A stretch of DNA of 44,437 bases from assembly GCA_022616535.1 (NCBI GenBank), contig JAKEEM010000014.1, positions 1 to 44,437 on the forward strand, written 5' to 3'. Origin of the DNA: Chlorobiota bacterium (GTDB lineage: Bacteria > Bacteroidota > Ignavibacteria > Tepidaquicellales > OLB5). Positions 1 to 44,437 of this stretch are shown one piece after another. Within the stretch, counting starts at the first letter, position 1; each line of letters begins with the position of its first letter. A program made the position numbers and the translations under genes. Under the pieces are notes generated by a model. The model ran no database searches, was not told the DNA's origin, and saw only the letters and a program-made list of their open reading frames with translations.

Positions 1-1188
1 GGCGTTTTAATTGGCTCAAAGACCATTGATAACTTCGTCTATTATAAGAACAACGGGCCGCTGAACAATCCGTCTTTCAGTAAAATTACCGACAACTTCA
101 TACTCTCCTGTGATATAGGGGCTTTCAGCTACCCCGCATTTGCAGACATTGACAACGATAATGACCTTGACCTTTTCATCGGATGTGACCGCTCGGTCGG
201 GTTCTTCCGAAACACCGGTTCGGCAACTACTCCCGCCTATACACTTGTTACAGATAGTTTGCCGCTTAACGTTTTCAATTTCAACTACGCGCCGGCTATT
301 GGTGATTTGGACGGCGACGGGAAAAAGGATATGGTGCTCGGTTATTTCTCGCTTGCACGGCTGAGGTTCTTCAAAAATACGGGGACTGTTTCTAATCCCG
401 TTTTCACTTATCAGCCCTCGCAGCTTGATACGATGAATCTTGTTCAGTCAAGCGCGCCTTGTCTGGCTGACTTGGATAACGACGGCGATTTGGATTTGCT
501 CGTCGGCAGCTCAAACGGAAGATTAACCTATTATAGAAACATCGGAAGCGCGTCATCATTCAATTACCAGTTTGTTTCAAACAATTACCAGAACATCAGT
601 GTCGGCAACGATGCCGCTCCGAACTTGGGTGACCTTGACGGCGACGGTGACCTTGATTTGCTGGTTGGCAACCGTAACGGATTCATTTATCACTACAGAA
701 ACGACGGCTCGCCAACTAATCCGAATTTTGTGCTCGTTACCACAAGCTATGCGGGGATTAACGTTTCAACCAATGCCGTGCCGTTTATTGTTGATATTAA
801 CGCCGATACCGATAAAGACCTGTTCGTTGGCAATACAAAGGGCGGTTTGTATTTCTATGAGAACTGGGATTTGTTCGGCATTCAGCAAATTGGTAATGAA
901 GTCCCCAACTCATTCCATCTCTACCAGAATTACCCAAACCCGTTTAATCCGATGACAAAGATTCGCTTCTCAATCCCACCCGTAGGGACTGGTCCCCGAA
1001 CAGTCCAACTTACGATTTACGATATTACAGGAAAACAAATCGCCGTGCTTGTCAATGAACGATTAAACGCTGGGACTTACGAAGCCCGGTGGAACGCATC
1101 GAATTACCCAAGTGGTGTTTACTTTTACAAGCTGGCAGCAGGTAACGGTGAATTCGTTCAATCCAGGAAAATGGTTTTGATAAAGTAA
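1..1188 (+). CDS. Secreted FG-GAP/VCBS repeat protein with T9SS sorting domain (5' truncated)
   Basis: The reading frame is open from the first base, so the start lies outside the window; a start at 259 would cut through the repeats. Repeated LGDLDGDGDLDLLVG-like units are FG-GAP/VCBS motifs, which build a calcium-binding beta-propeller in extracellular proteins. The last 85 or so residues are a T9SS type A sorting domain: YQNYPNPFNP, then a beta-rich stretch with YDITGKQIAVL, ASNYPSGVYFYKL and a terminal KMVLIK. In that system the domain directs export across the outer membrane and surface attachment or release. The protein is therefore probably surface-exposed or secreted; its ligand or substrate is not visible. 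It ends 3 bases before the dapA stop codon, and the two genes converge. Confidence 0.9.
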   Translation, partial: GVLIGSKTIDNFVYYKNNGPLNNPSFSKITDNFILSCDIGAFSYPAFADIDNDNDLDLFIGCDRSVGFFRNTGSATTPAYTLVTDSLPLNVFNFNYAPAIGDLDGDGKKDMVLGYFSLARLRFFKNTGTVSNPVFTYQPSQLDTMNLVQSSAPCLADLDNDGDLDLLVGSSNGRLTYYRNIGSASSFNYQFVSNNYQNISVGNDAAPNLGDLDGDGDLDLLVGNRNGFIYHYRNDGSPTNPNFVLVTTSYAGINVSTNAVPFIVDINADTDKDLFVGNTKGGLYFYENWDLFGIQQIGNEVPNSFHLYQNYPNPFNPMTKIRFSIPPVGTGPRTVQLTIYDITGKQIAVLVNERLNAGTYEARWNASNYPSGVYFYKLAAGNGEFVQSRKMVLIK

Positions 1189-1191
1189 CCG

Positions 1192-2082
1192 TCACTTAAC
1201 CAGCTTTAACTCCTTCAACACTTTTTTCAGCTTTTCTTTATTGGGTTTGGTCATCTTTACCAGTGGCAGGCGGAAGTTTTCATCAATCCTGCCCATCATA
1301 GCGAGAGCTGTTTTAACGGGGATGGGATTCGATTCAATGAAATTGAGCTTCATCAGCTCAAACATTTTGTAATGCAGCTCCTGCGCCTTCTTCATTTCGC
1401 CTTTCAATGCAAAGCGCACCATATCACTGAACTCCTTCGGCATTTCATTTGCAATTACGCTGATAACGCCGTCCGCGCCAGAAGTAATAAGCGGAAGTGT
1501 AAGTGAATCCTCGCCCGAGACGACTGCAAAATCCTTCGGGCGGTGATTGATAATCTGCATAATCTGCTCAAAGTTATTGGATGCCTCCTTGATTGCAATT
1601 ATATGCTTCTTAAATTCGCTGGCAAGTCTTAGAGTAGTTTCAGGCAGTATATTGCCTGCAGTTCTGCCGGGGACGTTATACATTACGACTTTAATATCGC
1701 ACTCCTCGACAATTTGCCTGAAGTGTTGGTAATACCCTTCCTGTGTGGGCTTGTTGTATGCGGGTCCGACCACAAGCACAAATTCCGCGCCCGCCTGTTT
1801 TGCGTCTTTGGTGAGCAAAACCGAGTCCATAGTTGAGCTTGTACCCGTGCCGGGGATTACGGGGATTCTCCCGTTCACCTGCTCAAGCACAATTTCAATG
1901 ACGCGCCTGCGTTCGCCGCGGGTCATTGTAATTGCTTCGCCTGTTGAGCCGCACGGCACGAGGAATTCGACTTTGCTTTTAACCTGCCAATCGACAAGCT
2001 CTCTTAATGCGTGCTCGTCAACCGCCCCGTTTGATTTAAACGGTGTAACAATCGCTGTTCCTGTTCCTTGTAATTTTGGCAT
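1192..2082 (-). CDS. dapA: 4-hydroxy-tetrahydrodipicolinate synthase
   Basis: DapA condenses pyruvate with aspartate semialdehyde, the first committed step of lysine and diaminopimelate synthesis, in the cytoplasm. The 296-residue protein has the usual length and the TIM-barrel order of the family: TAIVTPF near the N-terminus, PCGSTGE as the substrate loop, VMYNVPGRT containing the catalytic tyrosine, and AIKEASN with the Schiff-base lysine. The ATG at 2082 places GTGTAIVTPF where it is expected. It stands alone, with a long AT-rich leader carrying a Bacteroidota-type promoter (2131-2161). The wider DHDPS family includes N-acetylneuraminate lyase and other aldolases, but the GSTGE and YNVPGRT forms favour true DapA. 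Confidence 0.95.
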   Translation of the reverse strand: MPKLQGTGTAIVTPFKSNGAVDEHALRELVDWQVKSKVEFLVPCGSTGEAITMTRGERRRVIEIVLEQVNGRIPVIPGTGTSSTMDSVLLTKDAKQAGAEFVLVVGPAYNKPTQEGYYQHFRQIVEECDIKVVMYNVPGRTAGNILPETTLRLASEFKKHIIAIKEASNNFEQIMQIINHRPKDFAVVSGEDSLTLPLITSGADGVISVIANEMPKEFSDMVRFALKGEMKKAQELHYKMFELMKLNFIESNPIPVKTALAMMGRIDENFRLPLVKMTKPNKEKLKKVLKELKLVK

Positions 2083-2130
2083 TCTATATATTGATATATT
2101 GAATTATTGATGATTGAACTATTGTGTAAG

Positions 2131-2161
2131 CAAATTTAGCTTTATTAATGGTTTTATTCAA
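2131..2161 (-). promoter_or_regulatory. Bacteroidota-type promoter for dapA
   Basis: On the minus strand TTG (2161-2159) is followed after exactly 20 bases by TAAATTTG (2138-2131). This matches the -33 TTG / -7 TAnnTTTG pattern of Bacteroidota primary sigma factor promoters. It predicts a leader of roughly 40 bases before the dapA ATG. The same 20-base spacing recurs before the tRNA at 19885 and the protease at 41534. Confidence 0.5.
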
Positions 2162-2348
2162 TTTAGAAAGCACCCCTTAATTCCGTTTGATTTTGAGCAA
2201 ATTTTTCATTCAAAAAATATTTTGCGTGTCTCAAATCCGATATTATGTAAAGTTAGATGAAAAATATGGTTAAATCTAAATGCATTTAACATTTTTGGAA
2301 TTGCAGGGTGAAACTTTTGGTTAAATTTTAAAATTTTTAAATCCTTTC

Positions 2349-2407
2349 AGACCCCCTCTAAGTCTCCCCCTTAGCAAGGGGGAGATGTCGCAAGACAGAG
2401 GGGGTCT
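2349..2407. repeat. Nested palindromic dispersed repeat, copy 1
   Basis: Outer arms AGACCCCCTCT (2349-2359) and AGAGGGGGTCT (2397-2407) are perfect inverted repeats of 11 bases. Inside lies a second perfect hairpin, TCTCCCCCTT (2363-2372) with AAGGGGGAGA (2376-2385) around a 3-base loop, and then a small GTC-GCAA-GAC hairpin. The left half recurs at 4599-4635 in the same orientation. It resembles non-coding REP-like palindromic elements. Confidence 0.75.
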
Positions 2408-2543
2408 CTGGCGGTAGTAACACCACTAAACTACCTATTTTTAATATAGTGGTAAAAAAGAGAAAAGTCAATGGGGAAATTGTTATATATGCAGGGTTGG
2501 GAGGTGGTAAAAAGTGATTATTCTTGCTAAATCTATGTGCGAC

Positions 2544-4290
2544 TCATGCCGTATTTGTTAAAGAAATAAATTCATGTAAGGTTGTTACAATTTCTAAAGG
2601 CATTTCTTTCAATGATAATTCGTTGAAGGCTTGACTAACCGAAATAGCAATGTTGAGATCATTGTTTAAATGGTTATTAAATTTTTTAAAAAAATCTTTA
2701 CCCGAAATAACTTTTATTTTATAATCCTCTTTTCGCCAGTCCTCCTCAAAGTTTTTAAGCACTTGTCCGATTACCGTAGATTCATCAAGTGATTTTGGAT
2801 TTTTTAGTTTTATATTTCTAGCAATAACTTGTGTCACAACGTCTTGTTTTAATTCTTCAACGATAGATAATAAATACTCCTTAAATTTTCCTTCAGATAA
2901 AGTTTTTTCACTTGACCCCCATCGTTGGTGAAATTTCTTTATAAAAAGCCTGTATAATGAATTAAAATTTATACAATAATTTTCAATTTCTTTTCTATTC
3001 CAAACATGAATTAAAACCTTTTTTTCAGTCAGTTTATTTATTATTTGTTCCACCTCGGAATCAGTAAAATAATCTCTATCTAATATAACGTAACATTTTA
3101 TTACTTCATTAAAGGTATTTTTAAATATCCAATCTATATCTAATAATCTATTCCAATTTGAAAATCCTTCTAAGGGAACAACTGAATATCCTTCACCATT
3201 AACAAATTTTTTAAGATTTAATTTTTCTGCTATTATATTTAAATATTTAATATCTTTTCCCTCTACAAATAAGCATACCTTACCTCTTACAAAATGAACT
3301 AATTTTAAATTTTGAATTGACCCAAGTTGACTAATACATTTTTGCACCTCATCTATACTTGATAATCGTTTAGATTCGTTTGTACCTCTAACAACCGTTA
3401 CTATATCTTCGGGTTCTACTTCTTCAATTATATCAACAGCGTGGGAAGCCATTATAACCTGGACAGATCTTTCCTTGCATAACATGACCAATTTTTTTTG
3501 TAAATCTGAATGTAAATATATATCTGGTTCATCTAAGATTAGCGTTTCCATTCTTCCTGTTTTAACTAAAAATGTAACTAATTGTAGCCAAACTTGAAAT
3601 CCATGACCCGCCAAAAATTTTCTCGCGTTATGTCCTCCTCTTTAAAAAACATAGAAAGCCTGTTTTCATTTCTATCAAATTCGGGGAGCATTATTGTATA
3701 ACCAGGGCAGTTCTTTCTATTAGGTCCTTAAATTCATCAAAGTCATCAGGGAAATAATACCAAATATTCCTAAAATTTCTTGGTGTTAAATGCGATATTA
3801 AAACTGACTGTACATATTTTTTTTCACTAAGCTTTTCAAATTCTTCAAAAGTACCAACAGGTGGTATAACTCCGATTGAGTGTTGAAAATCCCTTCTTAT
3901 AAATAGTTTATTAAAAATATGTTTGTTATCTTTTAAAAAAATTGCGTAAGGTTTACCTTCTGGTGGAAATATTATTTTAACTTCATTGTCATCCGTAAAT
4001 TTTGCATGAATAATTGACTCTTCATCCTTATAATTATACCTTATATTTATTAATGGAAAATCAACATCTCTTTCTTCTAAATAACACGCCGCTATGGTGT
4101 CTTCACCATCTTTGAATTTGAAAAACTGTCTGTATGGTCCATATCTTCTTAAAACAGAAACAAGTTTTAATGCGTCAATTATTGTAGATTTACCAGAATT
4201 ATTTCGTCCTACTATCAAATTAAACTTATCAAATCTTATTGTATAATCTTCAAAACACTTAAAATTTTGTAGTCTTAACTCAGTTATCAT
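2544..4290 (-). pseudogene. OLD-family-like AAA ATPase/TOPRIM gene, broken by two frameshifts
   Basis: The gene starts at 4290 with an ABC/SMC-type ATPase N-terminus (ITELRLQNFKCF, Walker A GRNNSGKST at residues 28-36). The frame closes at 3691. A second frame (about 3700-3618) continues with LPEFDRNENRL and FFKEEDITRENF. The third frame (from about 3616 to 2544) resumes with AGHGFQVWLQ, Walker B LILDEPDIYLH, then a TOPRIM-like domain with LFVEGKD, VILDRDYF and WNRKEIENYC. Together the three pieces form one OLD-like protein of about 580 residues; members of this family act in phage defence or as DNA nucleases. Each junction is repaired by one extra base, one at a T run, so either the gene is decayed or the assembly has indel errors. 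The locus is AT-rich relative to its flanks and flanked by repeats, suggesting acquired DNA. Confidence 0.75.
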
Positions 4291-4598
4291 CGATAGTATG
4301 GTTTTTGAAGAGCAGTTTAGAGCTATATCTTACAACGAATTTTAATTCAAACTTTACTTGCATTGTAAGCCTCAACACTTGAGCTCAATTTATCTGAAAT
4401 TTTGTAAGATAAATAATTAATAAAAATTAGCAGTTTAGGTGAGTAAATGCAAGTCAAAACTCCCCTGCGTTATTCAAACCCCCGATTAAATTTAAAATTA
4501 ATTTTTCCGTTTATGGTTCAGGGTAATAATATTCAGATTTGCCGAAACCCCATCCCCCCTGCCTGCAGCAGTCCAGCAATACCTGTTCAAAATATTTC

Positions 4599-4716
4599 AG
4601 ACCCCCTCTATATCTCCCCCTTGGTAAGGGGGAGACGTTTCAACTGTCCCCTCCTTAGTAAGACCCGAAGGGCTGTTGCCGTTTCCTGGCAACGTAACGG
4701 GATTTAGGGGAGGTCT
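4599..4716. repeat. Nested palindromic dispersed repeat, copy 2 (rearranged)
   Basis: The left half repeats copy 1 almost exactly: AGACCCCCTCT (4599-4609), then TCTCCCCCTT (4613-4622) paired with AAGGGGGAGA (4626-4635). The right half differs. It is longer, with TCCCCTCCTTAGTAAGACC and a distal AGGGGAGGTCT arm that can pair back to the start. It brackets the broken ATPase gene together with the copy at 2349. Confidence 0.65.
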
Positions 4717-4832
4717 GTTGCATAGAAACACACTTTAATTATCGGTATTTTTGTGTTCAAATCCCCGACTGTATTTATATCTTCATTACAAATTTGGGAT
4801 TAATCAAAAATTAACGGTTATTAAAACTATGC

Positions 4833-4857
4833 TCCCCCTTTTAAAAACAAAGGGGGA
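4833..4857. repeat. CCCCCTTT/AAAGGGGG hairpin before aldehyde dehydrogenase
   Basis: CCCCCTTT and AAAGGGGG can pair around a 7-base A-rich loop. The hairpin ends about 15 bases before the ATG at 4873. It resembles the inner hairpin of the two larger repeats, so it may be a solo remnant; a regulatory role cannot be excluded. Confidence 0.45.
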
Positions 4858-4872
4858 CTTTCGAGTGCGATT

Positions 4873-6378
4873 ATGACCTATAAAAACTTAATAAACGGCA
4901 AATGGCTTGACCCTTTATCTAATAAATATACAGAAAACCGCAATCCGGCGGATTCAGGCGATTTAATCGGCTTGTTCCCCGCCTCGGCTAAAGAGGACGT
5001 GGACGAGGCGGTTAAATCCGCGCGCAAAGCGTATGAAAAGTGGCGGCTTGTTCCAGCTCCAAGAAGAGGCGACGTGCTGAAGCTCGTCAGCGATAAGCTT
5101 ACCCGGCGCAAGGATGAGCTCGCTTTTGAAATGACGCGCGAAATGGGTAAGGTCATTGCCGAAACCAAGGGCGATGTGCAGGAGGGAATCGACACGGCTT
5201 ATTACGCCGCATCCGAAGGCAGGCGGCTCTTTGGCTATAACGCGCCGAGCGAACTGCCCAATAAAATGAACCTCAGCTTCCGCGTACCGGTCGGAGTTGG
5301 GGGATTCATTACACCGTGGAACTTCCCAATGGCAATTCCCACATGGAAGCTTTTTCCCGCCCTCGTTTGCGGCAATACGTGCGTATTCAAACCCGCTGAG
5401 CTTACGCCAAAAACCGCGCACACACTGGTTGAAATAATTGATGAATCGCTGCACGAGGTGCTTGGCAGTGCATACATAGCGGGAGTAATCAATTTAGTTC
5501 ACGGCTCAGGAAGCGTTGTGGGCGAGGCAATAATAAACCACCCTGAGATTGATTTGATTTCATTCACTGGCTCAACAAACGTCGGCAAACGCATAAATGA
5601 AGTTGCAGGCGCATCGCTTAAGCGTGTATCGCTTGAAATGGGCGGTAAAAATGCGCAGATTGTAATGAACGACGCAAATCAGGAGCTTGCACTCGATGCA
5701 GTTTTGTGGGGTGCATTCGGCACAACGGGTCAGCGCTGCACTGCTACATCAAGACTCATACTGCATGAAAAAATCCACGATGAGTTTTTAGCAAAGCTTA
5801 TCGAACGTGCGAAGAAATTAAAGCTCGGCTACGGAAATGATAAGGGAGTCGATGTTGGTCCCTGTGTAAGCGAAGGGCAGAGAAAAACCGTAGATGAGTA
5901 TGTGAAAATCGGATTAAAAGAGGATAAGGCAAAGCTTGTCTTGGGCGGCGAGATTGCACAAGAAGGCAGCTTAACAAAGGGCTGGTTCTACAAGCCGACT
6001 ATATTTTCCGGCGTAACACGCAATATGCGCATCGCAAGGGAGGAAATTTTCGGTCCGGTGCTTTCGGTGCTCAAAGCCCGCTCGCTTGAAGAAGCAATAG
6101 ATATTCTCAACGATACAAAATACGGGTTATCATCATCAATTTTTACGCAGGACGTTAACTCCGCTTTCACGGCAGTAAGGGATATTAAAGCGGGCATTAC
6201 ATACATCAACGGGGCAACAATCGGCGCAGAGGCGCATATGCCTTTTGGCGGAGTGAAGGAAACAGGCAACGGTCATAGAGAAGGCGGCTGGACGGTGTAT
6301 GACTTCTATACCGAGTGGAAGGCGGTTTATGTTGATTACTCAGGCAAGCTGCAAAGAGCGCAGATAGATAACTACTGA
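4873..6378 (+). CDS. NAD(P)-dependent aldehyde dehydrogenase
   Basis: The enzyme oxidises an aldehyde to the carboxylic acid with NAD(P)+. The 501-residue protein has the complete ALDH fold: TPWNFP with Asn150 of the oxyanion site, KPAELTP with the cofactor-binding lysine, FTGSTNVGKR, LEMGGKN with the general base Glu255, GQRCTATSR with the nucleophile Cys289, and EIFGPVLSV near the C-terminus. The C-terminal FYTEWKAVYVDYSG is typical of a subgroup that includes aminoadipate-semialdehyde and ketoglutarate-semialdehyde-like enzymes, but the substrate cannot be read from the sequence. The gene stands alone after a repeat-rich region. Immediately after the stop begins a heptamer-periodic tract (6379-6420). 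Confidence 0.92.
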   Translation: MTYKNLINGKWLDPLSNKYTENRNPADSGDLIGLFPASAKEDVDEAVKSARKAYEKWRLVPAPRRGDVLKLVSDKLTRRKDELAFEMTREMGKVIAETKGDVQEGIDTAYYAASEGRRLFGYNAPSELPNKMNLSFRVPVGVGGFITPWNFPMAIPTWKLFPALVCGNTCVFKPAELTPKTAHTLVEIIDESLHEVLGSAYIAGVINLVHGSGSVVGEAIINHPEIDLISFTGSTNVGKRINEVAGASLKRVSLEMGGKNAQIVMNDANQELALDAVLWGAFGTTGQRCTATSRLILHEKIHDEFLAKLIERAKKLKLGYGNDKGVDVGPCVSEGQRKTVDEYVKIGLKEDKAKLVLGGEIAQEGSLTKGWFYKPTIFSGVTRNMRIAREEIFGPVLSVLKARSLEEAIDILNDTKYGLSSSIFTQDVNSAFTAVRDIKAGITYINGATIGAEAHMPFGGVKETGNGHREGGWTVYDFYTEWKAVYVDYSGKLQRAQIDNY

Positions 6379-6420
6379 TTCAATTTTCAATTTAGAATTT
6401 TCAATGTTCAATTTGAAAAG
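6379..6420. repeat. AT-rich heptamer tract 1
   Basis: Six consecutive 7-base units start directly after the TGA stop: TTCAATT, TTCAATT, TAGAATT, TTCAATG, TTCAATT, TGAAAAG. The units are degenerate, but the 7-base phase is exact. Confidence 0.7.
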
Positions 6421-6555
6421 CCTTAAATTCTTTTGTAATTTAAGGAACAAATATTAAGGAAACCCTATATAATCAGAATTAGTTAACCAGTAAATTTTAA
6501 ATTTAACTTTAAGATAATTTAAGTTATCATTGCAGAATAATTTTATTTTATTAAT

Positions 6556-8418
6556 ATGATAGACCCTCAAAAAGCCAAAAAAGGAACGATTTTATTCACA
6601 ATTGGAATTATATTCAATCTTCTGGTTTCAACGGTATTTTTCACCGGTGCGTATTTATTAACCGAAAAGGCAAATGAAAACAGGCATGAAATTACCGAGC
6701 TTTCCAAGGAAAAAGGGCTGTATGTTATTGAAAAAGTATACGGATTTTTCAAAGGCACCGGCGGTGATGTCAGAGACGACGACCCGAAAATTGTAGCACA
6801 GCAAAATCAATACGATGCTCTGCATTATGATATAAGCTTATCGTTCGATATACCGAATAAATCCATTACCGGCGAGTGGTATATGAAGGCAAACTCGCTA
6901 AACGATACACTTAGCGTGATATACATAAACCTTTACGACAATATGAATGTAAACAGTGTTGCTTATGCTAATATGACAAAGCTCAGCAATATTTATGATG
7001 ATGTGAGGAATATTCCGAATATGCAGGACTTGTCCTATTCAAGAGATAAAAATTATATCATTGTAAAGATAAATGATGCCGTGAGAAGCGGGGAAAATTT
7101 TGTAATTAAAATTAACTACTCCGGCAAACCGGTGCAAAAGGGGTTCGATTCATTTTCGTTTAAAGAGCTTTACGGCAATATGACAATTTATAACTTAAGC
7201 GAGCCGAACTGGGCACCCGTTTGGTGGCCATGCAAGGATTTACCTGACGACAAAGCTACGACAAATATGCGGCTAAGATGTCCAAACGGAATGACAGGCG
7301 TTTCAAACGGTCTGCTGATGGATAAAGAGATTAACGAAGACGGAACGGTTATTTATCACTGGGGAACGAATTACCCGATTGCAACTTACCTTGTCAGCAT
7401 TGTTGTTACAAAATTTTCATACTGGGAAGATTCATATATATCACTTGACGGAATTACAAAGATGCCCGTAGTGTATTATGCCTTCCCTAAAGACAGCTCA
7501 AAAGCAAGGGTTGACTGGGAAGATACGCCGGAGATGATTCGCTTGTTTGCAGAGAGGTTCGGCGAGTATCCCTTTATTAACGAAAAATACGGGATGGCTG
7601 AATTCGGATGGACAAGCGGGGCAATGGAACACCAGACTTTGACATCGATGGGTTATCTGCTGCAAACCGGCGATAAGCGGTATGATTACGTTGTTGCACA
7701 TGAGCTTGCGCATCAATGGTTCGGCGATGCATTAACACTAAAGAACTGGAAGAACATCTGGCTTAACGAAGGATTCGCCTCATACTGTGAAGCTTTGTGG
7801 AAGGAACACCAGGGCGGAATGGAAGCTTACTTCACCCATATGAAAAGTTTTGATTACGGATACTTCAGCGGAACGGTATATGACCCGCCGGGATTTATCG
7901 ATAACCCCGCAATTTACGCAACGATTTATCACAAAGGCGCGTGGGTGCTCCATATGCTGAGGGGTGTACTCGGAGACGAACCGTTTTTTAATGCTGTAAG
8001 AGCGTATTATGAAAGATACAAATACGGTAATGCTGAAACATCACAGCTGCAGGAAGTGTTTGAGGAATTTTACGGAAGCAAGCTTGACTGGTTTTTTGAC
8101 CAGTGGGTGTATAAAGGGACGGGAAGACCAAGATACGAATACTCATGGAAATTTGAGGACTTTCAGAACCAGAAAAGCTCAGGTGTTTACACTGTCAGAG
8201 TTCTTCTCAGGCAGGTTCAGAAAAACGATATCGAAGTTTATAAAATGCCGGTTAAGATTACAGTCTCAACCGCCGCCGATGATAAGGAATTCACAGTATT
8301 TAATGACAGCCGCGAGCAGACCTTTAATCTAACTGTCGATTCTGCCCCAAAAGAGATATTCATAGATAAATACGGCTGGATATTGAAAAAAGTAGCAAAA
8401 GGTTCCTACGAAGGATAG
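6556..8418 (+). CDS. M1-family zinc metallo-aminopeptidase, membrane anchored
   Basis: The 620-residue protein belongs to the gluzincin M1 family (aminopeptidase N/LTA4 hydrolase type), which removes N-terminal residues from peptides. The zinc site is HELAHQW (His382, Glu383, His386) with the third ligand Glu405 in NEGFASY. The substrate-binding motif is GAMEH (355-359), where most members have GAMEN, so the last position is altered. Residues 12-35 form one hydrophobic segment without an obvious cleavage site, so the enzyme is probably anchored with its catalytic part in the periplasm. A C-terminal beta domain follows residue 540. The next gene begins 1 base after the stop, so M1 peptidase, phosphotransferase and hydrolase form one transcription unit. 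Confidence 0.93.
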   Translation: MIDPQKAKKGTILFTIGIIFNLLVSTVFFTGAYLLTEKANENRHEITELSKEKGLYVIEKVYGFFKGTGGDVRDDDPKIVAQQNQYDALHYDISLSFDIPNKSITGEWYMKANSLNDTLSVIYINLYDNMNVNSVAYANMTKLSNIYDDVRNIPNMQDLSYSRDKNYIIVKINDAVRSGENFVIKINYSGKPVQKGFDSFSFKELYGNMTIYNLSEPNWAPVWWPCKDLPDDKATTNMRLRCPNGMTGVSNGLLMDKEINEDGTVIYHWGTNYPIATYLVSIVVTKFSYWEDSYISLDGITKMPVVYYAFPKDSSKARVDWEDTPEMIRLFAERFGEYPFINEKYGMAEFGWTSGAMEHQTLTSMGYLLQTGDKRYDYVVAHELAHQWFGDALTLKNWKNIWLNEGFASYCEALWKEHQGGMEAYFTHMKSFDYGYFSGTVYDPPGFIDNPAIYATIYHKGAWVLHMLRGVLGDEPFFNAVRAYYERYKYGNAETSQLQEVFEEFYGSKLDWFFDQWVYKGTGRPRYEYSWKFEDFQNQKSSGVYTVRVLLRQVQKNDIEVYKMPVKITVSTAADDKEFTVFNDSREQTFNLTVDSAPKEIFIDKYGWILKKVAKGSYEG

Positions 8419-8419
8419 A

Positions 8420-9457
8420 ATGGATTTATCTCACTTTACCCAAAAAGCGTATTATACTGCACTTCAAAATCTTCATATTAAACATTTTGGCAAACCGGTG
8501 GAATCGTTTGAACAGTTAAAGTCACACGGTTCGGACAGGTTTATCGTCAGGCTTAAATCAGCAGGCGGAAGTTCATGTATTGGCATTGTAAATCAAAAAA
8601 CAGACGAAAACAAAGCACTGATTAGCTTTGGAAAAACATTTAAAGCTCATGCACTGAACGTGCCTGAAATATTTATAGTAAACAAAGACGAGGTCTCTTA
8701 TTTAATGGAAGATTTGGGCGATGAAACACTTTTAAATAAAATCGAAAAAAGCAATAGTTTCGAAGATTCATTAAAATCACTTTACAAAGAAGCTATTGAA
8801 AATTTGACAAAATTTCAAATCATTGCAGGCGGGGATATTGATTATTCGCTATGCTACCAGTTTAATGAGTTCGGTGAAGAAAACATAGATTATGATAATA
8901 ACTATTTTAAAGAAAGATATTTAAAAGTGTTTTACAAAAACGGACTTGATGAAATTCAGCTCAATAAAGATTTGGAATTTTTGAAGAACAAAGTCTTAGA
9001 GCTTCAAAGAGATTTTTTTTTATACAGGGATTTTCAGTCACGCAATATTATGATTAAAGAAGATAAATTATATTTTATTGACTTTCAGTCGGGAAGACGC
9101 GGAGCTCTGCTGTATGACCTGGCATCATTATTATATGATGCAAAAGCAAATATCCCTCAGCAATTCAGGGAAGAGTTTCTTGAATATTATTTAACATTAG
9201 CGAAAAACCTAATTTCTGTTGAAGAAAATAAATACCTGCACTATTTCTGGTATTTTGCCCTAATCAGAATTCTGCAGGCACTCGGAGCATACGGGTATCT
9301 TTCCTCTGTAAAAGGGAAAAAAGAGTTTTTGGAGAGTATTCCATACGCCGTTAATAACATCAATTTTATTCTCACAAACCGCATTCGGCAAAATGAGCTT
9401 ACTTATTTAAAAAAAATATTTGAAACTTTAAAAGAAAACATAAATGACAAAGCATAA
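8420..9457 (+). CDS. APH-fold phosphotransferase, likely sugar kinase (AmgK-like)
   Basis: This 345-residue protein has the aminoglycoside-phosphotransferase/choline-kinase fold. The kinase signatures are LYRDFQSRNIM (Brenner motif with the catalytic Asp and Asn) and YFIDFQSGRRG (the metal-binding DFQ), followed by LYDLASLLYDA. This particular form is that of AmgK-like kinases, which phosphorylate the anomeric hydroxyl of MurNAc/GlcNAc during cell-wall recycling, rather than of antibiotic-resistance enzymes. In other bacteria such kinases often pair with a nucleotidyltransferase (MurU), which is not seen here. It starts 1 base after the M1 peptidase stop and overlaps the next gene by 14 bases, so it is translated from the same message. 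The substrate assignment is inference. Confidence 0.8.
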   Translation: MDLSHFTQKAYYTALQNLHIKHFGKPVESFEQLKSHGSDRFIVRLKSAGGSSCIGIVNQKTDENKALISFGKTFKAHALNVPEIFIVNKDEVSYLMEDLGDETLLNKIEKSNSFEDSLKSLYKEAIENLTKFQIIAGGDIDYSLCYQFNEFGEENIDYDNNYFKERYLKVFYKNGLDEIQLNKDLEFLKNKVLELQRDFFLYRDFQSRNIMIKEDKLYFIDFQSGRRGALLYDLASLLYDAKANIPQQFREEFLEYYLTLAKNLISVEENKYLHYFWYFALIRILQALGAYGYLSSVKGKKEFLESIPYAVNNINFILTNRIRQNELTYLKKIFETLKENINDKA

Positions 9458-10256
9458 TATAAGAGGGCTTAACGTTATTGAATTCGGGGAAAATAACTCG
9501 CAAACTGTTATTTTTATTCACGCATTTCCGCTTTGCAACAGAATGTGGGATAAACAGGCTGAGGCCCTCCAGAATGATTACAGGGTTATAATTTATGACT
9601 TAAGGAGCTTCGGATACAGTGAGCTTGGAGACGGTCATTTTACAATTGATACTCACGTAAGCGATTTAGTTTCAATTATAGATTCGCTCAAAATCGAAAA
9701 ACCAGTAATTTGCGGTCTTTCAATGGGCGGATATATTGCACTCAGAGCATTGGAGCTATACCAAAGTAAATTCAAGGGCGCAATCCTTGCAGATACTAAA
9801 TCCGAAGCGGATAACAACCCCGCACGCATAAAGCGGGCTGAGCAGATTCAGCAAATTAAATCCGGCGGAAGAGAGCAGTTTACCGAAGGTTTCATTAAGG
9901 GTGCACTGAGTGAAGCAAATTTTAATGAAAAACCAGAGCTTGTTGAATTTTTGAAGAAAATGGTGGGCTGGCAGAAAAACGAAGCTATAACAGGAGCCCT
10001 TTTAACTCTGGCTGCAAGAACCGATACTACTGAATTTTTGGAAAGACTGGATTTACCCGTATTAATTATTGTCGGAAAAGACGATAAGCTCACTCCGCCG
10101 GAGTTTTCAAAAATAATTTACGGCAAAACGAAAAACTCGGATTTAAAGATAATTTCGAATTCAGGGCATTTCCCCAATATGGAAAATCAAGAAGAGTTTA
10201 ATAAGGAAGTGCTTGAATTTTTAAATGAAGTGAATAAACCGCCTAAAGGGCAGTAA
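9444..10256 (+). CDS. Alpha/beta hydrolase
   Basis: A 270-residue single-domain alpha/beta hydrolase. Visible are the oxyanion motif HAFPLCNRMW, the nucleophile elbow GLSMGG, the acid in IIVGKDDKLTP and the catalytic histidine in NSGHFPNMENQEEFN. The cap region is short. The architecture resembles 3-oxoadipate enol-lactonase and related esterases, but no catabolic neighbours support that reaction. It overlaps the kinase gene by 14 bases (ATG inside the AAATGACAAAGCATAA end of that gene), so translational coupling is likely. A hairpin with a T run follows at 10278-10297. There is no signal peptide, so it is probably cytoplasmic. Confidence 0.88.
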   Translation: MTKHNIRGLNVIEFGENNSQTVIFIHAFPLCNRMWDKQAEALQNDYRVIIYDLRSFGYSELGDGHFTIDTHVSDLVSIIDSLKIEKPVICGLSMGGYIALRALELYQSKFKGAILADTKSEADNNPARIKRAEQIQQIKSGGREQFTEGFIKGALSEANFNEKPELVEFLKKMVGWQKNEAITGALLTLAARTDTTEFLERLDLPVLIIVGKDDKLTPPEFSKIIYGKTKNSDLKIISNSGHFPNMENQEEFNKEVLEFLNEVNKPPKGQ

Positions 10257-10277
10257 AAAAACTCTATAGACTTGAAC

Positions 10278-10297
10278 AAGGGGTTGCAACCCTTTTT
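10278..10297 (+). terminator. Rho-independent terminator after the hydrolase gene
   Basis: AAGGGGT-TGCA-ACCCTTT forms a 7-bp stem (one G-U pair) with a 4-base loop and is followed by more T residues. It lies in the 53-base gap between two convergent genes. Confidence 0.6.
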
Positions 10298-10309
10298 CAA
10301 AGATATACT

Positions 10310-11281
10310 TCAAACAGCTACATGAATTTTCTTTTTTATTTCCTTAAGCATAATCTCAGTCATTGATTTAAGGTCATATTTATGGCTCCATCCCCAGTCG
10401 TTCCTTGCTGCGGAATCGTCAATTGTTTGAGGCCAGGATTCCGCGATATTCTGCCTGAAATCAAGCTTGTAGGCCATCGAAAAATCAGGAATATGTTTTT
10501 TTATCTCGTTTGAAAGTGCTTTTGGACTGAAGCTTACTGCACTCATATTATAGCTTGAGCGGATTTTAACTCTGCGCGAATCCGCTTCCATCAGCTCAAT
10601 TGTCCCTTTAATTGCATCGGGCATAAACATCATTGGCAATACGGTATCTTCATTCAGAAAGCACTCATACTTTGAGTTCTTAACCGCCTCATAAAATATT
10701 TCAACAGCGTAATCCGTTGTTCCACCGCCCGCTTCGGTTTTATAGCTGATTAGTCCCGGGTAACGAAGGCTTCGAACATCAACACCATACTTATTAAAAT
10801 AGTATTCGCACCACCTTTCACCGGCAAGCTTGCTGATGCCGTATACCGTGCTCGGCTCCATTATTGTTAACTGGGGGGTGTTTTGTTTGGGAGTTGTGGG
10901 ACCAAAGACGGCAATTGAGCTTGGCCAGAATACTTTTTTTACAACGCCGTCTTTTGCTAAGTTAAGAATATTAAGCAGACCCGTCATATTCAAATCCCAC
11001 GCCTTTAAAGGGTTTTTTTCTGCATTACCCGAAAGCATTGCTGCAAGATGATATATTTGCCCGATTTCATTCTCAATTACAATTTCTTTTAGCGGCTTTC
11101 CGTCCATTGCATCCAGAACCTCAAATTTCCCTCCGCTCATTACGTCTTCACAGGCATTTTTAATATCGCTTGCAATCACATTGTTGTTGCCAAACCTGTT
11201 TCTTAATTCAACAGTCAGCTCAGACCCAATTTGTCCCGCTGCGCCGATAACTAATATTTTATTCATCTTTGTTTTTATCAT
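10310..11281 (-). CDS. L-threonine 3-dehydrogenase-like SDR/epimerase
   Basis: An extended short-chain dehydrogenase of 323 residues. The Rossmann motif is VIGAAGQIGSEL, and the active-site pair is YGISK after the serine of WPSSIAVFG. GGGTTDYAVEIFYEA and LPMMFMPDAI are characteristic of the epimerase-type threonine dehydrogenases of Bacteroidota and archaea, which oxidise threonine to 2-amino-3-oxobutyrate with NAD+. That product is normally cleaved by Kbl to glycine and acetyl-CoA; no kbl is in the window. The annotated ATG at 11281 gives MIKTKMNK; the second ATG at 11266 sits nearer the Rossmann strand and is equally plausible. It lies downstream of the DUF35/thiolase/HMG-CoA synthase genes, with 136 bases between, so shared transcription is uncertain. 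Confidence 0.82.
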   Translation of the reverse strand: MIKTKMNKILVIGAAGQIGSELTVELRNRFGNNNVIASDIKNACEDVMSGGKFEVLDAMDGKPLKEIVIENEIGQIYHLAAMLSGNAEKNPLKAWDLNMTGLLNILNLAKDGVVKKVFWPSSIAVFGPTTPKQNTPQLTIMEPSTVYGISKLAGERWCEYYFNKYGVDVRSLRYPGLISYKTEAGGGTTDYAVEIFYEAVKNSKYECFLNEDTVLPMMFMPDAIKGTIELMEADSRRVKIRSSYNMSAVSFSPKALSNEIKKHIPDFSMAYKLDFRQNIAESWPQTIDDSAARNDWGWSHKYDLKSMTEIMLKEIKKKIHVAV

Positions 11282-11417
11282 TTAAATCTTTGCAACCTTA
11301 TGATTTTTCTGCAGCATCGAAATGAAATTCCCTTTAAGCCACAAAATAATAAATTTTCCCGCGGGGTGTACATTTTAAAATAAAGGTTTCTCAGGGTGCC
11401 CGTCCCAATATTTAATT

Positions 11418-11807
11418 CTATACCAGCACAGCCTTATACCCGTACTTAATAACACCTGCGTGTCCGTCCTGCTGAATCTTTCTGAATTCAAGCTTAACCT
11501 TGCCTCCGATTTTTATATCCTTAGGGTCTGCATCGGCTATTTGAGCCGTTATCCTTACTTCATCTCCAAGCTCGATAATTCCCACATTATACGGCACCTG
11601 GTCCGAAAATTCAGTCGGGCCGACTTCAATAGTAGTAAAGCTGACAATTTTGCCCGTATCCTTAAGCCTATAATCTTCGAATTTTCTGCTCCCGCATTCG
11701 GGGCAAACAAGACGGTGGGGAAATGCTATATAACCGCAATTAGAGCACTTCCCTGCCTCAAGCCGATACCTTCTTGGAATTTCCCTCCAATATCTTGCTA
11801 CAGACAT
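11418..11807 (-). CDS. DUF35 Zn-ribbon/OB-fold acyl-CoA-binding protein
   Basis: A 129-residue protein with a rubredoxin-like zinc ribbon (Cys21, Cys24, Cys35 and Cys38 in CSNCGY and VCPECGS) followed by an OB-fold from about residue 45. In archaea such DUF35 proteins bridge acetoacetyl-CoA thiolase and HMG-CoA synthase and share a fused CoA site, so the intermediate passes between the enzymes. Its start ATG at 11807 directly adjoins the thiolase stop at 11808, and HMG-CoA synthase lies just upstream, the same order as in archaeal operons. The role as the bridging subunit is inference from that context. DUF35 proteins also partner thiolase-like enzymes in steroid and acyl-CoA metabolism. Confidence 0.9.
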   Translation of the reverse strand: MSVARYWREIPRRYRLEAGKCSNCGYIAFPHRLVCPECGSRKFEDYRLKDTGKIVSFTTIEVGPTEFSDQVPYNVGIIELGDEVRITAQIADADPKDIKIGGKVKLEFRKIQQDGHAGVIKYGYKAVLV

Positions 11808-12968
11808 TTATTCTTCTCCTTTCAAAATGTGAATAATAGAACTTCCGCCCGAGCCGCCCATGTTTTGTGTTAACCCTGTTTTTGCATTTTCAACCTGTCG
11901 TTCTTTTGCATTGCCTCGGAGCTGTTCGACAATCTCGATTACCTGAGCAACGCCTGTTGCTCCTACGGGATGGCCCTTGGATTTTAATCCGCCGCTAGGA
12001 TTAATAGGGATTTGCCCGCCTATCTGTGTTCTGCCGTCACTTACTGCGCACCCGCCTTCTCCTTTTTCAAAGAAGCCAACATCTTCGGATGCTACGATTT
12101 CAGCAATTGTAAAACAATCATGAACTTCCGCAACGTCTATATCCGACGGCTTGACGCCAGACATCTTGTATGCATCCTGAGCCGCCTTAACGGTTGAATT
12201 AAGTGTTGTAAGGTCTTTCCTGTTATGAAGGGCAATCGTATCGGAGGCATGTCCGATTCCTAAAATCCTCACAGGCATTTTTTTCGAAATCCTTTTAGCA
12301 GTTTCAAGGTCGCACAATATCATTGCCGCTGCCCCATCTGTAATGGGCGAGCAGTCAAGAATCCTTAACGGGCTTGCAACCATCACTGAATTCAGAACAT
12401 CTTCTCTTGAAATTTTCATCTGGAACTGTGCATTAGGATTATGCAGTCCATTACTGTGATTTTTCACGGCAACATCGGCAAGATGTTCCCGTTTTGTGCC
12501 GTATTTATCCATATGCGCCCGTGCAATCATTGCATAAAGTCCGGGGAAAGTAATACCGTTATAAACTTCATATTCCTGGTCTGCAGCCGTTGCAAGCGCT
12601 GCGGTAGCCCCGCCGCCATCCACATCGGTCATCTTTTCAACACCGCCAACAAGAACAATATCGCTCATTCCTGATGCAACTTCCAAAAATCCCATTTTTA
12701 CAGCCAAACCGCCGGAAGCGCAGGCGGATTCAACCCTTGCAGCCGGAATATGCTTTTGACCAAGGTAATCTGCCATTATCGAGCCGATATGTTCCTGTCC
12801 CGTGAACAGTCCGCCTGACATACAACCAATGTACATCGAATCTATTCTCTCAACTCCGGCGTCATCAATTGAATTAAGCGCCGCCTCGACAAATATATCA
12901 CGAAAGGACTTTTTCCAAAGCTCCCCCCATTTCATCAAGCCGACACCGATTATTGCTACTTCTCTCAT
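11808..12968 (-). CDS. Thiolase of the archaeal/SCP2 type (acetyl-CoA acetyltransferase)
   Basis: The 386-residue protein has the thiolase fold with nucleophile Cys83 (SACASGG), His283 in EVHDCF and His333 in [10 protein letters not shown]. The HDCF form, and GGSGGSS near the C-terminus in place of the usual CxG motif, place it with SCP2-like and archaeal thiolases rather than classic PhaA/FadA enzymes. The expected reaction is condensation of two acetyl-CoA to acetoacetyl-CoA, or its reverse. It lies between the genes for HMG-CoA synthase and the DUF35 protein, 84 and 0 bases away. In the archaeal complex these three proteins act together, which overcomes the unfavourable condensation. The gap upstream carries a heptamer-periodic tract. 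Confidence 0.9.
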
Positions 12969-13002
12969 TTTTCTGTTATTAAAATTTTAAAAATCGCGTT
13001 TA

Positions 13003-13045
13003 TTTACTTTGCTTTTTTTTACTTTTGCCTTTTCACTTTTTCACT
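13003..13045. repeat. AT-rich heptamer tract 2 (between HMG-CoA synthase and thiolase)
   Basis: Heptamers TTTACTT (13003-13009), then in one phase TTTACTT, TTGCCTT, TTCACTT and TTTCACT (13018-13045). The tract ends 8 bases past the HMG-CoA synthase stop, inside the presumed operon. Confidence 0.6.
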
Positions 13046-13052
13046 GCTTTTA

Positions 13053-14111
13053 TCATTCTGCTTTAAGAATCTTTCCTCTATACTTCGTATAAGTCCCGTA
13101 GTCCAGATATATCCTGTTATTTTCAAGCTGGTATCTTGTGTGCGGTGCAAGATTCTGAACTTCAGGAAGTTTATCGGTAACTTTGAATATAAAACCATCA
13201 CTTCCTGAACCGGAGCCGTAAGACACCATAAAAATCAAGTCTCCGGGTTTTGCAACATCCAGAATAGCAGTTAATCCAATAGGAGAAGCGCCGGAGTATG
13301 TATTCCCAAGCAGCGGAACAAGCCAGCCCTGCTTTATCTGCTCAAACGAAAATCCAAGCATTTTTGCCGCACGTTTGGGAAATTTCCCGTTTGGCTGATG
13401 AAATACCGCCCACTGGAAATCAGACGGATTCATTCCGGATTTTTCAAGAATTTTTTTACCGCATCCGATAGTGTGTTTAAAGTATGCAGGTTCGCCGGTA
13501 AATCTTCCGCCGTGCCTCGGGTAGTGCATATACTCGCGCCTCCAGAAATCCGGAGTATCGGTCATATAGGAGTGTGTGTAGAGACACTCGGCAAGCAGAT
13601 TATCCTTTCCGAAAATAAATGATGCCGAACCTGCTGCAGTTGTATATTCAAGCGCATCGCCAGGCGCACCCTGTGACGTATCGCCGCCTATGCCGATAGC
13701 GTATTTCATCTCTCCCGCTTTTATCAGACTCATCGATACAAACATTGCCTCTGAGCCGGCTTTACATGCAAACTCATAATCGGCACAGTGAATATCAGGT
13801 GTAGCCATTATGGCTTCGGCAACAATTGTGCCGGAGGGCTTAACGGCATATGGATGGCTTTCCGAGCCAATGTAAATGGCTCCGATTTCCTGGGGGTCTA
13901 TTTTCGCGCGCTTTAAAGCATATTTTGTCGCCTCAACGCTCATCGATATCGTATCCTGGTCAGGTCCCGGAACAGATTTTTCCAGAACGTCAAGTCCTTT
14001 CTTATAACTGTTGGCATCGGCTCCCCATACCTTGGCGATTTCTTCTACACGAATGCGGTAGCGCGGTATATAAGCACCGTAACCGACTATCCCTGCTTTA
14101 TTGTTATCCAT
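13053..14111 (-). CDS. Hydroxymethylglutaryl-CoA synthase, archaeal type
   Basis: HMG-CoA synthase condenses acetyl-CoA with acetoacetyl-CoA. This 352-residue protein is of the short archaeal type. The three catalytic residues are visible: Glu84 in IGSESHPYA, Cys116 in FACKAGSEA and His238 in FHQPNGKFPKR. The C-terminus has GSGSGSDGF, which closes the CoA site. The first ATG (14111) precedes AGIVGYGAYIPRYR directly and fits the family. Thiolase and DUF35 genes follow at once. In archaea and some bacteria the product feeds the mevalonate pathway. Here ispE of the MEP pathway lies at 28121-28981, so another fate such as leucine/terpene catabolism run in reverse or ketone-body formation should be considered; that is inference. 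Confidence 0.92.
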   Translation of the reverse strand: MDNNKAGIVGYGAYIPRYRIRVEEIAKVWGADANSYKKGLDVLEKSVPGPDQDTISMSVEATKYALKRAKIDPQEIGAIYIGSESHPYAVKPSGTIVAEAIMATPDIHCADYEFACKAGSEAMFVSMSLIKAGEMKYAIGIGGDTSQGAPGDALEYTTAAGSASFIFGKDNLLAECLYTHSYMTDTPDFWRREYMHYPRHGGRFTGEPAYFKHTIGCGKKILEKSGMNPSDFQWAVFHQPNGKFPKRAAKMLGFSFEQIKQGWLVPLLGNTYSGASPIGLTAILDVAKPGDLIFMVSYGSGSGSDGFIFKVTDKLPEVQNLAPHTRYQLENNRIYLDYGTYTKYRGKILKAE

Positions 14112-14240
14112 ATTTATAGAAATTAATTGTTAAAAGATTTATTGCATTAAGAGGTAAAAATAGTTATTAATGTAAATGTATTCAATGAAGAAGTAAAAAT
14201 ATGATTTTTACGTATTCTTTTATAGTTTTCGCCTAAAGTT

Positions 14241-15605
14241 CTAAATACTCTCTACAATTACTTCCGGCTGGACTCGGTCTTTCGGCATCAGTGCGGGCCA
14301 GTATGCCACAACATCAGACGGCTTGGGTCTGCCGCCTGCAAAGCCCGTAACTCCCGGAGGTCCTGTCAAAATCATCGGTGCTATTTCTTTTGCAAAGCGT
14401 TCAATAACCGATTTTTCCTTAGCTCTGACTCCAATTCTTAGAACAACCTCGTTAAGGTCCGAACCATTTTTTGCAATTGGTCCGTGGCATGAATTATAAC
14501 CAAGATACTCGGTTCGTATCTCGCTGAAATCAAGTCCAAGCTCATTTAACCTTGTCCTAATAATCTTATCAGCCGCTTGTGCACGCTTCAAAGCTTCGGG
14601 AGCAGAATATGTAAGCTGGCTGAATGCCTTATAACCATCATTGAAAGACATAGATACTTTATAGAACTCCGTAGATGGTTTTCCTTTAACATTAAAAACC
14701 CTGACTTTGTCTTTACCTGTTTGTTCAAGCTTAACTGATGTAAAGTCAGCAATACAATCTGGTGTAATATATTCGTTCGGGTCGCCAATCTCATATACAA
14801 GCTGTTCGCTAACGGTTTCCACGGTAACCGTTCCGCCGGTGTTCTCGTGTTTTGTAATAAAAATATTGCCGTCCGGATAAGCCTCAACAATTGGAAAACC
14901 AATATGCTCCATATCCGGCACTGATTCCCAATCACCGAGGAAATTCCCGCCCGAAGCCTGGGCGCCGCATTCTATAATATGTCCTGCAATTGTGCCTGCA
15001 GCCATTTTATCCCAATCGGATATATCCCACCCGAATTCATAAATCATCGGGGCAAGAGTTAAACCCGTATCGGTAACACGGCCTGTAATAACAATATCCG
15101 CGCCTTCTCTTAATGCTTTAACTACAGGTTCAGCGCCGAAATAAACATTTGCGCTTATAAACTTCCTGTGCTTTCTGTCTATGATTTCGCCGGTCTCAAG
15201 GTTTTGAAAAGTGAGCCCGTTGTTTATGAAACCATCAAGCCGGTTTAGTATATCATCTCCCATTACAACTCCTATCCTGAGGTTTTTCACACCGAGTTCG
15301 CTCGCGATGAGGAAAATCTCGTCCCTGCAGGCAAGCGGATTTACTCCCCCGCCGTTTGTAATTACTTTAAATCTTTTTTCTTCAATAATCGGAAGAAGCT
15401 TTTTCATTAACGGCGGGATATCACGCGCGTATCCGTATAAGGGATTAGCCATCTTTTGCCTTTGAAGAATCGACATGGTGACCTCGGCGAGATAATCCAT
15501 CATAAGGTAATCTATATGTCCTTTTGTTGCCTGATGGAGAGGTGCGTCGATTAAATCACCCCAAAACCCCTGCCCTGAGGCAATTTTTATTACTTCTTTC
15601 ATCAA
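14241..15605 (-). CDS. AtuA-family (DUF1446) protein
   Basis: A member of the acyclic terpene utilisation AtuA family. Visible are the N-terminal ASGQGFWGD, the glycine-rich TNGGGVNPLACRDE, ADIVITGRVTDTGL, CGAQASGGNFLGDW and the C-terminal GPPGVTGFAGGRPKPS. The named founder is needed for citronellol/geraniol breakdown in Pseudomonas, but the biochemical activity of the family is not established. At 454 residues it has the length of the single-domain members without the carboxylase-like extension. The listed start at 15605 is a TTG; the ATG at 15602 directly after it is the better choice. It lies 129 bases upstream of HMG-CoA synthase on the same strand. A TAAATTTG box at 15634-15627 may be its promoter. 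No AtuC/AtuF-type acyl-CoA carboxylase gene is in the window. Confidence 0.88.
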   Translation of the reverse strand: MMKEVIKIASGQGFWGDLIDAPLHQATKGHIDYLMMDYLAEVTMSILQRQKMANPLYGYARDIPPLMKKLLPIIEEKRFKVITNGGGVNPLACRDEIFLIASELGVKNLRIGVVMGDDILNRLDGFINNGLTFQNLETGEIIDRKHRKFISANVYFGAEPVVKALREGADIVITGRVTDTGLTLAPMIYEFGWDISDWDKMAAGTIAGHIIECGAQASGGNFLGDWESVPDMEHIGFPIVEAYPDGNIFITKHENTGGTVTVETVSEQLVYEIGDPNEYITPDCIADFTSVKLEQTGKDKVRVFNVKGKPSTEFYKVSMSFNDGYKAFSQLTYSAPEALKRAQAADKIIRTRLNELGLDFSEIRTEYLGYNSCHGPIAKNGSDLNEVVLRIGVRAKEKSVIERFAKEIAPMILTGPPGVTGFAGGRPKPSDVVAYWPALMPKDRVQPEVIVESI

Positions 15606-15654
15606 TAGTAAGTTATAATAATATTACAAATTTACTTAAAACTGGTGATATATA

Positions 15655-15691
15655 AAATAAAAAACCCTGTCCGCTTAAATTGGACAGGGTT
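15655..15691 (-). terminator. Rho-independent terminator after the secreted propeller gene
   Basis: AACCCTGTCC (15663-15672) and GGACAGGGTT (15682-15691) form a perfect 10-bp stem with a 9-base loop. On the minus strand the stem is followed by a T-rich tail, so it ends transcription of the gene at 15715-17157 before the AtuA-family gene. Confidence 0.85.
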
Positions 15692-15714
15692 GAGGGCAAG
15701 TTGAAGCAAAAAAG

Positions 15715-17157
15715 CTATTTAACCAGAATCATTTTCTTAGTATCCGTATAACCTGTACTGAGCGGAGTCGAAACATCACCTGCAGTGATGCTATAGAAAT
15801 AAACCCCGCTTGATAATCCCACAGCATTAAATGTAACCTGGTAGTATCCTGCCGATTTTTGCTCACTCACCAGAGTTTTTACATTCCTTCCTGAAACATC
15901 ATATACAGTAATAGTAACATAAGATGATTTCGGAACCGCAAAATCAATCACAGTAACGGGGTTAAACGGATTTGGATAATTCTGCGAAATATTGAATTCT
16001 TTTGGAATACCTGAATTCGGGTCGTTAATACCGACCGGAGGCCATGAGTATTCATAAACCCCCACATTTGCAACAGGAAGCGAAACACCTGCATATATGG
16101 TGCTGTCACCTGAGGTTCTGAATCCGAGAGCCCTGACAGAAAAAGTATTCAGCAAAACACCATTATTGAAGTCAACCCATGTCGCTCCGCCATTAGTAGT
16201 TCTGTAAACACCACGCGTATTTGCCCCACCGCCGTCAAAGCCAACGAAGAACTCATTTGTTGTTCCTGGTCTGATAATTCCTGCCCTGATTAAAGTGCCC
16301 ACAGTCCCCGGCAAATTTCCGTGTATCCTTGACCATGAGCCCGCTCCGTTTGTTGTCAGGTATGCTCCGCCGTTAGTCGTATTCATAAATAACCCTGCAA
16401 ACACTCTTGAAGTATCTGTTGGGACTATACTTAAAGTTCTTACAGGGTTTATTTCAGTCGTTGCGGTTGGCAGCCCGTTGCTCGCATCGGTCCATAGAGC
16501 TCCGCCGTTTACGCTTTTGTAAATTTTCGAAGGACCCATCGAGGTCGGTACGTCAAACGAAGTACCGCAATATAACACATTCGGGTTTAAAGGATTTATA
16601 GCAATTGAAAGCATATTCTTTATAGCTCCAATGCCTGTTGTTATCGGAGTCCAAAGTACACCTCCATTTGAGGTTTTGTATATGCCGTTTGCAGAATTGG
16701 TCAACCCGTCAAAAACAGCTATATATGCTATATCAGCATTAACAGGATCGATTACAACTGTCTGAATATTGATAGCTGTCTCTGTAATACCAGTCACTAC
16801 TCTTGTCCAAGATGTTCCCCCGTTGGTTGACCTGTATACACCGGGGTTCGTTCCGGTATTCGTCGACCCGCACATAACAACATTGGAATTCGATTGGCTC
16901 ACAGCAACGGATTGAAGAACCAAGTTATCCAAACCGGAATTCATTTGCACCCAATTCGCCCCGGCATTGGTGCTTTTCCAAATTCCCGTCGTATTACTCG
17001 CAGCATATATTATCTGCTGGTTCGACGGCTTTACTGCTATTCCCCAAATTGCACCCGAACCGCTTAATGACTGTGTCCAAATACTTGGGCCGTCGCTTTG
17101 ATACATAAAATGGATGAAGATTAAAGAAAGAAGAGTGATGAGTAAAATTTTTTTCAT
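15715..17157 (-). CDS. Secreted BNR/VPS10-type beta-propeller protein with T9SS sorting domain
   Basis: The 480-residue protein starts with a signal peptide (MKKILLITLLSLIFIHF). The body consists of repeats such as GIYKTSNGGVLWTPI, GVYRSTNGGTSWTRV and AYLTTNGAGSWSRI. These are Asp/Asn-box (BNR) units of sialidase- and sortilin-like propellers; the enzymatic residues of sialidases are not recognised. The C-terminus is a T9SS type A sorting domain (ISQNYPNPFNPVTVI, YDVSGRNVKTL, LSSGVYFYSI, KKMILVK). It is therefore exported to the cell surface or medium, with an unknown binding target. The ATG is preceded by AGGAGGGG, one of the few strong Shine-Dalgarno sequences here. A near-consensus promoter lies at 17259-17289 and a terminator follows the gene, so it is a single-gene unit. 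Confidence 0.9.
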   Translation of the reverse strand: MKKILLITLLSLIFIHFMYQSDGPSIWTQSLSGSGAIWGIAVKPSNQQIIYAASNTTGIWKSTNAGANWVQMNSGLDNLVLQSVAVSQSNSNVVMCGSTNTGTNPGVYRSTNGGTSWTRVVTGITETAINIQTVVIDPVNADIAYIAVFDGLTNSANGIYKTSNGGVLWTPITTGIGAIKNMLSIAINPLNPNVLYCGTSFDVPTSMGPSKIYKSVNGGALWTDASNGLPTATTEINPVRTLSIVPTDTSRVFAGLFMNTTNGGAYLTTNGAGSWSRIHGNLPGTVGTLIRAGIIRPGTTNEFFVGFDGGGANTRGVYRTTNGGATWVDFNNGVLLNTFSVRALGFRTSGDSTIYAGVSLPVANVGVYEYSWPPVGINDPNSGIPKEFNISQNYPNPFNPVTVIDFAVPKSSYVTITVYDVSGRNVKTLVSEQKSAGYYQVTFNAVGLSSGVYFYSITAGDVSTPLSTGYTDTKKMILVK

Positions 17158-17258
17158 TTTGCCCCTCCTGTATGATTTTGGTTGGTAAAATTTTTTTTCG
17201 GCTCCTATCCTGAGCTGCAGGCAGCCGATTTAAATAAAAACAGGAATGACAGGATTGT

Positions 17259-17289
17259 AAAATCTAATCTATTTCTTTTTAGAAGTCAA
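17259..17289 (-). promoter_or_regulatory. Possible promoter of the secreted propeller gene
   Basis: On the minus strand TTG (17289-17287) and TAGATTTT (17266-17259) are 20 bases apart. The second box differs from TAnnTTTG in one base. The spacing equals that of the stronger promoters at 2131-2161 and 41495-41525. It predicts a leader of about 95 bases containing the ribosome binding site. Confidence 0.3.
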
Positions 17290-17309
17290 TACAAATTGAA
17301 GTGGTGTTC

Positions 17310-17353
17310 CACCCTGAGCGGCTTGCCTGAAAGGCAAAAGCGAAGGGTCTCAT
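17310..17353. repeat. Imperfect palindromic dispersed repeat
   Basis: An ACCCTGAGCGGCTTGCCT arm and its imperfect complement ending AGGGTCT flank a small GCCT-GAA-AGGC hairpin. It looks like a non-coding palindromic element and lies directly after the flavoprotein gene. Confidence 0.45.
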
Positions 17354-17365
17354 TGCAGATTTAAG

Positions 17366-18319
17366 CTATTTAAGAGAGGCAATAGTTTTTTCGTATTCTT
17401 CAAGCAGGTCATTTACAACATCCTTAACGCTTTTAATATCATTAACTAAGCCGGATGACTGTCCCATTTCAAGCTCGCCATCATCGATGTTTCCTTCAAA
17501 AATACCCTGCATTTCTCGTTTTTTTCCAAGAAGCTCTTTTAACTCCTCCTCACTGGCTCCGCTTTTTTCAGCTTCCAGTGCCTCAAGGGCAAATTTGTTC
17601 TTAAAAAGTCTGACAGGGGCGAGTTTTTTTAACGTTAAAACAGTTGAGTCATCCTTTGCCTCGACAATTTTCTGTTTAAACGCATCAGAGCTTGACGCCT
17701 CAAATGTTGCCGCAAATCTTGTGCCAATTTGAACTCCATCTGCACCAAGAGCAAACGCGGCCGCAATCTGCGCGCCTGTTGCAATGCCGCCTGCAGCTAT
17801 TACCGGAATCTCAACTGCCTGTACGACCTGCGGCACGAGACAAAATGTAGTAATTTCGTCAATCCCATTATGTCCCCCGGCTTCGAATCCTTCGGCTACA
17901 ACGGCATCGCACCCCGAATCCTGCGCCTTTAATGCGTGCTTTACAGAAGCAACCACGTGAACAAGTGTAATCCCGTTTTCCTTTAGTATTTTAGAATGAA
18001 CCTTGGGACTTCCTGCCGATGTGAAAACAATTTTTACATCTTCATCGATAACTGTTTTAACAAGCTCGTTCACATCGCCTCTGGTTAAAGGAATGTTTAC
18101 ACCAAAGGGCTTGATAATATTTTTTTCTTTGAAATAGTTACGAAGCTTTGTTATATGCTCTTTTAAAAGTTCGGGTTTCATTGAGCCGGAACCGATTAAA
18201 CCGAGACATCCGTTTTCGCTTGCTGCAGACGCAAGCCGCCAGCCCGAGGTCCACACCATTCCTGCCTGCACAATCGGATATTGAATGTTAAATAGCGTTG
18301 TTATACGGGTTTTGTTCAC
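17366..18319 (-). CDS. Nitronate monooxygenase/FabK-like FMN flavoprotein
   Basis: A 317-residue FMN-binding TIM barrel of the 2-nitropropane-dioxygenase family. Signatures are YPIVQAGMVW at the N-terminus, AEGFEAGGHNG, PVIAAGGIATG and GADGVQIGTRF, which form the FMN phosphate site. The family includes nitronate monooxygenases, which detoxify nitroalkanes, and FabK, the flavin enoyl-ACP reductase of fatty acid synthesis. The full-length barrel and the EAGGHNG motif fit either. No fatty-acid genes are adjacent, so the choice stays open. The start is GTG at 18319. It lies 13 bases downstream of the lumazine synthase gene on the same strand, so cotranscription is likely; the supply of riboflavin for its FMN is a suggestive but unproven link. 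Confidence 0.85.
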   Translation of the reverse strand: MNKTRITTLFNIQYPIVQAGMVWTSGWRLASAASENGCLGLIGSGSMKPELLKEHITKLRNYFKEKNIIKPFGVNIPLTRGDVNELVKTVIDEDVKIVFTSAGSPKVHSKILKENGITLVHVVASVKHALKAQDSGCDAVVAEGFEAGGHNGIDEITTFCLVPQVVQAVEIPVIAAGGIATGAQIAAAFALGADGVQIGTRFAATFEASSSDAFKQKIVEAKDDSTVLTLKKLAPVRLFKNKFALEALEAEKSGASEEELKELLGKKREMQGIFEGNIDDGELEMGQSSGLVNDIKSVKDVVNDLLEEYEKTIASLK

Positions 18320-18332
18320 TAAAATATCTGTA

Positions 18333-18785
18333 TTAAATTTCCTTCAGGAGCTTAATCATTTCAATCGCGGTTTGTGCAGCTTCTCTTCCCTTGTTTTCCG
18401 CATCATTGCTTGAACGCTTAATTGCCTGTTCTTCGGTGTAACAAGTCAGGACGCCGAAAGTAACGGGTATACCGAATTCAAGATTTAACTGAAGTATGCC
18501 GCGTGTCACTGCATCAGAGATGTAATCAAAATGCGCAGTTTCCCCTTTTATAACCGCACCCAGGCATATTACAGCACAATACTTGCCTGATTCGCATAAA
18601 TGTTTGGCTGTTAAGGGAATTTCAAACGCACCCGGGCAATAAATAATTTTCAAATCTTTTTCGTCAAAGTCACTTTCTTTTATGACCTCCAATGCACCCT
18701 TTAACAGACCTTCGGTTACAAGTTTATTATAATTGCTGACGACAATTGCAATTTTGCCTGATTTTCTTTTTTTATCTTTTGCCAT
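18333..18785 (-). CDS. ribH: 6,7-dimethyl-8-ribityllumazine synthase
   Basis: RibH condenses 5-amino-6-ribitylamino-uracil with dihydroxybutanone phosphate, the step before riboflavin synthase. The 150-residue protein has the family length and motifs: VVSNYNKLVTEGLLKGA, the substrate loop PGAFEIPLTAK, CLGAVIKGETAHFDYI with the catalytic histidine, and GVLTCYTEEQAIKRS. It forms icosahedral or pentameric shells in other bacteria. The gene starts 8 bases after the PHP phosphoesterase gene and precedes the flavoprotein gene, so the three may form one transcript. No other riboflavin gene is nearby. Confidence 0.96.
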   Translation of the reverse strand: MAKDKKRKSGKIAIVVSNYNKLVTEGLLKGALEVIKESDFDEKDLKIIYCPGAFEIPLTAKHLCESGKYCAVICLGAVIKGETAHFDYISDAVTRGILQLNLEFGIPVTFGVLTCYTEEQAIKRSSNDAENKGREAAQTAIEMIKLLKEI

Positions 18786-18793
18786 AATTTTTT

Positions 18794-19642
18794 TTAAGTA
18801 ACAAATAAACGGTTTTTCATCGCGCTGATTTTGGCTTCACCTATATAATACTTTCCCAAAACGGACTCATCGTTAATTCTCCCGCCGTGAAAATCACTCC
18901 CTCCCGACTCAAGCAGAAAATACTGTCCCGCTATATCCTGAAAATAAGCCGTGTCGTACTCAGTATGCGATGGGTGTATGACTTCAATACCGTCTATCCC
19001 GAATTCAATCAATTCAAAAAGAGTATTGCTGTCTCTTAAATTTTTGCCGGGGTGAGCTATGAATGATAAACCCCCGCATCTGGAAATTAACTTAATTGCA
19101 TCTTTGGCAGATATATTGGGTTTTTTTACGTAAGCAGGTTTATCATCGCCAATAAGGCGGTTAAAAGCTTCATAATAACTATTAATAAAACCGCCTTCGA
19201 GAAGTGCTATTGCAATATGCGGTCTTCCGATTGATGCATTGCCTTTAACTTTGGAAAGAACATCGTCAATTTTTACCGGGATGCCAAGCTCATTAAGCTT
19301 TACAACGATTTTTTCCGCTCTTTTTAATCTTTCCTTCCGGAATCCCCTGAGATACTCAAGCAGCTCTTCATTTTTGTAATCGATAAAATATGCAAGAATA
19401 TGGGTTTCCTTCCCATTGTGTTCAGCGCTTATTTCAGCACCAGGGATTACTTCGATATTGTGTCCTTTGCCGAAATCAAGAGCTTCTTCAACGGCGTCAA
19501 CGTTATCGTGGTCAGTAATGGCAAGATGTGTCAATCCTGCATTTTTTACCTTTAGGATTAACTCCTCGGACGAAAACATCCCGTCAGAGAAGTTTGTGTG
19601 GGTATGAAGGTCGGCCTTATTGATAGCTTCAAAGTTACCCAA
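18794..19642 (-). CDS. PHP-domain phosphoesterase (RNase AM/YciV-like)
   Basis: A 282-residue PHP-domain metal-dependent phosphoesterase. All the metal ligand motifs are present: DLHTHTNFSDG, ITDHDNVD, PGAEISAE, FIAHPGK and SDFHGG. The closest known relatives are YciV/RnmA, which hydrolyse 3',5'-nucleotide bisphosphates and trim RNA 5' ends, and are often annotated as TrpH-like. The listed start is a TTG at 19642, five codons before NKADLHTH; no in-frame ATG lies near, and the reading frame remains open further upstream, so the start is uncertain. It is 8 bases upstream of ribH. The tRNA gene 5' of it is on the same strand, about 150 bases away. Confidence 0.88.
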   Translation of the reverse strand: MGNFEAINKADLHTHTNFSDGMFSSEELILKVKNAGLTHLAITDHDNVDAVEEALDFGKGHNIEVIPGAEISAEHNGKETHILAYFIDYKNEELLEYLRGFRKERLKRAEKIVVKLNELGIPVKIDDVLSKVKGNASIGRPHIAIALLEGGFINSYYEAFNRLIGDDKPAYVKKPNISAKDAIKLISRCGGLSFIAHPGKNLRDSNTLFELIEFGIDGIEVIHPSHTEYDTAYFQDIAGQYFLLESGGSDFHGGRINDESVLGKYYIGEAKISAMKNRLFVT

Positions 19643-19793
19643 GGCGGCATTGTTTTGTGCAGAAATAAGTATGCAAGGTTGTGTCAGTTTTTAATCCTGA
19701 CACACAATAAATAAATCTCCTTATTCTCTGCGGTTTTTCTCCATAAAAACGAGAATTAATACCTGCTCCCCTGAAGGGCAGGCGGGTTAGTTG

Positions 19794-19867
19794 TACCGGA
19801 GGAGGGACTTGAACCCACGACCTGCGGATTATGATTCCGACGCTCTAACCACCTGAGCTACTCCGGC
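19794..19867 (-). tRNA. tRNA-Met (anticodon CAT)
   Basis: A 74-base cloverleaf on the minus strand: acceptor GCCGGAG paired with CTCCGGT (G-U at 1-72), D arm GCTC-AGGTGGTTA-GAGC, anticodon stem TCGGA with loop ATCATAA, variable loop AGGTC and T arm GTGGG-TTCAAGT-CCCTC, discriminator A. No CCA is encoded. The anticodon stem ends in a T-C mismatch and the T stem contains a T-T mismatch, both slightly unusual. CAT could be an elongator methionine tRNA or, after lysidine modification, isoleucine tRNA; the overall sequence favours elongator Met. Confidence 0.88.
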
Positions 19868-19884
19868 AAATTGAAATTAATTTA

Positions 19885-19915
19885 TAAAATTACTGTTTTT
19901 ATAAGGTTGTTTCAA
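19885..19915 (-). promoter_or_regulatory. Promoter of the tRNA-Met gene
   Basis: On the minus strand TTG (19915-19913) is followed after 20 bases by TAATTTTA (19892-19885), one mismatch from TAnnTTTG. Transcription would start about 10 bases before the mature tRNA. Confidence 0.45.
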
Positions 19916-19968
19916 GTCATAAGAATTGATGGGTAAAGTTGTGATTAAAAATTTCATTAATTTTGTAA

Positions 19969-20703
19969 ATGTTTAATAGAAAAACTCCTTGGGAAATCTT
20001 AGACATTAGTCCAGAGAGTGATGTGTCAACGATTGATAATGCATGGAAAAATTTAGTGAAAAAGTTTCATCCAGACCTTGTTCAAACTCCGGAAAAGAAG
20101 AGAAAGTATACCATTAAATGTGCAGAAATAAATAATGCTAGAGATGAAGCATTAAAATTAACAAATTCGACAAAAGCCCAATATTATAGTTATTCACGTA
20201 ATATAAAGAGGGATAATTTTAAAAAAAATGCATCGTTAAAATACTATAAATGGATATTCGTCATAATTTTTATGATTTCCTTTTTTATTGGAATAATTTT
20301 GCTTGTAAATTATGTAAAAGGCCTGCCAGAGGAAAACCCCTTGAAAATAATTATTTCCGCTTTAACTATTCTATTCGTAACTTTTTTTATTTTAGGTTTA
20401 TGTTTCTTAGGCATTATTGATATGTTAATTTTTTTGATTTTTGTTTTCATTTTAGAAAAAATTGGCCTTAGCAAATATTCATTCAAATTATCTTGGCTTA
20501 TAATTCTACTTTCAAACTTTATAATAACTTTTTATTATTTCGATTTTAAATTCCAACCTCATACACCCTTGAATAATTTCCTTGGTATTCTTGCGCAAAC
20601 AATAGCTGCTTTGACGGTTCCTATCTTATTTGCTATTGATTGGTTCAAGACGTTTATAAAATACAAAAAGCTTAAAAAAATTGTAGTTGCTCCCTTTTTA
20701 TAA
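19969..20703 (+). CDS. Membrane protein with N-terminal J domain
   Basis: Residues 1-65 form a DnaJ-type J domain: NRKTPWEILDISPESD starts helix I, and the essential HPD tripeptide lies in KKFHPDLV. J domains stimulate the ATPase of Hsp70/DnaK. The rest of the 244-residue protein has about four strongly hydrophobic segments (approximately residues 90-115, 127-162, 167-190 and 197-220), so it is an inner-membrane protein with the J domain in the cytoplasm. No zinc-finger or C-terminal DnaJ domain is present, so it is not DnaJ itself. Base composition is more AT-rich than in the flanking genes. A TAATTTTG sequence lies directly before the ATG. It may recruit DnaK to a membrane process; the client is unknown. 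Confidence 0.75.
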   Translation: MFNRKTPWEILDISPESDVSTIDNAWKNLVKKFHPDLVQTPEKKRKYTIKCAEINNARDEALKLTNSTKAQYYSYSRNIKRDNFKKNASLKYYKWIFVIIFMISFFIGIILLVNYVKGLPEENPLKIIISALTILFVTFFILGLCFLGIIDMLIFLIFVFILEKIGLSKYSFKLSWLIILLSNFIITFYYFDFKFQPHTPLNNFLGILAQTIAALTVPILFAIDWFKTFIKYKKLKKIVVAPFL

Positions 20704-20809
20704 ATTTATTCAACAGAGATTGCTTCGCAAGGGCGCTTAAATACCTGGTATCGATTAATTCATATCCTCCGAAATTAAGGTAACCCATTTTATAAGCTGG
20801 CAATGGTGG

Positions 20810-20869
20810 TTATCGTCTCTCCATCAACTCTTTCATATCTTCCGGAAGCTCACTTTCAAGTCTTAGCAT
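20810..20869 (-). pseudogene. Fossil 3' end of an rluD-like gene
   Basis: Read on the minus strand, this stretch encodes LRLESELPEDMKELMERR and a stop. The intact rluD-like gene at 21369-22361 ends LRLESELPQDMKELIKKL and a stop; 13 of 18 residues agree. No upstream coding part of the fossil is visible, because the gene at 20880-21335 lies there instead. This suggests a partial duplication of the rluD end, now diverged. Confidence 0.65.
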
Positions 20870-20879
20870 TTGCCTTATT

Positions 20880-21335
20880 CTACCGTCCAATCAAACCTTT
20901 AAGTACCGTACGAAGAGGTTCTTTGTTTCTCGATTTATAATACAATCTTTCTTTACACCTGTAACCTGAGCGGGCAGGGAATAATTGGTTTAACTTTAAT
21001 TGAAATTCCTTAGCTGTTTTCTGATTTTGAGGGCGATACTTTTCACTTACCGGGTTGGAAACGTTATTGAAATGTCTTAGAGCATTATCCGAATATTTGA
21101 GGAAACCTTTTTCGAATAAATAATTTATAAGAACCGTTAAAGTATACTTGCTTTTTTCCCACTTTAATTTTTTTGTGTATTTCTTTTCTATCGGGAATTT
21201 TTTCCCTGTGAAGTGAGCTGAAAATTCATCCCAGGAGCTCGAAATATACCCTTCTGCAAAAAGCAGATAATATAGTTCCTTCAGCTGCCGCTTGAAGCAA
21301 AACCAATAAATTTTATCTTGGATTTTGGTTTTCAT
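20880..21335 (-). CDS. Hypothetical protein, possibly related to RteC C-terminal region
   Basis: A 151-residue, strongly basic, soluble-looking protein without signal peptide. I do not recognise a secure family. The stretch LKWEKSKYTLTVLINYLFEKG, followed by a helix-rich part and a C-terminal NKEPLRTVLKGLIGR, weakly resembles the C-terminal part of RteC-type proteins of Bacteroidota mobile elements (W-x-x-SK-x-x-L ... L-x-x-x-G ... TVLK/TFLD). That comparison is from memory and needs a profile search. The gene sits between the intact rluD gene and the fossil rluD 3' end, as if it was inserted beside a duplicated end. It may be mobile-element derived. Confidence 0.5.
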   Translation of the reverse strand: MKTKIQDKIYWFCFKRQLKELYYLLFAEGYISSSWDEFSAHFTGKKFPIEKKYTKKLKWEKSKYTLTVLINYLFEKGFLKYSDNALRHFNNVSNPVSEKYRPQNQKTAKEFQLKLNQLFPARSGYRCKERLYYKSRNKEPLRTVLKGLIGR

Positions 21336-21368
21336 TAAATTGGGCGAGGAACCTCGCCTCTACTACTA

Positions 21369-22361
21369 TTACAATTTCTTTATCAATTCTTTCATATCCT
21401 GAGGCAGCTCGCTTTCAAGTCTGAGTGATTTACCGGTTATGGGGTGAGTGAATCCCAGCACCTTTGCGTGAAGAGCTTGACGTGGCATTAGCTCAAGCAG
21501 GTTATTGATTCTGTGTTTCAGGTTGCTTGTAATCTGGACTCCGTGCGGTTTAGTGCCTTCATAATCGGGGTCGCCGAATACAGGGTGTCCGATTGAATGC
21601 ATATGCACCCTGATTTGATGCGTTCTGCCCGTGTGGAGCTTAAGCTTAATCAGCGAAGTGAAATCAAATTCCTTAATTACTTCGTATTCTGTTATTGCGT
21701 GCTTTCCTTTTTCGGAAACCGAAAATTTTTTTCTGTCTTTTGGATTCCTGCCAAGCGATTTTTCGATAACTCCCTTTTTATTTTTAAAATGCCCCCAAAC
21801 AATCGCCCAGTATTCGCGTTCAATATTATGTTTAGAAAACATTTTAGAGAGCTTCCTTTGTGTATCCTCATCTTTAGCAACAACGAGCAAGCCCGATGTA
21901 AGCTTATCAAGCCTGTGAACAATTCCCGCACGTTCCATTCCCCCATCATCCTCATCTCCGTCTAACTTGGGAAGCTTATTCGCATTTTCACCCATATAAT
22001 AAAGCAGAGCATTAACCAGGGTGCCGGAGTAATTCTTATAAGCAGGGTGAGTAACCATACCTGCCGGCTTATTAATTATCATAAGGTAATCGTCTTCAAA
22101 GAGTATATCAAGAGGAATATTCTCGGGCTTAACGTCTTCTTTTGCAGGGAGATACGGAAGTGTGATGTCTATTTCATCATTGGGTTGGACAACATAATTG
22201 GCTTTGACCTTCCTGCCGTCAACCTCTACACACCCGTCATTGATTGCATTTTTGATTTTGGTTCGGGAGGAATTCTCAATGTGATTTGCCAGATACTTGT
22301 CAATCCTTATTTTCGCCTGTCCCGCCGGGACGTGAAACAGCATTTTCCTTTGTATCTTCAA
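21369..22361 (-). CDS. RluA/RluD-family ribosomal large-subunit pseudouridine synthase
   Basis: The 330-residue protein has an N-terminal S4 RNA-binding domain (VPAGQAKIRIDKYLANH to about residue 65) and the RluA catalytic domain with HRLDKLTSGLLVVAK (catalytic Asp152), KLHTGRTHQIRVHM and GDPDYEG. It converts uridines to pseudouridine in 23S rRNA; the RluD type acts on helix 69, but the exact position cannot be read here. The ATG at 22361 lies 62 bases inside the 3' end of lspA; the second ATG (22343) would reduce the overlap to 44 bases. Both genes are on the same strand, so translation is probably coupled. This lspA-rluD neighbourhood is common in bacteria. Confidence 0.92.
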   Translation of the reverse strand: MKIQRKMLFHVPAGQAKIRIDKYLANHIENSSRTKIKNAINDGCVEVDGRKVKANYVVQPNDEIDITLPYLPAKEDVKPENIPLDILFEDDYLMIINKPAGMVTHPAYKNYSGTLVNALLYYMGENANKLPKLDGDEDDGGMERAGIVHRLDKLTSGLLVVAKDEDTQRKLSKMFSKHNIEREYWAIVWGHFKNKKGVIEKSLGRNPKDRKKFSVSEKGKHAITEYEVIKEFDFTSLIKLKLHTGRTHQIRVHMHSIGHPVFGDPDYEGTKPHGVQITSNLKHRINNLLELMPRQALHAKVLGFTHPITGKSLRLESELPQDMKELIKKL

Positions 22362-23028
22362 TTTGAGAATTTTCTTTTAAATTATCCGGAGTTATTGAAC
22401 CGTTTGAATTGTTTTCAAAATTCAGGGGTCGACGACTCGACTCGTTGAGAAGCTCATTTCCTGCTGTTCCAGTTTCAACAGAATTAGATTCATGCTTAAA
22501 AATCCTGTTATGAAAAAGAAGTATAATTAGAAATCCAAGTGATACAGAAACATCGGCAACGTTAAAAATAGGCCATGTCGTATATGTCCTGCCTAAGAAA
22601 GTGAAATCCCAGAACTCAACCTGAACAAAATCAACAACCTTCCCGTGAAAAAGCGAAGCGTAGTTGTAAATGAGCCCGTAAAAGGTCCTGTCGATTAAAT
22701 TACCAACTGCACCGGCGAGGATTAACGCCAGCGAAAGCTTTAAAACGAGTCCGTCTTTCCTGTGCTTATAAATGTAGAAAAAAATAAAAACAGATGCTGC
22801 AATAGTGAAGATTGTGAGGAACATTTTGGGGCCCACATCGATACCGAAAGCCATACCGGGATTTTCAATAAATGTAAGTTTAACATATTCGCCAATAAGA
22901 GGTTTTGAAGAGCCGTAGGGCATTCCTGTAATATTTATTCCAAGTGATTCAATTTTAATTCCCTTTACAAGAAACTTAGTTACCTGGTCTAAAATAACAA
23001 CTAATAACGTTACAAGTAATATTCTCAA
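22300..23028 (-). CDS. lspA: Lipoprotein signal peptidase (signal peptidase II) with polar C-terminal tail
   Basis: LspA removes signal peptides from diacylglyceryl-modified prolipoproteins in the inner membrane. The catalytic aspartates are Asp113 (NLIDRTFYG) and Asp159 (FNVADVSVS). Four hydrophobic segments fit approximately residues 3-20, 68-88, 97-113 and 159-174. Typical LspA ends near residue 165-180; here a Ser/Asn/Glu-rich tail of about 60 residues follows, and its last 20 codons overlap the rluD start. The tail is of low complexity and may be dispensable. The lipoprotein encoded at 38289-39665 would be a client. The gene follows the dksA-like gene by 24 bases and belongs to an ileS-dksA-lspA-rluD series. 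Confidence 0.92.
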   Translation of the reverse strand: MRILLVTLLVVILDQVTKFLVKGIKIESLGINITGMPYGSSKPLIGEYVKLTFIENPGMAFGIDVGPKMFLTIFTIAASVFIFFYIYKHRKDGLVLKLSLALILAGAVGNLIDRTFYGLIYNYASLFHGKVVDFVQVEFWDFTFLGRTYTTWPIFNVADVSVSLGFLIILLFHNRIFKHESNSVETGTAGNELLNESSRRPLNFENNSNGSITPDNLKENSQIEDTKENAVSRPGGTGENKD

Positions 23029-23052
23029 AATAAAATATTTTTAACTGTAATT

Positions 23053-23586
23053 TTAACTGGATAAATTCTGTTTACAATTAATACAGTGTGAGGTAATCGG
23101 CACGGCTTCAAGCCTTGCTTTTTTAATCGGCTTGCCGCAGGAAACACATAAACCATAGGTCTTCTTAGCTATTCTTAAAAGAGCGGCTTCCAAGTAATAC
23201 AAATGCTTCTCGTCTCTTTGGATAAACATATAAGCTTTTTCCCTCTCCATCTCATCGCTCCCTTGCTCTGCCATATGCATCGAGAAAGTCGAGTTATCAC
23301 CGACGTAATCTCCAGTGCTTTCGTCAATTAAAGACTCTCTAAGCCGTCTTGCATTTTCAAGAATTTCAGTTTTTTGCTCAATAATCAGCTCCTTAAAATG
23401 CTTAAGCTCCTTATCTGTAAGATAAGTTCTGCCTAATTTTTTTTCGGTTATTTTTTCATCATTGTTCTTTAATCCCTTAACTGATTTTTTCACCTTAGAG
23501 GTTCCTTTTGATGCATTTAAAGTTTTTGCCGGTTTTTTGTTATCGGCAAGCGATTTCTTTTTTGTTTTTGCTTTTATTACAGCCAT
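23053..23586 (-). CDS. DksA/TraR-family C4 zinc-finger protein
   Basis: A 177-residue protein with a Lys-rich N-terminal 50 residues, a coiled-coil-like central helix (TDKELKHFKELIIEQKTEIL) and a C-terminal zinc finger: CVSCGKPIKKARLEAVP followed by HCINC. DksA-family proteins enter the RNA polymerase secondary channel and adjust transcription with ppGpp; the acidic pair at the coiled-coil tip cannot be assigned safely here. The basic N-terminal extension is longer than in E. coli DksA. The position between ileS and lspA is frequently seen in this phylum and implies cotranscription (28 and 24 bases spacing). Confidence 0.85.
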   Translation of the reverse strand: MAVIKAKTKKKSLADNKKPAKTLNASKGTSKVKKSVKGLKNNDEKITEKKLGRTYLTDKELKHFKELIIEQKTEILENARRLRESLIDESTGDYVGDNSTFSMHMAEQGSDEMEREKAYMFIQRDEKHLYYLEAALLRIAKKTYGLCVSCGKPIKKARLEAVPITSHCINCKQNLSS

Positions 23587-23614
23587 AGTATAATCCCTTT
23601 TGTGCTAATTAAAA

Positions 23615-26600
23615 TTATATTTTTTCAATTGCGACTTTACAGAGTCTTCCGTTAATGTTAATTTCTTCATAACCGTTAAGCTTATCGCTTGAGGCGGTAT
23701 CAAGCTCAACAGCCATAGTCTGCTCCGAAATATATTTCTTCTGCCTGCTGATTATGCTTTCAAGCTCACCTTCGGCTTTGTATCTTATTTTAATTTTGTC
23801 ATTAACGTCCATCTCCCTCTGCTTTCGAAGATTTTGCACCTTGCTCACAAACTCACGCGCAATGCCTTCGCTTATTAATTGTTCGTCAAGCTTGATGTCA
23901 AGCGCGACCGTTAAGTCATCCTGCGACTCAATTACCCAGCCCTCAATGTTTTCAGTATAAATGATTACATCCTCATTTGTAAAATTAAATCCATTATAAG
24001 ATGTAGAACCGCTCCCCACAAGCTCATTAATGTTCGAATCAGGGAACTCTGTCACAAGCTGCTGGACTTTCTTCACATCTTTACCGAATTTGGGACCTGC
24101 AATTTTAAAATTCAGTTTAGCCTTGCGTTTAATTATAGGGCTGTCTTGCTCTATGAAGTTAAGCTCTTTAATATTTACTTCTTCAAGAATAACGTCTTTC
24201 ATTTTTTCAATTGATGATTCATCCTGGGCATTTGACACCGCAACAAGTATTTGCTTCAAGGGCTGTCTTGTCTTTAGATTGAACTGAACGCGCATCGAGC
24301 GAACCAAATAAACAATCCTTTGTGCGATTCTCATTTCATCTTCAAGCATTGAGTCGATTTGGTTTTCATCAGGGGGATTAATATACGAAAGATGAGCGGA
24401 CTGTTCACCTGTTAATTCTGTGAATAATTTATCCGACAGAAACGGAGAAAATGGAGCAATTAATTTCAACAGCTCAGTTAATGCTTCAAATAAAGTCTGG
24501 TAGGCGGAGAGCTTATCATTTTCATTTTCAGGATTTCTGAAGCGTTTGCGGTTTCTTCTAACGTACCAGTTAGAAAGGTCGTCAATTGTAAAATCACTGA
24601 CCATTCTCGCTGCACGGGTTATGTCATAGCAGTCCATCAATTCAATATACTTCTTCTTAAGAGAGTTGAGCGCAGAAACAATCCATCTGTCGATTTCAGG
24701 TCTGTTAGAATAAGGAATTTTGTTTGTGGTTAAATCACTCTTTTTAATTCCGAGCAAGTTGCAGTATAAGACAAAAAACCTGTACGTATTAATTAGTGTA
24801 TCAAAAAACTTGTTGCGGATTTCAACCAAATCGTCTTCATTAAACATTTTGGGACGCCACGGCGGAGAAGAGACGACTAAATACCATCTTAATATATCGG
24901 CGCCGAATTTATCCATAATTTCAAACGGGTCAACAATATTACCAACGTGCTTCGACATCTTCTGTCCCGTTTTATCGAGGACTAAATCATTAACGATTAG
25001 ATTTTTATAAGCTTTTTCATTAAACAAAAATGTTCCGATTGCATGAAGTGAGTAAAACCAGCCCCTTGTTTGGTCAATGCCTTCAGCAATAAAATCGGCA
25101 GGATAGTTGCGTTCGAAAAGCTCCTTATTCTCAAAAGGAAAGTGATGCTGGGCAAACGGCATCGAGCCGGAATCATACCAAGCATCAATTACTTCTTCCA
25201 CTCTTGTCAAAATGCAGCCGTGTTTATCGCATTTTATTTTTATCCTGTCAATATACGGCTTGTGCAGGTCAATACTTTCTTCATCAGGAAAAACTTCATC
25301 AAAATTTATTGCCTTTTGTTTTAATTCCTCAATCGAACCGATTGCAACATACTTGCAATCACACTTATCCTCATTAGAACATCCCCATATCGGAAGCGGA
25401 GTGCCCCAATACCTGTCACGCGATAGCGCCCAGTCCCTGTTTTCCTCAAGCCAGTTGCCGAATCTACCTGAACCTGTTTCCGGAGGGAACCAGTTAATTT
25501 CGTTATTAATTTTAATCATTTTATCTTTGTAAGAGGATGTGCTGATATACCAGCTTTCCCTTGCATAATAAAGCAGGGGCGAGTGGCACCTCCAGCAATG
25601 CGGGTACGAGTGGACAAATTTTTCCTTCCTGTAAAGCTTACCCTCGGATTTAAGCTTTGTTATAATATCATCATCGGCATCCTTAACAAAGCGACCTTTA
25701 AAATCAGATATTTCATCGGTGAATTTACCGCTTTTATCAACCGGCTGCAGAACGGGCAGGTTATATTTTTTTGAAATTTGGTAATCGTCCTCGCCGAATG
25801 CAGGTGCTATGTGAACGATACCTGAACCTTCCTCCGTGCTGACAAAATCACCAAGCGTAACATAGAAAGCTTTTTGTTCCGGCTTTACGTAGGGAAGTAG
25901 CTGCTCATATTCAATATTTTCAAGCTCACTGCCCTTCAATTCTCCGAGAACTTCATAATCCTCTTTTATAACAGAAAGCCTGTCCTCGGCAAGAATTAAC
26001 TTGTCGTCAGTATCTTTGAATTTTATCCTAACATATGTAATTTCCGGTCCCACGGAAAGAGCAACATTGGAAATCAGTGTCCAGGGAGTGGTCGTCCAGA
26101 CTAAAAATTCAAAACCGTCATATCCCTGTCCACTTTTAATTTTAAATGCAACATATACCGAGGGGTCCTTAACATCTTCATAGCCCTGGGCAACTTCATG
26201 TGATGACAACGGGGTTTCGCAGCGCGGGCAGTAGGGCTGGATTTTGTATCCGCGGTAGATTAATCCCGCATCGAAAAATTTTTTTAATGACCACCAAACT
26301 GATTCGATGTATTCATTCTTATATGTTATATAAGCATCTTTAAGATTGACCCAATAGCCCATTCTTTCAGTAAGGTATTCCCATTCCTTAAGGTATTTGA
26401 AAACCGAATCCTTGCATGCCTGATTGAACTTTTCAACTCCAAGCTTATCGATATCGTCTTTGGATTTAATGCCGAGTGACTTTTCAACCTCAATTTCAAC
26501 CGGCAGTCCCTGAGTGTCCCATCCTGCTTTACGGTAAACCTGGTACCCCCTCAACGTTTTATAGCGGCAAATCAAATCCTTAATAGTCCGCGCCATAACG

Positions 26601-26773
26601 TGATGAATGCCGGGCTTGCCATTGGCGGTTGGGGGACCTTCGTAAAAAGTAAAAGTGGGCTTCCCTTCACGTGTGCTAATGCTTTTGTGAAAAACATCTC
26701 CTTCACTCCACAACGCTAAAACTTCTTTTTCAAGCTTTGCAAAATTTATTTTATCGGGCAGCTCTTTAAACAT
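23615..26773 (-). CDS. ileS: Isoleucyl-tRNA synthetase (type 2)
   Basis: Class I aminoacyl-tRNA synthetase of 1052 residues, charging tRNA-Ile. Features in order: [18 protein letters not shown], where GIHH stands for the HIGH motif (residues 55-58); [20 protein letters not shown] and an editing (CP1) domain; [13 protein letters not shown]; the KMSKH loop near residue 605; then the anticodon-binding and long C-terminal region. The length, the CP1 motif [12 protein letters not shown] and the lack of the C-terminal zinc finger place it with the eukaryote-like type 2 IleRS, often insensitive to mupirocin. It heads the ileS-dksA-lspA-rluD group. A TATATTTG box (26797-26790) lies 17 bases before the ATG. 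Confidence 0.97.
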   Translation of the reverse strand: [1052 protein letters not shown]

Positions 26774-27203
26774 TTTGATTCAGAAATCTCAAATATATCT
26801 TATTGTTCAAAAAAAATAAAACCCGTTTCGTTATCACGGATTTTTTATTGTAACCAATTGATTTTTACTTACTTAAAAATCGGGATAATCTTAAATATAG
26901 GTTATTTTTAATGTTTTTACAATGCAGATAGAATATGGCTTTTGCAAACAAAATTAATTACGCAAACTCAAATTATTTTAGGTCCTGGTGCTGAATAAAA
27001 AATTTCACAAAATAAAAAAATCTCGACTAAAGCGGCAAAATAAATTAGTTTCTATTGTAATAATTTATCGCTATTATGTAATCATCAGATTATCATAAAG
27101 CCGACAGGAACTCTATCAGACCTCACTTTTTGATACCTTCGCTCGAATAATCCGCAGAATAACTAAACCGCATCATAAGTTGAATTAATTTAATGTATTA
27201 TTT
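26774..27203. other. Intergenic region between divergent ileS and desaturase genes
   Basis: 430 AT-rich bases without a credible gene. It holds the likely -7 box of ileS (TATATTTG, 26797-26790 on the minus strand, with no matching TTG at the expected distance). No clear repeats were seen, and no confident promoter for the desaturase. Confidence 0.5.
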
Positions 27204-27995
27204 ATGGTTATTATCATTTTTTTCATCATCCAGTGGTACACATCCATTTTCTCACAGACATTTCTTCAGCACCGTTACGCGGCTCACAGGTCATTTAAGA
27301 TGAACAAATTCTGGGAAAGATTTTTCTACGTATTTGCATTTATATCCCAAGGCGCTACGTATATGAGCCCGAGAGCATACGCTGTTATGCACAGAATGCA
27401 CCACGCTTACGCCGATACACCTAAAGACCCGCACTCGCCTTCCAACCACAAAAACCTGTTTGCGATGATGGAAAATACCCGTAAGATGTACACAGCGTGC
27501 TACTGGGAGAATATCGAAATAGAGAAACGCTTTAAAAAAGATGTTCCTGATTGGCCGTGGTTCGATAGCTGGGCGGATTCCAGGTGGATGAAAGTTCTGT
27601 GGATTGCCGCTTATATTTCGTTCTACGCTGTATTTGCTACAGCATGGTGGCAGTTTTTGCTGCTTCCGGTTACAATACTTATGAATCCTGCACATGCAAT
27701 TTTTGTGAATTGGTACGGCCACAAAATCGGGTACAGAAACTTTGAACTTAAAAATACTTCAACAAACTTATATCCGTTTGATTTTATTTTCCTCGGTGAA
27801 TCCTATCATAACGACCATCACAGAAACCCTTCAAGCATAAATATGGGCGTAAAATGGTATGAGATAGATATTACCTATTATATTATAAAGCTGTTCAGTA
27901 AAATAGGAATCGTTAAGCTTCCATCAAAGAAATCAATGCGGAAGCACGAAATTGACCTCGATTTGGATGAGAGCATTGTGACCGAGAAAATATAA
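27204..27995 (+). CDS. Membrane acyl-CoA/fatty-acid desaturase
   Basis: A 263-residue di-iron membrane desaturase. The three histidine boxes are present: HRYAAHR (first), HRMHHAYAD (second) and HNDHHRN (third). The hydrophobic segments flank them as in delta-9-type acyl-CoA/acyl-lipid desaturases, which introduce a double bond and keep membranes fluid. The N-terminus is very short: the first hydrophobic segment begins at residue 2 and the first His box at residue 22, so the protein could start further upstream, but no better in-frame start was found. No electron donor gene is adjacent. It stands alone, divergent from ileS. Confidence 0.9.
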   Translation: MVIIIFFIIQWYTSIFSQTFLQHRYAAHRSFKMNKFWERFFYVFAFISQGATYMSPRAYAVMHRMHHAYADTPKDPHSPSNHKNLFAMMENTRKMYTACYWENIEIEKRFKKDVPDWPWFDSWADSRWMKVLWIAAYISFYAVFATAWWQFLLLPVTILMNPAHAIFVNWYGHKIGYRNFELKNTSTNLYPFDFIFLGESYHNDHHRNPSSINMGVKWYEIDITYYIIKLFSKIGIVKLPSKKSMRKHEIDLDLDESIVTEKI

Positions 27996-28021
27996 CAAAG
28001 GAAACACCCTTATTACCATAA

Positions 28022-28057
28022 CTTTAAATGTTCCTCTTTAAATGTTCCTCTTTAAAT
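28022..28057. repeat. Tandem 14-base (2x7) repeat before ispE
   Basis: CTTTAAATGTTCCT occurs twice in exact tandem (28022-28035, 28036-28049), followed by the first 8 bases of a third copy. The 14-base unit is twice the 7-base period of the other tracts. Confidence 0.75.
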
Positions 28058-28120
28058 TAAAAGGAAATATAAGCAGTCTTATAATTTTAAATTCAAGATA
28101 TTTATAATATTTTTGTATTA

Positions 28121-28981
28121 ATGGGTAAAATCATTTGCATAAAATCGCCTGCAAAGATTAATATCGGATTAAGAGTCCTTTCAAAACGCTCAGACGGCTA
28201 TCACAATATTGAGACCATTTTCTATCCTGTTAAAATATATGACCACATCAAACTTGAGATTCAAAAATTAAACGAATCAAAAACTGCCATTATTTCCGTT
28301 TGGACAAATTCCAAAGCCAACATTAATAATAAAAATAACATTTGTTTTAAAGCTGCAGACCTTTTCCTTAAGGAATTTAATATTGAAGGTAAATATAAAA
28401 TTAATATTAGAATCAGGAAGAACATTCCGATTGGCGCGGGACTCGGAGGCGGAAGCTCAAACGCAGCAAGTGTCCTTAAAATCCTTGCCAAATATTTTAA
28501 AATTAAAAAAAATGATATAAATGAAAAGAAGCTCAATCGCTGCGCGCAGGACTTGGGTAGTGACGTCCCTTTTTTCCTGTTTGGAAAGCCTGCTTATGCA
28601 ACATTACGGGGCGAAAAACTTAAATCACTCCCGAAATTCAAAATCAACTACAAAATTTTAATTGTAAGTCCTGAGGTTCACATTTCGACAAAATGGGCTT
28701 ATAATCAATTAAAAATTAAAAATTACAAATTACGAATTATAAGAAATGTTAAAACATTTAAACCCGATAATGCAGCCCTGACGGTTAATGATTTTGAAAA
28801 AATTGTATTCCCAAAATATCCGAAGATTAAAAAAATAAAGCATAAAATGTTGGAATTAGGAGCGGTTTATACATTAATGAGCGGCAGCGGCTCTGCCGTG
28901 TATGGATTTTTCACTCCACAAAATATAAAAGCCGCTAAAAATTATTTCAGCGGCTTGGGATTCAAGTCCTTTATTGGATAA
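28121..28981 (+). CDS. ispE: 4-diphosphocytidyl-2-C-methyl-D-erythritol kinase
   Basis: IspE phosphorylates CDP-methylerythritol, the fourth step of the MEP route to isoprenoids. The 286-residue GHMP kinase shows SPAKINIGLRVL, SDGYHNIETIF, the ATP loop PIGAGLGGGSSNAA and the C-terminal MSGSGSAVYGFF. Between HISTKWAYN and the next conserved part lies QLKIKNYKLRII (residues 196-207), encoded by an AT-rich tract with a 7-base period (28706-28743). This looks like an in-frame insertion of the same kind of repeat found between genes. The gene is also very Lys/Ile/Asn-rich. It ends directly at the stop of the convergent gene at 28982. Its presence shows the organism likely makes isoprenoids by the MEP pathway. 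Confidence 0.95.
   Translation: MGKIICIKSPAKINIGLRVLSKRSDGYHNIETIFYPVKIYDHIKLEIQKLNESKTAIISVWTNSKANINNKNNICFKAADLFLKEFNIEGKYKINIRIRKNIPIGAGLGGGSSNAASVLKILAKYFKIKKNDINEKKLNRCAQDLGSDVPFFLFGKPAYATLRGEKLKSLPKFKINYKILIVSPEVHISTKWAYNQLKIKNYKLRIIRNVKTFKPDNAALTVNDFEKIVFPKYPKIKKIKHKMLELGAVYTLMSGSGSAVYGFFTPQNIKAAKNYFSGLGFKSFIG
28706..28743. repeat. AT-rich heptamer tract inside ispE
   Basis: After CA the sequence reads ATTAAAA, ATTAAAA, ATTACAA, ATTACGA and ATTATAA in exact 7-base steps. It stays in frame with ispE and codes for QLKIKNYKLRII. It has the same character as the tracts at gene ends. Confidence 0.65.
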
Positions 28982-29950
28982 TTAAAAGCTTACACTCACG
29001 TTAAAAGTCGGCATTTGCTCGATTTTATACGTGTAGGGCGAGCGGAAATTACCCATTCTAAACCCTGTTTCAACCTTAATATTTTTGTTATAGGTGGAAA
29101 TAGTCCATGCGGCATCGGCAGCACTCAGAATGTGGTTTAATATTGCAGTAATTGGACCAATTTTTGCATAGTCATATAAATCATTTGCATCCTGCCTGTC
29201 AACTGCATAGCTTTTGAACATAGCTGTTTGGTAAGTAAAATAGTTGCTGTTTGTAATAAGCCAAGTGTTTCCCGAACGCGCATCTTTCCAGCCGGCAACA
29301 AAATTCTGGTATTTTCCAATCAGTTCATAATACTGCTGAGACCGCAGCTCCGGAAGTGTATGCGAAAAATTCTGGCTCTCGCATTCATTAATCTGCTGCC
29401 TTAGAATTTCAAGGTTTGGTTCATTTGGGTTAACCCCACCCGCACCTTCAAAGTTTTGGTCAACCAGCCATTGGGCATATTGCCTAACATCCCAGTTTGC
29501 ATCGGCAAAGCTTTGGTATTCCTCGGTCTTATTATCACCCTTCGTTTCAAAATAAATATACGTTCCCCATGCAAGCAGTTCTACGCCGATAAATATTCCC
29601 GCTTTTAGATAATCCTCACCATAAAATTCACCTGCACCTGGAAGAATAGCCGAGAGCAGTATACCAAGCCCCACGGATTTGGTTTTCTTTTTTTCCTGCT
29701 GCAGGTTCGATTTAGCTGTCAAGAAATTTTCATTGACTAACTTTGTTGGCTCAAAGGAGTATGAATTACTTGTTAAAGAAAGATTGCTGCTTATTGTTAG
29801 TTTTTCAATTTTATCTTCAATTACAAGATTGGATTTGCTTCCTAAGTTTCCGGACAAAGTCAATTTATTAATTTGCTGAACTTGGCTGAAGAGCTGAAGG
29901 CCGAGAAAAAGCGTTAATGTTATGATTAATGTTATAATTAATGTTTTCAT
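28982..29950 (-). CDS. DUF5683-like envelope protein A
   Basis: A 322-residue protein with an N-terminal signal peptide or anchor (LIITLIITLTLFLGLQLFSQ). A predicted membrane-associated part begins with SVGLGILLSAILPGAGEFYGEDYLKAG and continues IGVELLAWGTYIYF. This glycine/proline-rich entry resembles the DUF5683 domain of Bacteroidota envelope proteins (SxxLPGxGQxY); the function is unknown. The region 140-230 is polar and Gln/Asn-rich, and IGPITAILNHILSAADAAW forms another hydrophobic helix. It is a relative of the gene product at 30717-31490, which has the same order of segments. truA lies between them with 3- and 1-base gaps, so all three are cotranscribed. Confidence 0.7.
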   Translation of the reverse strand: MKTLIITLIITLTLFLGLQLFSQVQQINKLTLSGNLGSKSNLVIEDKIEKLTISSNLSLTSNSYSFEPTKLVNENFLTAKSNLQQEKKKTKSVGLGILLSAILPGAGEFYGEDYLKAGIFIGVELLAWGTYIYFETKGDNKTEEYQSFADANWDVRQYAQWLVDQNFEGAGGVNPNEPNLEILRQQINECESQNFSHTLPELRSQQYYELIGKYQNFVAGWKDARSGNTWLITNSNYFTYQTAMFKSYAVDRQDANDLYDYAKIGPITAILNHILSAADAAWTISTYNKNIKVETGFRMGNFRSPYTYKIEQMPTFNVSVSF

Positions 29951-29953
29951 TGT

Positions 29954-30715
29954 TTAATAATTTACTTTCACTAAAATTAATGCATTCGAAGGTACATACT
30001 GGAGCTTTAGCTTTTCTCCTTTTTTAAATTTTTCCTGAAATTTATTTATTGACAGCTTCCCTGAAGCAATTTTAATCATCGTTCCAACAATAGCCCTAAC
30101 CATGGAATGCAAAAACCTCGACGCACAAATTTCAAATGATATTAAGTTATCTCTGCTCCGAGCAGCTTTTGCATATTTAACGTCACATAGAAAATTGTGT
30201 TTATCATTGCTGTTTTTGCAAAGACTCTTAAACGAATGAACGCCTTCGACTAATTTACAAAATTCTTTCGCTAAATCAATATCAAATTTTGTTTTTATTT
30301 GGTAACATTTATCGTGGCTAAATCCCTTTTTAACAGTGCTTAATGTATATCTGTAAACCCTGCTGCGTGCTGAATACCTTGAATTGAAATTATCATTCAC
30401 GGCACTTACCCTTTTTACAGCAATATCCTTAGGCAAAATTGAATTTAATGAATATCTTAATTTATTCAGATTCTTCGGTTCAACCGATGACTTATTTACT
30501 TTAAAATTTGCAACTTGATTCAAAGCGTGAACACCGGCGTCGGTTCTGCCGGCACCCGCCAGATTTATTTTCTCTTTTGGAAACAAAACTTGTAAAGATT
30601 TCTCTATAGTCTCCTGAATTGAAGGTTTGGATTTTTGGCGCTGCCACCCGAAATAATTTTTGCCGTCATATTCTATAATAAGCTTTAGATTAATTAAATT
30701 TTGTTTATTCGTCAA
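29954..30715 (-). CDS. truA: tRNA pseudouridine(38-40) synthase
   Basis: TruA converts uridines 38-40 of the anticodon stem-loop to pseudouridine in many tRNAs. The 253-residue protein has IEYDGKNYFGWQRQ, AGAGRTDAGVHALNQVA with catalytic Asp59, RYSARSRVYRYTL and the C-terminal RFLHSMVRAIVGTMI. Length and motif order match the family. It is embedded between two related DUF5683-like envelope genes, with gaps of 1 and 3 bases, so its translation is probably coupled to theirs. Confidence 0.96.
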   Translation of the reverse strand: MTNKQNLINLKLIIEYDGKNYFGWQRQKSKPSIQETIEKSLQVLFPKEKINLAGAGRTDAGVHALNQVANFKVNKSSVEPKNLNKLRYSLNSILPKDIAVKRVSAVNDNFNSRYSARSRVYRYTLSTVKKGFSHDKCYQIKTKFDIDLAKEFCKLVEGVHSFKSLCKNSNDKHNFLCDVKYAKAARSRDNLISFEICASRFLHSMVRAIVGTMIKIASGKLSINKFQEKFKKGEKLKLQYVPSNALILVKVNY

Positions 30716-30716
30716 T

Positions 30717-31490
30717 CTAAAACCATTTTGTAAATTTAAGTTTTATTCCGTCAATTTTATTAAAATGTTTTTGAACGCCTGCTCTGAGAGAAAAACCGCC
30801 TGAAGATTTCTTTTTCAGCTCATCATTATAACTGTTTGCAGCAAAAACTGCACTGATTCCGCTGATAAGGTGATTAATCAAAACCGCACCGACTACAAAC
30901 AACCTGTCATTTAATGTTCTGTCGCCAGCAATTTTATCTTCGCGGTAAATCCTTCTGTTTTCTTCGGAATCCCAATAAAACCCGTAACCAAGTTCGGGGA
31001 AATATAGCTTATCATATTCTCCAAAGCGAAGCTTCTCATCATTATATTCATCAACACTATTGTAATTGGCAATATCCACAAAGAAATTATCGTCCCTGTC
31101 TTTGTCGCCAAGCGAGATTCCAGCGTGCAGGACAGCATAATCATATGCATCATCTATAAGCCAGTTGCCGTAGATTGAAAAAGCAGCGTAAGTCAGCCAA
31201 ATCGCAGCTTCGGAAATCATAAAATATTTTCCCGTTTCAAAGCGGTCGGCATAAACGTGCCCCATACCGGGAATCAGCAAGCCATAGATAAAAGCCAAAC
31301 CGGGTGATTTTTTTGTGCGCTTTATATTTGGTTCCACTTTAGTCTCTAAAGAATCATATAGCTTATAATCATTTTTGTATAAAGATAAATTAAAATTAAT
31401 AGAGTTGTTTTCACTAAGCCTGAATTCAGAATTCTGTGAAAACACCGTCAGGGGAAATAAAATCATTAAAATTATTCTTAAAAACTTCAT
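30717..31490 (-). CDS. DUF5683-like envelope protein B
   Basis: A 257-residue protein with a signal peptide (FLRIILMILFPLTVFSQNS). From about residue 65 it has GLAFIYGLLIPGMGHVYADRFETGKYFM and EAAIWLTYAAFSIYG, the same LPGxGxxY-type entry and following helix as the protein at 28982-29950. It also ends with a hydrophobic INHLISGISAVFAANS helix that matches NHILSAADAAW there. Between lie acidic stretches (DKDRDDNFFVD, DEYNDEKL). No enzymatic motif is seen. It precedes truA by 1 base. Together with the other copy it suggests a duplicated envelope gene split by truA; whether the two proteins work together is unknown. Confidence 0.65.
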   Translation of the reverse strand: MKFLRIILMILFPLTVFSQNSEFRLSENNSINFNLSLYKNDYKLYDSLETKVEPNIKRTKKSPGLAFIYGLLIPGMGHVYADRFETGKYFMISEAAIWLTYAAFSIYGNWLIDDAYDYAVLHAGISLGDKDRDDNFFVDIANYNSVDEYNDEKLRFGEYDKLYFPELGYGFYWDSEENRRIYREDKIAGDRTLNDRLFVVGAVLINHLISGISAVFAANSYNDELKKKSSGGFSLRAGVQKHFNKIDGIKLKFTKWF

Positions 31491-31504
31491 CCTATTACAA
31501 TTGT

Positions 31505-31539
31505 TATTTACTATTTACTATTTACTAATTACTAATTAC
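31505..31539. repeat. AT-rich heptamer tract at the 3' end of dsbD
   Basis: Five exact 7-base units: TATTTAC three times, then TAATTAC twice. The last eight bases overlap the final codon and stop of dsbD, so the repeat reaches the coding end. Confidence 0.75.
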
Positions 31540-33376
31540 TTACCGCTTTTTCCATAACTTTTTGAAATTCCGCAGGATTTAAAAATCCCGTTACTCTCAA
31601 ATCCTCTCGTTCCTTGCCGCTTTTATCAATAAATGCTACGACCGGCAACCCTTGAATTTTAAACCTGCTTTCAATTTCCTTATCGCCCTTTGTTAAATCT
31701 ACTTTAATGTTATTAAAGTTTTTTGAAAGTTCGATTATTTTAGGGTCAACATAAGTGTACTTATCAAGCTCTTTGCATTGAGCACACCAATCGGCATAAA
31801 AATCGATAATAGTGGGCTTGCCGTTAGTATTGGCTATTGACTCGTCAATTAATTTCTGCGATTGAAGCAATTGCCACTCATACTTGCCTGCGAACGGCTG
31901 CTCGTCTTCAAACTGGAGATTCATCGAACCCCAAACAATACCTGCAATTGCAATAAAATATTTTATTCGAGTAAATAGAGCTGAATTTACAGCTTTTCTA
32001 TCAACTAATATCAGGTAAGCGCCCGCAAGAATTAAAAATACAGGAAATAATAATTCATACAATTTTGCTGACATTAACGGCTGAGCCATATACAAAGCCA
32101 ATCCCAGCATCATTAATCCGAAAATTATTTTAACGCCCTCCATCCACTCACCCGAGCGCGGCAGCTTTGTAATCGAACTTGAGAATACTGCAAGGAATAT
32201 GTACGGGAAACCGAGTCCTAATGATAACACAAAAAACATCGTAAATCCAAGAAAAGCATCACCAATTTGCCCTACATAAACCAGCAGACTAAGTACAAGG
32301 GGTCCAATACAAGGAGCTGCGATAAATCCGACAGTTAAACCCATAACAAATGTTCCGGCAAAACCTTGCCTGTTCTTTGCCCCCATGTTTGCAAGGGATT
32401 GAGGTACCCTTATTTCATACAATCCGAACATACTCAAAGCAAGTGCAATGAAAATTAATACAAGTATTATAATAACAATCGGGCTCTGCAATAAACTTCC
32501 GAACACGCCGCCGGTTAATGAAGCAATTAAACCCAAAACCGAATATGTTACTGACATTCCCAAAACATAGATTACAGCAACAGCTGTTTTTTTCCCTGTA
32601 CTTCCCGATACCTGTGCTCCAAAGTAACTTATTGTAATCGGGATTAGAGGATAAACACAGGGAGTGAGATTTAGTGCCAAACCAATTCCAAAAATAAACA
32701 GTAAAGCAACTAACAAACCGTTTTCCTCGATGTAGGCGGCAATCTGGTTTTTGTTTTCGGTAGAAATAATTGATTTGGTTGTATCCCGCGGGTTTTCCTT
32801 TAACCCGCTCGAACGAGTTGTGTCCTTAATTTCACCCAGGCCAGTAGTATCGGATTTTTTAAGTGTATCTTTTGGGATTACATCTGACTTTGAGGTATCA
32901 ACCTTAGCGGTATCTTGTTTTATTGTTACGTTAACTGAAAATGGAGCATCTTTGGGTGCAAAGCATGCCCTGTCATTGCAAGCCTGATAATGAAGATTAC
33001 CGGTGATTTCATATTTGCCGGGCTTTAAATCTTTTCGTGCTTTTACGTTAAGCCCGATATTAATCGAACCTTCAAAGACATCAAGCTCGGTTTCAGAAAA
33101 ACTGAATTTAAACTTGTGCGCAGCCGGCCAGGAAACCCTGCCGAGCTTAAAATCGCTTCCCTCAATATCAATAGTGGTTGGGATTAAGTCCTCATCGCTG
33201 ACTTTATTTGCATTGATATGAAACCCGCTTTGAATTTCAGCCTTAACATTTATACGAATATTTTCGCTTGCGAAATATTCTTTCTTAGTTGAAGCCGCCG
33301 AAACCGTTACATATTGCTGGCAGTAGCTAAGGGTTGCAATTAAAATAAAAAGGACTGAACTTAATATTTTTGCCAA
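31532..33376 (-). CDS. dsbD: Thiol:disulfide interchange protein DsbD
   Basis: DsbD carries electrons from cytoplasmic thioredoxin across the inner membrane to periplasmic proteins. All three modules are present in 614 residues: a signal peptide and N-terminal DsbD-alpha domain with Cys133/Cys138 (YQACNDRACF); a polar linker rich in Asp/Thr/Lys (about 152-210); eight or so membrane segments with the reactive cysteines Cys240 (LTPCVYP) and Cys356 (AAPCIGP); and a thioredoxin-like C-terminal domain with Cys531/Cys534 (DWCAQCKEL). The C-terminal residues VSN come from the heptamer tract. DsbD may supply cytochrome c maturation and protein-disulfide isomerases. The next gene downstream (30717) is 41 bases away. 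Confidence 0.95.
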   Translation of the reverse strand: MAKILSSVLFILIATLSYCQQYVTVSAASTKKEYFASENIRINVKAEIQSGFHINANKVSDEDLIPTTIDIEGSDFKLGRVSWPAAHKFKFSFSETELDVFEGSINIGLNVKARKDLKPGKYEITGNLHYQACNDRACFAPKDAPFSVNVTIKQDTAKVDTSKSDVIPKDTLKKSDTTGLGEIKDTTRSSGLKENPRDTTKSIISTENKNQIAAYIEENGLLVALLFIFGIGLALNLTPCVYPLIPITISYFGAQVSGSTGKKTAVAVIYVLGMSVTYSVLGLIASLTGGVFGSLLQSPIVIIILVLIFIALALSMFGLYEIRVPQSLANMGAKNRQGFAGTFVMGLTVGFIAAPCIGPLVLSLLVYVGQIGDAFLGFTMFFVLSLGLGFPYIFLAVFSSSITKLPRSGEWMEGVKIIFGLMMLGLALYMAQPLMSAKLYELLFPVFLILAGAYLILVDRKAVNSALFTRIKYFIAIAGIVWGSMNLQFEDEQPFAGKYEWQLLQSQKLIDESIANTNGKPTIIDFYADWCAQCKELDKYTYVDPKIIELSKNFNNIKVDLTKGDKEIESRFKIQGLPVVAFIDKSGKEREDLRVTGFLNPAEFQKVMEKAVSN

Positions 33377-33668
33377 TTTTACGCTGATTTATATAAAAAT
33401 TAGGTCTTTAAAGCAGTAAAGTTATCCATTGTTATGTTTAAATTCAATGGAAATCTAGTATGGTAAACCATTATAATTACTTATAAATTTCCTATATAGC
33501 TCTAATCCCAGAGTTGTTGGATTCATAGCTCCGTTAGTGCAGGGGTGTTTTCAACTTACGTCCCCTACTGTCATTCCGCACTTGATGCGGAATCCACCAT
33601 AAATGCTTGAATGGATTCCTGCTTTCGCAGGAATGACAATCGAAGCGTGAAAATACCCAACTATCCCA
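33377..33668. other. Intergenic region with nested palindromic repeat
   Basis: 292 bases between the dsbD start and the end of the DUF2177-like gene, both on the minus strand. The part nearest the DUF2177-like gene is filled by the palindromic repeat at 33569-33638. No coding frame was recognised. Confidence 0.5.
33569..33638. repeat. Nested palindromic dispersed repeat (ATTCCTGC type)
   Basis: Outer arms TGTCATTCC (33569-33577) and GGAATGACA (33630-33638) enclose two hairpins: ATTCCGCA-CTTGA-TGCGGAAT and ATTCCTGC-TTTC-GCAGGAAT. This sequence type is a widespread dispersed repeat in bacterial genomes. It differs in sequence from the CCCCCTCT repeats near 2349. Confidence 0.75.
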
Positions 33669-34091
33669 TTAGGAGCGCAATGTTTTACGTAATTTTAAAT
33701 AGAAAATATAGCACAATACGCCGCTTATTGCACCGCCAATTACAGCCCAAATTAAATCATGAATTAAAATCTTAAAACTCCACTCTTTAAACATACCGAT
33801 TAAAATAAAACTGAAAAACCCGATAACCGACAAATTGTAATACACACTCCACAAGATAGAATTATACAACTTCGTTTCAGTCTTAACTGATTTAAAATAA
33901 AAATATACAAATCCGTATACCAATAGCGCATTTGCAATATTCATTGCCCAGATGTTTTGTTCATTCATTGAATATAAAGAGGGCACTGAATAATAAAGCT
34001 TATGAAACACATTATTGTGCCAGAAAAACCATAATATAGTATAGGGAATATACGTTAAGGTTGCCGTTAAAATGAATTTATAATTTATCAT
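33669..34091 (-). CDS. DUF2177-like integral membrane protein
   Basis: A 140-residue protein with four hydrophobic segments (about residues 5-25, 48-68, 80-102 and 112-133). EWSFKILIHDLIWAVIGGAI resembles the WPLKVTxxDMIWG motif of DUF2177/DUF1761-type membrane proteins, whose function is unknown. Its ATG overlaps the stop codon of the upstream channel gene (ATGA), so translation is coupled. The pair may form a functional unit in the inner membrane; that is inference from the overlap only. Confidence 0.7.
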   Translation of the reverse strand: MINYKFILTATLTYIPYTILWFFWHNNVFHKLYYSVPSLYSMNEQNIWAMNIANALLVYGFVYFYFKSVKTETKLYNSILWSVYYNLSVIGFFSFILIGMFKEWSFKILIHDLIWAVIGGAISGVLCYIFYLKLRKTLRS

Positions 34092-35833
34092 TGTATTACC
34101 TGGCTTATCAATGAAACACTGAAAATACTCAGTAAAAACCAGCCGATAAATCCTTCGAGAATTGTTAAGTATCGTGGAATACCTTTGATTGGAATCTGGC
34201 CAAATCCCAGGGTTGAAAACACATTTAAGCTCAAAGCAACCGAATCAAGTATATGAATCAATAAAAACCAAAGAACTGTCACCATAAAAACAACGCCGTA
34301 AAGGACTGTCGCAATTACTTGTTTTGAGCGGCTCATTTTCTCCCATTCATCAGGGAATATGTCAATTACTTTATAGAAAAATTTGGTAGGTTTATCCTTT
34401 AAAAGCTCAAGAAAATAAAGCGGCTTTCCGAAAATATGAAAATACCATGGTACTTTGCCTTTGGAATCTGCCACGAAATTAATGTAATCAGCGTAAGTGG
34501 GAGTTTTTTGTTCTTTAGCTATAATGGAGTCTTCTATTTCAAGCAGCGATTTAGGGGATGACAGGTAATGCCCGTAAACTTTCAGCTGGTCGAACAGCGA
34601 ACGCCTGTGAAAAGATGTAATTGTATACGGAAAGAAAAAATAAATCCCTGCAAAAAACAAAAGAACATATAATGCAATTTGAATTGCTTTTAAAGGATTA
34701 GTTCCGTAGTCGCAAAAGGTTTTCAGAAAAACATTCATTAGGTAGTTGAAAAAAAGTGTTTTGTCTTTACCGCTTGCATATTGATTTTTAAGATAGGAGG
34801 TTTCGATATCCTTCCATTCTATATAGCAGGCATTCGCGGCTATACGGTTACCCTGTGACTTAAAAGCATTATAAAAATTTGCATAACAGCTAATCAGACT
34901 GTTAAATAGTAATTCACTGTTAATACTGTCAGCATCCTGACCGCTTAATACTTTCTGAGTTTTCTGATCAAGAATTGCAATTCTGTTTTTTTCAACCGTT
35001 GACCATTGAATTCTTGTATTAATCGGGTTAACGTTAAAGGCATCCATAACAATTTTCCCGTTGAATTTCGAATCATAAGTAACAAATGCATTTGCAACCG
35101 TGGTTTCGGATAAATCAAGCGTTGCATTTACATTGTTGCCGATAAATCTGAGATTGTTAAAATCCGATTCGGAGATTTCGATAAAAAATTGAGTGTTATT
35201 TCCTAAGTGCGGAGGCAAATCAAAATCACAGCTTTGGATAGTTAAATCAAATCCTTCAAGCTTATTTGAGAGGCGGAACAACCGAGGTTCCATATCGAGC
35301 GCATCAGTATCGCCGAAGTGACTTTCATTTATGGAGATTTTACAGTTTTTAAATGTAAGTCTGTCATTAACGTTATTTCTCACAAACTTAAATCCGTGTT
35401 CAAGTCTGCAGCTATCGATATCGATAAACTCGATATTGTTTCCGTAAATCCTTAGGGTTTTTTTGAATGTGCAGTCTTTAAAAATCGCTTTGATTGGAGT
35501 GCAATTGAAAATCGCAAAGTAATCAAGAAAGGTAATATTGCGGAGAACTAACCAGTAGTCTAAATCGAAGTCACAGTTCAAAAGCCGGATGCTTGATTTT
35601 ATTAAAAGCTCTGGAGCCCCTTCATTAAACCTTTTATCCATCCCGTATTTGTCGTCGTTAAAAATATATCTTATCTTTACATTTTCAAATGTTGTGTGCT
35701 TTTCGCATTTAGCCATTTCTTCGACAAATTTCGTAAAGGTAACGGTTTGATTATCAATCGGCGAGTCGGAAAAAACCGCTACCGGTAAACAAAGTGCTGA
35801 TAATATTGCAATTAATTTTTTCAAGAAGGGCAA
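34088..35833 (-). CDS. Ion channel with N-terminal predicted periplasmic repeat domain
   Basis: A 581-residue protein with an unusual layout. A signal peptide (LKKLIAILSALCLPVAVFS) is followed by about 330 residues of short repeating strands such as FIDIDSCRLEHGF, RLTFKNCKISINESHF and LDLSETTVANAF, as in pentapeptide or beta-helix proteins. Then come a membrane helix (about 388-407), a cytoplasmic loop, a second helix (507-530), a pore segment LNVFSTLGFGQIPIKG and a last helix reaching the C-terminus. STLGFGQ resembles the TVGYG selectivity filter of two-TM K+ channels. The listed start is TTG 35833, which falls in a TAAATTTG box; the TTG at 35824 may be the real start. The following DUF2177-like gene overlaps its stop codon. 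Confidence 0.75.
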   Translation of the reverse strand: MPFLKKLIAILSALCLPVAVFSDSPIDNQTVTFTKFVEEMAKCEKHTTFENVKIRYIFNDDKYGMDKRFNEGAPELLIKSSIRLLNCDFDLDYWLVLRNITFLDYFAIFNCTPIKAIFKDCTFKKTLRIYGNNIEFIDIDSCRLEHGFKFVRNNVNDRLTFKNCKISINESHFGDTDALDMEPRLFRLSNKLEGFDLTIQSCDFDLPPHLGNNTQFFIEISESDFNNLRFIGNNVNATLDLSETTVANAFVTYDSKFNGKIVMDAFNVNPINTRIQWSTVEKNRIAILDQKTQKVLSGQDADSINSELLFNSLISCYANFYNAFKSQGNRIAANACYIEWKDIETSYLKNQYASGKDKTLFFNYLMNVFLKTFCDYGTNPLKAIQIALYVLLFFAGIYFFFPYTITSFHRRSLFDQLKVYGHYLSSPKSLLEIEDSIIAKEQKTPTYADYINFVADSKGKVPWYFHIFGKPLYFLELLKDKPTKFFYKVIDIFPDEWEKMSRSKQVIATVLYGVVFMVTVLWFLLIHILDSVALSLNVFSTLGFGQIPIKGIPRYLTILEGFIGWFLLSIFSVSLISQVIQ

Positions 35834-36104
35834 ATTTATTCAATGAGTTTGAATAATTAAACCCAATAAAAAAAGCAGTTTTTATAAAAATCCCTCTTTA
35901 AGAGGGGATAACCAGGAGGAAAATGATGCAGAGAAACAACATGATTTAATAAACCGGTATGTTTTATTAAGCAGTCCGCGTAATAAAAACATAGTTTAAT
36001 CTGCATTACAAAATTAATAATCGGAAAAATGTTTGTATGTAGCAATTAAAACGAAGTTTTTGTAGTGAAATGTATTACAGTTAAAATTAAGGTTAGATTA
36101 ATGG
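35834..36104. other. Intergenic region with small palindrome
   Basis: 271 bases between pyk and the ion channel gene. CCCTCTT-T-AAGAGGG (35892-35906) is a near-perfect palindrome, similar in flavour to the C-rich repeats near 2349. A 62-codon frame over it shows no family features and is not called. Confidence 0.4.
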
Positions 36105-37544
36105 TTAAGCTTTTGCAAATCTTATCCAGATATCTTTTCCTTTTTCATCCATTGGCGCACCGGAAGTAAATATAACCGTTCCACCCTTATTAACTAAATT
36201 ACTTTCTCTCAGCAGGGTTGTTGCAGTCTTAATTGCTTCAATTTCATCGGGAATATCTTCAAAATAAATTGGTATTATTCCCCAAACCAGCCGCAGAATA
36301 TTCATCACTTCAAAGCTGTCTGATAAAGCAATAATCCTTGTAGATGGCCTGAATTTTGACATTGCCTTTGTAATTCTGCCGGTTCTAGTAAACGATACGA
36401 TTGCTTCAGCGCCGAGCTGAACCGCCATTGTAGTCAGTGCCCTGCCGACGGAAATAAAAACTGTGTCAGAAAGCGACGACGGATTATCCATTCTTTCAAT
36501 TTTAACTAAATCCATATTTGACTCTGTCTCAACAAGAATATCATTCATCATTTCGACTGCTGCCGCGGGATATTTACCAACGGAAGTTTCACCGCTCAGC
36601 ATAACAACATCCGTCCCATCCCACACAGCATTTGCCACGTCGGAAGTTTCAGCCCTTGTTGGCACAGCATAATTAATCATCGATTCAAGCATCTGAGTTG
36701 CTGTGATAACCATAATGCCTTTATTATTACATTTTCGGATAATGCTTTTCTGAATAACAGGCACCTCCTGCGGCGGAAGCTCCACTCCTAAATCTCCGCG
36801 AGCAATCATTATACCATCTGAAACAATAAGTATTTCATCAAAATTTTTTACAGCTTCGGGCTTTTCGATTTTAGCTATTATGTTTTTATCGAACCCTTTG
36901 TTTACAAGGTATTTTCGAAGTTCAAGGATATCTTCCACTTTCCTCACAAACGACAAGGCAATAAAATCCACCCTGTGAGTCAATGCAAAGTCCAAATCAT
37001 TGTAGTCTTTTTTAGTGAGAGAAGGCAAGTTCAGCTCAACGCCGGGGAAATTCATTCCTTTACGCGGCTTTAGAATACCTCCTTCGATAACTTTGCAAAA
37101 AATTGAGCCGTCATTTTTTGAAACTATTTTAAGCTTGATAAGACCATCGTCGATGAAAATATTATCACCCGGCTTTGCATCATTAACCAGCCCTTTATAA
37201 GAACACGTGAACCTTTCATTTGTCCCAATAATATCTTCCATTGTTATCTCAACATTTTCATTATTTCTCAGTTCATATTCATGAAGTTTAAGCTCCCCTA
37301 CTCTTATTTTGGGACCCTGTAAATCTATTAATATGGCAATAGGTTCGCTTGCTGCTACACAGGCATCGTTAACATTTTTAAAAACCTGTTCATAATATTG
37401 GTGGCTGCCGTGCGAAAAATTCAAACGGACTCCATCGATTCCAGACTCAATTAATTCTATGATTTTTTTGACTGAATCAGAGGCGGGACCTAGAGTAGCA
37501 AGGATTTTTGTGTTTTTATAAGTTTTCTTTTTGCCGGTTACCAA
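36105..37544 (-). CDS. pyk: Pyruvate kinase
   Basis: Pyk makes pyruvate and ATP from phosphoenolpyruvate, the last glycolytic step. The 479-residue protein has KILATLGPASD, VRLNFSHGSH, the ADP/K+ region, NIIAKIEKPEAVKN with the catalytic lysine, MIARGDLGVELPPQEVP and MLSGETSVGKYP. The C-terminal allosteric domain ends with SGAPMDEKG. The start is TTG at 37544; no ATG lies near, and the N-terminus fits the family. It follows the Mrr-like membrane protein by 15 bases and is probably the third gene of an operon whose first member is a lipoprotein, an unusual partnership for a glycolytic enzyme. Confidence 0.96.
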   Translation of the reverse strand: MVTGKKKTYKNTKILATLGPASDSVKKIIELIESGIDGVRLNFSHGSHQYYEQVFKNVNDACVAASEPIAILIDLQGPKIRVGELKLHEYELRNNENVEITMEDIIGTNERFTCSYKGLVNDAKPGDNIFIDDGLIKLKIVSKNDGSIFCKVIEGGILKPRKGMNFPGVELNLPSLTKKDYNDLDFALTHRVDFIALSFVRKVEDILELRKYLVNKGFDKNIIAKIEKPEAVKNFDEILIVSDGIMIARGDLGVELPPQEVPVIQKSIIRKCNNKGIMVITATQMLESMINYAVPTRAETSDVANAVWDGTDVVMLSGETSVGKYPAAAVEMMNDILVETESNMDLVKIERMDNPSSLSDTVFISVGRALTTMAVQLGAEAIVSFTRTGRITKAMSKFRPSTRIIALSDSFEVMNILRLVWGIIPIYFEDIPDEIEAIKTATTLLRESNLVNKGGTVIFTSGAPMDEKGKDIWIRFAKA

Positions 37545-37559
37545 GCTGTAATTTGCAAG

Positions 37560-38288
37560 CTATAATTTAATTGTTCTCACAACTTTTATTATTCCATTAA
37601 TATCATATAATTTTACATTGTCGCTTTTCAGATTATCAGTTATCTTTTTATTAAACCCCTTTTGAGAAAATATTAACAACTCGTTGCAATTTTTCTCAAT
37701 TTGTCTTTTTGTTAAGCTGTCGATAAATTCAATTTCTTTTACCTCGGTAGATTTAGTATTAAAGGATAAATAAAAATTGCTCCCATCCTTGGAGAGAATT
37801 CTGTCATTTGGATTATCATCGGAATATAAATCGTCTTTAACTTCATAACCGAGGTGCATTAAAATATTCATTACTTCTTTTTCAAAGCTTAATCCGTCTA
37901 ATATTCTCCAGAAACTGTAATCTTTTCTTATCCTCCAAAAATCATACTGGTCTCTTTCTTCATTATACTTTGTTATTGTTTTATGCTCTTTAGTCTTTTC
38001 TTTTATGTGTTTGAAATAAAACATCTCACCGAGCTTAAAAAGGACCGCGGGAACTCCGACACAAATAATTCCAAGACTTGCAAATAAAAATACCTGCATA
38101 ACAAACTGCAGCAACGTAGCAGGCTTTACCTGCATGTAATAAAAGACGTAAATAACCAATCCGAATGCAACGCCTATCCCGATTGTTAAATGATGAGTTA
38201 GAATATCGGAAATCTTTTTATCCCTGATTTCACTTTGCCTCATTCGTGCTTTGGTTAAGCCAAATTTATGATAAGTTGGGACTTTCAT
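37560..38288 (-). CDS. Membrane protein with C-terminal Mrr-like (restriction-endonuclease fold) domain
   Basis: A 242-residue protein. Two adjacent hydrophobic helices (about residues 33-52 and 60-87) are followed by a charged linker and a soluble domain from about residue 127. LDGLSFEKEVMNILMHLGYEVKDD, then NPNDRILSKDGSNFYLSFNTK, fit the alpha-beta start and the D...(E/Q)xK strand of Mrr/restriction-endonuclease-like domains. The catalytic D and K may survive (NDRI, NTK), but the usual E/Q is replaced by Asn. Such proteins often act on foreign DNA, but membrane-bound, degenerate versions occur without known function. The ATG immediately follows the TAA stop of the lipoprotein gene. The family assignment is from motif reading and needs a profile search. 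Confidence 0.6.
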   Translation of the reverse strand: MKVPTYHKFGLTKARMRQSEIRDKKISDILTHHLTIGIGVAFGLVIYVFYYMQVKPATLLQFVMQVFLFASLGIICVGVPAVLFKLGEMFYFKHIKEKTKEHKTITKYNEERDQYDFWRIRKDYSFWRILDGLSFEKEVMNILMHLGYEVKDDLYSDDNPNDRILSKDGSNFYLSFNTKSTEVKEIEFIDSLTKRQIEKNCNELLIFSQKGFNKKITDNLKSDNVKLYDINGIIKVVRTIKL

Positions 38289-39665
38289 TTACGGTGCATG
38301 CGAGCATTGAGTGTTTTGAATTGTGTTAAAAGATGCGGTGTTCAAATTCGCCTGGTTGGTCTCATAAAAATCTACATTAAAATATACTGAAGAGGCATCG
38401 TTTACCTCTATAATAGGGTTGCCTCCAACTGGAGTTACTGGATTATCTGTTAGGCATCCCGTACCATCGCTTTTAAGACTTTGAATATATAAATCATTTG
38501 CTCCGGCGCCAAATGAAGCGCTTGAGCCCGCAAGTAAATAGCCACCATCTGACTTAATCGACAAAGCATTACCTATATCGGCACCGACTCCTCCGAATAT
38601 TTTAGCATAATTAAAAGCTCCGTCGCCATAAAGCTTCATTAGGCACATATCCGATGAATTTTCATTTGTATTTTGCAGCATTCCAGCAAGAACATAGCCT
38701 CCATCAGAGGTCTGTATAACTCTGTTAAGCTGATCAACACCCGAAACGCTGCCCCCAAATGTTCTTGACCAGTATACAAAACCCTGGTTATCGATGTTAA
38801 ATACATAACCGTCTTCTGAGGATAAACCAAAAGAGATTGTTGAGCCGCAGGCAATGAAACCGTTTAAAGACGTTTGAAGGTCTTTAATATTATCAAATCC
38901 TGTGCTTCCGTAGGTTTTCGACCAGTTGATTAACCCATCACCAAAGAGCTTTAAAACATACCCGTCACCAAGTGAACCGAATGAAAAGGTATATCCGCCT
39001 ATGATATAACCACCATCGGAAGTTTCTCTAATTGAATTGCCAAACTCATTAAACTGTCCCCCATAACATCTGACCCACATAATGCTTCCGCTTTGGTCAA
39101 TTTTTAAGGAGTAAACATCATAACCTCCCGAGCCGAATGAATTTGAATATCCTGTAAGAATATATCCTCCGTCGCCGGTTTGTATTACACAATTAGAATA
39201 ATCCTCATTCCACCACCGGTAATACTTGCTCCATTGAATATTTCCGCCTGCATCTAACTTAATTGTCAAGGGGTCGAAACTCCCGCTGAATGAAGTAGTA
39301 TGCCCCCCTATTATAAATCCCCCGTCATTTGTTTTCTCAATATAGGTTGCCTGGTCATTTCCGCTGCCACCGTATAAATTTGACCAAATAATGCTTCTAT
39401 CCGCAGCAAGTTTTATGATAAAAATATCATTATCGCCAAACGCCGATGCAATTGTGTAACCGCATAAAACGATTCCGCCGTCATCCGCTTGTTTAATACC
39501 AGTCACAAGGTCGGAAACACTTGTTCCCATGCTCATTGAAAATATCTGGGTTGGGCTTGTAAAGGGCGGCTCAACAGGCGTTTCTTCCTTTCGGCATCCG
39601 ATAATTGAAGCAAGAGCTATTATCCAAAAAGCAGCTAAAACAATTATGATTTTAATTTTTTTCAT
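38289..39665 (-). CDS. Repeat-rich lipoprotein (beta-propeller-like)
   Basis: A 458-residue protein with a lipoprotein signal peptide ending in SIIGC, so it is anchored by lipid after cleavage by LspA. The mature part is made of about seven repeats of roughly 50 residues with the core DGGYIIGGYTxSFG...DxYxLKxxxxGxxxWxxxYGG. This pattern resembles SBBP/delta-60-type propeller repeats of secreted Bacteroidota proteins, suggesting a seven-bladed propeller. No catalytic residues are recognised, and there is no T9SS sorting domain. Its stop codon is directly followed by the ATG of the Mrr-like membrane protein gene. Confidence 0.8.
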   Translation of the reverse strand: MKKIKIIIVLAAFWIIALASIIGCRKEETPVEPPFTSPTQIFSMSMGTSVSDLVTGIKQADDGGIVLCGYTIASAFGDNDIFIIKLAADRSIIWSNLYGGSGNDQATYIEKTNDGGFIIGGHTTSFSGSFDPLTIKLDAGGNIQWSKYYRWWNEDYSNCVIQTGDGGYILTGYSNSFGSGGYDVYSLKIDQSGSIMWVRCYGGQFNEFGNSIRETSDGGYIIGGYTFSFGSLGDGYVLKLFGDGLINWSKTYGSTGFDNIKDLQTSLNGFIACGSTISFGLSSEDGYVFNIDNQGFVYWSRTFGGSVSGVDQLNRVIQTSDGGYVLAGMLQNTNENSSDMCLMKLYGDGAFNYAKIFGGVGADIGNALSIKSDGGYLLAGSSASFGAGANDLYIQSLKSDGTGCLTDNPVTPVGGNPIIEVNDASSVYFNVDFYETNQANLNTASFNTIQNTQCSHAP

Positions 39666-40153
39666 GAATTATTTTATCGTTTCACAATCCTTTTTAACCG
39701 ACAGAACGTAAGATATAGTATATCACTTCAGTTGCTGACCAATACATAAATGTTATAAAAACAACGAAAAACGAAAATATGAGTAAAATACAGGTTAAAA
39801 CAAATACCGTAAAAGAGGTGTAATATGATATCTTATAGTGGAATCTACCTAATAATTTCAAATTATGTAAAAATATCCAGAATAATAAGTTTTTGCAAGT
39901 CTTAACAGCTTCAGAAATAACATCACACAAAAAATCAAGATATACCACTCGTTATGAACTACTACTCATTTAAAGTTAAAGATAAAATAAACTGCCATAA
40001 ATGTCTGCATTACTTGATTTTTATCTTGTTTTTTAATTATATTTGTATTCTAAATCACACAAAAGGAACCTATAATTAAACAAAGTTACTGTATTTTTAA
40101 GCAAGGTAATTATTTAACTAACATTAATAGTCCCATAGGACGGGAGGGCAAAA
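39666..40153. other. Intergenic region between lipoprotein gene and small ORF
   Basis: 488 AT-rich bases between two divergent genes. An 84-codon GTG-start frame (39948-39694, minus strand) encodes one long hydrophobic stretch but has no start signal or recognisable family, so it is not called. A strong Shine-Dalgarno sequence lies at the right end (40142-40148). Confidence 0.45.
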
Positions 40154-40405
40154 ATGAAGCCGCAAGTTAAGACAAAGAGCGATAACCCATTAAGTGAGCT
40201 GATTGACGATGAAACGTACAATAATCTAAAGAAATACAAGTTATTAGACGAAAAAGCCATACGTGATTACAAAATCCGCCAGATGTACAAGGATATGAGA
40301 CGGGAAATGAGCGCCGGCGAGGCAATCGATAAAATACAGGAAATGTTCCCCTATCTCCAGTTTGATACAATCCGCAAGATTGTTTACCAGGTCTCCAAGA
40401 AATAA
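40154..40405 (+). CDS. Small hypothetical protein (83 residues)
   Basis: A highly charged, probably all-helical cytoplasmic protein. It begins MKPQVKTKSDNPLSELIDDE and continues with a helix-rich part and EMSAGEAIDKIQEMFPYLQFDTIRKIVYQ, which could be a helix-turn-helix-like bundle. I do not recognise a family. The Shine-Dalgarno sequence GGGAGGG lies 5 bases before the ATG, unlike most genes here, and supports real translation. The next gene, nadE, starts 40 bases later on the same strand, so they may be cotranscribed. Confidence 0.7.
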   Translation: MKPQVKTKSDNPLSELIDDETYNNLKKYKLLDEKAIRDYKIRQMYKDMRREMSAGEAIDKIQEMFPYLQFDTIRKIVYQVSKK

Positions 40406-40445
40406 CAGGCACTAGCTGCCAAGTGGTCTTAAACAAGACATAACT

Positions 40446-41324
40446 TTGGAAACCGGAAACAATAAAGCCGTTACAAGAAGCTCTTCGAAAAGACATAATC
40501 CATTCCAAATACCTGTGAACCGGGACCTGATTAAGGTCCTGGTTGACTTTATCCACAACGAAACCACCCGCTTCGGCATTGGTAAAGTTGTCATCGGACT
40601 TTCCGGCGGGGTCGATTCCACCGTGGCTGCGTATCTTGCGCAGAAAGCTCTCGGTCCCAAAAACGTTGTGGGAGTGCTGATGCCGTATCGTGAATCCAGC
40701 GCTGACAGCGTTAAGGATGCGCTCGCCGTTATCAAATCGCTCCGGATTAAGAGCACGATTCTTGATGTCACCGGCGCGGTGGACGGCCTTATCCGCAATG
40801 ACCCCGACATCGAATCCAGCCAAGTGCGCAAGGGAAACGTGATTGCGCGAATGCGGATGATTTACCTCTTCGACCAGTCCAATGAGCATAAGGCGCTTGT
40901 GCTGGGAACGGGCAACAAGACCGAAATCCTGCTCGGGTACACGACGCTTTACGGCGATTCAGCATCGGCAATTAACCCCATTGGTGATTTGTACAAAACG
41001 CAGGTCTGGCAGCTGGCGGAGCTTCTCGGATGCCCGAAGCAAATCATACGCAAAAAGCCATCGGCGGATTTGTGGCGCGGACAGACCGATGAAGGCGAGC
41101 TTGGATTCACCTACCGCGAGGCGGATGAGCTGCTCTATTATATGGTTGACCAGCGTTTTAATGACAAAGAGCTTACCGGTTTGGGATTTAAGCCGAAGCT
41201 GATTAAAGCGGTTAAATCCCTTATACAGCAAAACCAGTTTAAGCGCGTTATGCCGATTATCGCAAAAGTCTCCAACCGCACGGTTAACGTTGATTTCAGG
41301 TACAACAGAGACTGGAACACGTAA
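40446..41324 (+). CDS. nadE: Ammonia-dependent NAD+ synthase
   Basis: NadE amidates nicotinic acid adenine dinucleotide to NAD+. The 292-residue protein has the PP-loop SGGVDST (residues 53-59), LVLGTGNKTEILLGY, GDLYKTQVWQLA and KKPSADLWRGQTDEGELGFTY. There is no N-terminal glutaminase domain, so ammonia is the expected nitrogen donor. The listed start is a TTG at 40446 without a clear ribosome binding site; GTG at 40515 (before NRDLIKVLVDF) is an alternative closer to the usual NadE N-terminus. A heptamer tract begins 2 bases after the stop. An antisense frame of 240 codons over this region is a shadow. Confidence 0.94.
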   Translation: METGNNKAVTRSSSKRHNPFQIPVNRDLIKVLVDFIHNETTRFGIGKVVIGLSGGVDSTVAAYLAQKALGPKNVVGVLMPYRESSADSVKDALAVIKSLRIKSTILDVTGAVDGLIRNDPDIESSQVRKGNVIARMRMIYLFDQSNEHKALVLGTGNKTEILLGYTTLYGDSASAINPIGDLYKTQVWQLAELLGCPKQIIRKKPSADLWRGQTDEGELGFTYREADELLYYMVDQRFNDKELTGLGFKPKLIKAVKSLIQQNQFKRVMPIIAKVSNRTVNVDFRYNRDWNT

Positions 41325-41325
41325 G

Positions 41326-41360
41326 CAATTATCAATTGACAATTGACAATGAGCAATAAA
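41326..41360. repeat. AT-rich heptamer tract after nadE
   Basis: Five exact 7-base steps: CAATTAT, CAATTGA, CAATTGA, CAATGAG, CAATAAA. The tract begins 2 bases after the nadE stop codon. Confidence 0.75.
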
Positions 41361-41494
41361 AGGCAAAAGCCAACTATAATTATCAATGAGTAATTAGAAG
41401 AAAAAGCTTGCAAAGCAACAACCGGGAGAGACAAAAACTTTAAGTCCCACGGAACAAAACCACAAAAAATCCCGTTAAAACCCTAACAAATTCA

Positions 41495-41525
41495 TTGAAT
41501 TTACGTTAATTTTAAACTATATTTG
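41495..41525 (+). promoter_or_regulatory. Promoter of the S8 protease gene
   Basis: TTG (41495-41497) is followed after 20 bases by TATATTTG (41518-41525), a full match to TAnnTTTG. The ATG lies only 8 bases downstream of the box, so the transcript would start at or next to the start codon, giving a leaderless or nearly leaderless message. Confidence 0.5.
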
Positions 41526-41533
41526 CTATTTCT

Positions 41534-43333
41534 ATGTCATTTAAATTCATAATACTTACGGCAATTTTATTTGCCGCGCGCGCAGGCTTTTCACAGCCCT
41601 CGCTTGAGAAATACGAAGTAACAACCGTCCTAAAGGAAAAATTCACCGATAAATCCGGCGCGCCCTTAACGGGCAAAGGCGTCATCATTGGCGACGTGGA
41701 CTCCGGCATCGACGTTTTCCACCCTATGTTCTTCTTTGCCGACGGCGGCGAGTTTGCATGGGCTGACGTTAACCGAGACGGCTCGCTTACACCCGGCACA
41801 GACGGCATTGACCTTAACCAAAGCGGCACAATTGAACCGGAGGAAATCATACGCTACATTGAAATCAAAGACCAAACATACGGCATGCTCGGCTCGCTTG
41901 GCAGCGACCCGCGCAAATACAACCCCGATTTCGATTTCCTCTATATCGATGCAAACAGCGATAAGCGCCGCAACTTCGGACCTGATGCGGGCTTCAACGA
42001 AAAAACACCCAGCTTCGGCGAACAGCTTTTAATTGCAATCGACGAAAACAAAAACGGGATAATTGAATCCGGCGAAAAACTCATTGCGCTTAAGACATCC
42101 AAAATCCGCGCTGTAAGGGAAAGAAACGGGCAAATCAGGCGCCGCGGGGTTGATTTAATTTACACCGAGGAGGATTCCATCGGGCACGGAACATCGGTAG
42201 CAGGGCTTATTATAGGCGGGCACTACGGCGTGCAGAAAATACACGGTATCGCACCCGATGCGGAAATGGTTTTCGCCAGCGTCCGCTACGATTACACGCC
42301 GCGCTTTGTGCGCAGCTTCCCTGACTTAGTCGGCTTTCTGCGTGATGAAAAAATCAATATCCTGCTCTTCGAAGACGGCGAATGGATGTGGGAATTTATG
42401 GACGGCTCTAGCCCCGAGGAACAAATGGTTAACCAATTAGCGCGCGACGGAGTGACAATAATCGGCGGCTCGGGGAATTTCACAACCAGCAATATGCTCA
42501 TCAAGGATACACTGGGCGCAAACGATTATGCAGTTTATAAAGTATCCGCGCCCCAGTTCTCCGAAGGAAAGCTGAATGACGGTGTGTTTTTTTCGTTCCT
42601 GTGGCGGCAGCCGGAAACAAGCTTAAGCTTTGTAATTGAAACCCCAGACCGCAAAAAAGCTGAGTTTAATGGCGAAGGAAGCGGAATTGTTAAAGCGGGC
42701 AAGTATAACATTTTCTATGCAAAGGAAACCTCACCCAAAGGCACTGGGATGGTTAAGCTTTCGTGCTCGAAGAATGACTCCGGCTCCGTAACCGGCACGT
42801 GGAGGATTACGGTGAAGTCAACCGGCTACGCGTTAATACACGCATACGTGGTAGATATATCGCAGTCATGGGCAGGCAACACACGCTGGGTTGATTCACC
42901 AAACATCACCGATGAATCCAACGTGTGCTTTCCCTCCACTGCCGATAGCTGCATTGCTGTCGGAGCATATGTGGTCAACTTCGCCTGGTTCGATGTAATG
43001 GGCGGGCTTGCAAGCTACAGCAGCAAGGGCTACAACATTACGGGCAAGCTTGGGGTTGATATAACCGCGCCCGGGCATACAACATTCACCACTCAGAAAA
43101 ACTTGTGCTACGAAACCTTCAACGGGACAAGCTCAGCCGCACCGCATGTGGTCGGCGCAGCCGCGCTGCTTTTGCAGTATAACCCAAACTTAACGCATAC
43201 CCAAATCAGACAAATTTTACTGAACTCCGCTGTTCGGGATAACTTTACAGGCAGTGTTCCAAATCCCGATTGGGGCTACGGCAAGCTTGATATCGAAGGG
43301 GCAATTAAATACATGATAAATAACTTAAACTAA
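41534..43333 (+). CDS. Secreted subtilisin-like (S8) serine peptidase with EF-hand-like loops
   Basis: The 599-residue protein has a signal peptide (FIILTAILFAARAGFSQ) and the subtilase triad Asp56 (GDVDSGID), His218 (GHGTSVAG) and Ser533 (GTSSAAPHVVGAAA), with the oxyanion Asn315 in GSGN. The distance from Asp to His is about 160 residues, far more than in subtilisin. This insert contains two good EF-hand calcium loops, DLNQSGTIEPEE (93-104) and DENKNGIIESGE (170-181), and further Asp/Asn-rich stretches (DVNRDGS, DANSDK). A beta-rich domain (about 335-450) lies between His and Ser. There is no T9SS sorting domain, so it may remain in the periplasm or leave by another route. The substrate is unknown. 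Confidence 0.92.
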   Translation: MSFKFIILTAILFAARAGFSQPSLEKYEVTTVLKEKFTDKSGAPLTGKGVIIGDVDSGIDVFHPMFFFADGGEFAWADVNRDGSLTPGTDGIDLNQSGTIEPEEIIRYIEIKDQTYGMLGSLGSDPRKYNPDFDFLYIDANSDKRRNFGPDAGFNEKTPSFGEQLLIAIDENKNGIIESGEKLIALKTSKIRAVRERNGQIRRRGVDLIYTEEDSIGHGTSVAGLIIGGHYGVQKIHGIAPDAEMVFASVRYDYTPRFVRSFPDLVGFLRDEKINILLFEDGEWMWEFMDGSSPEEQMVNQLARDGVTIIGGSGNFTTSNMLIKDTLGANDYAVYKVSAPQFSEGKLNDGVFFSFLWRQPETSLSFVIETPDRKKAEFNGEGSGIVKAGKYNIFYAKETSPKGTGMVKLSCSKNDSGSVTGTWRITVKSTGYALIHAYVVDISQSWAGNTRWVDSPNITDESNVCFPSTADSCIAVGAYVVNFAWFDVMGGLASYSSKGYNITGKLGVDITAPGHTTFTTQKNLCYETFNGTSSAAPHVVGAAALLLQYNPNLTHTQIRQILLNSAVRDNFTGSVPNPDWGYGKLDIEGAIKYMINNLN

Positions 43334-43357
43334 AAAAATAATAAGTAATAACCAAGA

Positions 43358-43648
43358 ATGAGAAAAAACAAAAAAGACGACAAGAAAAAGCAGTATCTCG
43401 CGATGCAGGCGCAGAAACAGCAGCAGCAAAGGAAGAAGAAAATCGACCCGCTGAAAACAAGGGGCATTGTTTACCTTGATTACAAAGATACACGCCTTTT
43501 GCAGAGATTTGTAAACGAACAGGGTAAACTTCTTCCCTCAAGGATTACGGGTATAAGCTCAAAGATGCAGAGAAAGCTTACGCTTGCCATTAAAAGAGCG
43601 CGCCATCTCGGACTAATGCCGTTTGTTAGCGAGGAATTCCGACCGTAA
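43358..43648 (+). CDS. rpsR: Small-subunit ribosomal protein bS18
   Basis: A 96-residue protein of the bS18 family. The core from residue 30 ([23 protein letters not shown], ending [29 protein letters not shown]) matches S18, which binds 16S rRNA and S6 on the platform of the small subunit. The N-terminal 28 residues are a Lys/Gln tail. No cysteines are present. S18 genes normally lie with rpsF, ssb and rplI; here none is adjacent, so this may be a relocated or second copy. Its stop codon overlaps the first AACAAAT unit of a heptamer tract. Confidence 0.93.
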
Positions 43649-43657
43649 CAAATAAAT

Positions 43658-43706
43658 AACAAATAGCAAATAACAAATAGCCAATAACAAATAGCAAATA
43701 ACAAAT
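43658..43706. repeat. AT-rich heptamer tract after rpsR
   Basis: Seven exact 7-base units alternate AACAAAT and AGCAAAT, with one AGCCAAT variant. An extra AACAAAT at 43647-43653 includes the last two bases of the rpsR stop codon. Confidence 0.8.
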
Positions 43707-43760
43707 CTAATACGAAAAATTTTTTTGGCAGTGTGTTTTGACATTTATTTGATGCTTACT

Positions 43761-43788
43761 ATTTAATATTTATTATTTGATATTTGAG
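43761..43788. repeat. AT-rich heptamer tract before tatD
   Basis: Four exact 7-base units, ATTTAAT, ATTTATT, ATTTGAT, ATTTGAG, end 1 base before the tatD ATG. They resemble the reverse complement of the tract at 43658-43706. Confidence 0.7.
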
Positions 43789-43789
43789 T

Positions 43790-44437
43790 ATGTATATAGA
43801 TACACACGCGCATTTAAATTACCCTGACGTATTAAATAATCTCGATGATATTTTATCACGTGCGCTTGATAGCGATGTGGAGAGCATAATCGTACCTGCT
43901 ACGAATTACCGGAGTTCGCTTGAAGTCGTTGAGCTTGTTCAAAAGCACAAAATGCTTTACGGCGCAGTTGGAATCCACCCGAATGATTTAAGTGATTTTG
44001 ATGAAAGCCATTTTGTAAAAATCGAAGAGCTGGCAAAGGAAAATAAAATCGTCGCAATCGGTGAAATAGGACTTGATTATTACCGGGAACCTTATGATAA
44101 GGAGCTCCAGCAGAGAATATTAAGGTCGCAGCTTCAAATTGCAAAGAAACTTGATTTGCCGGTGGTTATACATAACAGAAATTCATCGGATGATTTAATG
44201 AAACTCGTTGCAGAAGAATATGAAAACGGAAAGCTTAAGGGGCAGTTTCATTCATTCAGCGGCGATGAGCAAATGGCAAAAAAGTGCGTTGATATGGGGT
44301 TTTACATATCATTAACTGGCAACATTACGTATAAACCAAACCAAAACACTTTAACTGCTTATGAAATTGTAAAAAACACAGGTGTAAATCACCTGCTGCT
44401 TGAAACCGACACCCCCTACCTGCCGCCGGTTCCTTAC
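43790..44437 (+). CDS. TatD-family metal-dependent deoxyribonuclease (3' truncated)
   Basis: The gene runs off the end of the window with 216 codons seen. YIDTHAHLNYPD carries the first two metal-binding histidines; GEIGLDYYRE, VVIHNRNSSDDLM, FHSFSGDEQMA and LLETDTPYLPP are the remaining TatD signatures. TatD enzymes are 3'-to-5' exonucleases/AP endonucleases involved in DNA degradation and repair. The ATG at 43790 lies 1 base after a heptamer tract, so the region that would hold a ribosome binding site is made of repeat sequence. Usual family length is about 255-265 residues, so roughly 40-50 residues are missing. Confidence 0.93.
   Translation, partial: MYIDTHAHLNYPDVLNNLDDILSRALDSDVESIIVPATNYRSSLEVVELVQKHKMLYGAVGIHPNDLSDFDESHFVKIEELAKENKIVAIGEIGLDYYREPYDKELQQRILRSQLQIAKKLDLPVVIHNRNSSDDLMKLVAEEYENGKLKGQFHSFSGDEQMAKKCVDMGFYISLTGNITYKPNQNTLTAYEIVKNTGVNHLLLETDTPYLPPVPY

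Follow-up and report, generated by a model that had tools for sequence, protein, structure and literature searches.

A Bacteroidota protein family joining a K+-channel-type pore to a predicted periplasmic beta-solenoid

Most of what is known about bacterial K+ channels concerns types that are gated by domains in the cytosol. The window analyzed here, by which we mean the whole 44,437-nucleotide stretch of Chlorobiota DNA, encodes a protein in which a leader and a long repeat domain precede a short segment resembling the pore of a K+ channel, and the locus therefore raises the question of whether this segment is a K+-channel-type pore, on which side of the membrane the repeats lie, and what they might do to the pore. 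The best explanation, in which we place somewhat better than even confidence, is an inner-membrane K+-channel-type protein with a sensor that faces the periplasm.

The channel gene, its neighborhood and its distribution

One long open reading frame (ORF) occupies the interval 35833..34088 of the minus strand, and encodes 581 amino acids when read from the TTG at 35833; residue numbering throughout follows this reading. The start is more likely to be the next TTG, at 35824, with which the starts of close relatives align, giving a protein of 578 amino acids. On the basis of the ORF list and these aligned starts, the channel gene is placed at 34088..35824 (minus strand), ending in a TGA stop codon at 34090-34088. 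The original prediction had the main points of the anatomy right, although it omitted the strand and gave the repeat region about 330 residues rather than the approximately 275 found here. A Bacteroidota-type -7 promoter box, TAAATTTG (35831..35838, minus strand), lies 6 nt before the TTG at 35824 (box and codon together span 35822-35838), and similar TAnnTTT[GA] boxes are present 4-6 nt before TTG or GTG codons in six close relatives (L005, L007, L008, L009, L011, and L012). In addition, a further GTTTAATTATTC upstream of the box is common to the window, L008, L009, and L012, and is found with one mismatch in L011. Within the window itself, TAnnTTTG stands 3-9 nt before long ORFs in 6 of 48 cases, the highest value among 30 letter permutations. 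These patterns suggest that the channel mRNA may be leaderless and begin with a non-AUG codon.

The downstream gene (33669..34091, minus strand) encodes a DUF2177 membrane protein, with a Pfam score of 26.7 bits against a cut-off of 26.9. It shares 4 nt (ATGA) with the end of the channel gene, where its own start and the channel stop coincide, and is a possible operon partner. In relatives, the DUF2177 gene follows the channel in the same order but does not adjoin it, with an IS200-like ORF lying between the two in L014 and L015. ORFs that by eye resemble IS200/REP-type transposases are located on either side of the channel at L014 6114-6587, L015 8165-8629, and L016 5350-5826. The order pyruvate kinase, channel, DUF2177, DsbD-like protein is kept in the loci read of the window's family, in which the channel is a single-copy gene in 13 of 15 genomes (one copy is cut by a contig end), and no common neighbor was found outside this family when a conserved partner gene was sought. 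The window also encodes a two-helix membrane protein (37560-38288, minus strand) that keeps its place beside pyruvate kinase in relatives and has a weak match, below cut-off, to Mrr-type nucleases (E 0.0022). The source genome has one copy of the channel and a separate, ordinary RCK-type K+ channel identified by Pfam (L018); the latter adjoins a gene for a PycTM (Pycsar effector) protein (L018 2472-3008, minus strand; 117.5 bits).

Searching the phylum retrieved homologues down to 23-27% identity. Matches were obtained in 28 of the 391 genomes of the class sample, a few of which have only ordinary channels or fragments, and in 12 of the 394 genomes of the phylum sample, so occurrence across Bacteroidota is patchy. 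No relative was seen in plasmids, phages, or viral contigs at the sensitivity used, and the NCBIfam and PADLOC libraries gave no match for the channel protein. Several loci elsewhere have features of their own. A flavobacterial homologue (L066 1-11283) is embedded in a run of roughly 12 tandem genes for DUF6090-type membrane proteins, and at L031 1348-2656 a short ORF ending in the M2-like IGWFKLKIFSVSLISQLLN directly precedes a DUF6090 gene. Another flavobacterial homologue (L028 1207-2077) looks broken: its reading frame does not continue past the linker, and a pore in that frame was not found.

The pore and the beta-solenoid

The C-terminal channel unit is composed of a first helix, M1 (residues 505-528; 34250..34321, minus strand), assigned from hydropathy and an Ion_trans_2 match at 518-578, a pore helix with selectivity filter, P (residues 530-546; 34196..34246, minus strand), assigned from conservation among relatives and hhalign comparison with K+ channels, and a second helix, M2 (residues 553-581; 34091..34177, minus strand), recognized by conservation and the distance from filter to C-terminus. 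The TLGFG filter itself (residues 541-545; 34213-34199, minus strand) is part of the STLGFGQ segment. Taken alone, the channel protein matches Ion_trans_2 (PF07885) weakly in hmmscan (E 0.003; 17.8 bits against a cut-off of 22.5), and the same comparison yields 22.8 bits, for a cut-off of 22.5, in the genome search with the channel's neighbors. Three relatives (L024, L026, and L033) exceed the Pfam cut-off, however, and TLG[FY]G is present between two hydrophobic helices in all 27 distinct full-length members. Moreover, a family pore profile built from the last 82 residues aligns in register with K+ channels taken from the source genome and others of its class (hhalign E 1.7e-8; score 46.1), compared with a best score of 22.7 among 100 column-shuffled versions of the channels and 11.1 for the reversed control. 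When this profile was searched against the PDB, 15 of 15 chains at E<1 were K+ channels (best E 0.13), with the filter in register among the matches listed; the PDB search with the single channel sequence was uninformative and that with a profile of the C-terminal half returned one unrelated chain (E 0.15). The pore assignment, weak for the channel alone, is therefore settled by its relatives. As judged from these profile comparisons, the pore is homologous to that of K+ channels and its filter is not a chance resemblance, which bears out the expectation of a K+-channel-type pore with two flanking helices.

Some details of the pore are nevertheless atypical. The residue following the filter is Gln, Glu, Asn, or Ala instead of the usual Asp, giving the flanks GFGQ or GYGE, and Asn-537 is invariant within the pore helix. 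AlphaFold assigns pLDDT values of 27-47 to the pore in both the full-length model and that of the C-terminal half, the full-length alignment consisting of five sequences with the diverse relatives from the genome searches left out. The pore would be selective for K+ and, going by the K+-channel fold class, would be formed by four subunits.

For the repeat domain (residues 27-300; 34934..35755, minus strand), placed by AlphaFold and VIA-align, we obtained a predicted parallel beta-solenoid of about 275 residues. The pLDDT is mostly 76-93 over residues 30-300, with dips near residues 61-70, 171-180, and 261-280; each coil takes up some 20-24 residues and C-x-[F/L/I] recurs. The strand repeats had been expected to form a beta-helix, and the structure prediction agrees. 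VIA-align of the model retrieves beta-helix and pentapeptide-repeat chains (Z 12-15; 180-270 residues aligned), Foldseek gives no match at E <0.001 (HalA is first, at E 0.12), and a viral structure library returned only weak beta-helix matches. With chains of both kinds among the VIA-align matches, the solenoid may be either the right-handed quadrilateral beta-helix of pentapeptide-repeat proteins or another type of beta-helix. None of the Pfam pentapeptide models scores above cut-off in the channel protein or in any relative scanned. Given that pentapeptide-repeat proteins are defined by at least 8 contiguous consensus pentapeptides (PMC8145042), we rule out a classical pentapeptide-repeat protein on this result, and describe the domain as a beta-solenoid.

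Orientation in the membrane and proposed gating

The leader predicted at the N-terminus (residues 4-22; 35768..35824, minus strand) has, by alignment and hydropathy, the KK n-region, hydrophobic core, and ...VFS|DS end of a signal peptide, and its character is conserved in relatives. Sites resembling those of signal peptidase (A|D, S|D, or A|Q) recur in close and distant members, close relatives reading ...A|DS or ...S|DS, and a hydrophobic leader is retained in distant members at only 13% identity. Most family members have a hydropathy peak near the N-terminus; in L003, L011, L027, and L049 to L052 the N-terminal hydropathy is below threshold or the start is uncertain. The extra helix anticipated before the channel unit is also found. 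This helix, TM0 (residues 380-402; 34628..34696, minus strand), has a hydropathy of 1.8-2.5 in all members, and is followed by a TM0-M1 linker of about 100 amino acids (residues 404-503; 34325..34624, minus strand) that contains 16 Lys/Arg vs 13 Asp/Glu and is predicted to be cytosolic. The net charge of +3 on the linker and -8 on the solenoid provides moderate positive-inside support, and in L029, the shortest homologue, the linker is reduced to a short, strongly basic stretch. Given that M1 runs outward in canonical K+ channels and that one further helix precedes it, the solenoid should lie outside. Leader, helix parity, and basic linker thus agree on a solenoid that is probably periplasmic, in line with the earlier placement of the repeats outside the cytoplasm.

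Conservation is distributed very unevenly over these parts. In distant members, identity is 77% in M2, 54% in P, 45% in TM0, and 36% in the connector, vs 14-16% in the solenoid, linker, and M1 (16% in the solenoid). Three paralogues within one genome (G356) are 75-89% identical in M2 and 16-21% in the solenoid. A nearly fixed pore combined with diverging solenoids is the pattern expected of exchangeable sensors on one pore. The connector itself (residues 307-378; 34700..34915, minus strand), which runs from YANFYNAFKSQGNRIAANACYIEWKDIETSYL to FCDYGT and was delimited by helices in the AlphaFold model and by conservation, probably forms a coupling path together with TM0. The filter is separated from the C-terminus by 41 residues in all 27 members, and the protein ends at M2, leaving no RCK or other C-terminal gating domain. 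Lacking an M2 extension, it has no counterpart to the ring through which RCK and Kir channels are gated, and a C-terminal domain cannot be the source of gating.

These features can be combined in a mechanism. The N-terminus would be exported by the Sec signal peptide and the beta-solenoid would fold outside; TM0 would cross inward, leaving the linker in the cytosol, after which M1 would cross outward, the pore loop enter from outside, and M2 return inward, as in the canonical K+-channel orientation. Four solenoids might then read a periplasmic ligand or mechanical state, and could either pass the signal along the helical connector, TM0, and linker as far as M1 or act on the outer pore mouth without intermediates. 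The original prediction of pore gating by the outer domain is consistent with the observed pattern, in that paralogues vary the solenoid and keep the pore and no C-terminal gating domain is present; that is the extent of the agreement, and nothing that we found supports its suggestion that the state of the cell wall could be the stimulus. Support is good for the architecture; in function, the protein would be a K+ channel gated from outside.

HalA, alternative readings and other known systems

The best solved match of the channel protein by profile is HalA (PDB 9nyi; E 0.0021), which we take to be the Hailong phage-defence channel gated by DNA, with both its solenoid and its DNA ligand in the cytosol. 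The remark in the original prediction that such repeats are usually cytoplasmic in fusions fits HalA, the nearest solved fusion. Secondary sources describe block of the HalA ion channel by poly-dA adducts of HalB (PMC13275509) and its relief by phage exonucleases (PMC12657230), and HalA is also treated second-hand in PMC12265719. Like HalA, our protein has a solenoid, a helical connector with a YY/CY..K motif, and a two-helix pore region in which M1-P-M2 extends to the C-terminus with little or no C-terminal domain. The HalA homologue L062, on a Sulfitobacter plasmid, differs in lacking a signal peptide and, by eye, a hydrophobic TM0, both of which are present here, and hence its solenoid would be cytosolic. 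In addition, its filter region reads FGYTN instead of TLGFG, and it is overlapped downstream by a nucleotidyltransferase gene, whereas no HalB-like neighbor was seen in the window, L014-L017, or L063-L070, apart from an MNT/HEPN-like pair (by eye) a few genes upstream in L069. Pairwise comparison with the HalA homologue gives E 1.8e-5 for the solenoid, a value generic to such repeats, and a pore alignment that keeps the register but, at E 0.26, falls short of significance. Moreover, our HalA search in Bacteroidota yielded only short pentapeptide-type repeat stretches, implying that the HalA profile match is partly generic. The match thus appears weak and mostly due to the solenoid; the channel resembles HalA in plan, and these comparisons do not establish membership of Hailong.

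The same likeness underlies two of the alternatives that we considered. With HalA as the nearest solved protein by both profile and fold, and its DNA ligand being cytosolic, the N-terminal stretch here might not be exported and the solenoid might serve a cytosolic-sensor channel. With TM0 ahead of M1, however, a solenoid in the cytosol would leave the pore inverted, and this reading is very improbable in view of the recurring leader with its signal-peptidase-like sites, the basic linker after TM0 (strongly so in L029), and the lack of a leader and, by eye, of a hydrophobic TM0 in L062. It is also conceivable that the family comprises defence or guard channels resembling Hailong HalA, which would be closed by a ligand, be opened by phage damage, and sense in the envelope. 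We judge this distinctly unlikely: variable sensors and a common order of parts, from the solenoid and YY/CY..K connector to a terminal M1-P-M2, are what it would predict, but the gene has no HalB-like neighbor and no PADLOC match, is a single-copy syntenic core gene in the window's family rather than part of a defence island, and has only the weak HalA pore match noted above.

An alternative of a different kind arises from the pore itself, which may be non-conducting or not K+ selective and be conserved for assembly, leaving the protein to act as a membrane sensor or scaffold. The GFGQ/GYGE filter flanks, the invariant Asn-537, and the low pLDDT of the modelled pore all point in this direction; T-L-G-[FY]-G in 27 of 27 members, together with P and M2 as the best conserved parts, fits a working filter, and on balance we regard a scaffold as unlikely. 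Returning to the K+-channel-type protein with a periplasm-facing sensor, a wider reading can be offered tentatively and with considerable doubt. The proteins may represent an as yet unnamed family of bacterial K+ channels gated from outside, whose beta-solenoids, brought to the periplasm by a leader and TM0, are exchangeable and drive a nearly invariant pore; such a family would in effect be related to HalA with its topology inverted, surveying the envelope rather than the cytosol. A conserved family that has its solenoid outside, lacks a C-terminal domain, and combines diverging sensors with a fixed pore would provide a simple system for studying the opening of a K+ pore by an extracytoplasmic domain, and hints at one means by which signals from the envelope or the environment might be converted into membrane potential in bacteria. 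The likeness to HalA also raises the question of whether the same architecture is used on both faces of the membrane.

A literature search retrieved no report of an exported solenoid fused to a K+ pore, and an externally sensed ion-channel family of this kind appears not to have been described previously. Its components have separate precedents. Exported or luminal pentapeptide-repeat proteins include Rfr32 and the luminal domain of SV2 (PMC8145042), and YjbI (PMC12864828). As in these proteins, the beta-solenoid would be positioned on the non-cytosolic side of the membrane, and SV2 attaches one to a transporter; unlike our protein, however, they are without a K+-channel pore, and the repeats here fail the pentapeptide models. 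The pore shares M1-P-M2 with T-x-G-[YF]-G, in register, with KirBac3.1 and RCK channels such as that of the source genome (L018). In contrast to two-helix bacterial K+ channels, there is no C-terminal RCK or Kir domain, and an extra TM0 and an N-terminal, presumably periplasmic, domain are present. In channels of the GluR0 type, the extracytoplasmic sensor is a periplasmic-binding-protein domain divided by the pore, which is itself inverted. The family resembles them in placing a putative extracytoplasmic sensor on a K+-type pore, but its sensor is wholly N-terminal and has no periplasmic-binding-protein-like Pfam domain.
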